Below are positions 1 to 64,000 of a stretch of DNA of 64,000 bases, in pieces. Where the stretch lies: assembly GCF_015160855.1 (NCBI RefSeq), contig NZ_CP063373.1, positions 6,634,001 through 6,698,000 on the forward strand. The letters run 5' to 3'. Every line of letters starts with the position of its first letter. Within the stretch, counting starts at the first letter, position 1. The position numbers were made by a program, and so were the translations under genes. The notes below the pieces were generated by a model that saw only the letters and a program-made list of their open reading frames with translations, was not told where the DNA came from and searched no databases. Source of the stretch: Streptomyces ferrugineus (GTDB lineage: Bacteria; Actinomycetota; Actinomycetes; Streptomycetales; Streptomycetaceae).

Positions 1-913
1 GGTGGAAGAGCATCAGCGGCAGCACGGCCAGTGAGGCGTGCGCGCCGAACAGGACGCTCGCCATGGGCAGCCCGGCGGCGAGGGACTTCTTCGAGCCGGC
101 GAACTGGATGGCGATGCGGTCCTCGCGGTTGAAGCGCAGCGCCTTGGCGCCGTACCAGGACAGGGCGAGCATCACGGCCAGCAGCACCGCCTCGACGGCG
201 AGCAGGCCGCCCAGCCGGACCGGGCTCACCTGGTGCCAGATGCCCTGGACCATGCCCGCGCTGAACGCGGTGTAGACGACCAGCAGGATCGAGCCGCGGT
301 CGACGAGCCCGAGGACCTTCTTGTGCCGGGCGACGAAACCGCCGATCCAGCGGCGCAGCACCTGCCCGGCGACGAACGGCACGAGCAGTTGCAGCACGAT
401 CTTGACGAGCGAGTCGGCGGAGAAGCCGCCCGCGCTGCCGCCGAGCACGGCCGCCGCGAGCAGCGGGGTGATGACGATGCCGACCAGGGAGGAGAAGGAG
501 CCCGCGCAGATCGCGGCGGGCACGTTGCCGCGGGCCATCGAGGTGAAGGCGATCGACGACTGGATGGTCGACGGGACGAGGGTGAGGAACAGCAGGCCCT
601 GGTAGAGCGGGTGGGTCAGGATCACCGGGACGAGGCCGCGCGCCGCCAGGCCCAGCAGCGGGAAGGCGACGAAGGTGCAGACCAGGACGGTGACATGGAG
701 CCGCCAGTGCTTCAGTCCGTCCAGTGCGTCACGGGTGGACAGCCGGGCGCCGTAGAGGAAGAAGAGGAAGGCGATCGCGGCCGTGGAGGCACCGGACGCC
801 ACGTCGGAGGCCGTCCCGCGCGCCGGGAACAGGGCCGCGAGGCCCACGGTCCCGAGCAGCAGCAGGATGTACGGGTCGATGGGCATCCAACGCGGCCATT
901 GCAGGCGTTTCAC
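1..913 (-). CDS. SBF-like (bile acid:sodium symporter fold) transporter, C-terminus cut off
   Basis: Read on the minus strand this frame is open to the window edge, so about 304 codons are visible and the C-terminus is missing. It is a run of hydrophobic helices typical of the ten-helix SBF-like/YfeH family, with the family's N-terminal ...PIDPYILLLL opening, SSIAFTSMARGN in the middle and FAGSKKSLAAGLP near the edge, a conserved crossover segment. The family moves organic anions with sodium, but the substrate cannot be read from sequence. I chose the GTG at 913 because GGAG lies just upstream; the ATG at 886 is in frame and possible. It is divergent from the LysR gene, the usual arrangement for a regulator and its target. 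Family call firm, substrate unknown. Confidence 0.85.
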   Translation of the reverse strand, partial: MKRLQWPRWMPIDPYILLLLGTVGLAALFPARGTASDVASGASTAAIAFLFFLYGARLSTRDALDGLKHWRLHVTVLVCTFVAFPLLGLAARGLVPVILTHPLYQGLLFLTLVPSTIQSSIAFTSMARGNVPAAICAGSFSSLVGIVITPLLAAAVLGGSAGGFSADSLVKIVLQLLVPFVAGQVLRRWIGGFVARHKKVLGLVDRGSILLVVYTAFSAGMVQGIWHQVSPVRLGGLLAVEAVLLAVMLALSWYGAKALRFNREDRIAIQFAGSKKSLAAGLPMASVLFGAHASLAVLPLMLFH

Positions 914-1079
914 TGTGCTCCACTACTTCGCTTGCTTCGCTGAACATCCGGGCTGATCTTCCGGTTGCGGACACGGACGTGCCCTCTCCATCGTCCTCCG
1001 GCGGTCCGCGATCGGGAATCCGGCATACCACTCTGACTGTCATCACGTTTCGCGATAACGGCGGGGTAGCCTGATCGAC

Positions 1080-1949
1080 GTGTACGACCCCTCCCACCTC
1101 CGTACGTTCCTGGCGGTGGCCCAGACGCTGAGCTTCACACAGGCCGCCAGACGGCTCGGCCTGCGGCAGTCGACCGTCAGCCAGCACGTACGGCGACTGG
1201 AGGACGCGACCGGACGGCCGCTGTTCTCCCGGGACACCCACTCCGTGGAGCTCACCGAGGACGGCGAGGCGATGCTCGGCTTCGCCCGCCGGATCCTGGA
1301 GGTGCACGACCAGGCGGCGGCGTTCTTCACCGGCACCCGGCTGCGCGGCCGGCTCCGCTTCGGCGCGTCCGAGGACTTCGTCCTGACCCGGCTGCCGGAG
1401 ATCCTGGAGGGCTTCCGCTACGACCATCCCGAGGTCGATCTGGAGCTGACGGTCGAGCTCTCGGGCACCCTGCACGAGCAGCTCGCCGCCGGAAAGCTGG
1501 ACCTGGTGCTGGCCAAGCGGCGTCCGGAGGACCCTCGCGGGGAGCTGGTCTGGCACGACCGGCTGGTGTGGATCGGCGCGGAGCGGCTGCGCCTGGAGCC
1601 GGATCGTCCGGTGCCGTTGATCGTCTATCCGCCGCCGGGCATCACCAGGGCGCTGGCCCTGGAGGCGCTGGAGCGGCAGGGGCGCGAGTGGCGGATCGTG
1701 TGCACCAGCGGCAGCCTCAACGGGCTGATCGCCGCCGCGCGGGCCGGGCTCGGGGTGATGGCGCACTCGCGGGGGCTGATTCCGCCGGGGCTGCTGCGGG
1801 TGCCGGACCGGTCGGGGCTGCCGGAGCTGGGGCGGGTCGACTTCGTGCTGGTGCACGGGGGGCGGCGCACGGCCGCGCAGGGGGCGGCGGACGCGCTGGC
1901 GGCGACGATTCTGGCGGGCGGGGACCGGTTGCACCGGCGTCAGCCGTGA
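1080..1949 (+). CDS. LysR-family transcriptional regulator
   Basis: A 289-residue protein with an N-terminal winged helix-turn-helix at about residues 3-62 (YDPSHLRTFLAVAQ...SFTQAARRLGLRQSTVSQHVRRLE), classic for LysR regulators. The periplasmic-binding-protein-like effector domain follows from about residue 90. Length is normal for the family. It starts with GTG 167 bases from the divergent transporter gene, so it probably controls that gene and itself from the shared intergenic region. The effector is unknown. Residues 13-45 keep the spacing of functional members and there is no sign of decay. Confidence 0.9.
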   Translation: MYDPSHLRTFLAVAQTLSFTQAARRLGLRQSTVSQHVRRLEDATGRPLFSRDTHSVELTEDGEAMLGFARRILEVHDQAAAFFTGTRLRGRLRFGASEDFVLTRLPEILEGFRYDHPEVDLELTVELSGTLHEQLAAGKLDLVLAKRRPEDPRGELVWHDRLVWIGAERLRLEPDRPVPLIVYPPPGITRALALEALERQGREWRIVCTSGSLNGLIAAARAGLGVMAHSRGLIPPGLLRVPDRSGLPELGRVDFVLVHGGRRTAAQGAADALAATILAGGDRLHRRQP

Positions 1950-2264
1950 AGGAGACCGGAGTGACAGATTCAGCCACTTGGACGCTGACGGAAGAGGCGA
2001 CGGCTCGGCGCGGTCGACATGATCGGCAGGGGCCGAACCGGGTCGTCGGGTGTACAGATTCGGTGGAGATTACGGGTCCGAAACTTACTCAACCGTCAGT
2101 TTTCTGTCCGACCCTTCCCCATGTGAGCGCATTTTGCTTCGCTGACCAGTGCATACCTGAGCACCAGTCCATTTTCGGCCCTCTCCCGTCCGAAAGGCGG
2201 GTGGGGTAGCTTTCACGGCGCTGTGCGGAGTGTCAGCCTAGGCATTCGGAGCGGGGAGCGGGGT
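1950..2264. other. 315-bp intergenic region before the acyl-CoA ligase
   Basis: No convincing gene is visible: the frames here lack coding-like start and RBS combinations. Base composition is lower in GC than the flanks around 2040-2170, as expected for a promoter region. It contains one imperfect inverted repeat (2087-2100, listed separately) that may be an operator for the downstream ligase gene. Confidence 0.5.
2087..2100. promoter_or_regulatory. Candidate operator ACT-N8-AGT upstream of the acyl-CoA ligase
   Basis: The 14-mer ACTCAACCGTCAGT is an imperfect palindrome with matching ACT/AGT ends and symmetric A/T at positions 5 and 10. Such spacing resembles operators of TetR-type regulators that control fatty-acid genes. 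It lies about 165 bp before the chosen ligase start. The assignment is inference only. Confidence 0.25.
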
Positions 2265-4091
2265 TTGCGCGAGTTCACCAACCCTCCGTTGGCGTTGGCA
2301 CCGCCGGTGGGCGGCCTGGCCGACGTCGTCTTCCAGCATGCCCAGGAGGACCCGTTGTACGTCGTCCTGGGCCGCAAGGACGAGGACGGGCACTGGCGGG
2401 ACGTCACCGCCGCCGAGTTCCGTGACGAGGTCCTGGCCCTGGCCAAGGGCCTGCTGGCCCGGGGCATCCGGTTCGGCGACCGGGTCGCGATCATGTCCCG
2501 CACCCGGTACGAGTGGACGCTCTTCGACTTCGCCCTGTGGACGATCGGCGCTCAGGTCGTGCCGATCTACCCCACCTCGTCGGCCGAGCAGTGCTTCTGG
2601 ACGCTGTACGACGCCGAGTGCTCGGCGGCCATCGTGGAGCACGAGGACCACGCGATGACCATCGCGACCGTCATCGACCGGCTGCCCCGGCTGCACCAGC
2701 TCTGGCAGCTCGACGCGAGTGCCGTACAGGAGCTTTACGACGCCGGCGCGCACCTCGACGACGAGGTGGTCCACCGGCACCGGCAGGCGGTCACGCCGGA
2801 CTCGGTCGCGACGGTCATCTACACCTCGGGCACCACGGGGCGCCCCAAGGGCTGTGTGATCTCGCACGGCAACTTCATGTACGAGGCGGACACCGTCATC
2901 GAGCGCTGGGAGCCGGTGTTCCACTCCAAGAAGGGCGACGAGGCGGCGACCCTGCTGTTCCTGCCGCTCGCGCATGTCTTCGGGCGGATGGTGCAGGTCG
3001 CCGCGATCCGCGGCCGGGTCCGCTTCGGTCACCAGCCGCAGATGAACGCCGCCGCGCTGCTGCCGGATCTGGCCGCGTTCAAGCCGACGTTCTTCCTCGG
3101 GGTGCCGTACATCTTCGAGAAGGTCTTCAACGCCGCGCGCCGCAAGGCCGAGAAGGAGGGCAGGGCCGGGGCCTTCGAGAAGGCCGTCGAGGTCGCCGTG
3201 AAGTACGCGGACGCGATGGAGGCCAAGGCGTGGGGCATCGGCCCCGGCCCGTCGACGGGTCTGCGCATGCAGCACCAGCTCTTCGACAAGCTGGTCTACT
3301 CGAAGATGCGGGCGGCGATGGGCGGCCGCATCCGGCAGGCGATGACCGGCGGCTCGGCCATGGACCGGCGGCTCGGGCTGTTCTTCGCCGGCGCGGGCGT
3401 GCACATCTACGAGGGCTACGGCCTCACCGAGTCGACGGCGGCCGCGACCGCCAACCCGCCCTCGCGCACCCGCTACGGCACGGTCGGACAGCCCATCCCG
3501 GGCATGACCGTGCACATCGCGGACGACGGTGAGGTCTGGCTGCACGGCGCCAATGTCTTCCAGGGCTACCTCAACAACCCGAAGGCCACCGACCAGGCCC
3601 TGCACGACGGCTGGCTGGCCACCGGCGACCTGGGCTCCCTGGACGAGGACGGCTATCTGACCATCACCGGCCGCAAGAAGGAGATCCTGGTCACCTCGGG
3701 CGGCAAGAGCGTCTCGCCGGGCGTGCTGGAGGAGCGCGTCCGCGACCATCCCCTGGTCTCCCAGTGCATCGTCGTCGGCAACGACCGCCCGTACATCGCG
3801 GCCCTGGTCACGCTGGACCAGGAGGCCGTGGAGCACTGGCTGATGATGCGTGACAAGCCGCAGCTGACCCAGGCCCAGCTGGTGCGCGACGCGGACCTGG
3901 AGACCGAGGTGCGGCGGGCGGTCGTCGCCGCCAACACGCTGGTCTCCCAGGCCGAGTCGATCCGCACCTTCCGCATCCTCGCCCAGCCGTTCACCGAGGA
4001 GCACGGGCTGCTCACGCCGTCCCTGAAGCTGAAGCGCAAGGCGATCGAGAACGCGTACGCCAACGAGGTGGAGGCGCTGTACCGGGCGTGA
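2265..4091 (+). CDS. Long-chain acyl-CoA synthetase (AMP-dependent ligase, FadD type)
   Basis: A 608-residue ANL-superfamily enzyme that would activate fatty acids to acyl-CoA via an acyl-adenylate in the cytoplasm. The phosphate-binding motif YTSGTTGRPKG is at about residues 185-195, the GYGLTEST motif near 383, the TGDLGSLDEDGY hinge near 452 and the catalytic-lysine region at the C-terminus (SLKLKRKAIEN). I chose the TTG at 2265 because GGGGAG sits six bases upstream and the product then begins MREFTNPP, as in homologues I remember. A GTG at 2223 is in frame, would add 14 residues and has no clear RBS. It is a single gene followed by a separate reductase gene 93 bp downstream. Family call is firm; chain-length preference is unknown. 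Confidence 0.9.
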   Translation: MREFTNPPLALAPPVGGLADVVFQHAQEDPLYVVLGRKDEDGHWRDVTAAEFRDEVLALAKGLLARGIRFGDRVAIMSRTRYEWTLFDFALWTIGAQVVPIYPTSSAEQCFWTLYDAECSAAIVEHEDHAMTIATVIDRLPRLHQLWQLDASAVQELYDAGAHLDDEVVHRHRQAVTPDSVATVIYTSGTTGRPKGCVISHGNFMYEADTVIERWEPVFHSKKGDEAATLLFLPLAHVFGRMVQVAAIRGRVRFGHQPQMNAAALLPDLAAFKPTFFLGVPYIFEKVFNAARRKAEKEGRAGAFEKAVEVAVKYADAMEAKAWGIGPGPSTGLRMQHQLFDKLVYSKMRAAMGGRIRQAMTGGSAMDRRLGLFFAGAGVHIYEGYGLTESTAAATANPPSRTRYGTVGQPIPGMTVHIADDGEVWLHGANVFQGYLNNPKATDQALHDGWLATGDLGSLDEDGYLTITGRKKEILVTSGGKSVSPGVLEERVRDHPLVSQCIVVGNDRPYIAALVTLDQEAVEHWLMMRDKPQLTQAQLVRDADLETEVRRAVVAANTLVSQAESIRTFRILAQPFTEEHGLLTPSLKLKRKAIENAYANEVEALYRA

Positions 4092-4184
4092 CGGCCGCGG
4101 ATTTCACCGTCAGGAATGCAGAAGGCCTCGTGATCGTTGACGATATGAGTACCACCTGACGACAACCGTAAGGATCAAGAGCTC

Positions 4185-5018
4185 GTGAGCAGCAAGGTCC
4201 CCCCGATCATCCTCAACAACGGCGTCGAGATGCCCCAGCTGGGCTTCGGCGTCTGGCAGGTGCCGGACGACGAGGCGCAGCAGGCGGTCGGCACCGCGCT
4301 GGAGGCCGGGTACCGCAGCATCGACACAGCGGCGATCTACGGCAACGAGGAGGGCACCGGCAAGGCCATCGCCGCCTCCGGTCTCCCCCGCGAGGACATC
4401 TTCGTCACCACCAAGCTCTGGAACGGCGACCAGGGTTACGACGCGACGCTGCGCGCCTTCGACGCGTCGCTCGACAAGCTCGGCCTGGACTACGTCGACT
4501 TGTACCTCATCCACTGGCCGCTGCCGTCGCAGGGCAAGTACGTCGACACCTACAAGGCGTTCGAGAAGCTCCACTCCGACGGCCGGATCCGCGCGATCGG
4601 CGTCTCGAACTTCCTCCCCGAGCACCTGGAGCACCTCATCGCCGAGACGTCGGTGATCCCGGCGGTCAACCAGATCGAGCTGCACCCGCACCTTCAGCAG
4701 CGCGCCTCCCGCGAGTTCCACGCCGAGCAGGGCATCGCCACCGAGGCCTGGTCGCCGCTCGGCTCCGGCAAGGGCCTGCTGGAGGTTCCGGCGATCGTCG
4801 CCATCGCCCAGAAGCACGGCCGCACCCCGGCCCAGATCGTGCTGCGCTGGCACCTCCAGCTCGGCAACGTCGTGATCCCGAAGTCCGTGACGCCGTCGCG
4901 GATCAAGGAGAACATCGAGGTCTTCGACTTCAGCCTGGACGACGAGGACCTGGCGGCGATCAGCGCGCTGAACGAGGACCGGCGGCTCGGCCCCGACCCG
5001 GCGACGTTCGGCGCCTGA
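4185..5018 (+). CDS. Aldo/keto reductase (AKR5-like, diketogulonate-reductase type)
   Basis: A 277-residue NADPH-dependent oxidoreductase with the full AKR tetrad: Asp and Tyr in SIDTAAIYGNE (about residues 43-53), Lys in TTKLWN (about 77) and His in LIHWPL (about 108). The cofactor-binding signature IPKSVTPSRIKEN sits near residue 230. Length is normal. It starts with GTG at 4185 after AGGATCAAGAG. The carbonyl substrate cannot be inferred; relatives reduce 2,5-diketo-D-gluconate or small ketones. The gene ends at a strong hairpin shared with the convergent gene. Confidence 0.93.
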   Translation: MSSKVPPIILNNGVEMPQLGFGVWQVPDDEAQQAVGTALEAGYRSIDTAAIYGNEEGTGKAIAASGLPREDIFVTTKLWNGDQGYDATLRAFDASLDKLGLDYVDLYLIHWPLPSQGKYVDTYKAFEKLHSDGRIRAIGVSNFLPEHLEHLIAETSVIPAVNQIELHPHLQQRASREFHAEQGIATEAWSPLGSGKGLLEVPAIVAIAQKHGRTPAQIVLRWHLQLGNVVIPKSVTPSRIKENIEVFDFSLDDEDLAAISALNEDRRLGPDPATFGA

Positions 5019-5039
5019 CGCCGACCCGGCCGCTTCGTT

Positions 5040-5074
5040 CCGCCCGCCGCTCGTACCGCTCGAGCGGCGGGCGG
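5040..5074. terminator. Bidirectional hairpin terminator between convergent genes
   Basis: CCGCCCGCCGCTCG at 5040-5053 pairs perfectly with 5061-5074 around a 7-nt loop. It lies 21 bp after the reductase stop and just before the stop of the convergent ABM gene, so it can serve both transcripts. There is no long T-run, as usual in Streptomyces. Confidence 0.75.
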
Positions 5075-5079
5075 ACGCG

Positions 5080-5691
5080 TCAGTCACCGCGCACGTCGGT
5101 GAAGACGACCTCGAACTCCTCCAGTCCGGTCACCGTGACATGCGCCTTGGCCGCGCCCTCGTGCCGGGCCGCCGCCTGACCCGCGCGCGAGGCCGCGAGC
5201 GACGCCTGATCGACGAAGATCGCCCCGACCAGCCCGCGGCCCCGCTCCCGGTCGACCAGCAGGGACGCCCTGGCGAACCCGGGGAGGGTGTCGAGCCTCG
5301 GCACCACCGTCGCCCGGAACGTGTCGGCGAGCAGATCGGTGTCCCTGGGATCGAACTCCAGCCTGCTGAGCCGCAGTCCGCCACCCGCCTGCGGCTGCCG
5401 TGCCTGGTGGAAGACCGGCGCCTCGTAGTTGTCGACCGCCAGCGTCCCCATGAACGGCTCCAGCATCGGCACCCGCCGTTCCCGCAGCACCTCGTCGCTG
5501 TTGTGCCGGGCCTGCTCCGTCTCCCACCAGCTCGCCGCGAGGAGTTTGCCGAGCGTCCGGTCCACGAAGACGCTCGCTCCGCGGTATCCGGGACGGTCCT
5601 CCAGCAGGTCCCGCCCCTCGGTGTTCATGGCCCTGATGGCCGTGTCGATCTTCGCGGGATCGCCGGTCGTGTAGATGGCGCGTACGAACAT
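5080..5691 (-). CDS. Tandem ABM-like (dimeric alpha-beta barrel) domain protein
   Basis: A 203-residue protein in which the same ~95-residue pattern occurs twice. Residues 1-95 (MFVRAIYTTGD, then RPGYRGASVFVDR and LLAASWWET) parallel residues about 108-203 (LRLSRLEFDPRD, then LPGFARASLLVDR and LVGAIFVDQ). This is the hallmark of antibiotic-biosynthesis-monooxygenase-like barrels, here fused so one chain could form the usual dimer. Many members have no known enzyme activity, so no reaction is assigned. It is a single gene whose upstream region carries the palindrome at 5780-5792. No signal peptide or membrane segment is seen. Confidence 0.75.
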   Translation of the reverse strand: MFVRAIYTTGDPAKIDTAIRAMNTEGRDLLEDRPGYRGASVFVDRTLGKLLAASWWETEQARHNSDEVLRERRVPMLEPFMGTLAVDNYEAPVFHQARQPQAGGGLRLSRLEFDPRDTDLLADTFRATVVPRLDTLPGFARASLLVDRERGRGLVGAIFVDQASLAASRAGQAAARHEGAAKAHVTVTGLEEFEVVFTDVRGD

Positions 5692-5779
5692 GACACCTCC
5701 CGGGAGTCCGGGCCGACATCCGAAATCTTCGGTACGCCCAGTGTTCTACCGGGGTGATAGCGCCGCAAACAGGGCGATC

Positions 5780-5792
5780 AGGAAACTTTCCT
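5780..5792. promoter_or_regulatory. Palindrome AGGAAA-C-TTTCCT upstream of the ABM gene
   Basis: AGGAAACTTTCCT is a perfect odd palindrome 89 bp upstream of the minus-strand ABM gene start. It resembles, from memory, AGGAAA-type operators of ROK-family sugar regulators in actinobacteria. Position fits an operator of the minus-strand gene; the regulator is not in the window. Confidence 0.4.
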
Positions 5793-5812
5793 AATAGAAG
5801 GCCGCACGGAGG

Positions 5813-6718
5813 TCACTTCGGCCGGACCGCCGTGTACACCGTCTGCGCCGCCAGGACGAACAGGTCGGGGCGGTGGTGGACGCTCGCCTTGTCGTCCGGG
5901 TCGAGCAGGCGGTCCAGGGTCGCGCGGTCCTCGGCGTCGAGGCGTTCACCGACACCCTCGCGGGTGCGGGCGAGGGAGGCGGCGACGTAGGCGCGGGCGC
6001 GGTCCGTGGTGGGGGCCGGCAGGTCGAGGAGGAAGGTGCGGGTACCGGTGGGCCTGAGGCCGGCGGCGGTCAGCAGCGCGGGCCAGTCCTCGGTCTCGGC
6101 GACGGAGCCGGGCAGCTCGGCCCGCATCTGCGCGAACCACTCCGCCTCCAGCACATCGAGCCGCGCCTGCAGCCCGGGCCGCCCGAACCCGATGTCCCGC
6201 GGCAGGAACCGCGCGGGCAGCCCGCCCTCCTGCAGGGCCAGTGTGCCGCCGTACCCGAGACGGTCCGCGAACGCGGCGAGGGCGGCGCGCTGGTCGCCCA
6301 GGTGGTGCAGGCTGCGGCTGGCCCACAGCAGATCGGCGGGGTAGTCCAAGTCGTCGAGGACGTCCGGGAGTTCACCGGCGAGGGTGCCGAAGCGGTCGGC
6401 GACACCGAGCCGCTCGGCACGCGCCCGGGCCCGCTCCAGAAGGGGTTCGGATCCGTCGACGGCGACGATACGGGCCCCGGGGAAGGTGTCGGCGAGCAGA
6501 CAGGCGACGACCCCCGGCCCGCTTCCGGCGTCGACGACCAGCCCCGGCTCGGTCTGCCGTTTGGCGAGCCAGGCCATGGCGTGCTCGTACAGGGGCGTGA
6601 ACAGCTCCGCCTGCGCCTCGAGGAGCGGCGCCATCTCGCCCCAGTCGATGTCGGCGTGGTCGTGGTGGTGACCGGTGTGGTGGTGTCCGGCGTGGTCGTC
6701 GTGGTGATGGTGCGCCAT
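5813..6718 (-). CDS. Class I SAM-dependent methyltransferase with His-rich N-terminus
   Basis: A 301-residue protein. Residues 1-24 are strikingly histidine-rich (MAHHHHDDHAGHHHTGHHHDH), followed by a Rossmann methyltransferase core: the SAM motif VVDAGSGPGVVACLL near residues 62-76, the acidic residue in IVAVDGSE near 88 and LLWASRSLHHL near 134. The substrate is unknown. The His/Asp tract looks like a metal-binding segment (zinc, nickel or copper), which is an inference from composition. It is divergent from the oxygenase gene with a perfect palindrome in between. Start at ATG 6718 is preceded by a GAGGGAGAGG region. No frameshift is seen. Confidence 0.85.
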   Translation of the reverse strand: MAHHHHDDHAGHHHTGHHHDHADIDWGEMAPLLEAQAELFTPLYEHAMAWLAKRQTEPGLVVDAGSGPGVVACLLADTFPGARIVAVDGSEPLLERARARAERLGVADRFGTLAGELPDVLDDLDYPADLLWASRSLHHLGDQRAALAAFADRLGYGGTLALQEGGLPARFLPRDIGFGRPGLQARLDVLEAEWFAQMRAELPGSVAETEDWPALLTAAGLRPTGTRTFLLDLPAPTTDRARAYVAASLARTREGVGERLDAEDRATLDRLLDPDDKASVHHRPDLFVLAAQTVYTAVRPK

Positions 6719-6783
6719 GCTCGTCAGCCTCTCCCTCGGGTGAGGCCAGCGTGCGCCGACGCACCGTCGCGGGGCCACTGTCG

Positions 6784-6798
6784 TTGCCGTAACGGCAA
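6784..6798. promoter_or_regulatory. Palindrome TTGCCGT-A-ACGGCAA between divergent genes
   Basis: A perfect 7+1+7 palindrome lies 66 bp from the methyltransferase start and 56 bp from the oxygenase start. This is the expected place for an operator controlling both divergent promoters. A further ACGGCAA half-site follows at about 6803-6809. The cognate regulator is unknown. Confidence 0.5.
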
Positions 6799-6853
6799 AA
6801 GCACGGCAAAAAATCGGATGCGGCCCACGGGTCCGGTCACCCACGATGGCCCG

Positions 6854-7627
6854 ATGGACGACGAGATGGTGGAGCGCTTCCTCGAGGACGGGTTCGTGAA
6901 GATCGAGGGCGCCTTTCCGCCGCGTGTCGCCGAGCACTGCGCGCGGCTGCTGTGGCGGGAGACCGGGTACGACCCGCAGGACCCGGGCACCTGGAAGGAG
7001 CCCGTGCACTGGGTGTACGACATGGCGCAGGGCCCCTTCGCGGCCGCCGTCAACACGCCCGTCCTGCACGAGGCCTTCGATGTGCTGGTGGGTGAGGACC
7101 GCTGGCAGTCGCGGTACTCGCTGGGCAGCTTCCCGCTGCGGTTCCCGCACGAGGAGGAACCGGACGACGCGGGCTGGCACATCGAGGCGAGCTACGTTCC
7201 CGAAGGCGCCGAGCACCCGCATACGAACCTGCGCTCCAAGGACCGCGCGCTGCTCATGCTGTTCCTGTTCAGCGAGGTCACCGAGGCCGACGCCCCGACC
7301 CGCGTCCGGGTCGGCTCGCATCTCGACGTACCGCCGGTCCTGGCACCGTACGGCGAGATGGGCGCCTCCTTCCTGGAGCTGGGCCCGAAGGTCGCCGCGG
7401 CCTCCGCGCACCGCCCGCTGGCCCACGCCACCGGCCGCCCCGGCGACGTCTACCTCTGCCATCCCTTCCTGGTCCACGCCGCCCAGCCGAACCACGGCAC
7501 ACGCCCGCGCTTCATGGCCCAGCCGCCGCTGCACACGTCGGTGCCGCTGGAGCTGGAGCGGGCGGACGGCGACTACTCGGCAGTGGAGTTCGCGATCCGC
7601 CGGGGCCTGGCCCGGGAGGAGGGCTAG
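6854..7627 (+). CDS. Phytanoyl-CoA dioxygenase (PhyH)-like Fe(II)/2-oxoglutarate oxygenase
   Basis: A 257-residue cupin-fold protein of the PhyH type. The proximal iron-binding motif appears as GWHIEASY (about residues 107-114), that is His-x-Glu rather than the common His-x-Asp. The distal His is in PFLVHAAQPN near residue 208, followed by a likely 2-oxoglutarate-binding Arg in HGTRPRF. The substrate is unknown; related bacterial proteins hydroxylate small metabolites. I chose ATG 6854; an in-frame ATG at 6818 would add 12 residues and neither has a strong RBS. It ends 24 bp before the convergent cellulase. Confidence 0.8.
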   Translation: MDDEMVERFLEDGFVKIEGAFPPRVAEHCARLLWRETGYDPQDPGTWKEPVHWVYDMAQGPFAAAVNTPVLHEAFDVLVGEDRWQSRYSLGSFPLRFPHEEEPDDAGWHIEASYVPEGAEHPHTNLRSKDRALLMLFLFSEVTEADAPTRVRVGSHLDVPPVLAPYGEMGASFLELGPKVAAASAHRPLAHATGRPGDVYLCHPFLVHAAQPNHGTRPRFMAQPPLHTSVPLELERADGDYSAVEFAIRRGLAREEG

Positions 7628-7651
7628 GCCCCGGCGGGGCGGGTCGGGCGG

Positions 7652-9370
7652 CTAGGACAGCGGCGGGTACGCGTTCTGCATCAGCTGCTGGAACTGCGCC
7701 GAGAACCAGTGCCCGGAGATGGGTGCGTTCGGCAGGGCGCCGGACATGTTGTTGCCGTTGCGCGGGTTGCCCTCGTACGTCGGGTCGCACATGCGGTCGA
7801 AGCCCTTGCCCTCGTCGTTCGGGATCTCCTGGCTGGAACCGTCGGACTCACCCGGCGGCTTCATCCAGACGTACGCGTCGATCCCGGTCGCCGGGTTGGC
7901 CTGCGGGCGCTCGCCGAGGCCGGCTCCGGACTGGTTGCACCAGTTGCCGACGTGGATGCGGCGGTCGTAGCGGCCGCCGTCGACATAGGCGTCGACGTCC
8001 GTCGTCGGGCCCGGTCCGGCGGGACGCGCGCTGCCGCCCCAGCCGTTGCGGGAGGTGTCGATGAGCATGCCGATACCGGAGTTGAAGCCGGTCGTGACGA
8101 GCTGGTTGCGGAAGCCCTGCGCGAAGGACAGCTCGTCGACGTAGCGGTTCCAGTCGACCCACTTCGACTCACGGACCGACTTGCCGCCGGCGGAGTCGTT
8201 GATGGTGAAGTTGTTCTCCTTCAGGGCGCTGTAGTTGGCCGTGTTGGTGATGAAGCCGTGCACGTCGTTCACGGTGGCGCCCTCGGAGGTGGCGGCCTCC
8301 TTCATCACGGCGGCGCTGGGGGCGAAGTTGTCGTCCCAGCCGATCCAGCCGTGGTGCCCGGCGTCGATGTAGTTGTAGACGTTGGCCACGTCACCGAGCT
8401 TGTTCAGGGCGTAGCCGACGCCCTTCTGGTAGTTGCCGTTGGCCTTCATCACATCGCACTCCGGGGTGGCCGTGGGACGGCTTCCGGTGTTGGTGACCAG
8501 GTTCGGCAGCGAGTCGATCTCGATCGTGGTGACGATCCGCAGCGCGGCGTACTTCGGGTCGGCGAGGATCGCGGCGATCGGGTCGATGTACTCGGTCTTG
8601 TACCGGCCGAGTTCCGTGGGGCCGAGCTCGCCGTTGGAGGCGAGGGCGGAGCAGTCGCGGCCCGGCAGGTTGTAGATGACCAGTTGGACGACGAGTTCGT
8701 CGGAGCCCTTCTGTTCCAGGGCCTTGTCGAGGTGGGCGCGCAGACCCATCTTGCCGCCCGCGCCGTTGATGGCGGCGATGCGGTCGAGCCAGACGCCGGT
8801 GGGCTGGTTGGCGATGCGGCTGCCACCCGGCTCGGCCGCCGCCGCGGCTTGCCACTCGGGGTTCACGTACACCTTGGCGCCGGAGTACGGGTTGTCGACC
8901 TTGGGGCCGGTCGGGTCGGGGTCCGGCGGATCCGTGGGACCGCCGCCGCCGTCGTCGACGTTGCAGGTCACGCCGTCGAGGGTGAAGGTGGCGGGGACGG
9001 CGTTGCCGCCGCTGTAGGAGCCCTGGAAGCCGAAGCTGACCGAACCGCCCGTCGACAGCGTCCCGTTGTAGGTCTCGTTGGTGGCCGTGACGTCGGCGCC
9101 GCTCTGGCTGATCCGCGCGTTCCAGCCGCTGGTGACCTTCTGGTTTCCGGCGTACGACCACTTCACCGACCAGTTCGACTTGGCGGCGCCCTGGTTGGTG
9201 ACCGTGACGGCCGCGGTGAAGCCGGTGTCCCACTGGTTCTGCACCGTGTAGTCGACGGTGCAGGGCACGGCGGCCGTGCCGATTCCGCCGGGGTCCGCGG
9301 CGAGCGCGGTCCCCGAGGCCCCGGCGACCAGGGCCAGGGCGGCGAGCATCGCTGTTCTGGTACGACTCAT
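7652..9370 (-). CDS. Secreted GH6 cellobiohydrolase (cellulose 1,4-beta-cellobiosidase) with CBM2
   Basis: A 572-residue exported enzyme: signal peptide to about residue 25 (LAALALVAGASGTALAA), cellulose-binding CBM2 at about 35-136 with paired Cys and surface Trp residues, a Gly/Pro/Asp linker to about 158, then the GH6 domain to the C-terminus. GH6 hallmarks include IVTTIEIDSLPNLVTN, YIDAGHHGWIGW and IDTSRNGWGG near residue 437. GH6 exo-enzymes release cellobiose from the non-reducing end and act with GH48 enzymes, which work from the other end. It is divergent from the GH48 gene, with a CebR-like site in the shared region. From memory it resembles S. coelicolor SCO6548. Confidence 0.95.
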   Translation of the reverse strand: MSRTRTAMLAALALVAGASGTALAADPGGIGTAAVPCTVDYTVQNQWDTGFTAAVTVTNQGAAKSNWSVKWSYAGNQKVTSGWNARISQSGADVTATNETYNGTLSTGGSVSFGFQGSYSGGNAVPATFTLDGVTCNVDDGGGGPTDPPDPDPTGPKVDNPYSGAKVYVNPEWQAAAAAEPGGSRIANQPTGVWLDRIAAINGAGGKMGLRAHLDKALEQKGSDELVVQLVIYNLPGRDCSALASNGELGPTELGRYKTEYIDPIAAILADPKYAALRIVTTIEIDSLPNLVTNTGSRPTATPECDVMKANGNYQKGVGYALNKLGDVANVYNYIDAGHHGWIGWDDNFAPSAAVMKEAATSEGATVNDVHGFITNTANYSALKENNFTINDSAGGKSVRESKWVDWNRYVDELSFAQGFRNQLVTTGFNSGIGMLIDTSRNGWGGSARPAGPGPTTDVDAYVDGGRYDRRIHVGNWCNQSGAGLGERPQANPATGIDAYVWMKPPGESDGSSQEIPNDEGKGFDRMCDPTYEGNPRNGNNMSGALPNAPISGHWFSAQFQQLMQNAYPPLS

Positions 9371-9442
9371 GAGTGCGGGTTTCCTTCTCGGTTGCGGGTG
9401 TTGTCCGTCGAGTGAGCGCGGGTGATCGCGCAGCCCGATGCC

Positions 9443-9467
9443 CTGCGACGCGGGGGTTCCGTCGCAG
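9443..9467. repeat. Inverted repeat in the GH6 5' leader
   Basis: CTGCGAC and GTCGCAG, separated by 11 bases, form perfect 7-bp arms 73 bp upstream of the GH6 start. It could be a leader hairpin or a protein-binding site; nothing further can be said. Confidence 0.4.
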
Positions 9468-9650
9468 TCGGAGATCAGGGATGACCCAAAGGAGCAGTCG
9501 TCGAACCACTTCGTGACCGGAGCGGGCGTGGAGTGCCAGCAGCTCTCGGCGAGGGCGACCGTGCGGTGACGGCTATAAGTACTGAACGCGGGGGGTGTCG
9601 CATGAGCGACTCCTTGCAGATCAGCGCGCCGGGACGGACGCGTCGACTGA

Positions 9651-9664
9651 TGGAATCGCTCCCA
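9651..9664. promoter_or_regulatory. CebR-like operator, degenerate copy
   Basis: TGGAATCGCTCCCA matches the CebR palindrome TGGGAGCGCTCCCA at 12 of 14 positions, with one half-site intact. It lies 281 bp from the GH6 start and 130 bp before the perfect site, so it may contribute to cellobiose-responsive control of the divergent GH6 gene. Confidence 0.55.
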
Positions 9665-9765
9665 CTGGTGCCATTGAAGCTAGCGCCAAGTGACGGTAAA
9701 GGACAGGGGAGTTACTGACTTTTGCTCAACTGAACTCATCGAATCTTTTCGACTCTTCAAGCACC

Positions 9766-9794
9766 TTGACCCCTTGCACCCCCGTCCCCACTAT
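9766..9794 (+). promoter_or_regulatory. Probable vegetative promoter of the GH48 gene
   Basis: TTGACC at 9766-9771, a 17-bp spacer and CACTAT at 9789-9794 fit a sigma-70 type promoter. The -10 box shares its last base with the CebR palindrome, so a bound repressor would cover the transcription start. Confidence 0.6.
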
Positions 9795-9807
9795 GGGAGC
9801 GCTCCCA
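9794..9807. promoter_or_regulatory. Perfect CebR operator TGGGAGCGCTCCCA
   Basis: The exact 14-bp palindrome known as the binding site of CebR, the LacI-family repressor of cellulose/cellobiose utilisation in Streptomyces, released by cello-oligosaccharides. It overlaps the -10 region and likely start point of the GH48 gene 47 bp before its GTG. cebR itself is not in this window. Confidence 0.93.
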
Positions 9808-9853
9808 CTGGTTCAAGCCTTGACTTCTCCGAGCCGCAAGGAGGAACCAGCAC

Positions 9854-12769
9854 GTGCATCCCCCACGCAAACGCAGAGCCGTACGACGGTTGTGGACGGC
9901 CGCCGTAGCGGCCCTGGCGCTCCCCTTGACGATGCTGAGCACGGGTTCGACACCCGCTCAGGCAGCGGCAGTTCAGTGCAGTGTCGATTACAAGACCAAT
10001 GACTGGGGCTCCGGCTTCACCGCGGATCTGACGATCACCAACCGCGGCACGGATGTCATCGACGGCTGGACCCTGACGTACAGCTACACGGGCAACCAGA
10101 AGCTCGGCAACGGCTGGAACGGCACCTGGTCGCAGTCCGGCCAGGCGGTCACGGTCAAGGACGCCGGCCACAACGGCCGGATCGCCGCCGGAGCCGCGGT
10201 CAGCACCGGTGCGCAGTTCACCTACAGCGGCAGCAACGCCGCCCCCACGAACTTCGCCATCAACGGTACGAGTTGCACCGGCGCCCACCAACCCCCCATC
10301 ACCGTGCTGACCAGCCCGGCGGCGGGTGCCGTCTACTCACAGGGCGACGCCGTCCCGCTCGCGGCCACCGCCGCGGCCGCGGACGACGCGACGATCAGCA
10401 AGGTCGAGTTCTACGACGACACCACGCTGCTGGGCACGGACACGACGGCGCCGTACTCGCTCTCGGTCTCCAGCTTGACCGTGGGCAGCCATTCACTGCT
10501 GGCGAAGGCGTACGACAGCCTGGGCGCGTCCGCGGAGTCCACGCCGGTCGGCATCACGGTCGCCTCGGGTCCCGCCGTGGTCGCGACGCCGGCCCAACTC
10601 CCGGTCCAGCAGGGCAGGACGGCGACATACGACGTCAAGCTGTCGACCCAGCCGTCGGCCGGCGTCACCGTCACCACCGCCCGCGCAAGCGGCAACCCGG
10701 GCCTGTCGGTGACCGGCGGCGCCTCGCTCACCTTCACGCCCTCGAACTGGAACACCGCGCAGAAGGTGACCCTCACGGCCGACGCCTCCGGCACCGGTTC
10801 GGCGACCTTCGAGTCGACGGCCACCGGGCACGCGAAAGCCACGGTCACCGCCACCCAGATCGCGGCGACGAAGGCGTACGACGCCCGCTTCCTGGAGCTG
10901 TACGGCAAGATCACCAACCCGGCGAACGGCTACTTCTCGCCCGAGGGCATTCCCTACCACTCGGTCGAGACACTGATCGTCGAGGCACCGGACCACGGCC
11001 ACGAGACCACGTCGGAGGCCTACAGCTACCTTCTCTGGTTGCAGGCGATGTACGGCAAGGTCACGGGCGACTGGTCCAAGTTCAACGGCGCCTGGGAGAT
11101 CATGGAGAAGTACATGATCCCGACCCATGCCGACCAGCCGACGAACTCCTTCTACAACGCCTCGAAGCCGGCTACGTACGCACCTGAGCTGGACACCCCG
11201 AACGAGTACCCGGCGAAGCTGGACACCGGGGTCCCGGTCGGCTCGGACCCGATCGCCGGCGAGCTGAAGAGCGCGTACGGCACCGACGACGTCTACGGCA
11301 TGCACTGGCTGCAGGACGTCGACAACACCTACGGCTACGGCAACTCGCCCGGCAAGTGCGAGGCCGGGCCGAGCGACACCGGGCCGTCGTACATCAACAC
11401 CTTCCAGCGCGGTGCGCAGGAGTCGGTGTGGGAGACGGTGCCGCAGCCGACCTGCGACCAGTTCAAGTACGGCGGCACGAACGGGTACCTGGACCTGTTC
11501 ACCGGTGACGCCTCCTACGCCAAGCAGTGGAAGTTCACCAACGCCCCGGACGCCGACGCCCGAGCGGTGCAGGCCGCGTACTGGGCCGACAAGTGGGCCG
11601 ACGAGCAGGGCAAGGGCGGCGAGATCTCCGCGACCGTGGCCAAGGCCGCGAAGATGGGCGACTACCTGCGCTACGCGATGTACGACAAGTACTTCAAGAA
11701 GGTCGGCAACTGCGTGGGCGCCTCGTCCTGCCCGGCGGGCACCGGCAAGGACGCCTCGCACTATCTGCTGTCCTGGTACTACGCCTGGGGCGGAGCCACC
11801 GACACCTCGGCGGGCTGGGCCTGGCGCATCGGCTCCAGCCATGCGCACGGCGGCTACCAGAACCCGATGGCGGCCTATGCGCTGAGCTCGTACGCCGATC
11901 TGAAGCCCAAGTCGGCGACGGGACAGGCGGACTGGGCCAAGTCCCTCGACCGGCAGATCGAGTTCTACCGCTGGCTGCAGTCCAGCGAGGGCGCGATCGC
12001 GGGCGGCGCGACCAACAGCTGGGCGGGCCGGTACGCGACGCCGCCCGCCGGCAAGTCGACCTTCTACGGCATGTACTACGACCAGCAGCCCGTCTACCAC
12101 GACCCGCCGTCCAACCAGTGGTTCGGCTTCCAGGCGTGGTCGATGGAGCGGGTCGCCGAGTACTACCAGCAGACGGGGAACGCCGCCGCGAAGGCCGTCC
12201 TCGACAAGTGGGTCGACTGGGCGCTGTCCGAGACGACCGTCAACCCGGACGGCACGTACCGGATCCCGTCGACGCTCCAGTGGTCGGGGCAGCCCGACAC
12301 CTGGAACCCGTCAAGTCCGAGTGCGAACAACGGACTTCATGTCTCCGTCGCCGACTACACCAATGACGTCGGCGTGGCGGCCGCGTACGCCAAGACCCTG
12401 ACGTACTACGCGGACCGCTCCGGGGACACGGAGGCCGCCGCCACGGCCAAGGCGCTCCTCGACGGCATGTGGGACAACCACCAGGACGACCTGGGCATCG
12501 CCGTCCCGGAGAACCGCGCCGACTACAACCGCTTCGACGACGCGATCTACATCCCGTCCGGCTGGACCGGCACCATGCCGAACGGTGACGCGATCAACTC
12601 GTCGTCGACCTTCGACTCGATCCGTTCGTTCTACGAGGACGATCCGGCCTGGTCGAAGATCGAGGCGTATCTCGCGGGCGGCGCGGTGCCGTCGTTCACG
12701 TATCACCGGTTCTGGGCCCAGGCGGACATCGCGTTGGCCATGGGCTCGTACGCGGAGCTTCTCGAATAA
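9854..12769 (+). CDS. Secreted GH48 processive cellulase with CBM2 and Ig-like domains
   Basis: A 971-residue exported cellulase. A signal peptide runs to about residue 37 (cut after AQA), CBM2 spans about 38-140, an Ig-like domain about 145-232, a second Ig/Calx-like domain about 238-335, and the GH48 catalytic domain about 345-971. The catalytic acid is the Glu in [11 protein letters not shown] near residue 380. GH48 enzymes release cellobiose from the reducing end and are the dominant partners of GH6 exoglucanases. GTG 9854 has AAGGAGG nine bases upstream. The promoter carries a perfect CebR box, so expression should be induced by cellobiose. Downstream is GH74, 190 bp away with its own possible operator. 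Confidence 0.96.
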
Positions 12770-12822
12770 CCGTCCCCGCCAGGAGCTCCGCGGGAGGAGC
12801 CGGGTTCGACTGCGGGTCCGCC

Positions 12823-12852
12823 GTGGCTGGTCGCGCAGTTCCCCGCGCCCCT
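12823..12852. repeat. Dispersed intergenic repeat, copy 1
   Basis: This 30-bp sequence, beginning GTGGCTGGTCGCGCAG, is repeated exactly at 38515-38544. Both copies are preceded by TGCGGGT and both lie just after stop codons of unrelated genes. It looks like a family of short, GC-rich Streptomyces intergenic repeats rather than coding DNA. Confidence 0.8.
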
Positions 12853-12927
12853 CGGGGCGTCACCGCCCCGTTGCCCGGGCGGTCCCCAGCCTCACCGGGG
12901 ACCGCCCGGTCATCTCCGTCCTCGATA

Positions 12928-12940
12928 GAAAGCGCTTGCC
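12928..12940. promoter_or_regulatory. LacI-type half-conserved palindrome upstream of GH74
   Basis: GAAAGCGCTTGCC contains the perfect core AAGCGCTT, typical of LacI-family operators, 20 bp before the GH74 start. It does not match the CebR consensus, so another sugar repressor or catabolite regulator may act here. Low certainty. Confidence 0.4.
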
Positions 12941-12959
12941 CCAAGGAGAGGACCCCACC

Positions 12960-15614
12960 GTGCGAAGAACACGCATCCTCACCGCCGCGCTGGCCCTCGC
13001 GGCCGGACTGCTCGCGGGCACCCCACCCGCACTCGCCGCCCCTGCCGCCAAGGGCGTGTCGATCAGCGCCGACACCTACACCTGGAAGAACGCCCGCATC
13101 GACGGCGGCGGCTTCGTCCCCGGCATCGTCTTCAACCGCACCGAGAAGAACCTCGCCTACGCCCGCACCGACATCGGCGGCGCCTACCGCTGGCAGGAGT
13201 CGACGAAGACCTGGACGCCGCTGCTGGACTCGGTGGGCTGGGACGACTGGGGGCACACGGGCGTGGTGAGCCTGGCCTCGGACTCCGTGGACCCGGACAA
13301 GGTGTACGCCGCGGTCGGCACGTACACCAACAGCTGGGACCCGAAGAACGGCGCGGTGATGCGCTCCTCCGACCGGGGCGCGAGCTGGGAGAAGGCGGAC
13401 CTGCCGTTCAAGCTGGGCGGCAACATGCCCGGCCGCGGCATGGGTGAGCGGCTGGCGGTCGACCCGAACAGGAACAGCGTGCTGTACCTGGGCGCGCCCA
13501 GCGGCAAGGGGCTGTGGCGGTCGACCGACTCCGGGGCGACCTGGTCGCAGGTGGCGAACTTCCCCAACGTCGGCAACTACGTGCAGGACCCGAGCGACTC
13601 CAGCGGATACGCCAGCGACAACCAGGGCATCGTCTGGGTCACCTTCGACGAGTCCACGGGGACGTCCGGGAACGCGACCAGGACCGTCTATGTCGGGGTC
13701 GCCGACAAGGACAACGCCGTGTACCGGTCGACGGACGCGGGCGCGACCTGGTCGCGGGTCGCCGGGCAGCCGACGGGACACCTGGCGCACAAGGGGGTCC
13801 TGGACGCGGCGAACGGCTACCTCTATCTCGCCTACAGCGACAAGGGCGGCCCGTACGACGGCGGCAAGGGCCGGCTGTGGCGGTACGCGACGGCGACCGG
13901 CACCTGGACCGACATCAGCCCGGTCGCCGAGGCCGACACCTACTACGGCTTCTCCGGGCTGACCGTGGACCGGCGGCGGCCGGGCACGGTGATGGCGACG
14001 GCGTACAGCTCCTGGTGGCCGGACACCCAGATCTTCCGCTCCACGGACAGCGGCGGGACATGGACGAAGGCGTGGGACTACACGTCGTATCCCAACCGCG
14101 AGAACCGCTACACGATGGACGTCTCGTCCTCGCCGTGGCTGACGTGGGGCGCGAACCCGTCGCCGCCCGAGCAGACGCCGAAGCTGGGCTGGATGACGGA
14201 GGCGCTGGAGATCGACCCGTTCGACTCCGACCGGATGATGTACGGCACGGGCGCGACCATCTACGGCACCGAGAACCTCACGAACTGGGACAGCGGAAGC
14301 AAGTTCGCCATCAAGCCGATGGTGCGAGGTCTGGAGGAGACGGCGGTCAACGACCTCGCCTCTCCCCCGTCGGGCGCGCCGCTGCTGAGCGCCCTCGGCG
14401 ACATCGGCGGCTTCCGGCACACGGACCTCACCAAGGTGCCGTCGATGATGTTCACCCAGCCGAACTTCACCACGACGACGAGTCTGGACTTCGCCGAGGC
14501 CAATCCCGGCACCGTGGTGCGGGTCGGCAATCTGGACTCCGGCCCGCACATCGCGTTCTCGACGGACAACGGCGCCAACTGGTTCGCCGGGAGCGACCCT
14601 TCGGGCGTCAGCGGCGGCGGCACGGTCGCGGCGGCGGCGGACGGCAGCCGGTTCGTGTGGAGCCCCGACGGTACGGGCGTGCGGTACACGACGGGCTTCG
14701 GCACCTCCTGGGCTGCCTCCAGCGGGATCCCGGCCGGGGCGGTCGTGGAGTCCGACCGGGTGGACCCGCAGGTCTTCTACGGCTTCAAGTCCGGGAAGTT
14801 CTACGTCAGTTCGGACGGCGGCGCGACCTTCACCGCGTCCTCGGCGTCCGGGTTGCCGAGTGGGGACAGCGTCCGCTTCAAGGCGCTGCCCGGGGCGAAG
14901 GGGGACGTGTGGCTGGCGGGCGGTGCGCCGGACGGCGCGTACGGCCTGTGGCACTCCACGGACGGCGGCGCGACCTTCACCAAGCTCTCCAACGTCGAGC
15001 AGGCCGACACGATCGGCTTCGGCAAGGCGGCGACGGGAGCGTCGTACCAGACGCTGTACACCAGCGCGAAGATCGGTGGCGTACGCGGCATCTTCCGGTC
15101 GACGGACAAGGGCGCGACCTGGACCCGCATCAACGACGACGCCCACCAGTGGGGTTGGACGGGGGCCGCGATCACCGGCGACCCGCGGGTGTACGGGAGG
15201 GTGTACGTGTCCACGAACGGCCGCGGGGTCGTCTACGGCGACACGTCGGACGCGGGCGGCGGTGGCGGCACCGACCCCACGCCCACGCCGACCGGCGGCT
15301 GTGCGGTGACGTACAAGGTGACCAACCAGTGGTCGGGCGGCTTCCAGGCGGATGTGCAGCTGTCCAACACGGGCTCGAGTGCCTGGAGCGGCTGGTCGCT
15401 CGGCTGGTCCTTCGCGGACGGTCAGCGGATCACTCAGGCGTGGAACGCCGAGTACACGCAGTCGGGTTCGGCGGTGACCGCGAGGAACGTCGGCTGGAAC
15501 GGCGACGTGGCGGCCGGTGCGTCCGTGAGTTTCGGGTTCACGGGCGACTGGTCCGGGGCGAACGCGAAACCGACCGCGTTCAGGCTGGGTGAGCGGACCT
15601 GCGCGGTGAGTTGA
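12960..15614 (+). CDS. Secreted GH74 xyloglucanase with C-terminal CBM2
   Basis: An 884-residue exported enzyme: signal peptide to about residue 30 (ending ALA-AP), two seven-bladed propellers built from repeated DxGxTW-type blades to about residue 760, a Gly/Pro/Thr linker and a CBM2 at about 778-884. Catalytic Asp residues are visible in YARTDIGGAYRW near residue 70 and GDIGGFRHTD near 480, the positions known for GH74 enzymes. It would cleave xyloglucan chains coating cellulose. GTG 12960 is preceded by AAGGAG. Position after GH48 implies co-induction on plant biomass, although the operator-like palindrome in the gap suggests separate control. It ends at a perfect 36-bp palindrome. Confidence 0.95.
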   Translation: MRRTRILTAALALAAGLLAGTPPALAAPAAKGVSISADTYTWKNARIDGGGFVPGIVFNRTEKNLAYARTDIGGAYRWQESTKTWTPLLDSVGWDDWGHTGVVSLASDSVDPDKVYAAVGTYTNSWDPKNGAVMRSSDRGASWEKADLPFKLGGNMPGRGMGERLAVDPNRNSVLYLGAPSGKGLWRSTDSGATWSQVANFPNVGNYVQDPSDSSGYASDNQGIVWVTFDESTGTSGNATRTVYVGVADKDNAVYRSTDAGATWSRVAGQPTGHLAHKGVLDAANGYLYLAYSDKGGPYDGGKGRLWRYATATGTWTDISPVAEADTYYGFSGLTVDRRRPGTVMATAYSSWWPDTQIFRSTDSGGTWTKAWDYTSYPNRENRYTMDVSSSPWLTWGANPSPPEQTPKLGWMTEALEIDPFDSDRMMYGTGATIYGTENLTNWDSGSKFAIKPMVRGLEETAVNDLASPPSGAPLLSALGDIGGFRHTDLTKVPSMMFTQPNFTTTTSLDFAEANPGTVVRVGNLDSGPHIAFSTDNGANWFAGSDPSGVSGGGTVAAAADGSRFVWSPDGTGVRYTTGFGTSWAASSGIPAGAVVESDRVDPQVFYGFKSGKFYVSSDGGATFTASSASGLPSGDSVRFKALPGAKGDVWLAGGAPDGAYGLWHSTDGGATFTKLSNVEQADTIGFGKAATGASYQTLYTSAKIGGVRGIFRSTDKGATWTRINDDAHQWGWTGAAITGDPRVYGRVYVSTNGRGVVYGDTSDAGGGGGTDPTPTPTGGCAVTYKVTNQWSGGFQADVQLSNTGSSAWSGWSLGWSFADGQRITQAWNAEYTQSGSAVTARNVGWNGDVAAGASVSFGFTGDWSGANAKPTAFRLGERTCAVS

Positions 15615-15620
15615 GCGGAC

Positions 15621-15656
15621 CCGAGGGTGCGTGCCGGCGCCGGCACGCACCCTCGG
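15621..15656. terminator. Perfect 36-bp palindrome, bidirectional terminator
   Basis: Bases 15621-15638 are the exact reverse complement of 15639-15656, giving an 18-bp stem, or 16 pairs with a 4-nt loop. It begins 6 bp after the GH74 stop and lies 42 bp from the stop of the convergent PL11 gene. It should terminate both transcripts. Confidence 0.85.
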
Positions 15657-15697
15657 TGTTCTCCTGCACGATCTCGTCGGGCTCGGCCTTCAGCCGT

Positions 15698-17572
15698 TCA
15701 CGGTGTGTAGACCGTGGGGCGCGGTGCCGTCGGCATGCCGTTGCCGAGGAAGAAGCTCGGGTGCGGCGGCTGATTATATGCGGTGTTCTGCCACGCGATG
15801 CCCGTGCGGTACATCGTGTCGTGCAGCAGGGTCGTGATCTTCGTGTTCGTCTCGTACGGCGTCGAGTAGATCCGTAGCGCCCTGTTGTCGCTGGTTCGCC
15901 AGACGACCTCCTCACGCCAGTCGCCGAGGACGTCGCCGGACAGCACGGGCGTGGCCTTCGTGCCGTTGTTGGAGGAGACACCGGATCCGGTCAGCAGTCG
16001 GGTGTCGGACGACGTGCCGTACTTGTCGATGCGGGTGCCGTCGAGGAGTTCGCGGACCGGGTCGCCGTCCCACCAGGACAGGAAGTTGACGGAGGACGGC
16101 TCGCGGCCCTTGGTGGCGCCGGCCTCGTCGCGGATCGAGGAGTCGGAGGCGGACCAGACCTCGGCGCCGTCATTGCCGGCCCAGATGTCCCCGGCGACCC
16201 CGCGGCCGTTGTCGCAGCAGGCGGCGAGCTTCCAGTTGACCGTGCCGTTGGCCGGGTTGACGTACAGCTCGGCGGGCTGGCTCGTCGACTCGGAGACCTT
16301 GAAGTACTCCAGGCCCGCTCGGGAAGGGTCGAGGTCGCCGAGGTGCTGGGCGTCGCCGTGGCCGGTCCTCGTGGTCCACAAGCCCCGGCCGTTGTCGTCC
16401 ACGGCCATCGCGCCGTACACGATCTCGTCCTTGCCGTCGCCGTCGACGTCCCCGACGGAGAGGCTGTGCGAGCCCTGGCCGTCGAAGCCCTTGCCGGCGT
16501 TGGTGGAGGAGTTGGTGTCGAAGGTCCAGCGGCGGGTGAAGGCGCCGTCTCGCCAGTCCCAGGCCGCGATGACCGAACGGGTGTAGTAGCCGCGGGCCAT
16601 GATGAGGGAGGGGCGGGAGCCGTCCAAGTAGGCGGTGCCGGCGAGGAACCGGTCGACGCGGTTGCCGTAGGAGTCGCCCCAGGACGACACGTTGCCGCGG
16701 GCCGGCACGTAGTCGACCGTCCCCATCGCCTTGCCGGTCTGGCCGTTGAACATGGTCAGGTACTCGGGACCGGACAGGATGTAGCCGGACGAGTTGCGGT
16801 GGTCGGCCGAGGAGCTGCCGATCACCGCGCCGGTGCCGTCCCGCGTGCCGTCGGCCGTCTTCATGGCGACCTCGGCCTTGCCGTCGCCGTCGTAGTCGTA
16901 CACCTGGAACTGTGTGTAGTGCGCGCCGGAGCGGATGTTGCGGCCCAGGTCGACGCGCCACAGCCGGGTGCCGTCGAGCTTGATGCCGTCGATGATCGTG
17001 TTGCCGGTGTAGCCGGACTGGGAGTTGTCCTTGGCGTTGGTGGGATACCACTTCAGGACGATGTCGAGGGCCCCGTCGCCGTCGAGGTCGCCGATCGAGG
17101 CGTCGTTGGCCTCGTAGGTGTACGCCACTCCGTCCGGGGTCGTGCCGCCGGCCGGCGGGCTGATGGGGACGTCCTTGTAGCCCGTGCGGAACTGGACGGC
17201 GTGCACCGAGTCGCTCTGCTCGACGCCGCCCACGACCGCGCGGACGGTGTAGTCGGCGTGGGCGGGGGCGCCGGAGTGGAAGTAGTTGGTGGAGCCGGTG
17301 ATCGGGGCCGAGTTGACCTTGGTGCCGGCCCGGTAGACGTTGAAGGAGACGTCGTCCGGGTCGGTTCCCAGCCAGCGCCAGGTCACCAGGTTGCCGCTGG
17401 AGGTGTGGACACTGACCACGCCCCGGTCGAGCGCCTCGACCTGGCGGGCGGTGGCCGCCCGCGCCGTGCCGGCGGTGTTGAGGGTGGTGAGTCCGGCCGC
17501 GATCAGGGCGGCCGTGGCGAGGGTCGCGGCGAGGGCGGCCCGGCGTCTGCGGTGCTTGCGCGGGTGCTGCAC
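15698..17572 (-). CDS. Secreted rhamnogalacturonan lyase (PL11)
   Basis: A 624-residue exported protein. The signal peptide is visible at residues 1-39 (KHRRRRAALAATLATAALIAAG...ARA), then an N-terminal Ig-like domain and an eight-bladed propeller carrying repeated calcium-binding loops such as DLDGDGALD, DYDGDGKAE and DVDGDGKDE. This is the PL11 (YesW-like) architecture, which cleaves rhamnogalacturonan I in pectin. The GTG at 17572 has GAGGAGG eight bases upstream. It extends the cellulose/xyloglucan island to pectin. No CBM is present, unlike its three neighbours. Confidence 0.93.
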   Translation of the reverse strand: MQHPRKHRRRRAALAATLATAALIAAGLTTLNTAGTARAATARQVEALDRGVVSVHTSSGNLVTWRWLGTDPDDVSFNVYRAGTKVNSAPITGSTNYFHSGAPAHADYTVRAVVGGVEQSDSVHAVQFRTGYKDVPISPPAGGTTPDGVAYTYEANDASIGDLDGDGALDIVLKWYPTNAKDNSQSGYTGNTIIDGIKLDGTRLWRVDLGRNIRSGAHYTQFQVYDYDGDGKAEVAMKTADGTRDGTGAVIGSSSADHRNSSGYILSGPEYLTMFNGQTGKAMGTVDYVPARGNVSSWGDSYGNRVDRFLAGTAYLDGSRPSLIMARGYYTRSVIAAWDWRDGAFTRRWTFDTNSSTNAGKGFDGQGSHSLSVGDVDGDGKDEIVYGAMAVDDNGRGLWTTRTGHGDAQHLGDLDPSRAGLEYFKVSESTSQPAELYVNPANGTVNWKLAACCDNGRGVAGDIWAGNDGAEVWSASDSSIRDEAGATKGREPSSVNFLSWWDGDPVRELLDGTRIDKYGTSSDTRLLTGSGVSSNNGTKATPVLSGDVLGDWREEVVWRTSDNRALRIYSTPYETNTKITTLLHDTMYRTGIAWQNTAYNQPPHPSFFLGNGMPTAPRPTVYTP

Positions 17573-17696
17573 GAGACGTACCTCCTCGGGAGGACGGACG
17601 GGTTCCGTTCCCTCGGTCGCCGCTGTTCGTGCGCAAGTTGCCGCGTCTTTCGGCCAGTTCGGACCTGAGCGACCCCTCTCTCAAGTCCGGGACGGT

Positions 17697-18449
17697 TCAG
17701 TCGGGCTTCCGGAACGCCCGCAGGCTGAAGACCGGCTCGGGCCGGGGGCGGTCCTGGTCCGGGAGCTGCGCCAGGCGCGCGGCGAATCCGTCGGCGAGCG
17801 CGCCGCCGGGCGGCACGGTGACGAACCAGCCCCGGCGCAGGTCGGCCACCGTGCGGCGGGGGCTGCGGCCCTGGCCGCGCCCGGTGAAGCGGGCCTGCCC
17901 GGCGGGGACCAGACCGTGGGCGAGGGCGTACGACTCGACGAGGGCCGCCGCGTCCCGGGCCGGGCGGCGCGGGCGGGAGGCCATGACGGCGTCGATGTCG
18001 CTGCCCACGTTGTGCGCGGCGGCCTTGTCGACCGTGGTGACGTAGACCCCGCCGGGCCGCAGCACCCGGGCGCACTCGCCGACGATGGTGCGTACGTCCT
18101 CGGCGGTCTGCGCCAGGTGCAGCAGCCACACGCTGCTGACGGCGTCGAAGAGGCCGTCCCGCACGGGCAGCCGGCGGCTGTCGCCCAGCACGACCGCGCC
18201 GGGCATCCGGGCGGCCGCCTGCCGGGCCATCGCGGGCGCCAGGTCGACGCCGGTCACGGACAGGCCGCCGCGCCCGGCGGCGAACCGGCGCGTCACGATG
18301 CCGGTGCCGCAGGCGACGTCGAGCAGGCGCCGGGTCCCGTCCGGGAGGAGTCCCAGCACCGCTTCCGCGGCGGCGGCCGCCCTGGGCTCGCCGCCGCGCG
18401 AGGCGTCGTACCGCTCCGCTTCCTTGTCGTAGTCCAGCACCGGCATCAC
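17697..18449 (-). CDS. Class I SAM-dependent methyltransferase (Methyltransf_11 type)
   Basis: A 250-residue methyltransferase with motif I LLDVACGTGIVTRRF near residues 42-56, the SAM acidic residue in VTGVDLAP near 66 and motif VLRPGGVYVTTVDK near 130. Substrate unknown. Its GTG start overlaps the stop of the pterin dehydratase by four bases (GTGA), so the two are translationally coupled. That pairing may be only operonic convenience; no pathway links them clearly. An ATG three bases further on is an alternative start. Confidence 0.85.
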   Translation of the reverse strand: MMPVLDYDKEAERYDASRGGEPRAAAAAEAVLGLLPDGTRRLLDVACGTGIVTRRFAAGRGGLSVTGVDLAPAMARQAAARMPGAVVLGDSRRLPVRDGLFDAVSSVWLLHLAQTAEDVRTIVGECARVLRPGGVYVTTVDKAAAHNVGSDIDAVMASRPRRPARDAAALVESYALAHGLVPAGQARFTGRGQGRSPRRTVADLRRGWFVTVPPGGALADGFAARLAQLPDQDRPRPEPVFSLRAFRKPD

Positions 18450-18748
18450 TGGGCCCCGTGGCCGGGGGCGAGGTCCTCGATCCTGCGGGCGAGGGCGAAG
18501 TCCCGCTCGGTGACGGCGCTCACGGTGTGCGTGTTCACGGTGAGGGACACCGTGTTGTAGCCCAGGGTGAGGTCGGAGTGGTGGTCGAGCTCCTCCTGGA
18601 CCTGGGCGATGTGCACGACCATCGCCGTGGCCGCGAAGTGCGAGGGCAGCCGGTAGGAGCGGGCGATCCGGTCGCCGTCCCGCGACCAGCCCGGCAGCTC
18701 CGCGAGCCGGTCCTCGATCTCCTTCTGCGACAGCGGTTCGAGGGGCAT
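18446..18748 (-). CDS. 4a-hydroxytetrahydrobiopterin dehydratase (PCD/DCoH)
   Basis: A 100-residue protein of normal PCD length. The family motif appears as LDHHSDLTLGYNTVSLTVNTH with the catalytic His pair at about residues 55-56. The N-terminus LSQKEIEDRLAELPGW is also typical. It would dehydrate 4a-hydroxytetrahydropterin in pterin recycling; no pterin-dependent hydroxylase is in the window. ATG 18748 has GGAG eight bases upstream. It is first in a two-gene unit with the methyltransferase. The 24-bp arm of the MITE-like element starts 49 bp upstream and may affect its promoter. Confidence 0.93.
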   Translation of the reverse strand: MPLEPLSQKEIEDRLAELPGWSRDGDRIARSYRLPSHFAATAMVVHIAQVQEELDHHSDLTLGYNTVSLTVNTHTVSAVTERDFALARRIEDLAPGHGAQ

Positions 18749-18796
18749 GGCCTCGCTCCTTCCTGATCGGGAGGGTTCGTCTTCAGCCTGCCACAG

Positions 18797-19025
18797 CCAG
18801 GGCCTGTTCTGAGTTCCCCGTCGTCCACGCGCAGCGCGGGCGCAGCGGCGGAGTGGGGGTACCTCCCGCCCGAGCCGTGCGAAGCGCGGTTCGAGGGTGG
18901 GGGAGCGTGCCCTCGGCGTGCGGCGTCGCAGGTCATGTGGCGGAGCCACCTGTCCTGTGGCGCCGTGCGGCGAGGGTGCGTGCCGGGCGTCGGGGCGCAG
19001 GCGGGGAACTCAGAACAGGCCCTGG
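18797..19025. mobile_element. 229-bp MITE-like element with perfect 24-bp terminal inverted repeats
   Basis: Bases 18797-18820 (starting CCAGGGCCTGTTCTGAG) are the exact reverse complement of 19002-19025. The inside holds several short palindromes, including GGGGGTACCTCCC, and no ORF with coding character. Perfect long terminal repeats around a short non-coding core are the hallmark of a miniature inverted-repeat element moved in trans by a transposase. No target-site duplication was recognised and no matching transposase is in the window. It sits between the pterin dehydratase promoter and the XRE gene. Confidence 0.75.
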
Positions 19026-19105
19026 GGCGCGACGGTCCTGGTCAGACGCTTGCCCGCTGGTCAGCGGCGCACACGTGCGGCGGCGAGATCATCGCCGAGG
19101 GGATT

Positions 19106-19951
19106 ATGGTCGTACTCATGACCACGGTCCCGTCCGGCGCCGCCCGGCCCGCCGCCATCCCCTCCGGCCAGGGCGTCGGCCCGTTGCTGCGGGCCTGGCG
19201 TGAGCAACGGCGGGTCAGCCAGTTGGAGTTGGCGCTGCGGGCGGACTCCTCGGCGCGGCACATCAGCTTCATCGAGACGGGCCGGTCCCGGCCGAGCGAG
19301 GAGATGGTGCTGCGGCTGGCCGAGCACCTTGAGGTGCCGGTGCGCGAGCGCAACGCGCTGCTGCTGGCCGCCGGCTACGCCCCGCGCTTCCCGGAGACCC
19401 CGCTGGACGACCCGGCGCTGGACGCGCTGCGCGCGGGCATGGAGCAGCTGATCCAGGGCTACGAGCCGTACCCGGCGTTCGTGGTGGACGCGATGTACCA
19501 CGTGCAGGCGGCCAACCGCGGCATTCTGATGCTGCTCGACGACCTCCCCGAGCACCTCCTGCAACCCCCGCTCAACGCCATGCGCCTGACCCTGCACCCG
19601 GAGGGCCTCGCGCCGCGCATCCGCAACCTGCGTGAGTGGCGCGGCCATCTCCTCGCGCAGATGGAGCGGCAGATCGCCCTGCACCGCTCCGCACCGCTGC
19701 GCGCGCTGTACGAGGAGGTGGCGGCGTACCCGGTACCGGAGCAGCCGCCCGGCGCCGGGGAGCCGGCCGAGCCCGTGCCGCCCTTCGCGCTGCCGATGCG
19801 GATCGAGCACGACGGCCGCGTCCTGTCCTTCATCTCCTCCATCTCCACCTTCAACACCCCCATGGACGTGACCGTCGCCGAGCTGGCCATCGAGACGCTG
19901 CTCCCGGCCGACCCGGCGACGGTCAAGTACCTTCAGACGCTGCTGCCCTGA
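19106..19951 (+). CDS. XRE-family regulator with MmyB-like ligand-binding domain
   Basis: A 281-residue protein. An N-terminal helix-turn-helix at about residues 22-75 (LLRAWREQRRVSQLELALRAD...RHISFIETGRSRPS) is followed by an MmyB-like PAS-type domain (YPAFVVDAMYHVQAANRG) and the conserved tail ...SFISSISTFNTPMDVTVAELAIETLLPAD. In this family the C-terminal domain can bind fatty-acid-like ligands. ATG 19106 has GAGGGG just upstream; ATG 19118 is the alternative. The immediate upstream DNA is the MITE-like element, which may supply part of the promoter. It overlaps the convergent membrane-protein gene by 19 bp. Confidence 0.85.
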   Translation: MVVLMTTVPSGAARPAAIPSGQGVGPLLRAWREQRRVSQLELALRADSSARHISFIETGRSRPSEEMVLRLAEHLEVPVRERNALLLAAGYAPRFPETPLDDPALDALRAGMEQLIQGYEPYPAFVVDAMYHVQAANRGILMLLDDLPEHLLQPPLNAMRLTLHPEGLAPRIRNLREWRGHLLAQMERQIALHRSAPLRALYEEVAAYPVPEQPPGAGEPAEPVPPFALPMRIEHDGRVLSFISSISTFNTPMDVTVAELAIETLLPADPATVKYLQTLLP

Positions 19952-20358
19952 CGTGACTTCAGGGCGGCGTACTGGAGCGCCGCGAACCCGGCGACGGTGA
20001 GCGCCTGCAGCACGGTCCACACCGCACCGGCCGTGGTCGGCGACAGCCACAGCGCGAGCGCGAGGAGGCTCAGCACGGCCCAGGCGAGGTTGGCCTCGAC
20101 GACGGCACGCACCAGGGGGGCGGCGGGGCGGGCGCGGGAGGCGAGCAGTCCGACGGCGGCCGCGTACCCGGCGAGGAAGGCGCCGAGCGCGAGCAGCAGG
20201 GCCGAGTCGACGCCGAGGAACCGGCCGAGCGGCCCGGACGCGACGAGGTAGGCGAGTCCGTTCGCCCCGGTCACCACCGCGTCCAGGGCCAGGAAGCGGC
20301 GCAGCACGGTCTGCGGGTCGGAGGTCCGGGCGAGCGTGGCGAGCGAGGTGGCGGACAT
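19933..20358 (-). CDS. Small integral membrane protein, four predicted helices
   Basis: A 141-residue hydrophobic protein with about four membrane segments (near residues 25-45, 52-72, 85-105 and 112-132). It resembles unnamed actinobacterial membrane proteins; I do not recognise a function. The 3' end overlaps the convergent XRE gene by 19 bp, and GGAGGG precedes the ATG. The neighbouring XRE gene is the only contextual hint. Confidence 0.75.
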   Translation of the reverse strand: MSATSLATLARTSDPQTVLRRFLALDAVVTGANGLAYLVASGPLGRFLGVDSALLLALGAFLAGYAAAVGLLASRARPAAPLVRAVVEANLAWAVLSLLALALWLSPTTAGAVWTVLQALTVAGFAALQYAALKSRQGSSV

Positions 20359-20373
20359 GGTGGATCACCCTCC

Positions 20374-20403
20374 GTCGAGGTCGAGGTCGAGGTCGAGGTC
20401 GAG
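20374..20403. repeat. Five tandem copies of GTCGAG
   Basis: The hexamer GTCGAG is repeated five times without error, starting 16 bp upstream of the membrane-protein start, at or near its promoter or RBS. Such hexamer tracts can vary in copy number and so alter spacing. Confidence 0.9.
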
Positions 20404-20629
20404 TGGCGGTGGTGGGCCCGGGTCCCGGACCGGAGTGCGCCGGCCCGGAACCCGGTGACTCCACGGTGCCGCGTGGCGGCGGGCGGGTCGATTACGCCGG
20501 AGGTAATGGCGGAGGCAATGACGGCAGAGGCCTCGGGCCGGCTCCTTCGGCGGCACACACCCCTGTGAGCTCTCGCACCGGACATGGCAGACTGCACGGC
20601 GTACTTTCGGCGCGTAGGGGAGGCGTGGC

Positions 20630-21493
20630 GTGAGTGAGCGGCGACCCGCGCCCACTGTGGGCCAGGTGGTGCTGGGCAGACGCTTGCAGGAGCTGCGGGA
20701 GGCTGCCGGACTCGGGCGCGACGAGGCCGCGCGGGTCCTGCGGGTGGCCGCGGCGACCGTGCGGCGGATGGAGACGGCCGAGGTCGCCCTGAAGATCCCG
20801 TACGTGCAGGTGCTGCTCGAGACGTACGGCGTGCCGGAGGACGAGGCGGCGGCGTTCGTCTCGCTGGCCGAGGAGGCCAACCAGCCGGGCTGGTGGCAGC
20901 GGTTCCACGATGTGCTGCCGGACTGGTTCAGCCTGTATGTGAGCCTGGAGGGCGCCGCCCGGCTCATCCGGTCCTACGAGCCGCACTTCGTGCCCGGACT
21001 GCTCCAGACCGAGGAGTACGCCCGTGCCGTACTGCGGGCGGGCACGATCGGGCAGACGGGGCCGGAGAACATCGAGCGGCATGTGTCCCTGCGCATGGCG
21101 CGGCAGGAACTGCTGGAGCGCCCGGACCCGCCCCATCTGTGGGTGATCATGGACGAGACGGTGCTGCGGCGCCCGGTGAGCGGCCGGCCCGAGGTGATGC
21201 GCGACCAGGTGGACAGGCTGCTGGAGTTCGCCGAGCGCGACCGCGTCACCCTCCAGATCGCCGAGTTCGCCGCCGGCCCGCATCCGGGGACGTACGCGCC
21301 CTTCACGCTGTTCCGCTTCGCCGAGCCGGAGCTGCCCGACATGGTCTACACGGAGTACCTGAGCGGCGCCCTGTACCTGGACTCCCGCAAGGAGGTCGCC
21401 GCGCATCTGGAGGTCCTGGACCACATGTCGACGGGCGCCGCGTCGGCCGGGCGCACGAAGAAGATCCTGCGGGAGTTCCGCGAGGAGTTCTGA
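20630..21493 (+). CDS. XRE-family regulator with DUF5753 domain
   Basis: A 287-residue protein: helix-turn-helix at about residues 10-65 (VLGRRLQELREAAGLGRDEAARVLRVAAATVRRMET) followed by a DUF5753 domain at about 95-275 (GAARLIRSYEPHFVPGLLQTEEYAR, then ...LQIAEFAAGPHPG and FAEPELPDMVYTEYLSGALYLD). This architecture is expanded in Streptomyces and is usually paired with small DUF397 proteins in developmental loci (whiJ/abaA-like). Here the partner is a DUF574 methyltransferase instead. GTG 20630 is preceded by GGGGAGG. The regulated genes are unknown. Confidence 0.9.
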   Translation: MSERRPAPTVGQVVLGRRLQELREAAGLGRDEAARVLRVAAATVRRMETAEVALKIPYVQVLLETYGVPEDEAAAFVSLAEEANQPGWWQRFHDVLPDWFSLYVSLEGAARLIRSYEPHFVPGLLQTEEYARAVLRAGTIGQTGPENIERHVSLRMARQELLERPDPPHLWVIMDETVLRRPVSGRPEVMRDQVDRLLEFAERDRVTLQIAEFAAGPHPGTYAPFTLFRFAEPELPDMVYTEYLSGALYLDSRKEVAAHLEVLDHMSTGAASAGRTKKILREFREEF

Positions 21494-21540
21494 GACGTAA
21501 AGCCCGCGCAGGCCGACACCCCCCGAGGAGAGCACACCGT

Positions 21541-22356
21541 ATGACCGGATCCGACGCCTCGCCCGCCCGCGTCGACACCAGCCGGCCGCATCCGGCCCGC
21601 GTCTACGACTGGTGGCTGGGCGGCAAGGACAACTACCCGGTGGACGAGGAGCTGGCCCGGAGGATCCTCGCCGTGGACGGCACGGTCCTGCGCGGGGCGC
21701 GGGCCAACCGCCGCTTCATGCACCGGGCCGTGCGCGCGGTCGCCGAGGCCGGCGTCCGTCAGTTCCTGGACATCGGCACGGGCATCCCCACCGAGCCCAA
21801 TCTGCACCAGGTCGCGCAGGGTGTCGCGCCCGAGGCCAGGGTGGTGTACGCGGACAACGACCCGATCGTGCTGCGGCACGCGGAGGCGCTGCTGCGGGGA
21901 TCCGCCGAGGGCGGCACCGACTACGTGCACGCCGACGTCCGTGACGTCGACGCCCTGCTGGGCCGGGCCGGGCAGTCCCTGGACTTCACCCGGCCGGTCG
22001 CGCTGTCGCTGGTCGCGCTGACCCACTACCTGGGTGCGGACCCCGACGGGGACGACGTGTACGGGCTCCTGGAGCGATACGTCGCCGCGCTCGCCCCGGG
22101 CAGCCATCTGATCCTGTCCCAGGTCACCCCCGACCTCAGCCCGGAGGCCATCGAGAACGCGGCGAACCACTTCCGGCGCGGCGGCACCCCCTTCTTCCCC
22201 CGTTCGCTGGCCGAGTTCTCGCGCTTCTTCGACGGCCTGGAGCTGCTCGGCCCCGGCGTGATCCCGGTCTACGGCTGGCGCCCGGAGCCGGAGGACGTGG
22301 CGGCCCAGGCCGAGGGCATCGTGCCCGTCTACGCGGGGGTCGCCCGCAAGCCCTGA
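21541..22356 (+). CDS. DUF574-family SAM-dependent methyltransferase
   Basis: A 271-residue protein of the actinobacterial DUF574 (Methyltransf_19) family, recognised by RPHPARVYDWWLGGKDNYPVD at residues 14-34, FLDIGTGIPTEPNLHQVAQ near 78 and VVYADNDPIVL near 102. A SAM-binding fold is present but no substrate is known for the family. It starts at ATG 21541 with GGAG upstream, 47 bp after the DUF5753 regulator and on the same strand, so the two probably form a unit. The stop codon overlaps a short palindrome ACCCGTACGGGT at 22356-22367. Confidence 0.88.
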   Translation: MTGSDASPARVDTSRPHPARVYDWWLGGKDNYPVDEELARRILAVDGTVLRGARANRRFMHRAVRAVAEAGVRQFLDIGTGIPTEPNLHQVAQGVAPEARVVYADNDPIVLRHAEALLRGSAEGGTDYVHADVRDVDALLGRAGQSLDFTRPVALSLVALTHYLGADPDGDDVYGLLERYVAALAPGSHLILSQVTPDLSPEAIENAANHFRRGGTPFFPRSLAEFSRFFDGLELLGPGVIPVYGWRPEPEDVAAQAEGIVPVYAGVARKP

Positions 22357-22433
22357 CCCGTACGGGTGCCGTGAACAGGTGCGCTGCCCTGCCCCGCCCT
22401 AGGTTCGGGACCAGGGCAAGCAAGGGAGCGCCT

Positions 22434-25400
22434 GTGACCGACACCCGGATACCGCCCACCCCGCCCGCCGAGCCGGGCGCGGCGCTGCTGAAGGCCGGCA
22501 GGTTCTTCCGGCCGGGCACGACCGCGCCAGATCTGCACAGCCTCCGGCTGACCGGCGGGCGGGAGGCGGACGCCTTCTACCGGGACCGCTGGAGCCACGA
22601 CAAGGTCGTGACCTCCACGCACGGGGTGAACTGCACCGGCTCCTGCCGCTGGAACGTGTACGTCAAGGACGGCATCATCACCTGGGAGACCCAGCGAACG
22701 GACTATCCGAGCGTCGGGCCCGACCGCCCCGAGTACGAGCCCCGCGGCTGCCCGCGCGGCGCCGCCTTCTCCTGGTACACCTACTCCCCCACCCGGATCC
22801 GTCACCCGTACGTCCGCGGTGCGCTCCTGACGATGTACCGGGAGGCGAAGGAACGTCTGCGGGATCCCGTCCTCGCCTGGGCCGACATACAGGACGACCC
22901 CGAGCGCCGCCGTCGTTACCAGCGGGCGCGCGGCAAGGGCGGGCTGGTGCGGGCGAGTTGGGACGAGGCGGTCGAGATCGTCGCGGCGGCCCACGTCCAC
23001 ACCATCAAGACGTACGGCCCCGACCGCGTCGCCGGCTTCTCCCCCATCCCGGCGATGTCGATGGTGTCGCACGCGGCGGGCGCCCGCTTCCACTCCCTGA
23101 TCGGCGCCCCGATGCTGTCGTTCTACGACTGGTACGCCGACCTGCCGGTGGCCTCTCCGCAGGTCTTCGGCGACCAGACCGACGTACCGGAGTCGGGCGA
23201 CTGGTGGGACGCGGCGTATCTGATCATGTGGGGCTCGAACGTCCCGGTGACCCGCACTCCCGACGCGCACTGGATGGCGGAGGCCCGCTACCGGGGCCAG
23301 AAGGTCGTGGTCGTCGCCCCCGACTACGCCGACAACGCCAAGTTCGCCGACGAGTGGCTGCACCCGCACCCCGGCACGGACGGCGCGCTGGCCCTCGCCA
23401 TGGGGCACGTCGTCCTCAAGGAGTTCTTCGTCGACCGCGAGACGCCGTTCTTCGCGGACTATGTACGCCGGTTCACCGACCTGCCCTTCCTGGTCACCTT
23501 GGAGGAGCGGGACGGCGCTCATGTCCCGGCCAAGTTCCTGCGCGCCTCGGATCTGGGCCAGGAGGGCGAGGGCGCCCAGTGGAAGACGGTCGTGCTGGAC
23601 GAGGTCTCGGGCCGCGCGGTCGCCCCGAACGGCTCCCTGGGCTTTCGCTGGACCGAGTCGGGCAAGGGCCGCTGGAACCTCGAACTCGGCGACATACACC
23701 CGCGGTTGAGCCTGTACGGCAGTGAGGTCGCCGCCGGTGTCGAGGTGCTGCTGCCCCGCTTCGACACCGAGGGCGGGGCGCACGGGCAGGGACGCGGGGG
23801 CGTCGTACGGCGTGGTGTCCCGGCGACGAGGCTGGGCGGTGCCCACGGGCCGCTGGTGACGACCGTCTTCGACCTGCTGCTCGCCCAGTACGGGGTGGCG
23901 CGGCCGGGGCTGCCGGGCCGCTGGCCCGCCTCGTACGACGACGCCGACGCGCCCGGCACGCCCGCGTGGCAGGAGGCGCACACCTCCGTCCCGGCGGTCA
24001 AGTGCATACGCATCGCGAGGGAGTTCGCGCGGACGGCCGAGCGGTCGAAGGGCCGCTGCATGATCCTGATGGGCGCCGGAACCAACCACTGGTTCCACTC
24101 CGAGACGATCTACCGCTCCTTCCTCGCGCTGCTCCAGCTCACCGGCTGCCAGGGCCGCAACGGCGGCGGCTGGGCGCACTACGTGGGACAGGAGAAGTGC
24201 CGTCCGGTGACCGGCTGGGCGACGCTCGCCGCCGCGTCGGACTGGTCGCGGCCGCCGCGGCAGATGATCGGCACGGCGTACTGGTTCCTCAACACCGACC
24301 AGTGGCGCTACGACCGGTTCACGGCGGATGTGCTCGCCTCGCCGCTGGGTGCGGGGCGGCTGCGGGGGATGACGGGCGCGGACTGTCTCGCGCTGTCGGC
24401 GCGTGCGGGGTGGATGCCGTCGTATCCGACCTTCGACCGCAATCCGCTGGAGCTGGGCGAGGTGTTCGGTGACCAGGTGGCGCGGGTGGTGGCCGAACTG
24501 CGGGCGGGCACGCTGAAGTTCGCCTGCGAGGACCCGGACGCGCCGGAGAACTGGCCGCGGGTGCTGACGCTGTGGCGGGCCAATCTGCTGGGCTCGTCGG
24601 CGAAGGGCGCGGAGTACTTCACCCGGCATCTGCTGGGCACCGACTCCTCGCTCCGGGCGCAGGAGGCGCCGAACGACGTCCGGCCGCGGGAGGTGGTCTG
24701 GCGCGACGAGGCGCCCGAGGGCAAGCTCGATCTGCTGCTGTCGCTGGACTTCCGGCAGACGTCGTCCACGCTGCTGTCGGACGTCGTACTGCCCGCCGCC
24801 ACCTGGTACGAGAAGCACGACCTGTCCAGCACGGACATGCATCCCTACGTGCACTCGTTCACCCCGGCCGTGGACCCGCCGTGGCAGGCGCGCACCGACT
24901 TCGACGCCTTCAAGGCGCTGGCCGAGCGGCTCAGTGAGCTCGCCGTCGGCCATCTGGGCGTGCGCAAGGACCTGGTGGCCACTCCGCTCCAGCACGACAC
25001 CCCGGGCGAGCTCGCCCAGCCGGGCGGGGTCGTCCTGGACTGGCGGCGCGGGGAGTGCGATCCGGTGCCGGGGAAGACCATGCCGAACCTGACCGTCGTG
25101 GAGCGGGACTACACGGCGATCGGCGCCAAGTTCGCCGCGCTGGGGCCGCTGGTGGAGCAGCTCGGGCTGTCCGCGAAGGGCATCGTGCTGAGGCCGGACG
25201 CGGAGGTCGAGGAGCTGAGGCGGCTGAACGGCGTCACGGCCGACGGCCGGCCCGCCCTCGACACGGCCGTGAAGGCGGCGAACACCATCCTCGCCCTGTC
25301 CGCCACCACCAACGGCCGCCTCGCCACCCAGGGCTTCCGCACCCTTGGGGCCCGCACCGGGCAGGAGATGGCGCACCTGGCCGCCGAGCACGAGGGCAAG

Positions 25401-26126
25401 CGGGTCACGTACGCGGACGCGCAGGCCGCGCCCGTGCCGGTGATCACCTCGCCGGAGTGGTCGGGCAGCGAGTCGGGCGGGCGGCGCTACACCGCCTTCA
25501 CCCTCAACACCGAGCACCTCAAGCCCTGGCACACCCTCACCGGCCGCCAGCACTTCTTCCTCGACCACGACTGGATCCACGAAGTGGGCGAGGCGCTCCC
25601 CGTCTACCGGCCGCCGCTGGACATGAACAAGCTGTTCGGCGAGCCACTCCTCGGCCCGGACGGCCAGCGGGAGGTGACGGTCCGCTTCCTCACCCCGCAC
25701 AGCAAGTGGTCCATCCACTCCGAGTACCAGGACAACCTGTTCATGCTGGCCCTCTCCCGCGGCGGCCAGAACATCTGGATGTCCCCGCAGGACGCGGACG
25801 TCATCGGCGTCGCGGACGACGACTGGATCGAGGCGGTCAACCGCAACGGCGTGGTCGTCGCCCGGGCCGTCGTCTCGCACCGCATACCGCACGGCACCGT
25901 CTACATGCACCACGCGCAGGAACGCACGGTCGCCGTCCCCAGGACCGAGACCACCGGCCGGCGCGGCGGCATCCACAACTCGCTGACCCGGCTGCTCCTC
26001 AAGCCGTCCCACCTCGTCGGCGGCTACGCCCAGCTGTCCTGGGCGTTCAACTACCTGGGCCCGACGGGCAACCAGCGCGACGAGGTGACGGTGATCCGCC
26101 GCCGCAGCCAGGAGGTCGAGTACTGA
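22434..26126 (+). CDS. narG: Respiratory nitrate reductase alpha subunit
   Basis: A 1230-residue molybdenum (bis-MGD) catalytic subunit that reduces nitrate to nitrite with quinol electrons. The N-terminal FS0 iron-sulfur ligands are visible: His 62, Cys 66 and Cys 70 in HGVNCTGSC, then Cys near 104 in PRGCPRG. The molybdenum-ligand Asp lies in SFYDWYADLP near residue 236. GTG 22434 has AGGGAG five bases upstream; the gene is the first of four overlapping nar genes. No signal peptide or twin-arginine motif is seen, so it faces the cytoplasm like E. coli NarG. From memory this is the counterpart of the spore-associated nar1 operon of S. coelicolor. Confidence 0.97.
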   Translation: MTDTRIPPTPPAEPGAALLKAGRFFRPGTTAPDLHSLRLTGGREADAFYRDRWSHDKVVTSTHGVNCTGSCRWNVYVKDGIITWETQRTDYPSVGPDRPEYEPRGCPRGAAFSWYTYSPTRIRHPYVRGALLTMYREAKERLRDPVLAWADIQDDPERRRRYQRARGKGGLVRASWDEAVEIVAAAHVHTIKTYGPDRVAGFSPIPAMSMVSHAAGARFHSLIGAPMLSFYDWYADLPVASPQVFGDQTDVPESGDWWDAAYLIMWGSNVPVTRTPDAHWMAEARYRGQKVVVVAPDYADNAKFADEWLHPHPGTDGALALAMGHVVLKEFFVDRETPFFADYVRRFTDLPFLVTLEERDGAHVPAKFLRASDLGQEGEGAQWKTVVLDEVSGRAVAPNGSLGFRWTESGKGRWNLELGDIHPRLSLYGSEVAAGVEVLLPRFDTEGGAHGQGRGGVVRRGVPATRLGGAHGPLVTTVFDLLLAQYGVARPGLPGRWPASYDDADAPGTPAWQEAHTSVPAVKCIRIAREFARTAERSKGRCMILMGAGTNHWFHSETIYRSFLALLQLTGCQGRNGGGWAHYVGQEKCRPVTGWATLAAASDWSRPPRQMIGTAYWFLNTDQWRYDRFTADVLASPLGAGRLRGMTGADCLALSARAGWMPSYPTFDRNPLELGEVFGDQVARVVAELRAGTLKFACEDPDAPENWPRVLTLWRANLLGSSAKGAEYFTRHLLGTDSSLRAQEAPNDVRPREVVWRDEAPEGKLDLLLSLDFRQTSSTLLSDVVLPAATWYEKHDLSSTDMHPYVHSFTPAVDPPWQARTDFDAFKALAERLSELAVGHLGVRKDLVATPLQHDTPGELAQPGGVVLDWRRGECDPVPGKTMPNLTVVERDYTAIGAKFAALGPLVEQLGLSAKGIVLRPDAEVEELRRLNGVTADGRPALDTAVKAANTILALSATTNGRLATQGFRTLGARTGQEMAHLAAEHEGKRVTYADAQAAPVPVITSPEWSGSESGGRRYTAFTLNTEHLKPWHTLTGRQHFFLDHDWIHEVGEALPVYRPPLDMNKLFGEPLLGPDGQREVTVRFLTPHSKWSIHSEYQDNLFMLALSRGGQNIWMSPQDADVIGVADDDWIEAVNRNGVVVARAVVSHRIPHGTVYMHHAQERTVAVPRTETTGRRGGIHNSLTRLLLKPSHLVGGYAQLSWAFNYLGPTGNQRDEVTVIRRRSQEVEY

Positions 26127-27754
26127 TGCGTCCGATGGCCCAGATCGCGATGGTGATGAACCTCGACAAGTGCATCGGCTGCCACACCTGCTCGGTCACC
26201 TGCAAGCAGGCGTGGACCAACCGGCGCGGCATGGAGTACGTCTGGTTCAACAACGTCGAGACCCGCCCCGGCCAGGGCTATCCGCGCCGCTACGAGGACC
26301 AGGAGCGCTGGCGCGGCGGCTGGGAGCTGAACCGGCGCGGCGCGCTGAAGCTGAAGGCGGGCGGCCGCTTCCGCAAGCTCGCCGGGATCTTCTCCAACCC
26401 CGAGCTGCCGGAGATCAAGGACTACTACGAGCCCTGGACCTACGACTACAAGAACCTCACCGACGCCCCGCTCGGGGACGACTTCCCGGTCGCCCGGCCG
26501 ATCTCTCAGCTCGACGGCAAGCCGACGAAGATCGAGTGGTCCGCGAACTGGGACGACAACCTCGCGGGCGCTCCCGCTTACGGCGACCTCGACCCGATGG
26601 TGGAGCGGACGCGGACGCAGGCGTCGCAGAAGGTGCGGTTCGAGTTCGAGCAGAGCTTCATGTTCTATCTGCCGCGCATCTGCGAGCACTGCCTCAACCC
26701 GTCCTGTGTGGCGTCGTGCCCGTCGGGGGCGATGTACAAGCGGGCGGAGGACGGCATCGTCCTCGTCGACCAGGACCGGTGCCGGGGCTGGCGGATGTGC
26801 GTGACCGGATGCCCGTACAAGAAGGTGTACTTCAACCACCGCACCGGCAAGGCCGAGAAGTGCACGATGTGTTATCCGCGCGTCGAGGTCGGTCTGCCGA
26901 CGGTCTGCTCGGAGACCTGCGTGGGCCGGCTGCGCTATCTCGGGGTGGTGCTGTACGACGCCGACCGGGTGACGGCGGCGGCCTCCGTGCCCCGTGAACG
27001 GGACCTGTACGAGGCGCAGTTGGACATCTTCCTCGACCCCGAGGACCAACAGGTGCGGCGGGCCTGCGAGGAGGCGGGGATCCCGTACGACTGGCTGGAG
27101 GCGGCCCGCCGCTCGCCCGTGCACACGCTGATCAGCAAGTACCGGGTGGCGCTTCCGCTGCATCCGGAGTACCGCACGATGCCGATGGTCTGGTACATCC
27201 CGCCGCTGTCCCCGGTGGTGGACGTGCTGGCGGAGACCGGGCACGACGGCGAGGACGCCCGGAACCTGTTCGGCGCGATCGACAGCCTGCGCATCCCGCT
27301 GGAGTACCTGGCGGAGATGTTCACGGCCGGGGCCGTCGGACCGGTGCGCGCCTCGCTGGAGAAGCTCGCCGCGATGCGCTCCCACATGCGGTCGATCAAC
27401 CTCGGCGAGGAGCCGGATCCCTCGGTGCCGGACGCCGTGGGCATGCGGGCCCGGGAGCTCGAGGACATGTACCGGCTGCTGGCGGTCGCCAAGTACGAGG
27501 ACCGGTACGTCATTCCGACGGCGGCCGTCGCCGACGCCCGGCGCCTGGAGGAGTCGGCGCTCCCCGAGGGGTGCAGCCTCGACTACGAGGGCGGGCCCGG
27601 GATGGGCGGCAGCGGCCCGTTCGGCCAGGACTCGGGCCGCAAGCTGCTGCCGCTGGTGTCGGTGGAGAACTTCCATGTGCTGCGCAGACGGCAGACCGCG
27701 GACACCTCCGACCCGGCCGCCGTGACCCATACCCCCGACGCAGAGGAGGCCTGA
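26126..27754 (+). CDS. narH: Nitrate reductase beta (iron-sulfur) subunit
   Basis: A 542-residue electron-transfer subunit carrying four clusters between NarI and NarG. Cys groups are CIGCHTCSVTC at about residues 16-26, CEHCLNPSCVASC near 188, CRGWRMCVTGC near 220 and CTMCYPR with two later Cys near 245-265. The Trp in CRGW at a normal Cys position is the known feature that makes one cluster [3Fe-4S]. The ATG at 26126 overlaps the narG stop by one base (TGATG), with AGGAGG upstream. Normal length and no gaps. Confidence 0.97.
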   Translation: MRPMAQIAMVMNLDKCIGCHTCSVTCKQAWTNRRGMEYVWFNNVETRPGQGYPRRYEDQERWRGGWELNRRGALKLKAGGRFRKLAGIFSNPELPEIKDYYEPWTYDYKNLTDAPLGDDFPVARPISQLDGKPTKIEWSANWDDNLAGAPAYGDLDPMVERTRTQASQKVRFEFEQSFMFYLPRICEHCLNPSCVASCPSGAMYKRAEDGIVLVDQDRCRGWRMCVTGCPYKKVYFNHRTGKAEKCTMCYPRVEVGLPTVCSETCVGRLRYLGVVLYDADRVTAAASVPRERDLYEAQLDIFLDPEDQQVRRACEEAGIPYDWLEAARRSPVHTLISKYRVALPLHPEYRTMPMVWYIPPLSPVVDVLAETGHDGEDARNLFGAIDSLRIPLEYLAEMFTAGAVGPVRASLEKLAAMRSHMRSINLGEEPDPSVPDAVGMRARELEDMYRLLAVAKYEDRYVIPTAAVADARRLEESALPEGCSLDYEGGPGMGGSGPFGQDSGRKLLPLVSVENFHVLRRRQTADTSDPAAVTHTPDAEEA

Positions 27755-28248
27755 TGCCCTCCTTCGAGGTGCTCTACCAGGCAGCCGCGCTCTGCCTGAC
27801 CTACCCCGACGACGACTTCCACGCCCGGCTGCCCCTGCTGCGCGAGGCCGCCCCGCAGCTGCGGGAGTTCACCGACCACGCCGCGGTCACCCCGCCGGAG
27901 GAGCTGGCCGCGCACTACGTCGAGGTCTTCGACCTGAGGAACCGCCACAGCCTGTACCTGACGTGGTGGAGCGACGGCGACACCCGGCGGCGCGGCATGT
28001 CGCTGGTCCGCTTCAAGGAGCTCTACCGCGAACACGGCCTGGAGTTCGCCGGCGAGGAGCTGCCCGACTTCCTGCCCGCGGTACTGGAGTTCACGTCCCG
28101 CACCGGCAACACCGACCTGCTGCTGGAACACCAGGAGTGCCTGGAGCAGCTCCGCTCCCGGCTCACCGACTTCGGCACACCGTACGCGTCCGTCCTGGGC
28201 GCCGTGTGCGCCACCCTGCCGACCGCACGGACCGGGAAACGCCCATGA
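27754..28248 (+). CDS. narJ: Nitrate reductase molybdenum cofactor assembly chaperone
   Basis: A 164-residue TorD/NarJ-family chaperone that binds apo-NarG and helps cofactor insertion and membrane attachment of NarGH. The family segment HYVEVFDLRNRHSLYLTWW is at about residues 50-68, and RFKELYREHGLEFAGEELPDFLP follows. The start overlaps the narH stop by one base and the stop overlaps the narI start (ATGA), so dosage is coupled. The protein is somewhat shorter than E. coli NarJ, as in other actinobacteria. Confidence 0.94.
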   Translation: MPSFEVLYQAAALCLTYPDDDFHARLPLLREAAPQLREFTDHAAVTPPEELAAHYVEVFDLRNRHSLYLTWWSDGDTRRRGMSLVRFKELYREHGLEFAGEELPDFLPAVLEFTSRTGNTDLLLEHQECLEQLRSRLTDFGTPYASVLGAVCATLPTARTGKRP

Positions 28249-28963
28249 CGACACTGCTCTGGGGAGTGCTGCCCTACGTCACCTTCGCCCTGCTGGTCGC
28301 GGGCCTGTTCTGGCGGCACCGCTACGACCGCTTCGGCTGGACCACGCGCTCCTCGCAGGTGTACGAGTCGAGGCTGCTGAACATCGCCTCGCCCGCCTTC
28401 CACTACGGCATCCTGTTCGTGCTGGTCGGCCATCTGGTCGGCCTGTTCGTCCCGGAGTCCTGGACACACGCGCTGGGCGTGAGCCAGCACGCCTACCACC
28501 TGTTCTCCCTCTACGGCGGCACGGCGGCCGGGGTGCTCACGGTCGCCGGGATCGCGCTGCTGATCTACCGCCGCCGCACGAACGCACCGGTGTTCCGGGC
28601 GACGACGGCCAACGACAAGCTGATGTACGTCGTCCTGCTCGGCGCGATCGTGCTGGGCATGGTCGCCAAGCTCGCGCACGTCTCCGGCGACGGCTACGAC
28701 TACCGCCAGTCGATCGCCCCTTGGGCCCGCGGCCTGTTCACCCTGCAGCCGGACCCGGCCCGGATGGAAGGCGTGCCGGTGCTGTACCAGATCCACACGG
28801 TGATCGGCATGGCGCTGATCGCGCTGGTGCCGTACACCCGGCTGGTCCATATGTTCAGCGCGCCCGTGCAGTACCTGTTCCGGCCGTACGTCGTGTACCG
28901 CAGCCGCGACCCCGGGCAGCTGGGGCCGCGGCCGGAGCGGCGGGGCTGGGAGAGGACGGGCTC

Positions 28964-28967
<4 letters not shown>
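28245..28967 (+). CDS. narI: Nitrate reductase gamma subunit (cytochrome b)
   Basis: A 240-residue integral membrane protein with five predicted helices. It anchors NarGH and oxidises menaquinol through two b hemes. Likely heme His ligands are in [15 protein letters not shown] (about residues 53-64) and in [11 protein letters not shown] and [14 protein letters not shown] near 190-205. It is the last gene of narGHJI; no nitrate transporter narK follows. Its TAG stop overlaps the dnaK stop inside the four-base palindrome CTAG, so the two convergent genes end on the same bases. Confidence 0.96.
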
Positions 28968-30856
<1,889 letters not shown>

Positions 30857-30892
30857 CGTTGTCCCCTTCCGCCAGGGCACCTCTTGAACTCC

Positions 30893-30922
30893 AGCACAAA
30901 ACTTGAGTGGGTTCTTGTCAAT
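30893..30922 (-). promoter_or_regulatory. Probable dnaK promoter overlapped by HAIR-like HspR site
   Basis: On the minus strand TTGACA (30921-30916) lies 17 bases before a weak -10, TGTGCT (30898-30893). The spacer contains ACTCAAG (30908-30902). Read together, CTTGAGT-N7-TGTCAAT resembles the HAIR element CTTGAGT-N7-ACTCAAG recognised by HspR, with one exact arm and one arm matching 4 of 7. A further CTTGAACT is at 30883-30890. Confidence 0.5.
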
Positions 30923-30954
30923 GGGACGGGTGGCCCGGGGAGCGGGACCCAAAC

Positions 30955-30980
30955 GGGGGCTGAGCGGTCGCTCAGCCCCC
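30955..30980. terminator. Hairpin terminator after the OsmC gene
   Basis: GGGGGCTGAGCG at 30955-30966 pairs perfectly with 30969-30980. It is 10 bp beyond the OsmC stop on the minus strand and should insulate the dnaK promoter from read-through. Confidence 0.85.
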
Positions 30981-30989
30981 GGTGGAGCG

Positions 30990-31418
30990 CTACGCCAGCT
31001 TCGCCGTCAGCGTGATCGTCGTGCCGGTCAGGGCCTGGCTGACCGGGCAGTTCTTCTTGGCGTCCTCCGCGGCGGCGACGAACGCCTCGTCGTCGATGCC
31101 GGGGACCGTGCCCTCGACGGTGAGGTGGACGCCGGTGATGCCCTCACCGGGCTGGAAGGTGACGTCGGCGGAGGTGATCAGCTTGGTCGGCGGGGTGCCG
31201 GCCTTGTCGAGGATGTTCGAGAACGCCATGGAGAAGCAGCTGGAGTGCGCGGCGGCGATCAGCTCCTCCGGGCTGGTCTTGCCGTTCGCCTCCTCGGCGC
31301 GCGACGGCCACGACACCGGCTGCTGGGCGATGCTGCCGGAGGAGTCGAAGGAGACGACGCCATTGCCCTGGAACAGATTGCCTTCCCACACGGTGTGTGC
31401 GGAGCGCGTGGTTGCCAC
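30990..31418 (-). CDS. OsmC-family organic hydroperoxide reductase
   Basis: A 142-residue OsmC/Ohr protein that reduces organic hydroperoxides using two reactive cysteines. Cys 61 lies in [10 protein letters not shown] and Cys 124 in [11 protein letters not shown], both family positions; the Glu/Arg environment ([15 protein letters not shown]) fits OsmC rather than Ohr. It starts with GTG at 31418 after GAAGGGAA. In E. coli osmC is a general-stress gene, in keeping with its position next to dnaK. It is a monocistronic gene followed by a strong hairpin. Confidence 0.94.
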
Positions 31419-31481
31419 GATGATTCCCTTCGGTGAGGTCCCTGGTTCGGGGTCCGTGCCCCCATCCGATCACACTCCGGC

Positions 31482-33287
31482 TCACTGCACCCGGAAGACC
31501 GGCCCACGCGGGGTGAACGGCAGTCGACGGCCCGGGGGAATCAGATACGCGTGCTCGCGCCGCACCCGCAGGACGTCGCACCAGCCGTCGGTGATGACCA
31601 GCACCGGTGCGCCCGGCGGGAAGTCGTCCGCCCGCTGCAGCAGATCGATCCCGGGCTGCAGGACCGTACCGCCCCGGCCGCGGACCCGCACCCGCCCCGC
31701 GATGTCGGTCACCGGCACATACCCGGCGTCGTACGGCCCGGCGTCGCAGAACACCACCCGCGCCGCCGGTACGTCCCGCGCCTCGGCGTACGAGGCGATG
31801 GCGCCCAGCGCCTTGCCGAGCAGGCCGGCGCCCATGGAGCCGGAGGTGTCCAGGACGACGCCGAAGGTGCAGCGGGCGATCTCCTCGGGCGGGAAGTAGC
31901 GGCCGGCACGCGGGATGTCGGGCGTCGACGCCTGGCGGCGCGCGGGACGGGCGTACGTCCTGACCGGTTCCGGGCGCGGCACGAACTCGTCGAACCAGCG
32001 GGCGAGTCGGGCGTCCCAGGGCAGCGGCGGATGGCTGAGCGCGCGGATCTCCTGGACCAGCCCGCCGGGCAGGAAGCCCCGTTCCTGCTGCTGGTGCAGG
32101 TCGAGGCCCTGGCACAGGCCCCGCCGGTAGAACTCGTCGAGGTCGACGTACTCTCCGGGCGGGCCGAGCGGTGCGCCGAGCACATCGCCGACGCCCTTGC
32201 CGCGCAGGGTGGCCAGCCGGCGCATCCGGCGCAGGTCGCCGGCGATCCGGTCGTACACCTCCTCGGCGGACAGGCCGCTGAACCGTGCGTCGTACAGCAG
32301 CCCTTGGGGCATCTCCCCGACCTGCATCTCGCGCAGCCAGCCGTTGATGACGTAGTCGCAGGCGACGTTGAACAGATACGGGTCGCGGGCGCCGCAGCGG
32401 TCGCCGTGGCGCAGGGCGGCGTGCAGCATCTCGTGGGCGAGGATGAACCGCCATTCCTCGGTCTCGAAGGTCCGCAGCGGGTTGACGTAGATCTCGCCGG
32501 CCTCGGCGTTGACGGCGGCGACGGCGATGCCGTGCGCGCGGGCGAGTTCGGCGTCGGCGACCAGCTTGATGCCGGCCGCGATGCCGCCGAGCAGCGGGTA
32601 GGAGGTGATGAACCACTCCAGCGCCCACTGCCAGGGCCGCTTCCTGACCGGTTCGCCGTCCATGGAGTCGCGCCGGCCGCCCGCCATGTCCATCGCGGTG
32701 GAGACGGTACGGGTGAGCGCGGTGGCGAAGGCGAGCTGGTGGTCCGGGGGCGACCCGAACCAGCCCGTCCACTCCACGAGCAGCAGGTCCGGCTCCCCTC
32801 CCGCCGTGCCGCAGCGCTCGTACCCGGCCGGGACGCCGTCGCGCCGCCACCGCGTGGCGAGCTGCTCCTCGTCGCCGTCGGGGTAGCTCAGGGGCAGGTG
32901 GTCGGGGGCCTGTCCCACCGGGAAGGTGAGCAGGAAGCGGTTGACGACGACGCAGCGGGCGGCGAGTTCGGCGCGGTCGGGCTGTACGGGCTTTCCCTTC
33001 CTGGAGGGGACGTGGCCGAAGCCGAGGTGCAGGACCGCGTGCGCGATGGCCCACGCCCAGGTCGCCGGTTCGGCCAGGCGGTGCGGGTGGGCGTGCAGAT
33101 CGCCGTCGGAGTCGACGCGGACGAGGCCGTCGCCCGGGGCCTGTTCGCAGGTCTCCTGGCGGCAGACGGTGAACTCGACGGCGGCGAGCGCCGGGTTGGC
33201 GCGCACCAGCCGCATCCCCTCGGCGAAGGCCTCCGCGGCCAGGTCCCGCTTCTTCTTGCCCTTCCCCTTGTCGTGGGTGCGGCTCAT
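31482..33287 (-). CDS. VWA-domain protein with DUF2201 metallopeptidase-like N-terminal region
   Basis: A 601-residue cytoplasmic protein. The N-terminus is Lys-rich (MSRTHDKGKGKKKRD). A zinc-protease-type motif AHEMLHAALRHGD lies near residue 278 inside a DUF2201-type region, and a VWA-like domain follows with the metal site DTSGSMGAGLL near 475. The start overlaps the MoxR stop by four bases (ATGA), so the pair is co-translated. MoxR ATPases with VWA proteins usually act as chaperone or metal-insertion machines; what this pair acts on is unknown. A second HAVLHLGFGH His-rich motif occurs near residue 84. Confidence 0.85.
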   Translation of the reverse strand: MSRTHDKGKGKKKRDLAAEAFAEGMRLVRANPALAAVEFTVCRQETCEQAPGDGLVRVDSDGDLHAHPHRLAEPATWAWAIAHAVLHLGFGHVPSRKGKPVQPDRAELAARCVVVNRFLLTFPVGQAPDHLPLSYPDGDEEQLATRWRRDGVPAGYERCGTAGGEPDLLLVEWTGWFGSPPDHQLAFATALTRTVSTAMDMAGGRRDSMDGEPVRKRPWQWALEWFITSYPLLGGIAAGIKLVADAELARAHGIAVAAVNAEAGEIYVNPLRTFETEEWRFILAHEMLHAALRHGDRCGARDPYLFNVACDYVINGWLREMQVGEMPQGLLYDARFSGLSAEEVYDRIAGDLRRMRRLATLRGKGVGDVLGAPLGPPGEYVDLDEFYRRGLCQGLDLHQQQERGFLPGGLVQEIRALSHPPLPWDARLARWFDEFVPRPEPVRTYARPARRQASTPDIPRAGRYFPPEEIARCTFGVVLDTSGSMGAGLLGKALGAIASYAEARDVPAARVVFCDAGPYDAGYVPVTDIAGRVRVRGRGGTVLQPGIDLLQRADDFPPGAPVLVITDGWCDVLRVRREHAYLIPPGRRLPFTPRGPVFRVQ

Positions 33288-34345
33288 CGCCGCGCCTCGA
33301 CCAGCCGGGGCATGTCCCGGGCCGCCTCCACCAGGAACCACGACGGCAGCACCGGGTTGCCGTCGGCGTCGGAGGCGATGACGCTCTGGGCGACCTCGAC
33401 GGAGATCTCCGCGAGCTGCACCAGCAGCGGCTTGGCGCGGTACGCGGTCTGCCGCCCGCTCGCCGACATGTGGTCCTTGCTCACGGGCAGTTCCTTGATC
33501 AGGCGGCCGCGGAAGGACTCGGCGAGGTAGTAGAGCAGGTCGCGGTCCGCCATGCGGTGCGGCCAGCGGGCGTCGCCCTTGATGATGGCCTCGATGCCGT
33601 ACTGGCTGCGCACGATCTTGACGTAGCCGCAGAACGCGGTGGCGTGCGTCGGCGTCAGCGTGCCGTGCGCCAGCACCTTCAGCGTGTCCTCGTCGAGGCC
33701 CTGGCCGAAGGAGTGCAGCGCGTCGGAGAGCATGTGCCAGGAGCGGGGCGTGGAGAACGGCTCCTCGGTCTTGGGCGGCTTGGACCACAGATGGTCGGGG
33801 CGGTCGGTGAGGTGGTCCAGGATCCACGGGTGGATGCCGTTGTTCGCGGCCCAGGTCAGCCAGTCCTTGGCGGAGACCTCCAGGTGGACGTGGGTGAGGC
33901 GGTTGACCAGCGCGGAGGCGATGGGGCGGGCGAGGGCGTTGTCGGTGGCGCGGTTTCCGGCGCCGATGACGATGGAGCCCTTCGGCAGTTCGTAGTTGCC
34001 GATACGGCGGTCCAGGATCAGCGAGTAGAACGCCTTCTGCACATCCGGGGTGGCCGCGTTCAGCTCGTCCAGGAACAGGCAGTACGGCTCGTCGCGGGCG
34101 ATGGCCTCCGGCGGGCAGAACACCGAGCGCCCGTCCCGGATCTGCGGCACGCCGATCAGGTCCTCCGGCGCGAGCTGGGTGCCGAGCAGACTCACGCACG
34201 TCAGGCCCAGCGACTCGGCGAAGTCCCTGACCAGGGAGGACTTTCCGATGCCGGGGGCACCCCAGAGGAAGACCGGCCGCACGGTGGCGAGGCCGAGAAG
34301 CAGTTCGGGGACACGGGAGGGCGTGACGGTGACGGCTGCCTGCAA
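33284..34345 (-). CDS. MoxR-type AAA+ ATPase
   Basis: A 353-residue AAA+ protein with Walker A GAPGIGKSSL near residues 25-34, Walker B CLFLDELNAA near 88 and sensor/arginine-finger region GAGNRATDNALARPI near 125. No ATG or GTG gives a sensible start; TTG 34345 has AAGGAG seven bases upstream and yields MQAAVTVTPSRVPELLLGL, matching homologues I remember. It is coupled to the VWA gene by a 4-nt overlap. An inverted repeat 21 bp before the start may be an operator. Typical length, cytoplasmic. Confidence 0.88.
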   Translation of the reverse strand: MQAAVTVTPSRVPELLLGLATVRPVFLWGAPGIGKSSLVRDFAESLGLTCVSLLGTQLAPEDLIGVPQIRDGRSVFCPPEAIARDEPYCLFLDELNAATPDVQKAFYSLILDRRIGNYELPKGSIVIGAGNRATDNALARPIASALVNRLTHVHLEVSAKDWLTWAANNGIHPWILDHLTDRPDHLWSKPPKTEEPFSTPRSWHMLSDALHSFGQGLDEDTLKVLAHGTLTPTHATAFCGYVKIVRSQYGIEAIIKGDARWPHRMADRDLLYYLAESFRGRLIKELPVSKDHMSASGRQTAYRAKPLLVQLAEISVEVAQSVIASDADGNPVLPSWFLVEAARDMPRLVEARR

Positions 34346-34365
34346 AGCAGGGGCTCCTTGGGGGT

Positions 34366-34389
34366 GTTCGAGTGGTTTGCGACTCGAAC
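34366..34389. promoter_or_regulatory. Inverted repeat GTTCGAGT-N8-ACTCGAAC before the MoxR gene
   Basis: Perfect 8-bp arms with an 8-bp spacer lie 21 bp upstream of the MoxR start and within the 80-bp gap to the phosphatase gene. Symmetry and position suggest an operator. The half-sites resemble LexA half-sites but in the opposite order, so it is not an SOS box. Confidence 0.5.
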
Positions 34390-34425
34390 AGTGTGTGCCC
34401 GCCGCTCCTCCGGCGCAGCCGATTT

Positions 34426-36498
34426 TCAGGCGGCCCGTTCCTCCGGCTCCGTCTCCAGGGGCACCTGAGGGCCGGTCGATTCCCGCAGCCAGCGGCGCAG
34501 TACGTGGTGCACCTGCTCGGCGCCGACCAGGTCCTCCCCGTCGTCCACCGGGGGCGAGAAGACGATCGGCGACAGCAGGAACGGCCGGCCCTGCGCCCCG
34601 CCGAGTCCGCCGTGCGAGCCGATCTGCTCCTCGAAGGCGAGGACCTCGCCGTCGTCCGGTTCGTACCAGGAGTTGACCATGATGTCGGCGGTGTTCGGGA
34701 AGGAGTGCGTGCGCCGTACGGCGTCGGCGGCGCCCGGCCCGAAGACCTCCAGCGGGCCGGGCTCGTCGTCCAGCCGGTCCAGGGGGATCTCCGCGCCGTG
34801 CGCGCCGAGCACGACCCCGCCGTGCCGCCCGCTGCGCACGAGCAGGAAGCCGATGCCGGGGTGGTTGGCGAGGGTGGTGAGCAGGGCCGGGTGGCGGGCG
34901 TCGATCTCCTCCTTGGTCATCCGGTGCGGGACGTCCGGGAAGGAGACCAGGCCGAGGTTGCCGGAGGCCAGCACGATCGGCTCGGAGCGGCGGGACGGGC
35001 GGTGCTGCTCGCCGCCCTCCTCGACGGGTCGGCGCAGCGCCGCGCGCACGGCGGCCCGGGCCTCGGCGCCGCTGTGGGTGCGCCGCGCCCGGCGCGGCAC
35101 CGGCAGCCCGCAGCCGGCCCGCACCAGGTCGGCGAGGCCGAGGCCGTAGCGGGCGCGGAAGGTCTCGCCGGGGCTCTGGCCGTGGTCCGACAGCACGACC
35201 AGCCGGTACGCGCGCGGCGCGTGCTCGGCGGCCTTCTCGATCAACGCTAGTGACCGGTCGAGCCGTTCGAGGACCTTCTCGGCGTCGCGGCCGCACGGCC
35301 CGGAGTGGTGCGCCACCTCGTCGTACGCCACCAGGTCGGCGTAGACGGCGGTGCGGCCGGCGAACATGTCGCCCAGCACGGCGGCGACGACGACGTCGCG
35401 CTCCACGACGGTCGCGAAGGCACGGACGAGCGGGTAGAGGCCGCCGCGGGAGACTCGGGGCCGGGTCTTGCGGGCGCGGGCCCGGGTGGACTGGCCGATC
35501 TCACGGCCGACCTCGGCGATGAAGGACAGGGCGGTGCGCACGGCGTTGGCCGGGTCGGAGAAGTAGGCGAAGTAGCCCGCGCGGGAGCGGTTGCCACGCC
35601 CTCGGCGTCTGGTGGCGATGGACAGCACCAGGGCCTGCTGGTCGGCGCCGCCGCTGAAGAGGTTGCCGCGGCTGGCGCCGCCGTCGGCCAGCAGTCCGCC
35701 GTCTCCGGTGCGGTCGACGGCGCGGCGCTGGAGTTCGGCGGCGCTGGTGGGGCGGTTGCAGACCATCACCTCGCGGCCGGCCTTCTCGTACCAGCGGAAC
35801 GCGGGCACGTCGTGGTTGCTGCCGTGCAGGATGCCGAGCTGGCTGGCGCCGGTCTGGCTGGACCAGTCGGTGCGCCAGGGGGTGAGCCGGTGGGTGCGGC
35901 GGTCGCCGGTGCCGTCGCCCAGCCAGCGGGCGACGGTGGGCATGAGGCCCTTGCCGACGGCGGCGAGGAGGACGTCGTGGCCGACGCCGTCGAGCTGTAC
36001 GAAGACGGTGCCCGGGCCGGCCGGGCCGGGCGGCAGGGCCCGGCGCCGACGGTCGGCGAGGCGGTACAGGCGGCGGCGGTAGGCGTCGTCGTCCCGTACG
36101 GCCAGGGCGGCGCCGGTGGCGGAGGCGACGGCGGACATCACTGCGGCGACGATGACGGCGGTCTCGGGGGCGGCCTCGCTGTCGCCGGAGGGCACGATGC
36201 GCAGGGCGACGATGAGCAGGGAGCCGTTGAGGAAGAACACCAGCAGGCCGAGCACGAGGGCCGGCACGAGGAGCAGGAGCCGTACGAGCAGGGGCCACAC
36301 CAGCGCGGACAGCAGACCGAAGGCACCGGCGCCGAGGGCCGCCGTGATGGCGATACGGGTGGCGCTGTCACCGTCCGCCGACTGCAACTGGAAGTCCGGC
36401 AGGATCCCGGCGAGCACGAGCATGGTCACGGTGGAGACCGCCCACACGGCGATGCTCCGCCCGATCTGACTGGCGACCCGCCGCCAACGCCCATGCAC
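34426..36498 (-). CDS. Holin-like membrane domain fused to alkaline-phosphatase-fold hydrolase
   Basis: A 690-residue protein. Residues about 10-130 hold four hydrophobic helices like the actinobacterial phage-holin-IV-type domain. From about 160 there is an alkaline-phosphatase/sulfatase-fold region beginning VFVQLDGVGHDVLLAAV, with the nucleophile region TDWSSQTGASQLGILHG near 208 and metal sites in ADLVAYDEVAHHSGP and RLVVLSDHGQSPGE. It would be a membrane-tethered phosphoesterase of unknown substrate. GTG 36498 has GAGG upstream. Homologues are often annotated as phage holin, which is misleading because most of the protein is a hydrolase. It lies before the MoxR-VWA pair but 80 bp away. 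Confidence 0.8.
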   Translation of the reverse strand: MHGRWRRVASQIGRSIAVWAVSTVTMLVLAGILPDFQLQSADGDSATRIAITAALGAGAFGLLSALVWPLLVRLLLLVPALVLGLLVFFLNGSLLIVALRIVPSGDSEAAPETAVIVAAVMSAVASATGAALAVRDDDAYRRRLYRLADRRRRALPPGPAGPGTVFVQLDGVGHDVLLAAVGKGLMPTVARWLGDGTGDRRTHRLTPWRTDWSSQTGASQLGILHGSNHDVPAFRWYEKAGREVMVCNRPTSAAELQRRAVDRTGDGGLLADGGASRGNLFSGGADQQALVLSIATRRRGRGNRSRAGYFAYFSDPANAVRTALSFIAEVGREIGQSTRARARKTRPRVSRGGLYPLVRAFATVVERDVVVAAVLGDMFAGRTAVYADLVAYDEVAHHSGPCGRDAEKVLERLDRSLALIEKAAEHAPRAYRLVVLSDHGQSPGETFRARYGLGLADLVRAGCGLPVPRRARRTHSGAEARAAVRAALRRPVEEGGEQHRPSRRSEPIVLASGNLGLVSFPDVPHRMTKEEIDARHPALLTTLANHPGIGFLLVRSGRHGGVVLGAHGAEIPLDRLDDEPGPLEVFGPGAADAVRRTHSFPNTADIMVNSWYEPDDGEVLAFEEQIGSHGGLGGAQGRPFLLSPIVFSPPVDDGEDLVGAEQVHHVLRRWLRESTGPQVPLETEPEERAA

Positions 36499-36605
36499 GC
36501 CCAGCCCACCTCACGACCCGGCCCACCCCGAAACGGGCCTTCACGTCCCCAGCCTGGCACACGCCACCGACACCGGGCCGGGGCGGTCACCGCGAAGCCT
36601 GCCGC

Positions 36606-37013
36606 TCAACGCCCGTCGTAGCCTGCCGTCGGCATCGACAGCCGCCGATGCACCCGTGCCTTCATCTGCGCGTCGTACGACGGCTCCGCGCGCCCCACCG
36701 TCTCCACCCGCACCCCGCGCCGGGCGCACTCCGCGGTGAACTCCGCCACCGACGACAGGGCGCTCTCCAGCACCCTGCGGCTGGGCGCCACGAACAGGTC
36801 GAGTCCGGGCCGGACGCCCTCCCACAGCACGCTGTGGTCGGCCCGCAGGCCCCGTACGAGTAGCTCGCGCGCGACGACGTACCCGTGCTCAGCGGCCCAG
36901 CGCGCACACATCGCGTGCTGGCTGCGGGAGTCCACCAGGAAGGGGTCGGCGTCCAGCTCTTCGAGCGGCGTCAGGCTGGCAATGGCCGTGACGCGCACTA
37001 TGGATGGCCCCAT
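36606..37013 (-). CDS. Small conserved protein with degenerate serine-recombinase-like fold
   Basis: A 135-residue protein without signal or membrane segments. The order SRSQHAMCARWAAEHGYVVARELL, then VRPGLDLFVAPSRRVLESALSSVAEFTAECARRGVRVETV follows the resolvase N-terminal pattern (queue of residues, RPGL, then a long helix and GVRL). The nucleophilic serine segment YVRVSTxxQ and the LDRLxRS catalytic motif are absent, so it is not an active recombinase. Function unknown; it may be a domesticated fragment that keeps only the fold. A GAGGGG tract lies seven bases before the ATG. Gene reality is likely; the resolvase link is inference. Confidence 0.65.
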   Translation of the reverse strand: MGPSIVRVTAIASLTPLEELDADPFLVDSRSQHAMCARWAAEHGYVVARELLVRGLRADHSVLWEGVRPGLDLFVAPSRRVLESALSSVAEFTAECARRGVRVETVGRAEPSYDAQMKARVHRRLSMPTAGYDGR

Positions 37014-37096
37014 GGCGCCCCCCTCACCTCCGGGTTTCGCCGCCGACCCTACTCCAGCCCGTACGCTTCGGGGAGTCGCGCGAAGGAGGCAAAGAG

Positions 37097-37870
37097 GTGC
37101 CGGTGGAGATCACCTGGTGGGGTCACGCCACCTGCACGGTCGAGGACTCGAACATGCGCGTCCTCACCGACCCTCTGTTCGCACGCCGGCTCGCGCATCT
37201 GCATCGCCGCCGGGGCGCGCTCCCGGCGCCCGCCGCGCGGCGCGCCGACGTGGCCGTGGTCTCCCATCTCCACGCCGACCACCTGCATGTTCCCTCGCTG
37301 GCGGGGCTCCCCGACGGCACCCTGCTGCTCGTGCCCCGGGGTGCGCCCCGCGCCGTGCCGGGACTGCGCCGGCTCACGCATCTGCGGGTGACCGAGATGG
37401 CTCCGGGGGATGTGACGACAGTGGGTGACGTGGTGGTACGGGCCGTTCCCGCGCGGCACGACGGGCGGCGGCTGCCCGTGGGCCGGCACCGCTCCCCCGC
37501 CCTCGGCTATGTCGTCGAGGGCGAGGCGCGCACGTACTTCGCCGGGGACACCGGGCTGTTCGACGCGATGGCGAAGGAGGTCGGCCCGGTCGAGGTGGCG
37601 TTGCTCCCGGTGGGTGGCTGGGGGCCGTATCTCGGGGAGGGCCATCTGGACGCGGGGCGGGCCGCCGAGGCGCTGGCCCGGCTCGGGCCGCACAGCGCGG
37701 TGCCGGTGCACTACGGCACCTACTGGCCGATCGGCATGGACGCCGTGCGCCCCCATGAATTCCATGCGCCCGGCGACGAGTTCGCGCGCCTCGCCGCCGA
37801 GCGGGTGCCCGGTGTGTCGGTGCACCGGCTCGCGCACGGGGAGAGCGTGCGCCTGGAGGTGGCCCGGTGA
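37097..37870 (+). CDS. Metallo-beta-lactamase-fold hydrolase (UlaG-like)
   Basis: A 257-residue MBL-fold protein with the metal motif SHLHADHLH near residues 56-64, then a third His in VPARHDGRR and the Asp in YFAGDTGLFD near 155, and a C-terminal His in VPVHYGTYW near 212. The N-terminus ITWWGHATCTVED is the typical UlaG/NAPE-PLD-like opening. The substrate is unknown; relatives act on phosphodiesters or lactones. GTG 37097 has a perfect AAGGAGG seven bases upstream. Its stop overlaps the DedA start (GTGA), so the two are co-translated. Confidence 0.9.
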   Translation: MPVEITWWGHATCTVEDSNMRVLTDPLFARRLAHLHRRRGALPAPAARRADVAVVSHLHADHLHVPSLAGLPDGTLLLVPRGAPRAVPGLRRLTHLRVTEMAPGDVTTVGDVVVRAVPARHDGRRLPVGRHRSPALGYVVEGEARTYFAGDTGLFDAMAKEVGPVEVALLPVGGWGPYLGEGHLDAGRAAEALARLGPHSAVPVHYGTYWPIGMDAVRPHEFHAPGDEFARLAAERVPGVSVHRLAHGESVRLEVAR

Positions 37871-38487
37871 CGATGCTGGCCGCCGCCTCGACGACGGTGC
37901 CGCCCGAGTCCACGCAGCAGGCGATCGGCTATCCGTCGCTGTTCCTGCTGGTGCTGATCGGGGCGCTGGTGCCGGTGGTCCCGACGGGGGCGCTGGTGAG
38001 TTCGGCGGCGGTGGTGGCGTTCCACCAGACGGCGCCGTTCTCTTTGGCGCTGGTGTTCGTCACGGCGTCCACGGCCGCGTTTCTCGGTGATGTGACGCTG
38101 TACTGGCTGGGGCGGCGCGGCATGGGCTCGAAGAACGGGTCGCGCTGGCTGGAGGCGATCCGCTCGCGCGCGCCGGAGGAGCGGCTCACGCAGGCGCAGG
38201 GGAAGCTGGCCGAGCATGGGGTTGCCGTGCTGGTGCTGTCCCGGCTGGTGCCGGCGGGGCGGTTGCCGGTGATGTTGGCGTGTCTGCTGGCGAAGTGGCC
38301 GATGCGGAGGTTTGCGCGGGGCAATCTTCCGGCTTGTCTGGCGTGGGCGGTGACGTATCAGTTGATCGGGATTCTTGGGGGGTCGTTGTTTCCGGAGCCG
38401 TGGGAGGGGGTCGTGGCGGCCGTCGCGCTGACGGTGGTCATCAGTGTGGCGCCTAGTGTGTGGAGGCGGGTTCGGGCTGCCAAGTGA
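37867..38487 (+). CDS. DedA/VTT-family membrane protein
   Basis: A 206-residue integral membrane protein with several hydrophobic segments and the DedA signature FLGDVTLYWLGRRGG-like stretch (FLGDVTLYWLGRRGMG at about 78-93) and SRLVPAGRLPVMLACLLAKWPMRRF near 128-152. DedA/VTT proteins are lipid scramblases or flippases and support membrane homeostasis. It starts with a GTG overlapping the MBL stop, so lipid-related cooperation of the pair is possible. DNA at its 3' end is slightly less GC-rich (many TTG and TTT codons near 38290-38400). Confidence 0.88.
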   Translation: MTMLAAASTTVPPESTQQAIGYPSLFLLVLIGALVPVVPTGALVSSAAVVAFHQTAPFSLALVFVTASTAAFLGDVTLYWLGRRGMGSKNGSRWLEAIRSRAPEERLTQAQGKLAEHGVAVLVLSRLVPAGRLPVMLACLLAKWPMRRFARGNLPACLAWAVTYQLIGILGGSLFPEPWEGVVAAVALTVVISVAPSVWRRVRAAK

Positions 38488-38514
38488 GGTTTCGTTGCGG
38501 AGTGCGGGTGGTTT

Positions 38515-38544
38515 GTGGCTGGTCGCGCAGTTCCCCGCGCCCCT
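38515..38544. repeat. Dispersed intergenic repeat, copy 2
   Basis: An exact 30-bp copy of 12823-12852, here between the convergent DedA and MBL genes. The TGCGGGT heptamer seen before copy 1 also precedes this copy. Location after a stop codon in both cases suggests a role or tolerance in 3' regions. Confidence 0.8.
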
Positions 38545-38556
38545 TGGTTGGCTGCG

Positions 38557-39603
38557 CTACAGCACCTTTGAAGCGCCCACCGGCAGATCCCACAGGTCCT
38601 CCCGGTCCAGCCCCGCCTTCTCCCACGCCGCCCTCACACGCGTGAGCGGTTCCAGGACCGGTTCCGCCGACAGCACGAACGTGCCCCAGTGCATGGGGGC
38701 CATCCGCCTCGCCCCGAGGTCCCGAGCCGCCCGCACCGCCTCCTCCGGGTCGCAGTGGACGTCGCTGAGCCACCAGCGGGGGTCGTAGGCGCCGATGGGG
38801 AGCAGGGCGAGGTCGATGCCGGGGTAGCGGCCGCCGATGCGGGTGAACCAGTGGCCGTAGCCGGTGTCGCCCGCGAAGTACACGCGGCGGCCGTCGGGGG
38901 CGGTGAGGACCCAGCCGCCCCACAGGCTGCGGCAGGTGTCGACGAGGGTGCGCTTGGACCAGTGGTGGGCCGGCACGAAGTCGAAGCGGACGCCGGACAG
39001 TTCCGCCCCTTCCCACCAGTCCAGTTCGGTGACGTGGGTGAATCGGCGTCGGCGGAACCAGGAGGCGAGGCCGGCCGGCGCGAACACGGGGGTGTCGCGC
39101 GGGAGTCGGCGCAGGGTGGGGGCGTCCAGGTGGTCGTAGTGGTTGTGGCTGATGACGACGGCGTCGATGGGCGGCAGGCTGCTCCAGGCGATGCCGACGG
39201 GGGTGATGCGGGCCGGGGTGCCGAGGATGCGGCGGGACCAGACCGGGTCGGTCAGCACGGTCAGTCCGCCGATCTGGACGACCCAACTGGCGTGCCCCGC
39301 CCAGGAGACGGCGACCGTGCGCGCGTCCACGCGGGGCACCGGGCCGGGCGCGAAGGGCAGTCGGGGGATGTCGGCGAGGCCGTCGCGGCCGGGGCGTACG
39401 GCGCCCTCGCGGGCGAAGCGGGCGAGAGCCTTGATGCCGGGCAGCGGGGCGGTGAGGCGGTCGTGGAAGGTGCGCGGCCACACCCGGCGTTCGCCCAGCG
39501 GGCGGGGTGCGGCCGGCGGCGGGAACGGGGTGGTGGACGTACGTGTGGTGGTCGTACGTGGGGTGGCCGTACGCCCGGTGGGCGACTCGGACTGCTGCGT
39601 CAT
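38557..39603 (-). CDS. Metallo-beta-lactamase-fold hydrolase (NAPE-PLD-like)
   Basis: A 348-residue MBL-fold protein with the metal motif SHNHYDHLD near residues 148-156, the Asp in VYFAGDTGYGHWF near 245 and His in APMHWGTFVL near 307. The preceding VSWAGHASWVVQIGG is the usual first strand. The first ~35 residues are Thr/Pro-rich and disordered. The family includes N-acyl-phosphatidylethanolamine phospholipase D, but no substrate can be assigned. ATG 39603 has GGGAG eight bases upstream and overlaps the stop of the aminotransferase-like gene (ATGA). The two are therefore one operon. Confidence 0.88.
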   Translation of the reverse strand: MTQQSESPTGRTATPRTTTTRTSTTPFPPPAAPRPLGERRVWPRTFHDRLTAPLPGIKALARFAREGAVRPGRDGLADIPRLPFAPGPVPRVDARTVAVSWAGHASWVVQIGGLTVLTDPVWSRRILGTPARITPVGIAWSSLPPIDAVVISHNHYDHLDAPTLRRLPRDTPVFAPAGLASWFRRRRFTHVTELDWWEGAELSGVRFDFVPAHHWSKRTLVDTCRSLWGGWVLTAPDGRRVYFAGDTGYGHWFTRIGGRYPGIDLALLPIGAYDPRWWLSDVHCDPEEAVRAARDLGARRMAPMHWGTFVLSAEPVLEPLTRVRAAWEKAGLDREDLWDLPVGASKVL

Positions 39604-40847
39604 CGAGGAGACTCCCATCGCTGAGCGTCGTCGCGGAGATCGTCGAAGACCGTCTTCAGGTGGATCAACGCGCGGTGCACGTGCGGCAGTTCCAACGGCG
39701 CGGGTGAACCGACGCATTCCGCACGTTCCTCGTCGGTGCCCGCCAGCAGCGGTCCGGTGGACAGCCGCACGCGCAGCGCGCCGAGGTCGTCGCCGAAGCG
39801 GTGCCCGCCGGGCGCGGGCATGCCCAGCCGGGCGGCGAGGAAGTCCTCCAAGTCCTGTGCGTCGCCGACGCCCCGCGCGGACAGCCCGTCGCGCAGCGGG
39901 CCGAGGTCGATGTACAGGTGTCGCCCGGCCTGCGGGGGCCGTGCCAGCGCGCCGGCCCGTACGGCGGCGGCGTGCGCGGCGGCGGCCACGCGCGCGTGCA
40001 GGCGTACGGCGGCTTCGACCCGCGCGGTGACCGGCGCGGGTTCCCCCAGTGCGTACCGGGCCGCGAGGGCGACGGGGCCGGCGACGCGGGCGCCGAGCGC
40101 GGTGAGCACGTCGAGCACGCGCGCGTGGAGGCCGTTCCCGGCGTCGTGCGCGGGGAAGCGGGCGACCGCGGCCGGCCAGCCGGGCGGGAGGTGGGCGCCG
40201 GCCAGGTCGGTGACGACGGTGACCTGTTCGGGGAGCATCTCGGCGGGGCTGACCAGCACGGTGTCGTGCGGCGCGTGCACGGTGTCGCGCCAGGTCTCGT
40301 CGCTGACCAGGTGCAGTCCCTCGCCACTGGCGGCCTCCACGGTCTCGTGCAGCACCTCGGGCGGGGCCACGGTGGCGGAGGGGTCGTCGGCGACGGACAG
40401 CACCAGCAGCCGCGGGTCACCGCCCTCGTCGCGGACCCGGCGGACGGTCTCCAGAAGGGCGTACGGATCCGGGACGCCGCCGCACTCGGCCGGTGTGGCC
40501 ACATGGAAGACGGGTCTGCCCAACAGGCGCGCGTACGGCGCCCACCAGGCCGCACAGGGCCGGGGCACCAGGACGTCGCCGCCGAGCGCGAAGGTCAGGG
40601 CGAGCAGCAGGGCGGGCGCGCCGGGCCCGGCCACCGCGTGCTCGGGCTCGGTCGGCAGTCCGCGCCGTCCCCAGTACCCGCACGCCGCCTCCAGCAGGGC
40701 GGTGCCGCCGCCGACGGGCTCGCTCTCGGCCCGGTCCGCGGCGGCGGAGAGCACGGCGGCCAGTTCGGGCAGCACCGGCAGCCCGTCGTCCGGGAGCGGC
40801 GGCCCGTAACGGACGGGGCCGTGGCCTTCGGGGTCCGTCCGGCGCAT
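39600..40847 (-). CDS. Aminotransferase-fold protein lacking the PLP lysine (probable pseudoenzyme)
   Basis: A 415-residue protein with the class I/II aminotransferase layout: GTALLEAACGYWGRRG near the N-terminus, AVAGPGAPALLLAL, then LHLVSDETWRD where the PLP Asp sits (about residue 206). In real enzymes the next key motif is SK-x5-GxR; here the segment reads VVTDLAGAHLPPGWPAA. The lysine is replaced by Gly and the phosphate-binding Arg by Pro. The only Lys in the whole protein is near the C-terminus (HLKTVF). It should not form the internal aldimine. ATG 40847 has GGAGG six bases upstream; an earlier ATG at 40913 is weaker. Coupled to the MBL gene by a 4-nt overlap. Confidence 0.82.
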   Translation of the reverse strand: MRRTDPEGHGPVRYGPPLPDDGLPVLPELAAVLSAAADRAESEPVGGGTALLEAACGYWGRRGLPTEPEHAVAGPGAPALLLALTFALGGDVLVPRPCAAWWAPYARLLGRPVFHVATPAECGGVPDPYALLETVRRVRDEGGDPRLLVLSVADDPSATVAPPEVLHETVEAASGEGLHLVSDETWRDTVHAPHDTVLVSPAEMLPEQVTVVTDLAGAHLPPGWPAAVARFPAHDAGNGLHARVLDVLTALGARVAGPVALAARYALGEPAPVTARVEAAVRLHARVAAAAHAAAVRAGALARPPQAGRHLYIDLGPLRDGLSARGVGDAQDLEDFLAARLGMPAPGGHRFGDDLGALRVRLSTGPLLAGTDEERAECVGSPAPLELPHVHRALIHLKTVFDDLRDDAQRWESPR

Positions 40848-40983
40848 CCGTGCCTCCGCTGTGCCTGGTGCCGTGGTGCAGCGTCGCGTGTCCGCGCGGC
40901 TCTGCGTACCCATGGTGGCCCGACTCCATGGCCGCCCGCAGGGGTTGCGCCGATCACAGGGCGGGCCGGGGCGGCCGTACGGA

Positions 40984-41808
40984 TCAGTCCTGCGCGCCGG
41001 GCGTCCTGCGGCGCAGCCGGTACACCGCGCCGCCGGCCGCGCCCGCGATCAGGAGACCGCCGGCGACCAGGGCGGGGACGGAGTCGGTGAAGGTGCCGCC
41101 CGCGCCGGCCCGCACTCCGTGCTCGGTGGCGCCGCTGCCGCAGTCCTCCGGGTGGGACTCGCCCGCGTTCCAGTGCGGCTCCGCCTTGTCGGTCCCGCTC
41201 GCGCCCCAGCCGGGCTCGGTCCCGTCGGATCCGGTCGCACCGTCCCAGCCGGGCTCGGTCGGCTCGGCATCGCCCGCGCCCCAGCCGGGATCGCTCTTGT
41301 CGGCCTCTGACCTGCCGGAGTGGGGCTCCGACTGGCCGGCTTCGGACCTGCCCGAGTGGGACTCCGACTTACCGGCTTCGGACCTGCCCGAGGGGGGTCC
41401 GGTGCAGGCGTGGTCGCCGCCACCGCTGCTGCCCAGGCCGCCGTCGCCCCCGCCGATGCCCCCCTGGCCGCCCTCCATGTCGCCCTTGCCGCCCTCATCG
41501 CTGCCCGTCCCCCCACCGGAGACGTCCGCACCGGCGCCGCCCTCACCGCCGCCGGTCTCCCCGTCCACCGTGAACGACGCGCTCCACACCTTGCCCTCCC
41601 CTCCGGCCGCTCCCGGGCAGGCGCCCTCGAAGGTCTCGGCAAGGGGAACGGTGGCGGTGCCGCCGTAGGCGGGCGCGGATCCGGCGGACGCGTCGCAGGA
41701 GACCGCGACGGTGACGGTGCCGCCCGGCGCGGCGGTGGCCGAGGCGGCAGGGCCCAGGGCGGCACCGGCCAGAGCGGCGACGGACAGGGCACGGGCGGTG
41801 CGGCACAT
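40984..41808 (-). CDS. Secreted low-complexity protein with C-terminal membrane anchor
   Basis: A 274-residue protein with a signal peptide (MCRTARALSVAALAGAAL...ATA, cut near residue 27), a short ordered domain with two Cys in VSCDASAG and FEGACPGAAG, then a Gly/Ser/Glu/Asp-rich stretch with three near-identical 12-residue units (GRSEAGKSESHS type). A C-terminal hydrophobic segment (VPALVAGGLLIAGAAGGAVY) and basic tail RLRRR follow. No LPXTG motif is present, so it is probably membrane-anchored rather than sortase-linked. AAGGAG lies eight bases before the ATG. Function unknown; it looks like a surface stalk protein. Confidence 0.75.
   Translation of the reverse strand: MCRTARALSVAALAGAALGPAASATAAPGGTVTVAVSCDASAGSAPAYGGTATVPLAETFEGACPGAAGGEGKVWSASFTVDGETGGGEGGAGADVSGGGTGSDEGGKGDMEGGQGGIGGGDGGLGSSGGGDHACTGPPSGRSEAGKSESHSGRSEAGQSEPHSGRSEADKSDPGWGAGDAEPTEPGWDGATGSDGTEPGWGASGTDKAEPHWNAGESHPEDCGSGATEHGVRAGAGGTFTDSVPALVAGGLLIAGAAGGAVYRLRRRTPGAQD
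41304..41393. repeat. 36-nt tandem repeat inside the secreted-protein gene
   Basis: Units at 41304-41339 and 41340-41375 are nearly identical and a third partial unit covers 41376-41393. They encode 12-residue Ser/Glu/Gly-rich repeats in frame, so copy-number change would lengthen the stalk without frameshift. Confidence 0.8.
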
Positions 41809-41830
41809 GGGGTGGGCTCCTTCGGCCGAC

Positions 41831-41864
41831 GGCTGCGGGGGAACGCGATCGTGCCCCCGCAGCC
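41831..41864 (-). terminator. Hairpin downstream of the sigma-factor gene
   Basis: GGCTGCGGGGG at 41831-41841 pairs perfectly with 41854-41864 around a 12-nt loop. It is 84 bp past the sigma-factor stop and 23 bp before the secreted-protein start, so it is either the sigma terminator or a leader attenuator of the downstream gene. Confidence 0.65.
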
Positions 41865-41947
41865 ATGACAGCCCGCCCGGCGCCCGGCCGCGCGCGGCCG
41901 GACACCATTCGCGGGATGCAGGACGGCCGAGTGGGTGACGGCCTTTC

Positions 41948-42739
41948 TCAGGCCACGTCGCTCAGAACCTGCTCGCGCACCCGGTGACAACACCGGCTGA
42001 TGAGCCGGGACACATGCATCTGCGAGATCCCCAGTTGCTCCGCGATCCTGCTCTGCGTCATGTCCCCGAAGAACCGCATGTACAGAATCGCCCGCTCCCG
42101 CTCGGGCAGCGCGGCGATCCGCGGCTTGACGGCCTCACGGTCCACGACCGTGTCCAGCGCGGGGTCGGCCGACCCCAGCGCGTCACTCAGCGAGTACCCG
42201 TCGTCGCTGCCGGGCAGCTCCGCGTCCAGCGACAGGGCGGTGAAACTCTCCAGCGCCTCGAGCCCGACGCGGACATCGGCCTCGCTCATGTCCGCGTGCT
42301 CGGCGATCTCGGCCGCGCTGGGCCTGCGGCCCGAGACGGTCTGCAGGTCCTGTACGGCGAACCGCACACGGTTGCGCAGGTCCTGCACCCGGCGCGGCAC
42401 GTGCAGCGTCCACATGTGGTCGCGGAAGTGCCGCTTGATCTCGCCGGTGATGGTGGGCACGGCGTAGCTCTCGAAGGCGTTGCCGCGCTCGGGGTCGTAC
42501 CGGTCGACGGCCTTGACCAGGCCGAGCGCCGCGACCTGTCGCAGGTCCTCGAAGCTCTCGCCACGGCTGCGGAACCGGCCGGCGAGCCGGTCGGCCATGG
42601 GCAGCCAGGCCTCGACGATCCGTTCGCGGACGGTGTCGCGCTGCTGCCCCTCGGGCAGCGAGGCGAGCCTGCGAAAGTCGTCGGCGGTGTCGGGGGCGTC
42701 GTCGTGCGGGTGGTGCTTCGCGCTCACTGAAGTGGGCAT
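41948..42739 (-). CDS. SigB/SigF/SigG-type stress RNA polymerase sigma factor
   Basis: A 263-residue group 3 sigma factor. Region 2 is recognised by DLRQVAALGLVKAVDRYDPERGNAFESYAVPTITGEIKRHFRDHMW at about residues 66-110, region 3 by PSAAEIAEHADMSEADV and region 4 by DMTQSRIAEQLGISQMHVSRLISR near 228-252. The family directs stress and sporulation genes from GNNT-N14-16-GGGTAY promoters in Streptomyces. No anti-sigma gene is adjacent, so it would be controlled in trans. ATG 42739 has a distant AAGGGAG; the upstream extension is unlikely. It is divergent from the ThDP enzyme, 245 bp apart. Confidence 0.93.
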   Translation of the reverse strand: MPTSVSAKHHPHDDAPDTADDFRRLASLPEGQQRDTVRERIVEAWLPMADRLAGRFRSRGESFEDLRQVAALGLVKAVDRYDPERGNAFESYAVPTITGEIKRHFRDHMWTLHVPRRVQDLRNRVRFAVQDLQTVSGRRPSAAEIAEHADMSEADVRVGLEALESFTALSLDAELPGSDDGYSLSDALGSADPALDTVVDREAVKPRIAALPERERAILYMRFFGDMTQSRIAEQLGISQMHVSRLISRCCHRVREQVLSDVA

Positions 42740-42984
42740 GTTGCGTAGCAACTCCCTTGGTTGTGCTCTGGCTTGGACGGTCACCGTGGGAGGGTGGGCG
42801 TATACCGGGACCGGACACACCCGTGGTGGGAAACCACCGATCCCACGGACGTGCCTCCTGTCCGAAGCACTGGTTGTCCGCCTGCCCTCACTCACAGTCC
42901 TCAAACACCGGCCAGGGTTTTCCGACCGCGCGCCGGGTCACTCGTAGCGGTGCCGCGCAGTCCCTCGGAACCAGGAGGTCCCGC

Positions 42985-44787
42985 ATGAGCACCAAGGTCG
43001 CCGACCACGTCCTGCAGCGCCTGCGCGAGTGGGGTGTGGACCATGTCTTCGGCTATCCCGGCGACGGCATCAACGGCCTGCTCGCGGCCTGGGGCCGGGC
43101 CGAGAACGAGCCCCGTTTCATCCAGTCCCGGCACGAGGAGATGTCCGCGTTCCAGGCGGTCGGCTACGCCAAGTTCAGCGGCCGTCTCGGAGTGTGCGCC
43201 GCGACGTCCGGGCCCGGCGCGATCCACCTTCTGAACGGCCTGTACGACGCCAAGCTCGACCACGTCCCGGTGCTGGCGATCGTCGGCCAGACGCACCGCA
43301 CCGCGATGGGCGGCTCGTACCAGCAGGAGGTGGATCTGCACACCCTGTTCAAGGACGTCGCCTCGGACTTCGTGGAGACGGTGACGGTCCCCGAGCAGTT
43401 GCCGAACGTCCTGGACCGGGCTGTCCGCACCGCGTACGCACGCCGCGCGCCCACGGCGATCATCATCCCGGGCGATGTCCAGGAGCTGGACTACTCCCCG
43501 CCCACGCACGAGTTCAAGATGGTGCCGTCCAGCCTGGACCGCAGTTCCTGGACGGCGGTCCCCTCGGACGACTCGGTCCGCAGGGCGGCGGAGATCCTCA
43601 ACTCCGGCGACAAGGTGGCGATCCTGGTCGGCCAGGGCGCGTCCGGCGCCCGGGACGAGGTGGAGCGGATCGCCGAACTGCTGGGTGCCGGGGTGGCGAA
43701 GGCGCTGCTGGGCAAGGACGTCCTGAGCGATGAACTGCCGTATGTCACCGGCTCGATCGGCCTGCTGGGCACCCGTCCGTCGTATGAACTCATGCGGGAC
43801 TGCGACACGTTGCTGACCATCGGGTCGTCCTTCCCGTACACCCAGTTCCTGCCGGAGTTCGGCAAGGCGCGGGGGGTGCAGATCGACATCGATCCGCACA
43901 TGGTCGGGATGCGGTATCCGTACGAGGTGAATCTCGTCGGCGACGCCGGGGCGACGCTGCGGCGGCTGATCCCGCTGATCGAGTCGGAGGAGCGGGGCCG
44001 CGAGTGGTACGACACGGTGTGCGACAACGTGGTGCGCTGGGGCGAGGTGATGGAGCGGCGGGCGCATCTGTCGGCCGACCCGATCAACCCGGAGTACGTC
44101 GCCCGCGCCCTGGACCCGCTGCTGCCGGCCGACGCGATCGTCTCCTCGGACTCCGGCTCGGCGGCCAACTGGTACGCCCGCCATCTGACCATGCGGCCCG
44201 GCATGCGCGCATCGCTGTCCGGGACGCTGGCGACGATGGGCTGCGGTGTGCCGTACGCGATCGGCGCCAAGTTCGCCCACCCGGACCGTCCGGCGATCGC
44301 GCTGGTCGGGGACGGGGCGATGCAGATGAACGGGCTGGCGGAGCTGATCACGGCCGCGAAGTACAAGGACCTGTGGGACGACCCGCGCCTGGTCGTGGGC
44401 GTGTTCAACAACCACGACCTCAACCAGGTCACCTGGGAGATGCGCGCCATGGAGGGCGCCCCTTCCTTCCTGCCGTCCCAGGAGATCCCCGACGTCCAGT
44501 ACGCCGCGTTCGCCCGCTCCCTGGGCCTGACCGGCATCCGCGTGGAGAAGCCCGAGGACGTCGAGTCCGGCTGGCGCGCGGGCCTGGAGGCGGACGGCCC
44601 CGCGGTCGTCGAGTTCCTCACCGACCCGGCCGTACCGCCGATCCCGCCGCACGCCACCTGGGAGCAGATGGAGGCGACGGCCGCATCGATCCTGAAGGGT
44701 GACGCGGACCGGGGGTCGATGGTCCGCCAGGGGTTCAAGGCCAAGATGCAGGAGTTCCTGCCGGGGCGGGAGAAGAGGCGGGACTGA
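42985..44787 (+). CDS. Thiamine-diphosphate-dependent enzyme (pyruvate oxidase/acetolactate synthase-like)
   Basis: A 600-residue ThDP enzyme of the POX/ALS superfamily. The cofactor-activating Glu lies in QSRHEEMSAF near residue 51, and the C-terminal ThDP/Mg motif runs GDGAMQMNGLAE...FNNHDLNQ near 440-475. The central domain (KVAILVGQGASGA) could bind FAD or a nucleotide. Related actinobacterial proteins are stress-induced; the reaction, pyruvate decarboxylation to acetate or similar, is inferred from family only. AGGAGG lies seven bases before the ATG. It is convergent with a 42-residue membrane peptide. Confidence 0.88.
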   Translation: MSTKVADHVLQRLREWGVDHVFGYPGDGINGLLAAWGRAENEPRFIQSRHEEMSAFQAVGYAKFSGRLGVCAATSGPGAIHLLNGLYDAKLDHVPVLAIVGQTHRTAMGGSYQQEVDLHTLFKDVASDFVETVTVPEQLPNVLDRAVRTAYARRAPTAIIIPGDVQELDYSPPTHEFKMVPSSLDRSSWTAVPSDDSVRRAAEILNSGDKVAILVGQGASGARDEVERIAELLGAGVAKALLGKDVLSDELPYVTGSIGLLGTRPSYELMRDCDTLLTIGSSFPYTQFLPEFGKARGVQIDIDPHMVGMRYPYEVNLVGDAGATLRRLIPLIESEERGREWYDTVCDNVVRWGEVMERRAHLSADPINPEYVARALDPLLPADAIVSSDSGSAANWYARHLTMRPGMRASLSGTLATMGCGVPYAIGAKFAHPDRPAIALVGDGAMQMNGLAELITAAKYKDLWDDPRLVVGVFNNHDLNQVTWEMRAMEGAPSFLPSQEIPDVQYAAFARSLGLTGIRVEKPEDVESGWRAGLEADGPAVVEFLTDPAVPPIPPHATWEQMEATAASILKGDADRGSMVRQGFKAKMQEFLPGREKRRD

Positions 44788-44803
44788 CGGCCGCCCTCCC
44801 CCG

Positions 44804-44932
44804 TCAGTGCCCCAGCGCCGCCCCTTCGGGCCGGTCCTCGTCCTTCTCCGGGAGCAGCAGTTCCTCGTAACGCCCCAGCGCGAGCACCACGCCGAGCATC
44901 AGGAGCGGGAGGAGCACAGCGAGCAGTGCCAT
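44804..44932 (-). CDS. 42-residue single-helix membrane peptide
   Basis: A small gene ending 17 bp after the ThDP-enzyme stop, on the opposite strand. The product begins MALLAVLLPLLMLGVVLALG, one hydrophobic helix, followed by a charged tail containing LLLPEKDEDRPEG. AAGGA lies eight bases before the ATG. I recall similar tiny proteins in other Streptomyces but no function is known. It may be a stress-induced membrane peptide, judged only from the neighbourhood. Confidence 0.6.
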   Translation of the reverse strand: MALLAVLLPLLMLGVVLALGRYEELLLPEKDEDRPEGAALGH

Positions 44933-45003
44933 GGCCTGGTCCTTCCCCAGAATGTGCGCGGGGGGTGAGGGCCGGGTCACCCGTCTTCAGAAGTGCAAAC
45001 CCT

Positions 45004-45028
45004 GTGTCGGCTCCTTCTCATCGGGTAC
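45004..45028 (+). promoter_or_regulatory. SigB-type promoter GTGT-N15-GGGTAC before the DUF2795-CBS-PfpI-katE operon
   Basis: GTGT at 45004-45007, exactly 15 bases, then GGGTAC at 45023-45028 fits the Streptomyces SigB-family consensus GNNT-N14-16-GGGTAY. Transcription would begin near 45035, about 27 bases before the DUF2795 start. Confidence 0.75.
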
Positions 45029-45061
45029 GCGGTGCGCACCCCCGAAGATCTGGAGGGAGTC

Positions 45062-45469
45062 ATGCAGCGAGGCAGTGACCGGCTGAGCGTTCACCGCGAC
45101 GACGAGATGAAGCACGAGCTCCAGGGACTGCTGCGGTCCGGGCACCCCACGCGGACCGAGGAGTGGCACGATCCGGAGCCGTCCGCCGAGGACGATCCGC
45201 AGGTCGCGGGCGGGCCCGTGGGGTGGCCGGGGCCGTCGGCGGCATCGTTGGAGACGGTCCGGCTGGAGCTGGCGCGGATCCTGGGCCGCAGCGCCTTCCC
45301 GGCGGGCCCCCGGGACCTGATCAGTGAGCTGCGCCGCGGGTATGCGCCCGACGCCCTTGTCGAGTCGTTGGAGCGGCTGCCGCGCGGGACGCGCTACGCC
45401 AATGTCCAGGAACTGGCCGAGGCCCTGACCGGGGAGGGCCGGCCGCGCTCCCGGCGGAGGAACGCCTAG
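45062..45469 (+). CDS. DUF2795-domain protein
   Basis: A 135-residue acidic protein. The first ~65 residues are charged and probably disordered; residues about 75-125 form a DUF2795 domain (LARILGRSAFPAGPRDLISELRRGYAPDALVESLERLP...YANVQELAEAL). Function of the domain is unknown; it often occurs beside stress genes in actinobacteria. ATG 45062 has GGAGGG just upstream and lies 34 bp after a SigB-type promoter. It heads the block DUF2795-CBS-PfpI-katE, all in the same direction with 34, 20 and -1 bp gaps. Confidence 0.8.
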   Translation: MQRGSDRLSVHRDDEMKHELQGLLRSGHPTRTEEWHDPEPSAEDDPQVAGGPVGWPGPSAASLETVRLELARILGRSAFPAGPRDLISELRRGYAPDALVESLERLPRGTRYANVQELAEALTGEGRPRSRRRNA

Positions 45470-45503
45470 CGGCGCGGCCCGGACCGTGCAGGAGGGGCCG
45501 GCG

Positions 45504-45923
45504 ATGGCTGAGTTCGTGAGGGACGTCATGACGGCCGGCGTCGTCGCCGTACGCCCGGACGCCTCGCTCGTCGAGGCGGCGCAGCTCATGCGCGCGCAGG
45601 ACATCGGCGATGTGGTCGTGGCCGACGGGCAGGACGTACTCGGTGTGCTCACCGACCGTGACATCACGGTGCGCGCGGTCGCCGACGGCGTCGATCCGCT
45701 GACGGTGAGCGCCCGGTCGGTGTGCACCCGGGACCCGGTGGTGATCGGCCCGGGCGAGCGGCTGTCGGTGGCGGTCTCGCTGATGCGCGAGCACGCCGTG
45801 CGGCGGCTGCCGGTGGTCGAGGACGGTCTGCCGGTCGGTGTCGTCAGCCTCGGGGACCTGGCCGAGGCCCGGGATCCCGGCTCGGCGCTGGCCGAGATCA
45901 GCCGCGCCGTTCCGGACGAATGA
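45504..45923 (+). CDS. CBS-domain pair protein
   Basis: A 139-residue protein made of two CBS motifs: VRDVMTAGVVAVRPDASLVEAAQLMRAQDIGDVVVAD (about residues 5-41) with LGVLTDRDITVRAV, and VCTRDPVVIGPGERLSVAVSLMREHAVRRLPVVEDG (about 74-109). Paired CBS domains bind adenosine nucleotides and act as energy sensors. Free-standing copies are common in hypoxia/stress regulons of actinobacteria. AGGAGGGG lies before ATG 45504. Its stop overlaps a possible early start of the PfpI gene. Confidence 0.9.
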   Translation: MAEFVRDVMTAGVVAVRPDASLVEAAQLMRAQDIGDVVVADGQDVLGVLTDRDITVRAVADGVDPLTVSARSVCTRDPVVIGPGERLSVAVSLMREHAVRRLPVVEDGLPVGVVSLGDLAEARDPGSALAEISRAVPDE

Positions 45924-45943
45924 CGGAAGGACGTAGGGACATC

Positions 45944-46495
45944 ATGCGTATCGCTTTTCTGACCGCGCCCGAGGGCGTCGAGCAGGTCGAGCTCACCGAT
46001 CCGTGGCGGGCGGTGGTGGACGCGGGGCACGAACCGGTGCTCGTGTCGACCAGGCCGGGCTCGATCCAGGCGTTCCACCATCTCGACAAGGCGGAGAAGT
46101 TCCCCGTGCAGGAGGTCGTGGGCGAGACGTCGGCCGGCTCCTTCGGCGGGCTGGTCCTGCCCGGCGGGGTCGCCAACCCGGACTATCTGCGCACGAACCG
46201 CAAGGCCGTCGCCTTCGTACGGGACTTCTTCGAGCAGGGCCTGCCCGTCGCGGCGATCTGCCATGCCGCATGGACGCTGGTGGAGGCCGACGTCGTACGC
46301 GGCCGGGTGCTGACCTCCTGGCCGAGCCTGCGGACCGATATCCGCAACGCGGGCGGCACCTGGGTCGACGAGCAGGTGCGGATCTGCGACCACGGTCCGA
46401 ACAGGCTGGTCACCAGCCGTAAGCCGGACGATCTGAAGGCGTTCTGCGAGACGTTCCTCGACGTGTTCGCCAGGACGTCGAAGGAGGCTGTCTGA
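45944..46495 (+). CDS. DJ-1/PfpI-family protein
   Basis: A 183-residue protein of the PfpI/YhbO class, with the nucleophile elbow AICHAAWTLVEAD near residue 105 (Cys-His) and a Glu near the N-terminus (APEGVEQVELTDP). Members act as deglycases or stress-protection proteins. I chose ATG 45944; ATG 45920, overlapping the CBS stop, would add 8 residues. Its stop shares one base with the katE start (TGATG), and katE's own C-terminal domain has the same fold. Confidence 0.88.
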   Translation: MRIAFLTAPEGVEQVELTDPWRAVVDAGHEPVLVSTRPGSIQAFHHLDKAEKFPVQEVVGETSAGSFGGLVLPGGVANPDYLRTNRKAVAFVRDFFEQGLPVAAICHAAWTLVEADVVRGRVLTSWPSLRTDIRNAGGTWVDEQVRICDHGPNRLVTSRKPDDLKAFCETFLDVFARTSKEAV

Positions 46496-48588
46496 TGGGA
46501 GACCGCAAGCAGGAGCAGCGGGAGTTCTTCCGGGCGGACGACCCGACGGGCGGGCCGCTCACCACCGACCAGGGTGTGGAGGTCGACCACACCGACGACT
46601 CGCTCGCCGGCGGCGAACGCGGGCCGACGCTGATGGAGGACTTCCACTTCCGGGAGAAGCTCACCCACTTCGACCACGAGCGGATCCCCGAGCGGGTGGT
46701 GCACGCGCGGGGCGCGGGGGCGTACGGCTATTTCGAACCGTACGAGTCCTGCGCGGAGTTCACCCGTGCGGCCTTCCTCCAGGATCCGTCGGTGCGGACC
46801 CCGGTGTTCGTGCGGTTCTCCACGGTGCAGGGTCCGAAGGGATCGGCGGACACGGTGCGGGACGTGCGCGGGTTCGCGACCAAGTTCTACACCTCGGAGG
46901 GGAACTACGACCTGGTCGGGAACAACTTCCCGGTCTTCTTCATCCAGGACGGCATCAAGTTCCCCGACTTCGTGCACGCGGTGAAGCCGGAGCCGCACAA
47001 CGACATCCCGACCGGCGCCTCCGCCCACGACTCCCTGTGGGACTTCGTGTCGCTGCAGCCGGAGACGCTGCACGCGATCATGTGGCTGATGTCGGACCGG
47101 GCGATCCCGCGCAGCTACCGCATGATGCAGGGCTTCGGTGTGCACACCTTCCGGTTCGTGAACGCCGAGGGGCGCGGCACGTTCGTGAAGTTCCACTGGA
47201 AGCCGCGCCTCGGCGTGCACTCGCTGGTGTGGGACGAGGCGCAGGAGTGCCAGGGCCGTGACCCGGACTTCAACCGGCGTGACCTGTGGGACGCGATCGA
47301 GGCCGGCGAGTACCCGGAGTGGGAGTTGGGTGTCCAGCTCGTGCCGGAGGAGGACGAGTTCGCCTTCGACTTCGATCTGCTCGACGCCACGAAGATCATT
47401 CCGGAGGAGCAGGTGCCGGTGCGGCCGATCGGCCGGATGGTGCTGGACCGCAACCCGGAGAACTTCTTCGCCGAGACCGAGCAGGTGGCCTTCCACACGG
47501 CCAACGTGGTCCCGGGCATCGACTTCACCAACGATCCACTGCTCCAGGCCCGCAACTTCTCCTATCTGGACACCCAGTTGATCCGCCTCGGCGGCCCCAA
47601 CTTCGCTCAGCTGCCGGTGAACCGGCCGGTGGCGGAGGTCCGCACGAACCAGCGCGACGGCTACCACCAGGGCGCGATCCACCGGGGCACGAACTACTTC
47701 CCGAACTCCCTCGGCGGCGGCTGTCCGGCGCACGCCGGCGTCGACGGCAGTGCCTACACGCACTACGCCGAGCGGGTCGACGGCGCCAAGATCCGGCGGC
47801 GCAGCCCGAGTTTCCAGGACCACTACAGCCAGCCCGCGATGTTCTGGAACAGCATGGCGGACTGGGAGAAGGAGCACATCGTCGCGGCGTTCCGGTTCGA
47901 GCTCGGCAAGGTCGGCTCGATGACGGTGCGGGCCCGTACCGTCGAGCATCTCGCCAAGGTGAACGGCGACCTGGCGACCCGGGTCGCGCGCGGCGTCGGG
48001 GTGCCCGAGCCGTCCGCCGCGGAGGCGGCCGACAAGCTGTCCTCCCCCGCGCTGAGCCTGGAGGCGCTGCCCGGTGACGGCTCGGTCCGCACCCGGCAGA
48101 TCGCGGTTCTCGTCGCCGACGGCGTCGACACCACGCAGATCACGTCGGTGCGTGAGGCGCTCGCGGCCGAGGGCGCGGTCGTCGAGGCGCTGGCTCCGGC
48201 GGACGGCGCGGTGACCGGTGCCGACGGTGAGCGGTTCGCGGTGGACCGGGCGCTGCCGACCGTCGCCTCCGTGCTGTACGACGCGGTGCTGCTGCCGGGC
48301 GGACCGGTGGGCACCCCGTCCACGGCCGCGGACCCGGACGCGATGCGCTTCCTGCGGAACGCCTACCGGCACGGCAAGCCGGTGGGCGCGCTCGGCTCCG
48401 GCGTGGGTGTCCTGTCGTCCCTGGAGCCGGCGGGCGTACGGCTGTCCGCCGAGTTCCACCACCCGGTGAGCGACCACGGCGTGGTGTCGGACACCTCACC
48501 GGGCCCGGCGAGCGAGGAGTTCCTGCGCGCCTTCACCGCGGCCCTCTCGGCCCACCGCCACTGGGACCGCCCACCGGTGCGCCACTGA
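46495..48588 (+). CDS. katE: Large-subunit catalase (HPII/KatE type)
   Basis: A 697-residue monofunctional heme catalase that dismutates hydrogen peroxide. The catalytic His is in [14 protein letters not shown] near residue 70, the Asn in [12 protein letters not shown] near 143 and the proximal heme Tyr in [15 protein letters not shown] near 353. Residues about 530-697 form the extra DJ-1/PfpI-like domain typical of large-subunit catalases ([18 protein letters not shown]). The gene is translationally coupled to the PfpI gene and is last in a unit driven by a SigB-type promoter at 45004-45028. In Streptomyces this catalase type serves osmotic and stationary-phase protection. Confidence 0.97.
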
Positions 48589-48599
48589 AGCCCTCCGGG

Positions 48600-48725
48600 A
48601 TGCCGGCGCTCGCGAAGACCGCCGGCATCCCGGAGCGCGGCGGCAAGGTCCCCACCGACGAGAAGGTGGCCGTCTCGCAGTCGGCGGCCGGCGACTTCAA
48701 GGCCTTCTCGACGATCTGCACGCAG
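48600..48725 (+). pseudogene. Fragment of a Rieske [2Fe-2S] protein gene
   Basis: Frame from 48600 reads PALAKTAGIPERGGKV, then DEKVAVSQSAAGDFKAFSTICT, which matches the start of small actinobacterial Rieske proteins up to the first cluster Cys. It then loses the pattern: the expected CTHxGC and CPCHG motifs are gone (QVARPSGVTP instead). There is no signal peptide upstream. Both ends are missing, so this is a remnant between katE and the DUF6158 gene, not a working protein. Confidence 0.65.
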
Positions 48726-48744
48726 GTGGCCCGGCCCTCGGGCG

Positions 48745-48999
48745 TCACCCCGGCGGCGCGGTGGACGCCGGCGTGCCGCAGCCGCGGTCGCGGGCGCCGT
48801 CGCGGGTCCGGCCCGAGGCGACGGTGCGGCGTGGGTTGCGGCGCAGGTACTCGCCCTCCAGCTGCGCCATCCGTTCGTTGTGGGCGCGCAGCGCGTCGTT
48901 CGAGCCGTACAGCAGCGTGTCGTGGCGCGTCCGGTGGATGGTCTCCAGCTCCTTCATGAGCTGTTGGTCGTCCAGCCGGCCAGGGTCGACTCCGGTCAT
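48745..48999 (-). CDS. DUF6158-like small protein
   Basis: An 84-residue charged protein, MTGVDPGRLDDQQLMKELETIHRTRHDTLLYGSNDALRAHNERMAQLEGEYLRRNP in outline (given here as segments: residues 1-18 acidic, 19-60 helical). It recalls a Streptomyces family of unknown function found near stress genes. ATG 48999 was chosen since the longer frame (to 49113) would cover the promoters. Its upstream 90 bp hold a divergent pair of SigB-type promoters shared with the baeRF2 gene. The last ~12 residues (GTPASTAPPG) may be read-through into former Rieske DNA. Confidence 0.75.
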   Translation of the reverse strand: MTGVDPGRLDDQQLMKELETIHRTRHDTLLYGSNDALRAHNERMAQLEGEYLRRNPRRTVASGRTRDGARDRGCGTPASTAPPG

Positions 49000-49017
49000 G
49001 GTGGTGCCCCGCTCGTC

Positions 49018-49042
49018 GTGTTCAATCTTGCGGTCCGGGTAC
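49018..49042 (+). promoter_or_regulatory. SigB-type promoter GTGT-N15-GGGTAC for the baeRF2 gene
   Basis: GTGT at 49018-49021, 15 bases, GGGTAC at 49037-49042: an exact match to GNNT-N14-16-GGGTAC with the same spacing and -35 as the promoter at 45004. Its start codon is 47 bp downstream of the -10. Confidence 0.75.
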
Positions 49043-49063
49043 CCGCCCGTCGAGCAGACAGCC
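49039..49063 (-). promoter_or_regulatory. SigB-type promoter GGCT-N15-GGGTAC for the DUF6158 gene
   Basis: On the minus strand GGCT (49063-49060), 15 bases, GGGTAC (49044-49039). It shares the palindrome GGGTACCC with the plus-strand promoter, so the two -10 elements overlap by four bases and transcription diverges from one spot. Confidence 0.65.
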
Positions 49064-49088
49064 CCCGAGCGGTGTACGGGAGTGAGCC

Positions 49089-50195
49089 ATGGATCTCGCC
49101 TTTCTGCATCCACTGTACGAACACCTGGGGCCCTGGGCCTCCGTGTACGTCGACACCTCCCGCCACACGGCGGACACGCCGCACGAGCGGCACCTGACGG
49201 CCCGGGCCCTGTCCCAGGAGCTGGCCGGGCAGGGCTGCGACGACGCGACCTGCCGGGCCGTGCAAGGCGCGCTGGAGGAACTGGAGCACTCGTCCGAGCC
49301 GCACGGCCGCGCGATCTTCGCCCGTGCGGGTGAGGTGGTCCTGGACCCGCCGCTGGCCCGCGCCCCGGTGCGCGACAGCGCCCACTGGGCCCCGCTGCCG
49401 CACACCGCGCCGCTGCTGGAGCTGGCCGGCGAGGACCCGGTCTGCGTGGTGGCCTACGTCGACCGCAAGGGCGCCGCCTTCGAGCTGCGCACCGCGCTGG
49501 GCCGGCAGGACGTCGGCGAGGTCTCCGGCCGGCAGCATCCGGTGCACCGTACGAGCACGGCCGACTGGTCCGAGCGGCACTTCCAGCTCAAGGTGGAGAA
49601 CACCTGGGAGCACAACGCCGCCGAGATCGCCGACGCGCTCGCCGTCTGCCAGGAGGAGACCCGCGCCGACCTGCTGGTTCTCGTCGGTGACGACCGGGAG
49701 CGGCGCACCGTGCGCGAACGGCTGCCGCAGCGCCTGGACGACCTGGTGGTCGAGGCCCCGCACGGCACCGGCAGCAGGCTGCTGGACGAGGACGTGGCAC
49801 AGGCCCGGGCCGAGCATGTGCGGCAGCGGGCGACGCGGGAGCTGGAGCGGTTCCTGGCGGCCCGCGAGCCGGGTCCCGAGGGGCGCGCCGGAGCGGTGGA
49901 GGGCGTGCCCGCGCTGGTCGAGGCCGCCCGTGAGCACCGTATCGACGAGCTGCTGATCCGCCCGGACGGCCCCGACGCCCACCGCGAGGTGTGGATCGGC
50001 GAGGACCCGGACCAGCTGGCGGTGCGCCGCACGGACCTCAGGATCCTCGGCGAACAGCACTCCTGGCCGGCCCGCGCCGACGACGCCCTGATCCGCTCGG
50101 CGGTCGCAACCGGCGCGTCGGCCGTGTCGGTCACCCCGGCGCACCCGACCCGGGACCCGGCAGGCGGGCTGGGCGCCCTGCTGCGCTGGACATGA
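49089..50195 (+). CDS. baeRF2-like protein (bacterial release-factor-fold, Rv2629 type)
   Basis: A 368-residue protein of the bacterial archaeo-eukaryotic release-factor-like group: MDLAFLHPLYEHLGPWASVYVDTSR at the start, VCVVAYVDRKGAAFELR near 117-133 and a C-terminal L7Ae-like part (VEAAREHRIDELLIRPDG, IRSAVATGASAVSV). In mycobacteria the homologue Rv2629 belongs to the hypoxia/dormancy regulon; a role on stalled ribosomes is suspected from fold only. GGGAGTG lies upstream of ATG 49089. Its 3' end (about 50104-50195) has been copied twice into the downstream gap. Confidence 0.8.
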   Translation: MDLAFLHPLYEHLGPWASVYVDTSRHTADTPHERHLTARALSQELAGQGCDDATCRAVQGALEELEHSSEPHGRAIFARAGEVVLDPPLARAPVRDSAHWAPLPHTAPLLELAGEDPVCVVAYVDRKGAAFELRTALGRQDVGEVSGRQHPVHRTSTADWSERHFQLKVENTWEHNAAEIADALAVCQEETRADLLVLVGDDRERRTVRERLPQRLDDLVVEAPHGTGSRLLDEDVAQARAEHVRQRATRELERFLAAREPGPEGRAGAVEGVPALVEAAREHRIDELLIRPDGPDAHREVWIGEDPDQLAVRRTDLRILGEQHSWPARADDALIRSAVATGASAVSVTPAHPTRDPAGGLGALLRWT

Positions 50196-50460
50196 ACCGC
50201 ACCCGCCGCTCCACCAGCCCCGGCAGCCACCACCGGCACAGCAACCACGCCGGTCACCCCAGCAGCCCCGACCCGGAACCCAGCAGACGGGCCGGGGCCC
50301 CACTGCGCTGGACCTGAACCCCAGCCCACGCGCCCACCGCACCCGCTCCACCCACACCACCCCGGCAGCCACCACCGGCACAGCAACCACGCCGGTCACC
50401 CCAGCAGCCCCGACCCGGAACCCGGCAGGCGGGCCGGGGGCACTGCTGCGCTGGGCCTGA
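50196..50460 (+). repeat. Two decayed copies of the baeRF2 gene's 3' end in the intergenic gap
   Basis: The stretch 50218-50281 recurs exactly at 50360-50423, 142 bp apart. Both continue into GGCCGGGG...CTGCGCTGG...CTGA, resembling the true gene end. Translated in the matching frame, the second copy gives ...VTPAAPTRNPAGGPGALLRWA-stop, compared with ...VTPAHPTRDPAGGLGALLRWT-stop of the gene. So the last ~28 codons plus stop are present three times in tandem. The copies have no start codon of their own. Confidence 0.85.
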
Positions 50461-50475
50461 GCTGCGGCCGCGTGG

Positions 50476-52095
50476 CTAGCGCGCCCGCTCCACCCGTCGC
50501 TCGTCCCACACCGGCTCGGCCGTCTCCCGTACCCGTCCGTCGCCGCCGAAGACCAGATAGCGGTCGAAGGCGCGGGCGAACCAGCGGTCGTGGGTGACGG
50601 CCAGCACCGTCCCCTCGAAGGACTCCAGCCCCTCCTGGAGGGCCTCGGCGGACTCCAGGTCGAGGTTGTCGGTCGGCTCGTCGAGCAGCAGGGCCGTGGC
50701 ACCCTCCAGCTCGAGGAGCAGGATCTGGAAGCGGGCCTGCTGTCCGCCGGAGAGCCGGTCGAAGGTCTGCTCGGCCTGCTGGGTGAGTTCGTAGCGGCGC
50801 AGCCGGGACATCGCGGCGCCCCGGTCCTGGGCGTGCTCCTTCCACAGGATGTCCAGAAGGGTCCGCCCGATCAGCTCGGGGTGCGCGTGCGTCTGCGCGA
50901 AGTGGCCGGGCACCACCCGTGCCCCCAGCTTCCACGCCCCCGAGTGCGCCACGTCGTCGCCCGCGAGCAGGCGCAGGAAGTGCGACTTGCCGGAGCCGTT
51001 GGAGCCGAGGACGGCGACGCGTTCGCCGTAGAAGACCTCCAGCGAGAACGGCTTCATCAGGCCCGTGAGCTCCAGCCCCTCGCAGGTGACGGCCCGCAGC
51101 CCGGTACGGCCGCCCTTGAGCCGCATCCTGATGTCCTGCTCGCGCGGCGGCTCCGGCGGCGGTCCGGCCTCCTCGAACTTGCGCAGCCGGGTCTGCGCGG
51201 CGCGGTAGCGGGAGGCCATGTCGGGGCTGTTCTCAGCGGCTTGACGCAGTGTCAGCACCAGCTTCTTGAGCTGGGCGTGCTTCTCGTCCCAGCGTCTGCG
51301 CAGCTCCTCGAAGCGGGCGAAACGGGCGCGCCGGGCCTCGTGGTACGTGGCGAAGCCGCCGCCGTGCACCCAGGCGTCGGCGCCCGCCGGCGAGGGCTCC
51401 ACCGACACGATCTTCTCGGCGGCGCGGGCGAGGAGTTCGCGGTCGTGGGAGACGAAGAGGACCGTCTTGCGGGTCTCCTTGAGCCGTTCCTCCAGCCAGC
51501 GCTTGCCGGGCACGTCGAGGTAGTTGTCCGGCTCGTCGAGCAGCAGCACCTCGTCCGTGCCGCGCAGCAGCGCCTCCAGCACCAGCCGCTTCTGCTCACC
51601 GCCCGACAGGGTGCGCACCTGCCGCCACTGCGCCTTCTCGTACGGCACGCCGAGCGCGGCCGTGGTGCACACGTCCCACAGCGTCTCGGCCTCGTAGCCC
51701 CGCGCCTCGGCCCAGTCGGCGAGCGCCTGCGCGTACTTGAGCTGGGCGGCTTCGTCGTCGACGGCCATGATGGCGTGCTCGGCGACGTCCACGGCCTTCG
51801 CGGCCTCGCGGATCCGGGGCGGCGCGACCGACACGAGCAGGTCGCGTACGGTCGTCTCGTCCCGTACGGACCCCACGAACTGCCGCATCACCCCCAGGCC
51901 GCCGCTGACGGTGACCGTGCCGCCGTGCGGCTTCAGCTCACCGGAGATCAGCCGCAGCAGCGTCGTCTTACCGGCCCCGTTGGGCCCGACCAGCGCCACG
52001 GCGGCGCCTTCGCCCACCCGGAAGGAGACGTCGCCGAGCAACGCCCTCCCGTCGGGGAGGTAGTACTCGAGGTGCGCGGCTTCCAGATGTCCCAT
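50476..52095 (-). CDS. ABC-F family ATPase
   Basis: A 539-residue cytoplasmic protein with two ABC domains and no membrane part. Domain 1 has Walker A GPNGAGKTT near residue 38, signature LSGGEQKRL and Walker B VLLLDEPDNYLD near 185. Domain 2 has GSNGSGKSH near 352, LSGGQQARF and ALLLDEPTDNLD near 470. The interdomain linker (about 240-310) is Arg/Glu-rich and coiled. ABC-F proteins act on ribosomes, some giving antibiotic resistance, others regulating translation; which applies here is unknown. ATG 52095 begins MGHLEAAHLEYY. Nearby baeRF2 hints at ribosome-related stress control. Confidence 0.92.
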   Translation of the reverse strand: MGHLEAAHLEYYLPDGRALLGDVSFRVGEGAAVALVGPNGAGKTTLLRLISGELKPHGGTVTVSGGLGVMRQFVGSVRDETTVRDLLVSVAPPRIREAAKAVDVAEHAIMAVDDEAAQLKYAQALADWAEARGYEAETLWDVCTTAALGVPYEKAQWRQVRTLSGGEQKRLVLEALLRGTDEVLLLDEPDNYLDVPGKRWLEERLKETRKTVLFVSHDRELLARAAEKIVSVEPSPAGADAWVHGGGFATYHEARRARFARFEELRRRWDEKHAQLKKLVLTLRQAAENSPDMASRYRAAQTRLRKFEEAGPPPEPPREQDIRMRLKGGRTGLRAVTCEGLELTGLMKPFSLEVFYGERVAVLGSNGSGKSHFLRLLAGDDVAHSGAWKLGARVVPGHFAQTHAHPELIGRTLLDILWKEHAQDRGAAMSRLRRYELTQQAEQTFDRLSGGQQARFQILLLELEGATALLLDEPTDNLDLESAEALQEGLESFEGTVLAVTHDRWFARAFDRYLVFGGDGRVRETAEPVWDERRVERAR

Positions 52096-52169
52096 GGGCG
52101 GATTGTGCGGGGGACGGGAGAGCCCGGGCAAACCCTTATTTCAGAACGCCGGGCCACGAGACGCGGCCC

Positions 52170-52829
52170 CTACGGCGCATCCCCGTCCACAACCTGCCCC
52201 GCCGGCCCGCTCTCCCCCGCTGGAGCCACCACCGCCCCCGCCCACGACAGCACCTTCCACCCCTCCCCAGGCGCCCCTTCAAGGACCACCACCCCGGTGT
52301 TGGCCAGGGGATGGGCCGCGGCGAACGCGACATCCACGTTGTCCGCCCGAGCCGCCGTCCACATCCGAATCGCGGCACCATGACTGACGAGAGCGACAGT
52401 CCCGGCCCCACCGCCGGCGGCCTCCGCCACCACGGCGTCATAACGCCCCAGCGCCTCGACGCCGCTCTCGCCGCCCGGCATCCGCAGGCCCGTGTCTCCC
52501 GCCGCCCAGGCGAACACCGTCTTCATGTAGGCGTGCCCGGCCTCGGTGTCACCGGGCAGCATCTCCAGGTCGCCCGCGGACACCTCACGGATGCCGTCGC
52601 GGACGATCACGTCGAGGCCGAGGGTCGCGGCCAGCGGCGCGGCGGTGAGCTGGGTGCGGATCAGCGTGGACGCGTAGATCGCCCCGATGTCCTCGCCAAC
52701 CAGCGCCGCGGGCAGGGCGGCGGCCTGCTGCGAGCCCAGTTCGGTCAGGCCGGGGCCGGGAACGGCCGTGTCCAGCAGGTAGTCCACATTGGTCGGGGTC
52801 TGACCGTGACGGACGAGGAGCAGGCGCAT
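52170..52829 (-). CDS. Histidine-phosphatase-family protein (phosphoglycerate-mutase-like)
   Basis: A 219-residue protein with the catalytic LLVRHGQTPTN at residues 3-13 (phosphohistidine His 8), conserved Arg in STLIRTQLTA near 57, and ALVSHGAAIRMW near 153 with the second His. It would remove phosphate from a small metabolite or protein; substrate unknown. GGAGG lies about ten bases before ATG 52829. Upstream, a GGGTACCC palindrome with GTCT 16 bases away may be a SigB-type promoter. Confidence 0.9.
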   Translation of the reverse strand: MRLLLVRHGQTPTNVDYLLDTAVPGPGLTELGSQQAAALPAALVGEDIGAIYASTLIRTQLTAAPLAATLGLDVIVRDGIREVSAGDLEMLPGDTEAGHAYMKTVFAWAAGDTGLRMPGGESGVEALGRYDAVVAEAAGGGAGTVALVSHGAAIRMWTAARADNVDVAFAAAHPLANTGVVVLEGAPGEGWKVLSWAGAVVAPAGESGPAGQVVDGDAP

Positions 52830-52887
52830 GTACGGGTTCCTCCGTGTGTCGGTCACCGCCGGACGGACAGCAATCGGCCACTTCAGG

Positions 52888-52913
52888 GTACCCAGCCCTG
52901 TATGAGCCCAGAC
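52888..52913 (-). promoter_or_regulatory. Possible SigB-type promoter of the histidine-phosphatase gene
   Basis: On the minus strand GTCT (52913-52910), 16 bases and GGGTAC (52893-52888) fit the consensus, 59 bp upstream of the start codon. The -10 is again part of a GGGTACCC palindrome. No matching -35 exists for the opposite strand, and part of the box lies in the divergent gene. Confidence 0.4.
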
Positions 52914-54398
52914 GTCGACCTCACCGTCCCCAAGCCCGGCCGGCATGCCCTGCGCGACCGGCTCCTCTCACTCGACTCCCGGTTGTTCGAGTTCGCCGCC
53001 GAGCGGCACTGGCCGTACGCCGAGCCGATCCTGCCGAGGCTGAGCCGGAGCGCGAACCACGGGGTGCTGTGGTTCGCGGCGGCCGCCGCGATCGCCGCCA
53101 GCCGCACGCCCCGGGCCCGCCGGGCGGCGGTGCGCGGGGTCGCCTCGTTGAGCCTGGCCTCACTGACCATCAACACCCTCGGCAAGCGGTCGGTGCGCCG
53201 TCCCCGTCCGCTGCTGGATCCGGTGCCGATGGTCCGGCAGCTGAAGCGGCAGCCGATCACCACGTCCTTCCCGTCCGGGCACGCCGCGTCGGCGGCCGCG
53301 TTCGCCACCGGGGTGGCCCTGGAGTCGCCCGCCTGGGGCGTGGTGGTGGCCCCGGTCGCCTGGTCGGTCGCGCTGTCCCGCGTGTACACGGGCGTGCACT
53401 TCCCGAGCGATGTGCTGGCGGGCGCGGCACTGGGCGCGGGAGCCGCGTTCGCCGTACGGGGCATGGTGCCGACGCGCCACCGGGTGGTTCCGCCGGCCCG
53501 GCCCCGTACGGACGTTCCGGCGCTGCCGGACGGGGACGGCCTGATCGTGGTGGCCAACAAGGGCTCGGGCAGTGCCGAGCGGGTGCACGCCCTGCTGGAT
53601 CTGCTGCCGCGCGCGGAGCTCGTCGAGTGCGAACCCGCGGGCGTCCGCGCCGAGTTGCGCGAGGCGGCGGCCCGCGCCCGGGTGCTCGGGGTGTGCGGCG
53701 GCGACGGCACGGTGAACGCGGCCGCCGAGGCCGCGCTGCGGCACGGCCTGCCGCTGGCGGTGCTGCCCGGCGGCACGATGAACCACTTCGCCTACGACCT
53801 GGGCGTGGAGGACGAACACGATCTGGGCCGGGCCGTCCAGCGCGGCGAGGCGGTGCGCGTGGACGTCGGCCGGTTCAGGTGCGACGGCCGGCAGGGACTG
53901 TTCCTCAACACCTGCAGCCTGGGCGTGTATCCGGAGCTGGTGCGTGAGCGCGACCGCTTCGCGCACCGGATCGGCTCCTGGCCGGCCGGGGTGCTGGCGG
54001 CCCTGCGCGTCCTGCGCAGGGAACGGCACCCGCTGCACGCCGAGGTCGGCGGCCGCGCCCACCCGTTGTGGCTGCTGTTCGCCGGGAACGGCACCTATCA
54101 CCGGCTGGGCCTCACCCCCGCCCGCCGGCTCGATCTCGCGGACGGCGTGCTCGACGTACGGGTGGTGCACGGCGGCCGACGTCCGGCGCTGCGCCTGCTC
54201 GCGGCCGCCGTCGCGGGCCCGCTGACCCGCTCCCCGGCCCACGCGGCGGTCCAGGTCGGCCGACTGCACCTGTCGGGCGTCACCCCGGGGGCACTGCTCG
54301 CCTACGACGGTGAGATCACCGAGGTCGGGGGCGAGGTGACCTTGGAGAAGCTGCCGGAGGCCCTGACGGTCTACCGTCCGCTGCAGACCGGCTTCTGA
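52902..54398 (+). CDS. PAP2 phosphatase fused to diacylglycerol-kinase-like lipid kinase
   Basis: A 498-residue membrane protein. The N-terminal ~190 residues form a PAP2 domain with motifs KRSVRRPRP near 100, PSGHAASAAAF near 125 and SRVYTGVHFPSD near 165, the three parts of the phosphatase active site. From about 205 a DAGK catalytic domain follows: GDGLIVVANKGSGS, VCGGDGTVNAAAEAAL near 266 and PGGTMNHFAYDLG near 290. The two activities are opposite on lipids, suggesting an undecaprenyl- or phosphatidate-cycling enzyme. ATG 52902 is 72 bp from the divergent phosphatase gene, and very close to a GGGTACCC box. Confidence 0.9.
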   Translation: MSPDVDLTVPKPGRHALRDRLLSLDSRLFEFAAERHWPYAEPILPRLSRSANHGVLWFAAAAAIAASRTPRARRAAVRGVASLSLASLTINTLGKRSVRRPRPLLDPVPMVRQLKRQPITTSFPSGHAASAAAFATGVALESPAWGVVVAPVAWSVALSRVYTGVHFPSDVLAGAALGAGAAFAVRGMVPTRHRVVPPARPRTDVPALPDGDGLIVVANKGSGSAERVHALLDLLPRAELVECEPAGVRAELREAAARARVLGVCGGDGTVNAAAEAALRHGLPLAVLPGGTMNHFAYDLGVEDEHDLGRAVQRGEAVRVDVGRFRCDGRQGLFLNTCSLGVYPELVRERDRFAHRIGSWPAGVLAALRVLRRERHPLHAEVGGRAHPLWLLFAGNGTYHRLGLTPARRLDLADGVLDVRVVHGGRRPALRLLAAAVAGPLTRSPAHAAVQVGRLHLSGVTPGALLAYDGEITEVGGEVTLEKLPEALTVYRPLQTGF

Positions 54399-54465
54399 TC
54401 ACTCGTCAGTCCACATAACAGAACACAGGTCTCAGCATTCGACATGCGGGCGTATGGTGTCGAGC

Positions 54466-55287
54466 ATGTCGAAGACACAGGAGACCGCCGTCTACACCCA
54501 CGGGCACCACGAGTCCGTGCTGCGTTCGCACACCTGGCGCACCGCCGCCAACTCGGCGGCCTACCTGCTCGGCTCGCTGAAGCCGCGCATGAGGATCCTG
54601 GACGTCGGCTGCGGCCCCGGCACGATCACCGCCGACCTGGCGGCCCTGGTCCCCGATGGCCAGGTCACGGGCGTCGACCGGGCGCCCGGCATCCTGGAGC
54701 AGGCCCGGGCCACCGCCGCCGGGCGGGGTCTGACCAACGTGGACTTCGCGGTCGCCGACGTGCACGCGCTGGACTTCCCCGACGACACGTTCTGTGTGGT
54801 CCACGCCCACCAGGTGCTGCAGCACGTGGGCGACCCGGTGGCCGCGCTGCGCGAGATGAGGCGGGTCACCGGGCCGGGCGGTCTCATCGCGGTCCGCGAC
54901 TCGGACTACGCCGCCATGACCTGGTATCCGGCGTCCGCGGGCCTGGACGACTGGCTGGACCTGTACCGCCGGGTCGCCCGCGCCAACGGCGGCGAGCCGG
55001 ACGCCGGGCGCCGGCTGAAGTCCTGGGCGCTGCGCGCGGGGCTCACCGACGTCACGGCCACATCGAGCACCTGGACCTTCTCGACGCCCGAGGAGCGGGC
55101 CTGGTGGAGCGGGCTGTGGGCGGACCGGACGCTGGCCTCGGCGTATGCCGAACGGGCCACGGAGGGCGGACACGCCACGGCCGAGCGGCTGCGGGCCGTG
55201 TCGGAGGCATGGCGGGAGTGGGGGCGGCGGGACGACGGCTGGTTCAGTGTCCTGCACGGAGAGATTCTGTGCCGTAAGGAAGCCTGA
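54466..55287 (+). CDS. Class I SAM-dependent methyltransferase (UbiE/MenG-like)
   Basis: A 273-residue methyltransferase: motif I ILDVGCGPGTITADLAAL near residues 44-61, acidic VTGVDRAPGILEQA near 70, and MRRVTGPGGLIAVRDSDYAAMTWYP near 135. The conserved TAVYTHGHHESVLRSHTWRTAANSAAYLL start is shared by a Streptomyces subfamily. Substrate unknown. ATG 54466 and ATG 54454 are both in frame with no strong RBS; translation could be leaderless or weakly initiated. It is followed 41 bp later by a small hydrophobic protein. Confidence 0.85.
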   Translation: MSKTQETAVYTHGHHESVLRSHTWRTAANSAAYLLGSLKPRMRILDVGCGPGTITADLAALVPDGQVTGVDRAPGILEQARATAAGRGLTNVDFAVADVHALDFPDDTFCVVHAHQVLQHVGDPVAALREMRRVTGPGGLIAVRDSDYAAMTWYPASAGLDDWLDLYRRVARANGGEPDAGRRLKSWALRAGLTDVTATSSTWTFSTPEERAWWSGLWADRTLASAYAERATEGGHATAERLRAVSEAWREWGRRDDGWFSVLHGEILCRKEA

Positions 55288-55328
55288 ATCGCGAATTTCT
55301 GGAAACTCGGCGAGCAGGAGGTCGGACT

Positions 55329-55499
55329 ATGGTTCCTATTCTGCTCGTACTGCTGCTTGCTGTGATTCTCTTCGGTGCCGGATTCGCACTGGAGGTCCTG
55401 TGGTGGATCGCGCTCGTAGTGCTGGTCGTGTGGCTCCTGGGATTCCTGATGCGCGGCACGACCGCGGCGGGAGGCAGGGGTCGCTGGTATCGGTGGTGA
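55329..55499 (+). CDS. 56-residue hydrophobic membrane protein
   Basis: A small gene with AGGAGG seven bases before the ATG. The product starts MVPILLVLLLAVILFGAG, has two hydrophobic helices (about residues 3-18 and 22-42) and a basic end GGRGRWYRW. Small hydrophobic proteins of this type are common in Streptomyces and, from memory, one lies next to the gas-vesicle genes in S. coelicolor (SCO6509 area). Function unknown. Base composition is less GC-rich than the neighbours. Confidence 0.75.
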   Translation: MVPILLVLLLAVILFGAGFALEVLWWIALVVLVVWLLGFLMRGTTAAGGRGRWYRW

Positions 55500-55501
55500 G
55501 G

Positions 55502-55527
55502 TGAATTCACTTCCTGAATTCACTTCC
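55502..55527. repeat. 13-bp perfect tandem repeat at the gvpK stop
   Basis: TGAATTCACTTCC is present twice in direct succession. The second copy carries the gvpK stop codon (55520-55522), so the repeat spans the end of the operon and the gap to the convergent small gene. Confidence 0.9.
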
Positions 55528-55822
55528 TGGGAAGTAGCGGTCCCAGCGGCCCGAGGTCCAGATTCAGGTCCTCGGGCCGCAGCCCGTAGCGCTCGCGCAG
55601 CTCGGTCATGCGCTCCTCCAGCAGCATCAGCGTCAGCCCGATCCGCTCCTCCTGCTCCTCGCTCAGATCGCCCTCGTCGAAGCGGCGCAGCGCCTGGCGC
55701 TCCATGAGCTGGCGGAGCAACTCCACGACCGTCAGGACGAGTTTGACGAGGTCGCGCTCCACGGTGTCGGGATCGAGGTCCAGTCGGTCGCGACGGGTCG
55801 GCCGGTGGTGCGGTGAGGTCAC
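55520..55822 (-). CDS. gvpK: Gas vesicle protein GvpK
   Basis: A 100-residue GvpK-family protein recognised by RLDLDPDTVERDLVKLVLTVVELLRQLMERQALRRFDEGDL at about residues 12-53 and RYGLRPEDLNLDLGPLG near the end. GvpK is an accessory protein needed for gas-vesicle assembly. It is the last gene of the ten-gene operon; its GTG start overlaps the gvpS stop by four bases (GTGA), with GGGAG upstream. Its own stop lies in a 13-bp tandem repeat. Confidence 0.93.
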   Translation of the reverse strand: MTSPHHRPTRRDRLDLDPDTVERDLVKLVLTVVELLRQLMERQALRRFDEGDLSEEQEERIGLTLMLLEERMTELRERYGLRPEDLNLDLGPLGPLLPRK

Positions 55823-56007
55823 GACGACTCCCCCCAGGGCGACGGGACCTGCTCGTTGACGGAGCTGATCAGCGCGTTCAGGTCGATGCGGACGAGGTCG
55901 ACGTCGGCGATGCGCAGGGTGATGTCCCCCGTGACGACGACGCCCCCGGCGAGCAGCCGGTCGAGCAGGTCCACCAGGGCGATCTCGCGTCGTTCGACGA
56001 CGGTCAC
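55819..56007 (-). CDS. gvpS: Gas vesicle GvpA-family protein GvpS
   Basis: A 62-residue GvpA/GvpJ-type protein: ALVDLLDRLLAGGVVVTGDITLRIADVDLVRIDLNALISSV in outline (about residues 9-50), matching the gvp core helix-strand-strand-helix but with no extra tail. Such small paralogues cap or shape the vesicle rather than build the wall. GTG start overlaps the gvpL stop (GTGA) and GGAGGTGGAG is upstream. Named by position and length after the S. coelicolor order. Confidence 0.88.
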   Translation of the reverse strand: MTVVERREIALVDLLDRLLAGGVVVTGDITLRIADVDLVRIDLNALISSVNEQVPSPWGESS

Positions 56008-56798
56008 CGCTCCACCTCCGAATCCTCCCCGAACTCCCCGGTAAAGGAATACGCCGCCCACGGTCCGGTGAGCTCGACCCGTATTCCGGGGGCGTCGTCC
56101 TTCTCCCGGTCCACCAGTTCCACGAATTCCTCGGAATCCGCGCGCGGCACCAGATAGGCGGCGTTGAGCACATTCTGCCCGGAGGCACCGGAAAGCGCCG
56201 CACTCTGCGGGGCGTGCAGCCGGGAATCCTCGGCGAATGCGGAGAGCTTTTCGTGCAGCCGTCCGGCGAACGCGGTGGCATGCTGCCATACGTCCTCACG
56301 GGCGCGGGTCTGCATACGGCGCCGGCGCAGATAGTCGCGGCCCGACTCGGCCTTCGCCTCGGGCCGGCCGGGCTCCGCGGCCTCGGCGGATTCGGCGGCG
56401 TCCGTCTCGACGTACACCTTGACGCCCCACTCCACCTGCCCCTCCAGCCGGTCGAGGACGCGCCGGAAGTCCTCCTCGCGGGCCTCCATCATGGTCCGTA
56501 CGCCGCTGTCGTCCCGGAAGACGGTGGCGAGCCGCAGCGGCAGCGGTGTGGTGACGGCCGTGAGCGCGTCGATGACCTGCTGATGGGCGCGGGCCGTCGC
56601 GGTGAGCCAGTCGAGGTCCTCCAGATGGGCGCGCAGCGCCGCCTCGGTGAAGTCCGCCTCCGGCACCGTGCCGACGACGGCGACCAGGCCGTGGTGCGTC
56701 AGCTGCTTCGGCGGCGCCCCGGCCACCCCGGTCAGCTGCGCCTGGAGGGCGGAGCGGAAGGGGCGGCACACGGCGTAGACGTAGCGCAGTCCGGTCAT
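56004..56798 (-). CDS. gvpL: Gas vesicle protein GvpL (GvpF/GvpL family)
   Basis: A 264-residue GvpF/L-family protein: LRYVYAVCRPF at the start, THHGLVAVVGTVPEADF near 35, VTTPLPLRLATVFRDDSGV near 85 and a C-terminal VLNAAYLVPRADSEEFVELVD part. GvpF/L proteins bind GvpA and aid assembly of the vesicle wall. ATG 56798 has GGAGGAGG upstream and overlaps the gvpJ stop (ATGA). It is more divergent from gvpF of the same operon than expected for a recent duplicate. Confidence 0.93.
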   Translation of the reverse strand: MTGLRYVYAVCRPFRSALQAQLTGVAGAPPKQLTHHGLVAVVGTVPEADFTEAALRAHLEDLDWLTATARAHQQVIDALTAVTTPLPLRLATVFRDDSGVRTMMEAREEDFRRVLDRLEGQVEWGVKVYVETDAAESAEAAEPGRPEAKAESGRDYLRRRRMQTRAREDVWQHATAFAGRLHEKLSAFAEDSRLHAPQSAALSGASGQNVLNAAYLVPRADSEEFVELVDREKDDAPGIRVELTGPWAAYSFTGEFGEDSEVER

Positions 56799-57121
56799 GG
56801 GGCCTCCTCCTGCTCCCGGCCGGGCTCCAGCCGGGCCAGCCGCTCGCGCAACTCGGCGTTCTCCCGGGCGAGTTCGTTGCGGCGGGCGCGCGAGGACAGG
56901 GCCGGGTCGTCCTCCCACCAGTCGATACCCATCTCCTTCGCCTTGTCGACCGAGGCGACGATGAGGCGGAGCTTGACGGTGAGGAGTTCGATGTCGAGCA
57001 GATTGATCCGGATGTCACCCGCGATGACCACACCCTTGTCGAGCACCCTTTCCAGGATGTCCGCGAGGTTGGCTCCGCTGCCCTGGCCATAGGGCTCGGG
57101 GAGCCGACTGGGCATCGTCAT
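56795..57121 (-). CDS. gvpJ: Gas vesicle GvpA-family protein GvpJ
   Basis: A 108-residue GvpA/J protein. The GvpA-like core ANLADILERVLDKGVVIAGDIRINLLDIELLTVKLRLIVASVDKAKEMG covers about residues 17-65, then an acidic/Arg coiled tail (ARENAELRERLARLE). GvpJ forms the conical tips or nucleates vesicles. The ATG overlaps the gvpZ stop by four bases. Longer tail than GvpS explains the naming. Confidence 0.9.
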   Translation of the reverse strand: MTMPSRLPEPYGQGSGANLADILERVLDKGVVIAGDIRINLLDIELLTVKLRLIVASVDKAKEMGIDWWEDDPALSSRARRNELARENAELRERLARLEPGREQEEAP

Positions 57122-58149
57122 CGCCGGCTCCCGCCGCCGGCGTACTCGTCCTCGTCCTCGCGCTCCGGCTCCTCCTCGTACTCGGGCTCCTCCTCGTACG
57201 CGTCCTCGGCCTCTTCGTCCTCCTCCTCGTACTCGCCCTCGGGCTCTTCGCCCTCTTCCTCCTCCTCCGCGACCGCGTCCTCATGGCTGCGGACGACCTC
57301 GCCGTCATGGATCCGGCCGCGCCAGCCGTCCTCGGCCTCTCCCTTGAGGGTGATGAAGCGGACGAAGTTCTTCAGGTCGAGGCGGGCCCGGCGGCCCTGG
57401 GCGCGCCAGAGGTTGCCGGTCTTCTCGAAAAAACCCTTGGGGTAGTACTCGACGACCAGCAGGACGCGGGTGAGGCTGTCGTCGAGGCGGTGGAAGGAGA
57501 CCACGCCCTTCGTGGTGCCCTTGGCGCCCTCCGAGACCCAGGCGATGCGGTCGTCCGGCACCTGCTCGGTGGTGCGCCCCTTCCAGCTGCGGTTGGACCA
57601 GAAGACCTTGAGCTGCCAGTCGGACGTCGTGTCGTCGGCGCGGTTCGCGCTCTTCACACCCTTGGCGAAGGTGCTGAAGTCCTGGTACTGGGTCCACTGG
57701 TCGTACGCGGTGCGCACCGGCACGCCGACATCGACGTACTCGATGATGACGGTGGGCTTGTTGCCGGCCGAGCGTTTGCCCTTGGTCTTGCCCTTGGCCT
57801 TGTCTCCGAGGCTCTTGAACGCGCCGACGACGTTGTCCTTGGCGTGGGCGGCGCCCACCTCGAGCGCGCTGCGCAGGGGGCTCTTGCCGTCGGCGAGCTT
57901 GCGGCCGCCGTCGCGGGCGAGCTCGATCAGGCCCGGGCTGCGGCCCTCGGCGATGTCGTTCAGCTTGACCGTGGCCTCGCCGAGTTTGTGCCCCGCGCCG
58001 ACCAACAGCCGCTGGGTCTGTGCGGCGAGGTACTCCTGCAGCTCGGCCTTGAACCGGTCGGCGGCCTCGCTGTGGGCCACCCCGGCGAGTGGTTGCTTCG
58101 CCGCTCCGCGGGCCGCGGAGCTCGCGGATCCGAGTGTCTTGGTCATCAC
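57118..58149 (-). CDS. gvpZ: GvpZ: SRPBCC-domain protein with very acidic C-terminal tail
   Basis: A 343-residue protein. The first ~125 residues are helical and Lys-rich near KAKGKTKGKRSAGNK; residues about 130-275 form an SRPBCC (START-like) domain (VIIEYVDVGVPVRTAYDQWTQYQDF, ...VVSFHRLDDSLTRVLLVVEYYPKGF). The last ~60 residues are almost only Glu/Asp, with Tyr (EEEEEGEEPEGEYEEEDEE type). SRPBCC folds bind hydrophobic ligands, but none is known here. Its GTG overlaps the gvpY stop. In S. coelicolor this position is called gvpZ; function unknown. Confidence 0.82.
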   Translation of the reverse strand: MMTKTLGSASSAARGAAKQPLAGVAHSEAADRFKAELQEYLAAQTQRLLVGAGHKLGEATVKLNDIAEGRSPGLIELARDGGRKLADGKSPLRSALEVGAAHAKDNVVGAFKSLGDKAKGKTKGKRSAGNKPTVIIEYVDVGVPVRTAYDQWTQYQDFSTFAKGVKSANRADDTTSDWQLKVFWSNRSWKGRTTEQVPDDRIAWVSEGAKGTTKGVVSFHRLDDSLTRVLLVVEYYPKGFFEKTGNLWRAQGRRARLDLKNFVRFITLKGEAEDGWRGRIHDGEVVRSHEDAVAEEEEEGEEPEGEYEEEDEEAEDAYEEEPEYEEEPEREDEDEYAGGGSRR

Positions 58150-58796
58150 CCGGCACCGCCCTTCGACTGGCGCGCCCGGCCCCCGCGAGCGGTCCCGCTC
58201 CGCTTCTCCGCCGTTTTCCTGGGCGCTGTCCTCCCGGCAGCGGTCTTCCTCGCCGCCGTCTTCTTCGTGGAAGCCTTCTTCGTGGAAGCCTTCTGCGTCG
58301 GCTTCCTGGCGGCCTGCTGCGCCGAGGCCCGCTTCGCCGTCCCCTTCCGGGACGGCTCCTCGTCCCGCGCGCGCGGCTCTTCTTCCTCGGCCTCGCCTTC
58401 GGTCTCCTCCTCGGTCTGTGCCGCGGCTTCCGCGGCTTCCTCCTCGTCCTGCTCGCCGCTGTCCGGTGTCGGCACAGCGTCCGACAGCTTGTCACGCACG
58501 TCGGCCGTGCGTCCGTGCAGCCGGTCGGCGAGCGCGTCGAGCCGGCGCTCGACCAGGGCGCCGGACGCCGCTTGGCCGACGCCGCGCAGATCCTCGCGCA
58601 GCTGGTCCCCGATCTCCTTGAACTGGGGGTTGTCCTGGAGCTGTTGGGACACCAGGTCCGCGACGGCCCGCGGGCTCAGACGCATCCGCTTGCCGGCCAC
58701 GACGCCGCCGACGGCCAACGCCAGTTTCAGTTTCCTCGTCCGTCCGAGGACGTATCCGGCCCCTATCGCGAGGCCCAGTCCCACTCGGTTCATCAT
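58146..58796 (-). CDS. gvpY: GvpY: membrane-proximal protein with histone H1-like basic tail
   Basis: A 216-residue protein. The N-terminus (MMNRVGLGLAIGAGYVLGRTRKLKLALAVGGVVAG, given as a glycine/hydrophobic stretch of residues 3-33) looks membrane- or vesicle-associated. The middle is helical and acidic (EEEAAEAAAQTEEETEGEAEEEE). Residues about 150-216 are Lys/Ala/Thr/Arg-rich repeats (KASTKKASTKKTAARKTAA) like histone H1 or HupS tails. Start and stop overlap neighbours by four bases. Named by position as S. coelicolor gvpY; function unknown. Confidence 0.8.
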   Translation of the reverse strand: MMNRVGLGLAIGAGYVLGRTRKLKLALAVGGVVAGKRMRLSPRAVADLVSQQLQDNPQFKEIGDQLREDLRGVGQAASGALVERRLDALADRLHGRTADVRDKLSDAVPTPDSGEQDEEEAAEAAAQTEEETEGEAEEEEPRARDEEPSRKGTAKRASAQQAARKPTQKASTKKASTKKTAARKTAAGRTAPRKTAEKRSGTARGGRARQSKGGAG

Positions 58797-59053
58797 GCCG
58801 TCCCGTCGCTGTCTCCGTACCCTGCGCGCAGGCCGATCTCGAGTCGGTCGAGAAGTTCGTCCTCGCGGCGGTCGAACTCCTCCTCCTCGATCTCGCCTGC
58901 GGTCAACTGCTGCTCCAACCGCGCCAGTTCAGCCCGCACCGCAGTCGGGTCGTAGTAGCGGCGTTCGGCCTCGTGCAGCACCTGTCTGATGACCCATGCG
59001 CTGCCGCGCACCGGGGCGAACGGCAGCAGGAGCACCTCTCCGATCAGTCCCAC
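58793..59053 (-). CDS. gvpG: Gas vesicle protein GvpG
   Basis: An 86-residue GvpG protein: GLIGEVLLLPFAPVRGSAWVIRQVLHEAERRYYDPTAVRAELARLEQQL in outline (residues 2-50), then an acidic helix. GvpG is an accessory protein for vesicle assembly. GTG 59053 has AAGGAG seven bases upstream. It starts 4 bp after the gvpF stop and overlaps gvpY by four bases. Confidence 0.93.
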   Translation of the reverse strand: MGLIGEVLLLPFAPVRGSAWVIRQVLHEAERRYYDPTAVRAELARLEQQLTAGEIEEEEFDRREDELLDRLEIGLRAGYGDSDGTA

Positions 59054-59057
59054 GGCC

Positions 59058-59828
59058 TCACTCCTTCGCTGCTCCGCCGCCGGACATGCTGTCCGCGGGC
59101 TCGGCGGGACCGGGCTCGACGAAGCTGTACGGCGGGAGCGGGCCGTTGACCCGCAGTTCGAGGTGCGGATGGCCCTCGCGGAGCTGTTCCACCGCGGTGA
59201 GGAACGTCTCGACCTCGTCGCGGTCCACCAGGAACGACACGTTGGCGAGCCAGCCGGTGGACTCGGGGCCCACGCTGACCGCCGCGGCGGCCGGTTCCAG
59301 GGTGTGCCGCACATCGGTCGCGTCCTCGGCCTCCCGGGCCTTGACGGCGGCGACGACCATCTCGCCGAGCCGCAGCCGCTGCTCGTAGCTGCCGCCGCCG
59401 GACTGCCGGTTGGCCTCGGTCATGGCCCGGATCTCCGGGTTCTCGGCGAGCACGCGGTGCAGGACGGCCTCTTCGGCGTGGGACGCCTTGACGTTGTACT
59501 CCACCTTGCCGTCCAGGGCCGTCAGCCGCTCCTTGTAGTGCTCGGCGCGCTCGGCGAGGACCGCGGTGACGGTGTCGTCGTCGGGGGCGACGCTGCCGAA
59601 CCGCATGGGCAGCACGCAGCCGGCCGCGCCCGCCTCGGCGAGCACGCTGGAGTGGGCGAGCAGTTCCCTGCGCTTGGGGCGCAGCCCCTCGGGCGCGTCG
59701 CTGACGAGGGCGGCGAGTTCGCCCTCCGTCAGCACGCGCACCGGCCGGGAGGGGTCGCCGACGCCTCCCATGTCCTTCGGAAGCGCACGGTGCGAGCTCG
59801 CGGTGATCCCGTACACGTACGTACTCAC
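59058..59828 (-). CDS. gvpF: Gas vesicle protein GvpF (GvpF/GvpL family)
   Basis: A 256-residue GvpF/L protein: MSTYVYGITASSHRALP, ELAALVSDAPEGLRPKRRELLAHSSVLAEA near 38-67, VLPMRFGSVAPDDDTV near 73 and SFLVDRDEVETFLTAVEQL near 200. GvpF binds GvpA directly in other species. GTG 59828 has GGAGGAG upstream and overlaps the gvpA stop (GTGA). Confidence 0.94.
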   Translation of the reverse strand: MSTYVYGITASSHRALPKDMGGVGDPSRPVRVLTEGELAALVSDAPEGLRPKRRELLAHSSVLAEAGAAGCVLPMRFGSVAPDDDTVTAVLAERAEHYKERLTALDGKVEYNVKASHAEEAVLHRVLAENPEIRAMTEANRQSGGGSYEQRLRLGEMVVAAVKAREAEDATDVRHTLEPAAAAVSVGPESTGWLANVSFLVDRDEVETFLTAVEQLREGHPHLELRVNGPLPPYSFVEPGPAEPADSMSGGGAAKE

Positions 59829-60247
59829 TCCTGCTCCTCCTTCCTGCGCGCCGTGGTGGACTTGCGGGCACGCTGCCTGGGCTCGCGCTCGCCTTCGTCG
59901 CGCGCTTGCTTGAAGGCCTCCGAGACGGTCTCGGCGGCGCCGGACAGCGCGCCCTTGGACTTGCCGCGCGCGCCGGACTCGGTGACCTCACCGACGACGT
60001 CGGGCAGACCGGGGCTCTTGCTCGGCCCGGCCTCCAGGTCCAGCCGATTGCACGCCTCGGCGAAGCGCAGATACGTGTCGACACTGGCGACGACGACCCG
60101 GATGTCGATCTTCAGGATTTCGATGCCGACCAGGGAGACCCGTATGAACGCGTCAATGACGAGCCCCCTGTCGAGGACGAGTTCCAGGACGTCGTAGAGG
60201 CCGCTGCTGCCGCCTCCGCCGGTCTGCTGTGCGGGGACAACGGTCAT
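59825..60247 (-). CDS. gvpA: Gas vesicle GvpA-family structural protein with long C-terminal tail
   Basis: A 140-residue protein whose first ~75 residues are a GvpA core (GLYDVLELVLDRGLVIDAFIRVSLVGIEILKIDIRVVVASVDTYLRFAEA in outline). This core forms the wall of gas vesicles. About 65 residues beyond it form an unusual basic/Lys-Arg-rich tail (EGEREPRQRARKSTTARRKEEQE), whereas typical GvpA is ~70 residues. The ATG at 60247 is preceded by AAGGAGG. It is the second gene of the operon. Confidence 0.92.
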   Translation of the reverse strand: MTVVPAQQTGGGGSSGLYDVLELVLDRGLVIDAFIRVSLVGIEILKIDIRVVVASVDTYLRFAEACNRLDLEAGPSKSPGLPDVVGEVTESGARGKSKGALSGAAETVSEAFKQARDEGEREPRQRARKSTTARRKEEQE

Positions 60248-60299
60248 ACCGACCGTTCCTCCTTGTCTCGGGGCGGGGTACTGGGTGTGGGCGGGCGGC

Positions 60300-60632
60300 C
60301 TACCGACCGCCGGACCTGTGTGCGTCGGAGCGCCCACGTTCGTAGCGGCGCGTGCGCCGGTATCCGGTGAGCTGTCCCTGGGGGTCAAGATCGACTCGGT
60401 AGCTCGCGATGAGACTCATCGTGTCGGGTACGCGGGCCAGCTCCAGGACCTCGACCTCGAGCGTCCAGCCGTCCTCCGTCTGCTCGAAGGACGTCACCGT
60501 CTCCGCGTTCATGCCGGTGAGTTCGGCGAGTTGGGTCCGTGCCTCACGCAGGACCTCGACAGGGGCCGGCCGCTCGCCCGCCCCGCCCGTGTGCCGTCTG
60601 GATGACTTGGGTGTCTTCTGTGAATCATTCAT
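60300..60632 (-). CDS. gvpO: Gas vesicle protein GvpO
   Basis: A 110-residue GvpO protein: EVLREARTQLAELTGMNAETVTSFEQTEDGWTLEVEVLELARVPDTMSLIASY in outline (residues 26-78) and a basic RRTRRYERGRSDAHR tail. GvpO is an accessory protein, required for vesicle formation in haloarchaea. GGGAGG lies five bases before ATG 60632. It heads the operon, 52 bp before gvpA; a candidate stress promoter lies at 60672-60698. Confidence 0.92.
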   Translation of the reverse strand: MNDSQKTPKSSRRHTGGAGERPAPVEVLREARTQLAELTGMNAETVTSFEQTEDGWTLEVEVLELARVPDTMSLIASYRVDLDPQGQLTGYRRTRRYERGRSDAHRSGGR

Positions 60633-60671
60633 GGGCGCCTCCCGCGCCGAGTGGCCTGGTCGTCGCCCGTC

Positions 60672-60698
60672 AAACCCGTTCCGCGGTTTTCTTCAGTC
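60672..60698 (-). promoter_or_regulatory. Weak SigB-like promoter candidate for the gas-vesicle operon
   Basis: On the minus strand GACT (60698-60695), 17 bases and GGGTTT (60677-60672), 40 bp before gvpO. The -35 overlaps the ligD stop codon. Spacing is one base over the consensus and the -10 has T at the fifth position instead of A, so this is only a candidate. Confidence 0.3.
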
Positions 60699-61631
60699 CC
60701 GCAGTGCGTCGAGCCTGCGCCGCGCCGGGCCCAGGGCGCGGCCGCGGCGCGGCACCCCGGACCAGGGATCGGTTCGCGCCTGCTGCACGGCGTCGGCGAT
60801 GCTCCAGCGACGAGCGTCCAGGTCCGGGTCGTCCAGCTCGGACCAGGCGAGGGGCGTGGCCACCGGGGCGCCGGGGCGGGCCCGGACGGTGTAGGGCACG
60901 ACCGCCGTCTGGGCGTAGGCGTTGCGCTGCACGTCGAGGTAGAGACGATCACCGCGGTCCTTCTTGCGGGCGGCGGTGGTGAGCCGGTCCGGGTGGGCGG
61001 CGGCGAGGGCGTCGGCGATGTCACGCGCGGCGTCGCGTACGCCGTCGAACTCCTCCCGCCCGTTCAGCGGGACGACGACATGCAGCCCGCGCGAGCCGGT
61101 GGTCATCAGCCCGGAGGGCAGCTCCAGCTCGTCGAGCAGTTCGCCGAGGAGCCCGGCCGCCTCGCGGACCTGCTCGAAGTCGTCCCCGGCCGGATCGAGG
61201 TCGAAGACCATCCGGTCGGGACGGTCGATGCCGCCGGTGCCGTCGATACGGGAGAGGAAGCGGTGCAGGGTGAGACAGGCCTGGTCGGCGAGGTAGACGA
61301 GGGTGGCGGTGTCGTCGCACACCGTGTGGCAGACGGTGCCGTCCTCCTTGGGCAGTTCCACGCGGGTGATCCAGTCCGGGTAGTACTCCGGGGTGTTCTT
61401 CTGCATGAACTTCTGCCCGTCGAGCCCGTCGGGGTGCCGCTCCAGCATCAGCGGCCGGCCCCGCAGGTGCGGCAGCATGAACGCGGCGACGGACCGGTAG
61501 TAGTCGACGAGATCGCCCTTGGTGTACTCCTTCGCGCCCCCGTGGCCGGGAAAGAGCACCTTGCCGACGCGCTTGACGTCGACCGTACGGCGGCCCGCCC
61601 GCACCTTCTTCGTGGCGCCCTCGCCCGTCAC
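60693..61631 (-). CDS. LigD-type polymerase domain protein (non-homologous end joining)
   Basis: A 312-residue archaeo-eukaryotic-primase-type polymerase, the LigD POL domain: VLFPGHGGAKEYTKGDLVDYYR near residue 24, the catalytic acidic pair in MVFDLDPAGDDF near 140, TGSRGLHVVVPL near 176 and RLYLDVQRNAYAQTAVVPYTVRARPGAPVATPL near 230. In NHEJ it fills gaps and adds nucleotides at DNA breaks together with Ku and a ligase; neither is nearby, so it is the split form seen in Streptomyces. The GTG overlaps the transketolase stop by four bases. It precedes the gas-vesicle operon in transcription direction with a 60-bp gap. Confidence 0.92.
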   Translation of the reverse strand: MTGEGATKKVRAGRRTVDVKRVGKVLFPGHGGAKEYTKGDLVDYYRSVAAFMLPHLRGRPLMLERHPDGLDGQKFMQKNTPEYYPDWITRVELPKEDGTVCHTVCDDTATLVYLADQACLTLHRFLSRIDGTGGIDRPDRMVFDLDPAGDDFEQVREAAGLLGELLDELELPSGLMTTGSRGLHVVVPLNGREEFDGVRDAARDIADALAAAHPDRLTTAARKKDRGDRLYLDVQRNAYAQTAVVPYTVRARPGAPVATPLAWSELDDPDLDARRWSIADAVQQARTDPWSGVPRRGRALGPARRRLDALRD

Positions 61632-63478
61632 CGTACGACCGCCTCCTCCACCAGCAGCCTCCCGGCGGCGGCGATGGACATGGCGTCGATGCCCGCGGCG
61701 TGCAGCTGCTCGTCCGGGGAGGCCGAGCCCGGCATCATGCGCACGGCGAGCCGCACCAGGCGCGGCGTCGGACGGCCGTCGAGGAAGGCGTCGATCACGG
61801 CGTCGCCGATGCCGCCCTCCTCGTGGTGGTCCTCCACGGTGAGCAGGCAGCCGGTGTCCTCGGCGGCCCGGCGCAGCGTCTCCCGGTCGACGGGCTTGAC
61901 GGAGTACAGGTCGATGACCCTGACCTGGATGCCCTCGCGGTCCAGGGCGTCGGCGGCGGCGAGCGCCTCGTGCACGGTGACACCGGCCGCTACGACGGTC
62001 AGCCGGTCGCGGTCGCCGGCGCGCAGCACCTTGCAGCCGCCGACCGGGAACTCCTCGTCGGGGCCGTAGATCACCGGGCCGGCGCCGCGCGAGGTGCGCA
62101 GATAGCGGATGCCGTCCAGTCCCGCCATGGCGGCGACGAGCCGCGCGGTCTGGTTGGCGTCGCACGGGTACAGCACGGTCGAGCCGTGCACGGCCCGCAT
62201 CATCGCCAGGTCCTCCAGGCCCATCTGGCTGGGCCCGTCCTGACCGATGGCGACGCCGGCGTGCGAGCCGACGAGGTTGACGCCGACGCCGCTGACGGAC
62301 GCCATGCGCACGAAGTCGTGGGCGCGGGTGAGGAAGGCGGCGAAGGTGGAGGCGTACGGCACCCAGCCGCGGGTCGCCAGCCCCACGGCCGCGGCCACCA
62401 TCTGCTGCTCGGCGATGTAGCACTCGAAGAACCGCTCGGGGTGTTCCTTGGCGAAGAACTCCGCGCGTGTGGAGTCGCTGACCTCGCCGTCGAGGGCGAC
62501 GACGTCGCCGCGCCCGGTGCCGAGGGCGGCGAGCGCCTTGCCGTAGGCGTCGCGGGTGGCGACGTCGTCCCCTCCCTTCTCCCACCGCGGGAGCTCGAAC
62601 TGTCCGGCGCGCACGGCGTGCAGCATGCGCGTCGCCGGCGGCTCGTGCACCCGCACGCGCACATCGCGCGGTCCGCCGAGTTCGGCGATGGCCTCGTCGG
62701 CGTCGGGCAGCGGCTTGCCGTGCAGTCCCTCGCGGTCCTGGACGCTTTCGACGCCCTTGCCCTTGAGGGTGCGGGCGAGGACGACGGTGGGCTGTCCGGT
62801 GGTGGACTCGGCCTCCCCGTACGCCCGGTCGACGGCGTCGACGTCATGGCCGTCGACCTCGACGGTGTGCCAGCCGAAGGCCTGGAAGCGGCGGGCGTAG
62901 GCGTCTAGGTCGTGGCCGTGCCGGGTCGGGCCGCGCTGGCCCAGCCGGTTGACGTCCACGATGGCGGTGAGATTGTCCAGGTGCTCGTACGCCGCGTGCT
63001 CGGCGGCCTCCCACACGGAGCCCTCGGCGAGCTCGCTGTCCCCGCACAGCACCCACACGCGGTACCCGGTCCGCTCCAGCCGCTTCCCGGCCAGCGCGAT
63101 GCCGACGCCGATCGGCAGCCCCTGCCCGAGCGAGCCGGACGCGGTCTCCACCCATGGCACCCGGCGCGGGGTGGGGTGCCCTTCGAGCCGGCTGCCGACC
63201 TTGCGGAAGGTGAGCAGCTCGCCGTCGTCGATGGCGCCGACGGCCTTGTAGGCGGAGTACAGCAGGGGCGTGGCATGCCCCTTGGACAGGACGAACCGAT
63301 CGTTGCCCGGATGGGCGGGCCGCTCGAAGTCGTAGCGCAGATGCCGGGCGAGGAGTACGGCCATCAGATCCGCGGCGGACATCGACGACGTCGGATGCCC
63401 CGACCCCGCGGCGGCGGAGGCCCGCACGCTGTCCACGCGCAGCTGCTGGGCGAGCTCGGTCAGTTCGGCGGTGTTCAT
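61628..63478 (-). CDS. tkt: Transketolase
   Basis: A 616-residue ThDP-dependent transketolase of the pentose phosphate pathway: AAAGSGHPTSSMSAADLMAVL near 20-40, GSLGQGLPIGVGIALAGK, ThDP/Mg motif CGDSELAEGSVWEAAE near 150 and the pyrimidine-domain Glu region FECYIAEQQMVAAAVGLA near 362. It is shorter than the classic ~670-residue enzyme, as in other actinobacterial paralogues, so it may be a secondary isoenzyme. ATG 63478 has AAGGAGAC upstream and overlaps the preceding stop (ATGA). Confidence 0.92.
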   Translation of the reverse strand: MNTAELTELAQQLRVDSVRASAAAGSGHPTSSMSAADLMAVLLARHLRYDFERPAHPGNDRFVLSKGHATPLLYSAYKAVGAIDDGELLTFRKVGSRLEGHPTPRRVPWVETASGSLGQGLPIGVGIALAGKRLERTGYRVWVLCGDSELAEGSVWEAAEHAAYEHLDNLTAIVDVNRLGQRGPTRHGHDLDAYARRFQAFGWHTVEVDGHDVDAVDRAYGEAESTTGQPTVVLARTLKGKGVESVQDREGLHGKPLPDADEAIAELGGPRDVRVRVHEPPATRMLHAVRAGQFELPRWEKGGDDVATRDAYGKALAALGTGRGDVVALDGEVSDSTRAEFFAKEHPERFFECYIAEQQMVAAAVGLATRGWVPYASTFAAFLTRAHDFVRMASVSGVGVNLVGSHAGVAIGQDGPSQMGLEDLAMMRAVHGSTVLYPCDANQTARLVAAMAGLDGIRYLRTSRGAGPVIYGPDEEFPVGGCKVLRAGDRDRLTVVAAGVTVHEALAAADALDREGIQVRVIDLYSVKPVDRETLRRAAEDTGCLLTVEDHHEEGGIGDAVIDAFLDGRPTPRLVRLAVRMMPGSASPDEQLHAAGIDAMSIAAAGRLLVEEAVVR

Positions 63479-64000
63479 GTGTCTCCTTCCGGGGAACCGG
63501 GGGACGGGGGCCGCTGCGGCTCGTGACCCGCCGGGAGGTCCGGCTGCTTCACGGGGCCGGGGGGTTCGGCGTGGGTGGCGGCGTCGGGGTCCTGGACGGG
63601 GTCGAGGGCTTCGGGGCCCTGGGCGGGTTCCCCGCCGGGCCGGTTCCGCTCGGGCCCGCCCGGCACCCGGGCCAGCTCCGGCGAATCCGTGTCCAGCGGC
63701 ACCGACCACGACCGTACGAGGCCCAACTGCACGGCCTGGCGGGGCAGTGCGGCGTCCAGGAGCCAGTCGGCGGCGACGCGGACGCGGTTGCCGGGCATCG
63801 CGGCGAGGTGGTAGCCCCGGGCGACCGCGCCCGCCGCCACGCCGGACAGATGGACGCCGAGGGGGTTGGCGGCCGCCTTGGCGCCGCCGAGGTCGACGAC
63901 GAAGCCCATGTCGCGGTGGCGGTGGACGCGGCGCTCGCCCAGGCCCAGGGACGCGGCGACGTTGTGGGCCACGGTCCTGCCCTGCCGCCAGGCGTGCTGG
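63475..64000 (-). CDS. Type II NADH dehydrogenase-like FAD oxidoreductase, C-terminal part
   Basis: The window ends inside this gene, so only about 174 codons of the C-terminus are visible. The sequence QHAWRQGRTVAHNVAASLG is typical of the end of the FAD domain of Ndh-type oxidoreductases, and HRDMGFVVDLGGAKAAANPLG... is the C-terminal membrane-contact domain. An added Pro/Glu-rich tail (after about 63700) is not part of the family. It would pass electrons from NADH to menaquinone. It is coupled by overlap to the transketolase gene. Confidence 0.75.
   Translation of the reverse strand, partial: QHAWRQGRTVAHNVAASLGLGERRVHRHRDMGFVVDLGGAKAAANPLGVHLSGVAAGAVARGYHLAAMPGNRVRVAADWLLDAALPRQAVQLGLVRSWSVPLDTDSPELARVPGGPERNRPGGEPAQGPEALDPVQDPDAATHAEPPGPVKQPDLPAGHEPQRPPSPGSPEGDT

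Follow-up and report, generated by a model that had tools for sequence, protein, structure and literature searches.

SigB-type promoters of Streptomyces have been described as GNNT-N14-16-GGGTAY (PMC8346170; PMC5402319), and a 64,000-nucleotide stretch of the Streptomyces ferrugineus genome (hereafter, the window) contains three strings of this form within 4.06 kb. An earlier note on this DNA read them as promoters of one stress block that includes katE, and linked the block to the osmotic/general stress regulon and to a sigma factor encoded at 42 kb. The locus thus raises the question of whether all three strings are promoters of the genes that they precede. Overall, the interpretation is partly supported: two strings appear to be genuine, and the third gene is probably served by a different element.

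Occurrence of the GGGTAC strings

All three strings were found exactly as claimed:

45004-45028, + strand: GTGT-N15-GGGTAC, exact match
49018-49042, + strand: GTGT-N15-GGGTAC, exact match
49063-49039, - strand: GGCT-N15-GGGTAC, exact match

Each satisfies the loose SigB rule (GGG-N-A -10, GNNT -35, 14-16 bases), and the claimed proximity to starts (27-47 bp) holds as well, with the -10 ends located 33, 46, and 39 bases 5' of the ATGs at 45062, 49089, and 48999 (- strand), respectively. The two + strand strings resemble the published Streptomyces promoters in the GGGTAC -10, the spacing, and the GNNT -35, but carry GTGT at the -35 in place of the GTTT common in PMC8346170.

One alternative is that such strings arise by chance in a GC-rich genome. 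GNNT-N15-GGGTAC itself is not enriched genome-wide, considering that it has 130 matches in 9.96 Mb (58 + 72) and the reversed control pattern has 210; for the looser GNNT-N15-GGGTAY, the window contains 4 matches versus 1.5 expected, a count reached in 10 of 100 window shuffles. Nevertheless, the clustering is unusual, as previously asserted: three GNNT-N15-GGGTAC strings in 4.06 kb correspond to a Poisson P of ~2.4e-5, with ~0.06 such clusters expected over the whole genome, and two of the nine genomic copies of GTGT-N15-GGGTAC (24 for the reversed control) lie in this block, with ~0.016 such pairs expected. This is modest evidence, however; the strong evidence is conservation, and it applies to the first two strings only. 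A position weight matrix (PWM) built from 24 published S. coelicolor promoters ranked the three strings 10th, 21st, and 330th in the window. Toward the genome-wide ranking proposed earlier, 100 of the 130 matches were listed, and a crude gene caller applied to 38 loci of the genome itself placed 8 of 41 sites near starts, compared to 0 of 5 in the control; this caller missed the 49018 promoter, and we give its count little weight.

Two probable + strand promoters and their genes

The + strand strings precede the following genes, which flank the oppositely oriented DUF6158 gene:

45004..45028, + strand: putative SigB-type promoter of the DUF2795-CBS-PfpI-katE operon (GTGTCG-N13-GGGTAC; conservation)
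45062..45469, + strand: DUF2795 protein gene (PF11387, 53 bits)
45504..45923, + strand: gene for a protein with two CBS domains (PF00571)
45944..46495, + strand: PfpI/DJ-1 family gene (PF01965)
46495..48588, + strand: katE, large-subunit catalase, HPII-like (PF00199, PF18011)
48745..48999, - strand: DUF6158 gene (PF19655, 111.6 bits)
49018..49042, + strand: putative SigB-type promoter of baeRF2 (GTGTTC-N13-GGGTAC; conservation, decay upon gene loss)
49089..50195, + strand: baeRF2 gene, relative of Rv2629/Balon (PF18844; NF052289; PDB 8v9k)

Among the 80 named relatives, GTGT-N15-GGGTAC was present at fixed spacing upstream of the DUF2795 operon in all 75 loci that were readable, with the -35 and -10 constant and the majority of the spacer columns variable, which supports its assignment as a SigB-type promoter. 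The stop codon of the PfpI/DJ-1 gene overlaps the katE start (TGATG). The claim of a stress block that includes katE stands with respect to the operon promoter, but katE is not a defining member: of 79 relatives, 28 have it at this site and 51 do not. The katE protein scores under the NF008422 cut-off.

The string upstream of baeRF2 is likewise supported as a SigB-type promoter, by two lines of comparison. In all 80 relatives, the block CGGGTACCCGCC, which holds the -10, is invariant, as is GGGTAC, and the GTGT columns are conserved in 77 to 79. The -35 T is retained in 79 of 80 relatives, contrary to codon preference. In the DUF6158 reading frame (which reaches it in the 65 of 80 relatives that have the ATG further upstream), it would be the third base of a codon, and the residue encoded there varies (GAA 60, GCA 13, GGA 3, ACA 3, AGG 1); the GAG:GAA usage in baeRF2 is 2587:357. 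Furthermore, the promoter decays where baeRF2 is lost. In a wider sample of 40 loci with intact baeRF2 and 28 in which baeRF2 is lost or broken and DUF6158 is kept, the strict promoter is present in 40 of 40 and 9 of 28 loci, respectively (Fisher 2e-10), and even the loosest rule, GNNT-N14-16-GGGTAY, yields 40 of 40 versus 13 of 28 (8e-8); one common search window gave the same counts, which are not independent given that the loci are related and that the named and other samples may overlap in species. Loss of baeRF2 is repeated, with 14 label changes on the DUF6158 tree, 8 of these forced by well-supported branches.

Thus, the two + strand promoters look to be real and under strong purifying selection. 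A chance origin is rejected for these two in view of their conservation, of the -35 kept despite codon preference, and of the decay that accompanies gene loss, and we consider chance a very improbable explanation of the strings in general, although it may account for the GGCT of the third.

The baeRF2 protein is likely a ribosome hibernation factor of the Balon/Rv2629 type, judging from its similarity to the Rv2629/Balon structure PDB 8v9k (E 2.7e-22, residues 13-367). Rv2629 is an inhibitor of translation that binds at the A site (PMC10901736). The likeness to this protein extends over the full length, and the neighborhood is of the stress type, as described for Balon (PMC10901736). Unlike Balon, the baeRF2 protein falls under the NCBIfam cut-off (NF052289, 245.3 bits; curated cut-off 320), so that we denote it a relative rather than a member of the equivalog family; furthermore, baeRF2 adjoins DUF6158, whereas the commonest Balon neighbor is RaiA (PMC10901736). 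The GGQ and NIKS motifs are absent from the baeRF2 protein of the window, and among the 80 relatives, the letters GGQ appear in 2 and NIKS in none. In the available text of PMC10901736, we found no SigB-type promoter of a Streptomyces Balon-type gene, and the word Streptomyces is absent from its main text.

A candidate DUF6158 promoter inside baeRF2

Two elements compete for the role of the DUF6158 promoter:

49039..49063, - strand: proposed SigB-type promoter (GGCT-N15-GGGTAC), not supported by conservation or PWM score
49105..49142, - strand: proposed HrdB-type promoter within baeRF2 codons 6-18 (retention after baeRF2 loss)

The SigB-type assignment for DUF6158 was not supported by comparison. 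On the reverse side, the -10 is present in 80 of 80 relatives, but the -35 columns are unconserved, and GGCT is altered even in the near relatives L010, L011, L012, and L015. The alternative in which the palindromic -10, CGGGTACCCG, fires in both directions, yielding a bidirectional SigB promoter for baeRF2 and a near-leaderless, equally stress-induced DUF6158, draws on several observations. The palindrome is invariant in all 80 relatives and is present in 39 of 40 intact loci of the wider sample; the predicted starts are 17 bp apart, and in E. coli bidirectional promoters, this distance is most often 18 bp (PMC12825309); and a reverse-side ATG closely follows in 65 of 80 relatives, at the aligned position 30 bases upstream of the DUF6158 start, where the window reads AAG. 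Leaderless mRNAs, 264 of them, have been reported in S. coelicolor (PMC4681348). The mean reverse-side -35 score is also above that of shuffles (0.44 vs -0.94, sd 0.38), although related rows share these scores. Against this alternative, the palindrome is kept in only 11 of the 28 lost loci even though DUF6158 persists in these, the reverse string has the poor PWM rank given above, and the GCGG directly 3' of GGGTAC in the DUF2795 promoter is equally conserved without forming a palindrome. The common palindromic -10 resembles the symmetrical promoters of E. coli, but those are of the housekeeping type, whereas the one here is SigB-type and its reverse side alone is unconserved (PMC12825309). 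We therefore regard bidirectional firing as unlikely. A palindrome at 52886 was also considered as a second SigB bidirectional promoter and rejected, its + side lacking GNNT; GTCT-N16-GGGTAC is present on its minus side.

The better-supported DUF6158 element, as far as sequence comparison goes, is antisense to the first codons of baeRF2. It consists of GGAGGCCC (49142-49135), GTTCG-TACAGT with the -10 at 49117-49112, and a predicted start A at 49105; the HrdB-like -10 reads TASAGT and carries both T(-7) and A(-11). The element outlasts baeRF2: among the 28 lost loci, 25 have it with no more than 1 mismatch, 27 have it with no more than 3, and L121 lacks it, and across the 27 aligned loci, T(-7) and A(-11) are each kept in 27 and the start A in 24. 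The retained copies occur in differing frames, 34-151 bases from the ATG, so that an in-frame N-terminal extension of DUF6158 is rejected as the reason for retention. In ten lost loci, the element lies nearer to DUF6158 than in intact loci; all ten have it with at most 1 mismatch, and just one of them retains the strict SigB promoter. The other 18, without shortened spacing, may be recent losses; the strict SigB promoter persists in 8 of these, and the palindrome in 10.

Where baeRF2 is intact, CCACTSTACGAAC is carried by 72 of 80 named relatives, and rare codons accumulate at the element: CCA in 74 of 80, compared to 16 of 1519 later Pro codons in baeRF2, and GAA in 79 of 80, compared to 255 of 2723 Glu codons. 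The element was picked by eye before counting, and its P values are accordingly descriptive. Among the 34 intact loci of the wider sample with short spacing, just 22 have an exact ACTSTACGAAC. A non-CCA codon removes T(-7) in 10 of these 34 and in 6 of the 80 named relatives; in such lineages, DUF6158 must be transcribed from a different promoter, perhaps from the palindrome, an observation that favors bidirectional firing in these cases.

Instead of a promoter, the element might be an operator, a processing site, or an attenuator that acts on DUF6158 or on readthrough from an ABC-F gene located upstream of DUF6158 on the same strand. The -35 part is AGGCCC, which is not TTGACA-like, the GTTCG 5' of the -10 is nearly invariant and resembles a protein site, and DUF6158 directly follows the ABC-F gene in the lost loci where an ABC-F match was seen. 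However, the spacing of 17, the TASAGT, and the conserved A seven bases downstream suit a promoter, and HrdB promoters often have no conserved -35 (PMC6344877). A regulon-wide motif is rejected: even with 1 mismatch allowed, the 14-base antisense motif has a single match in the genome, which gives no sign of a regulon. Considering all this, a non-promoter function seems rather improbable. The HrdB-like promoter that we favor instead shares with the HrdB promoters of S. coelicolor the TANNNT -10, T(-7), A(-11), and a weak -35, but differs in being antisense within the first codons of another gene and outlasting that gene (PMC6344877).

Proposed regulation and the sigma gene

The combination of two SigB-type promoters with an HrdB-like antisense promoter for DUF6158 appears to be the probable explanation of the locus. 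One SigB-type promoter would drive the DUF2795-CBS-PfpI(-katE) operon and the other baeRF2. A sigma factor of the SigB family, perhaps that encoded at 42 kb, would jointly turn on oxidative-stress proteins and ribosome hibernation when stress sets in. DUF6158 would be transcribed mainly from the antisense promoter in baeRF2, not mainly from the mirror-image SigB string; because this promoter lies in baeRF2 codons, the DUF6158 leader, predicted to span 49105 to 48999, would run across the SigB promoter, and its overlap with the baeRF2 mRNA would comprise the first ~57 bases of the latter. In this scheme, the sequences, their conservation, and their decay or retention once a gene is lost are observed; from these, we infer promoter activity, start sites, acting sigma, stress signal, and hibernation activity.

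More tentatively, and with some doubt, the arrangement could form a toggle between growth and stress, in which HrdB antisense firing and SigB firing switch DUF6158 and baeRF2 in opposite directions. If so, the growth-phase DUF6158 leader, antisense to the baeRF2 start, would keep the hibernation factor off; upon stress, SigB holoenzyme on the promoter within that leader would turn hibernation on and DUF6158 down, and DUF6158 would be the growth-phase counterpart of the hibernation factor. Such a toggle would resemble excludons in its divergent genes with predicted overlapping transcripts and, as in the Listeria examples, in SigB, but the predicted overlap is ~57 bases here and is known from geometry only (PMC4179725).

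The locus would join a likely hibernation factor, a catalase operon, and little-studied families in one SigB-type regulon of antibiotic producers. It also presents a promoter-like element that lies in the codons of another gene and outlives it, and a divergent pair that amounts to a natural experiment for overlapping promoters. The literature searched mentions DUF2795 in two papers and DUF6158 in none, and, judged by title and abstract start, none of the matches listed for Streptomyces ribosome hibernation with the osmotic-stress sigma was on topic, which leaves novelty unproven. No catalase or hibernation factor is identified by name in Table 1 of PMC8346170, although that table also gives hypothetical proteins by SCO number, among which these genes may be represented.

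The proposed link to the sigma factor at 42 kb involves two features:

41948..42739, - strand: SigB/SigF/SigG-family sigma factor gene (TIGR02980, 290.9 bits, cut-off 234)
42882..42906, - strand: putative SigB-type promoter of the sigma gene (GTTTGA-N13-GGGCAG; PWM, conservation)

A gene of the expected family is indeed present, but assigning the block to it is overstated, given that this genome encodes six SigBFG genes above the cut-off and that SigB homologues overlap in specificity (PMC8346170). Osmotic stress is connected to the block only through analogy. The sigma gene promoter has the second-best PWM score in the window, and its loose form was matched in 36 of 40 relatives with a readable sigma start. 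By the adjacency rule applied here, the sigma gene adjoins the block in 38 of the 56 loci whose flanks were long enough. In S. coelicolor, the SigB homologues number nine.

Three SigB-type strings and the DUF2795 operon

The three strings that the earlier note read as SigB-type promoters all match exactly, in a stretch occupying positions 6,634,001-6,698,000 of a single-contig genome of 9.96 Mb.

Promoter strings and neighboring genes (genes checked against Pfam and NCBIfam)
42 kb: sigma factor, SigB/F/G family
upstream of the operon: thiamine-diphosphate enzyme, poxB-like
45004-45028, plus strand: GTGT-N15-GGGTAC, operon promoter
downstream of 45028: operon of DUF2795, two CBS domains, PfpI, and large catalase (katE)
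probable start 48999, minus strand: DUF6158
49018-49042, plus strand: GTGT-N15-GGGTAC, baeRF2 promoter
49063-49039, minus strand: GGCT-N15-GGGTAC, mirrored promoter, proposed for DUF6158
start 49089, plus strand: baeRF2
49142-49105, minus strand: antisense element within the first baeRF2 codons

Three GNNT-N15-GGGTAC strings within 4 kb are unusual, as had been claimed (Poisson 2.4e-5; ~0.06 such clusters expected genome-wide), but the motif shows no genome-wide enrichment (130 matches vs 210 for the reversed control pattern), so that clustering alone is modest evidence. Conservation supports two of the three proposed promoters, and the third is replaced by a different candidate. Among the matches listed (the first 100 of the 130), the 25-mer GGTTGTTTTCTCTTCCTGCGGGTAC is identical at four or more minus-strand places (G000:C1 564272, 1259401, 2932117, and 3470199) and is probably a repeated element.

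Conservation was assessed in 80 named relatives, all Streptomyces and the best 80 of 157, a sample therefore skewed to near kin. GTGT-N15-GGGTAC precedes DUF2795 in all 75 relatives readable there, in support of the operon promoter; the CG following GTGT and the GCGG following GGGTAC are kept in 74-75 of these, and the majority of spacer columns are variable. The operon genes are separated by 34, 20, and -1 bases in the window. katE, named as part of the stress block, belongs to this operon in the window but is a passenger rather than core, because it is found at this site in only 28/79 relatives and an additional gene separates CBS and PfpI in 26/70. The latter, counted by gap size, encodes ~215 residues (for example, in loci L010, L022, L047, and L080) and has no counterpart in the window.

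The 42-kb sigma gene is preceded by GTTTGA-N13-GGGCAG, the second-best score in the window with a matrix from 24 published S. coelicolor promoters; a loose form occurs in 36 of the 40 relatives with a readable sigma start. The proposed link to this sigma factor is supported at the family level, for a SigB-family sigma, but the 42-kb gene is not singled out: the S. ferrugineus genome carries six SigBFG genes above the cut-off, and in PMC8346170, recognition by at least two SigB homologues is reported for nearly every one of the 24 promoters tested. Upstream of the poxB-like gene (42917-42945), GTTTTCC and GGGTCACTCG form a pair, kept in 17 of the 20 relatives read, that could be a further SigB-like or other promoter. 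GGGTACCC (52886-52893) immediately precedes the start codon (ATG, 52902) of a gene that looks PAP2/lipid-kinase-like from its sequence, and it lies within 90 bases upstream of this gene in 24/39 relatives read; no GNNT -35 accompanies it on that strand in the window.

The proposed baeRF2 promoter and its gene

The SigB-type promoter proposed for baeRF2 is supported by conservation: the CGGGTACCCGCC block is invariant (80/80), and the GTGT columns are kept in 79, 79, 77, and 79 of the 80 relatives. In 65/80, an ATG stands at the aligned upstream place of DUF6158, and the baeRF2 -35 there overlaps the DUF6158 coding sequence. Where the -35 T falls, the codon ends in A in 79/80 (Glu 60, Ala 13, Gly 3, Thr 3; AGG 1) despite a preference for GAG over GAA in baeRF2 (2587 vs 357), which indicates that conservation acts on DNA rather than on protein.

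A search of 147 genomes from the order, whose species may overlap with the named relatives, showed DUF6158 to be present in 83 and absent from 64. We read 83 loci from 82 of these genomes, one with two loci, leaving out S. ferrugineus itself and a weak second match: 40 in which baeRF2 is intact (a match over 300 residues or more), 28 with the same DUF6158 surroundings and baeRF2 gone or broken (lost loci), and 15 with other surroundings. The strict GTGT-N15-GGGTAC is present in 40/40 intact vs 9/28 lost loci (Fisher 2e-10), the GTGT-N14-16 form in 40/40 vs 11/28 (5e-9), and the loosest, GNNT-N14-16-GGGTAY, in 40/40 vs 13/28 (8e-8). A tree of 68 DUF6158 genes, a short gene leaving 26/65 inner branches open, requires 14 label changes, and well-supported branches make 8 of these unavoidable; baeRF2 losses are thus repeated. 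Kept with the intact gene and decaying upon repeated loss, the 49018 promoter appears to serve baeRF2.

Over residues 13-367, the baeRF2 protein matches PDB 8v9k (Rv2629, “Ribosome hibernation factor Balon”) with E 2.7e-22, and it scores 245 bits against NF052289, under the 320 cut-off. It has neither GGQ nor NIKS (the letters GGQ occur in 2/80 relatives), like Balon, Rv2629, and Msmeg1130 as described in PMC10901736, which also reports stress operons as the typical location of Balon genes and A-site binding with translation inhibition for Rv2629 and Msmeg1130. baeRF2 is likely a ribosome-hibernation gene.

Candidate promoters of DUF6158

For DUF6158, the note had proposed the mirrored promoter, which shares a palindromic -10 block with that of baeRF2. 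Reverse-side matrix scores exceed shuffles on average, in its favor. Against it, the palindrome is present in 39/40 intact vs 11/28 lost loci (7e-8), often disappearing where DUF6158 persists; the -35 columns (22-27) show no conservation in the 80 relatives, GGCT is altered even among near relatives, and the string ranks 330th in the window by matrix score. DUF6158 therefore does not appear to depend on it.

What survives in lost loci is a stretch of the first baeRF2 codons: TCCACTSTACGAACAT is found at up to one mismatch in 25/28 and at up to three in 27/28, missing only from L121, 34-151 bases from the DUF6158 ATG and in differing frames. In ten lost loci (L130, L149, L155, L167, L172, L173, L175, L177, L190, and L191), it lies nearer DUF6158 than in intact short-spaced loci, so that intervening DNA has been lost; all ten keep it at up to one mismatch, and one (L167) retains the strict SigB promoter and palindrome. 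On the minus strand, it reads GGAGGCCC, followed by GATGTTCG-TASAGT-GGA and an A at +1, with T(-7) and A(-11) each in 27/27 aligned lost loci and the start A in 24. PMC6344877 characterizes the HrdB -10 by the same T(-7) and A(-11) and describes the -35 as weak or missing. Rare codons coincide with the element in relatives with intact baeRF2: CCA in 74/80 (1% later in the gene) and GAA in 79/80 (9% later). Against the candidate, among the short-spaced loci with intact baeRF2 in the wider sample, only 22/34 keep ACTSTACGAAC, and a non-CCA codon abolishes T at -7 in 10/34. The element is missing from the six long-spaced intact loci, in line with a DUF6158 promoter located in their wider gap, but all six are also distant (50-54% identity). 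The hidden HrdB-like element thus replaces the mirrored promoter as the candidate for DUF6158.

The 15 DUF6158 copies in other surroundings (L162, L179, L180, L188, L189, and L192-L201) have no baeRF2 match beside them, and neither palindrome nor antisense element was seen in the stretches inspected. The upstream DUF6158 ATG of relatives is AAG in the window (49027-49029), and the gene therefore probably starts at 48999 or elsewhere in S. ferrugineus.
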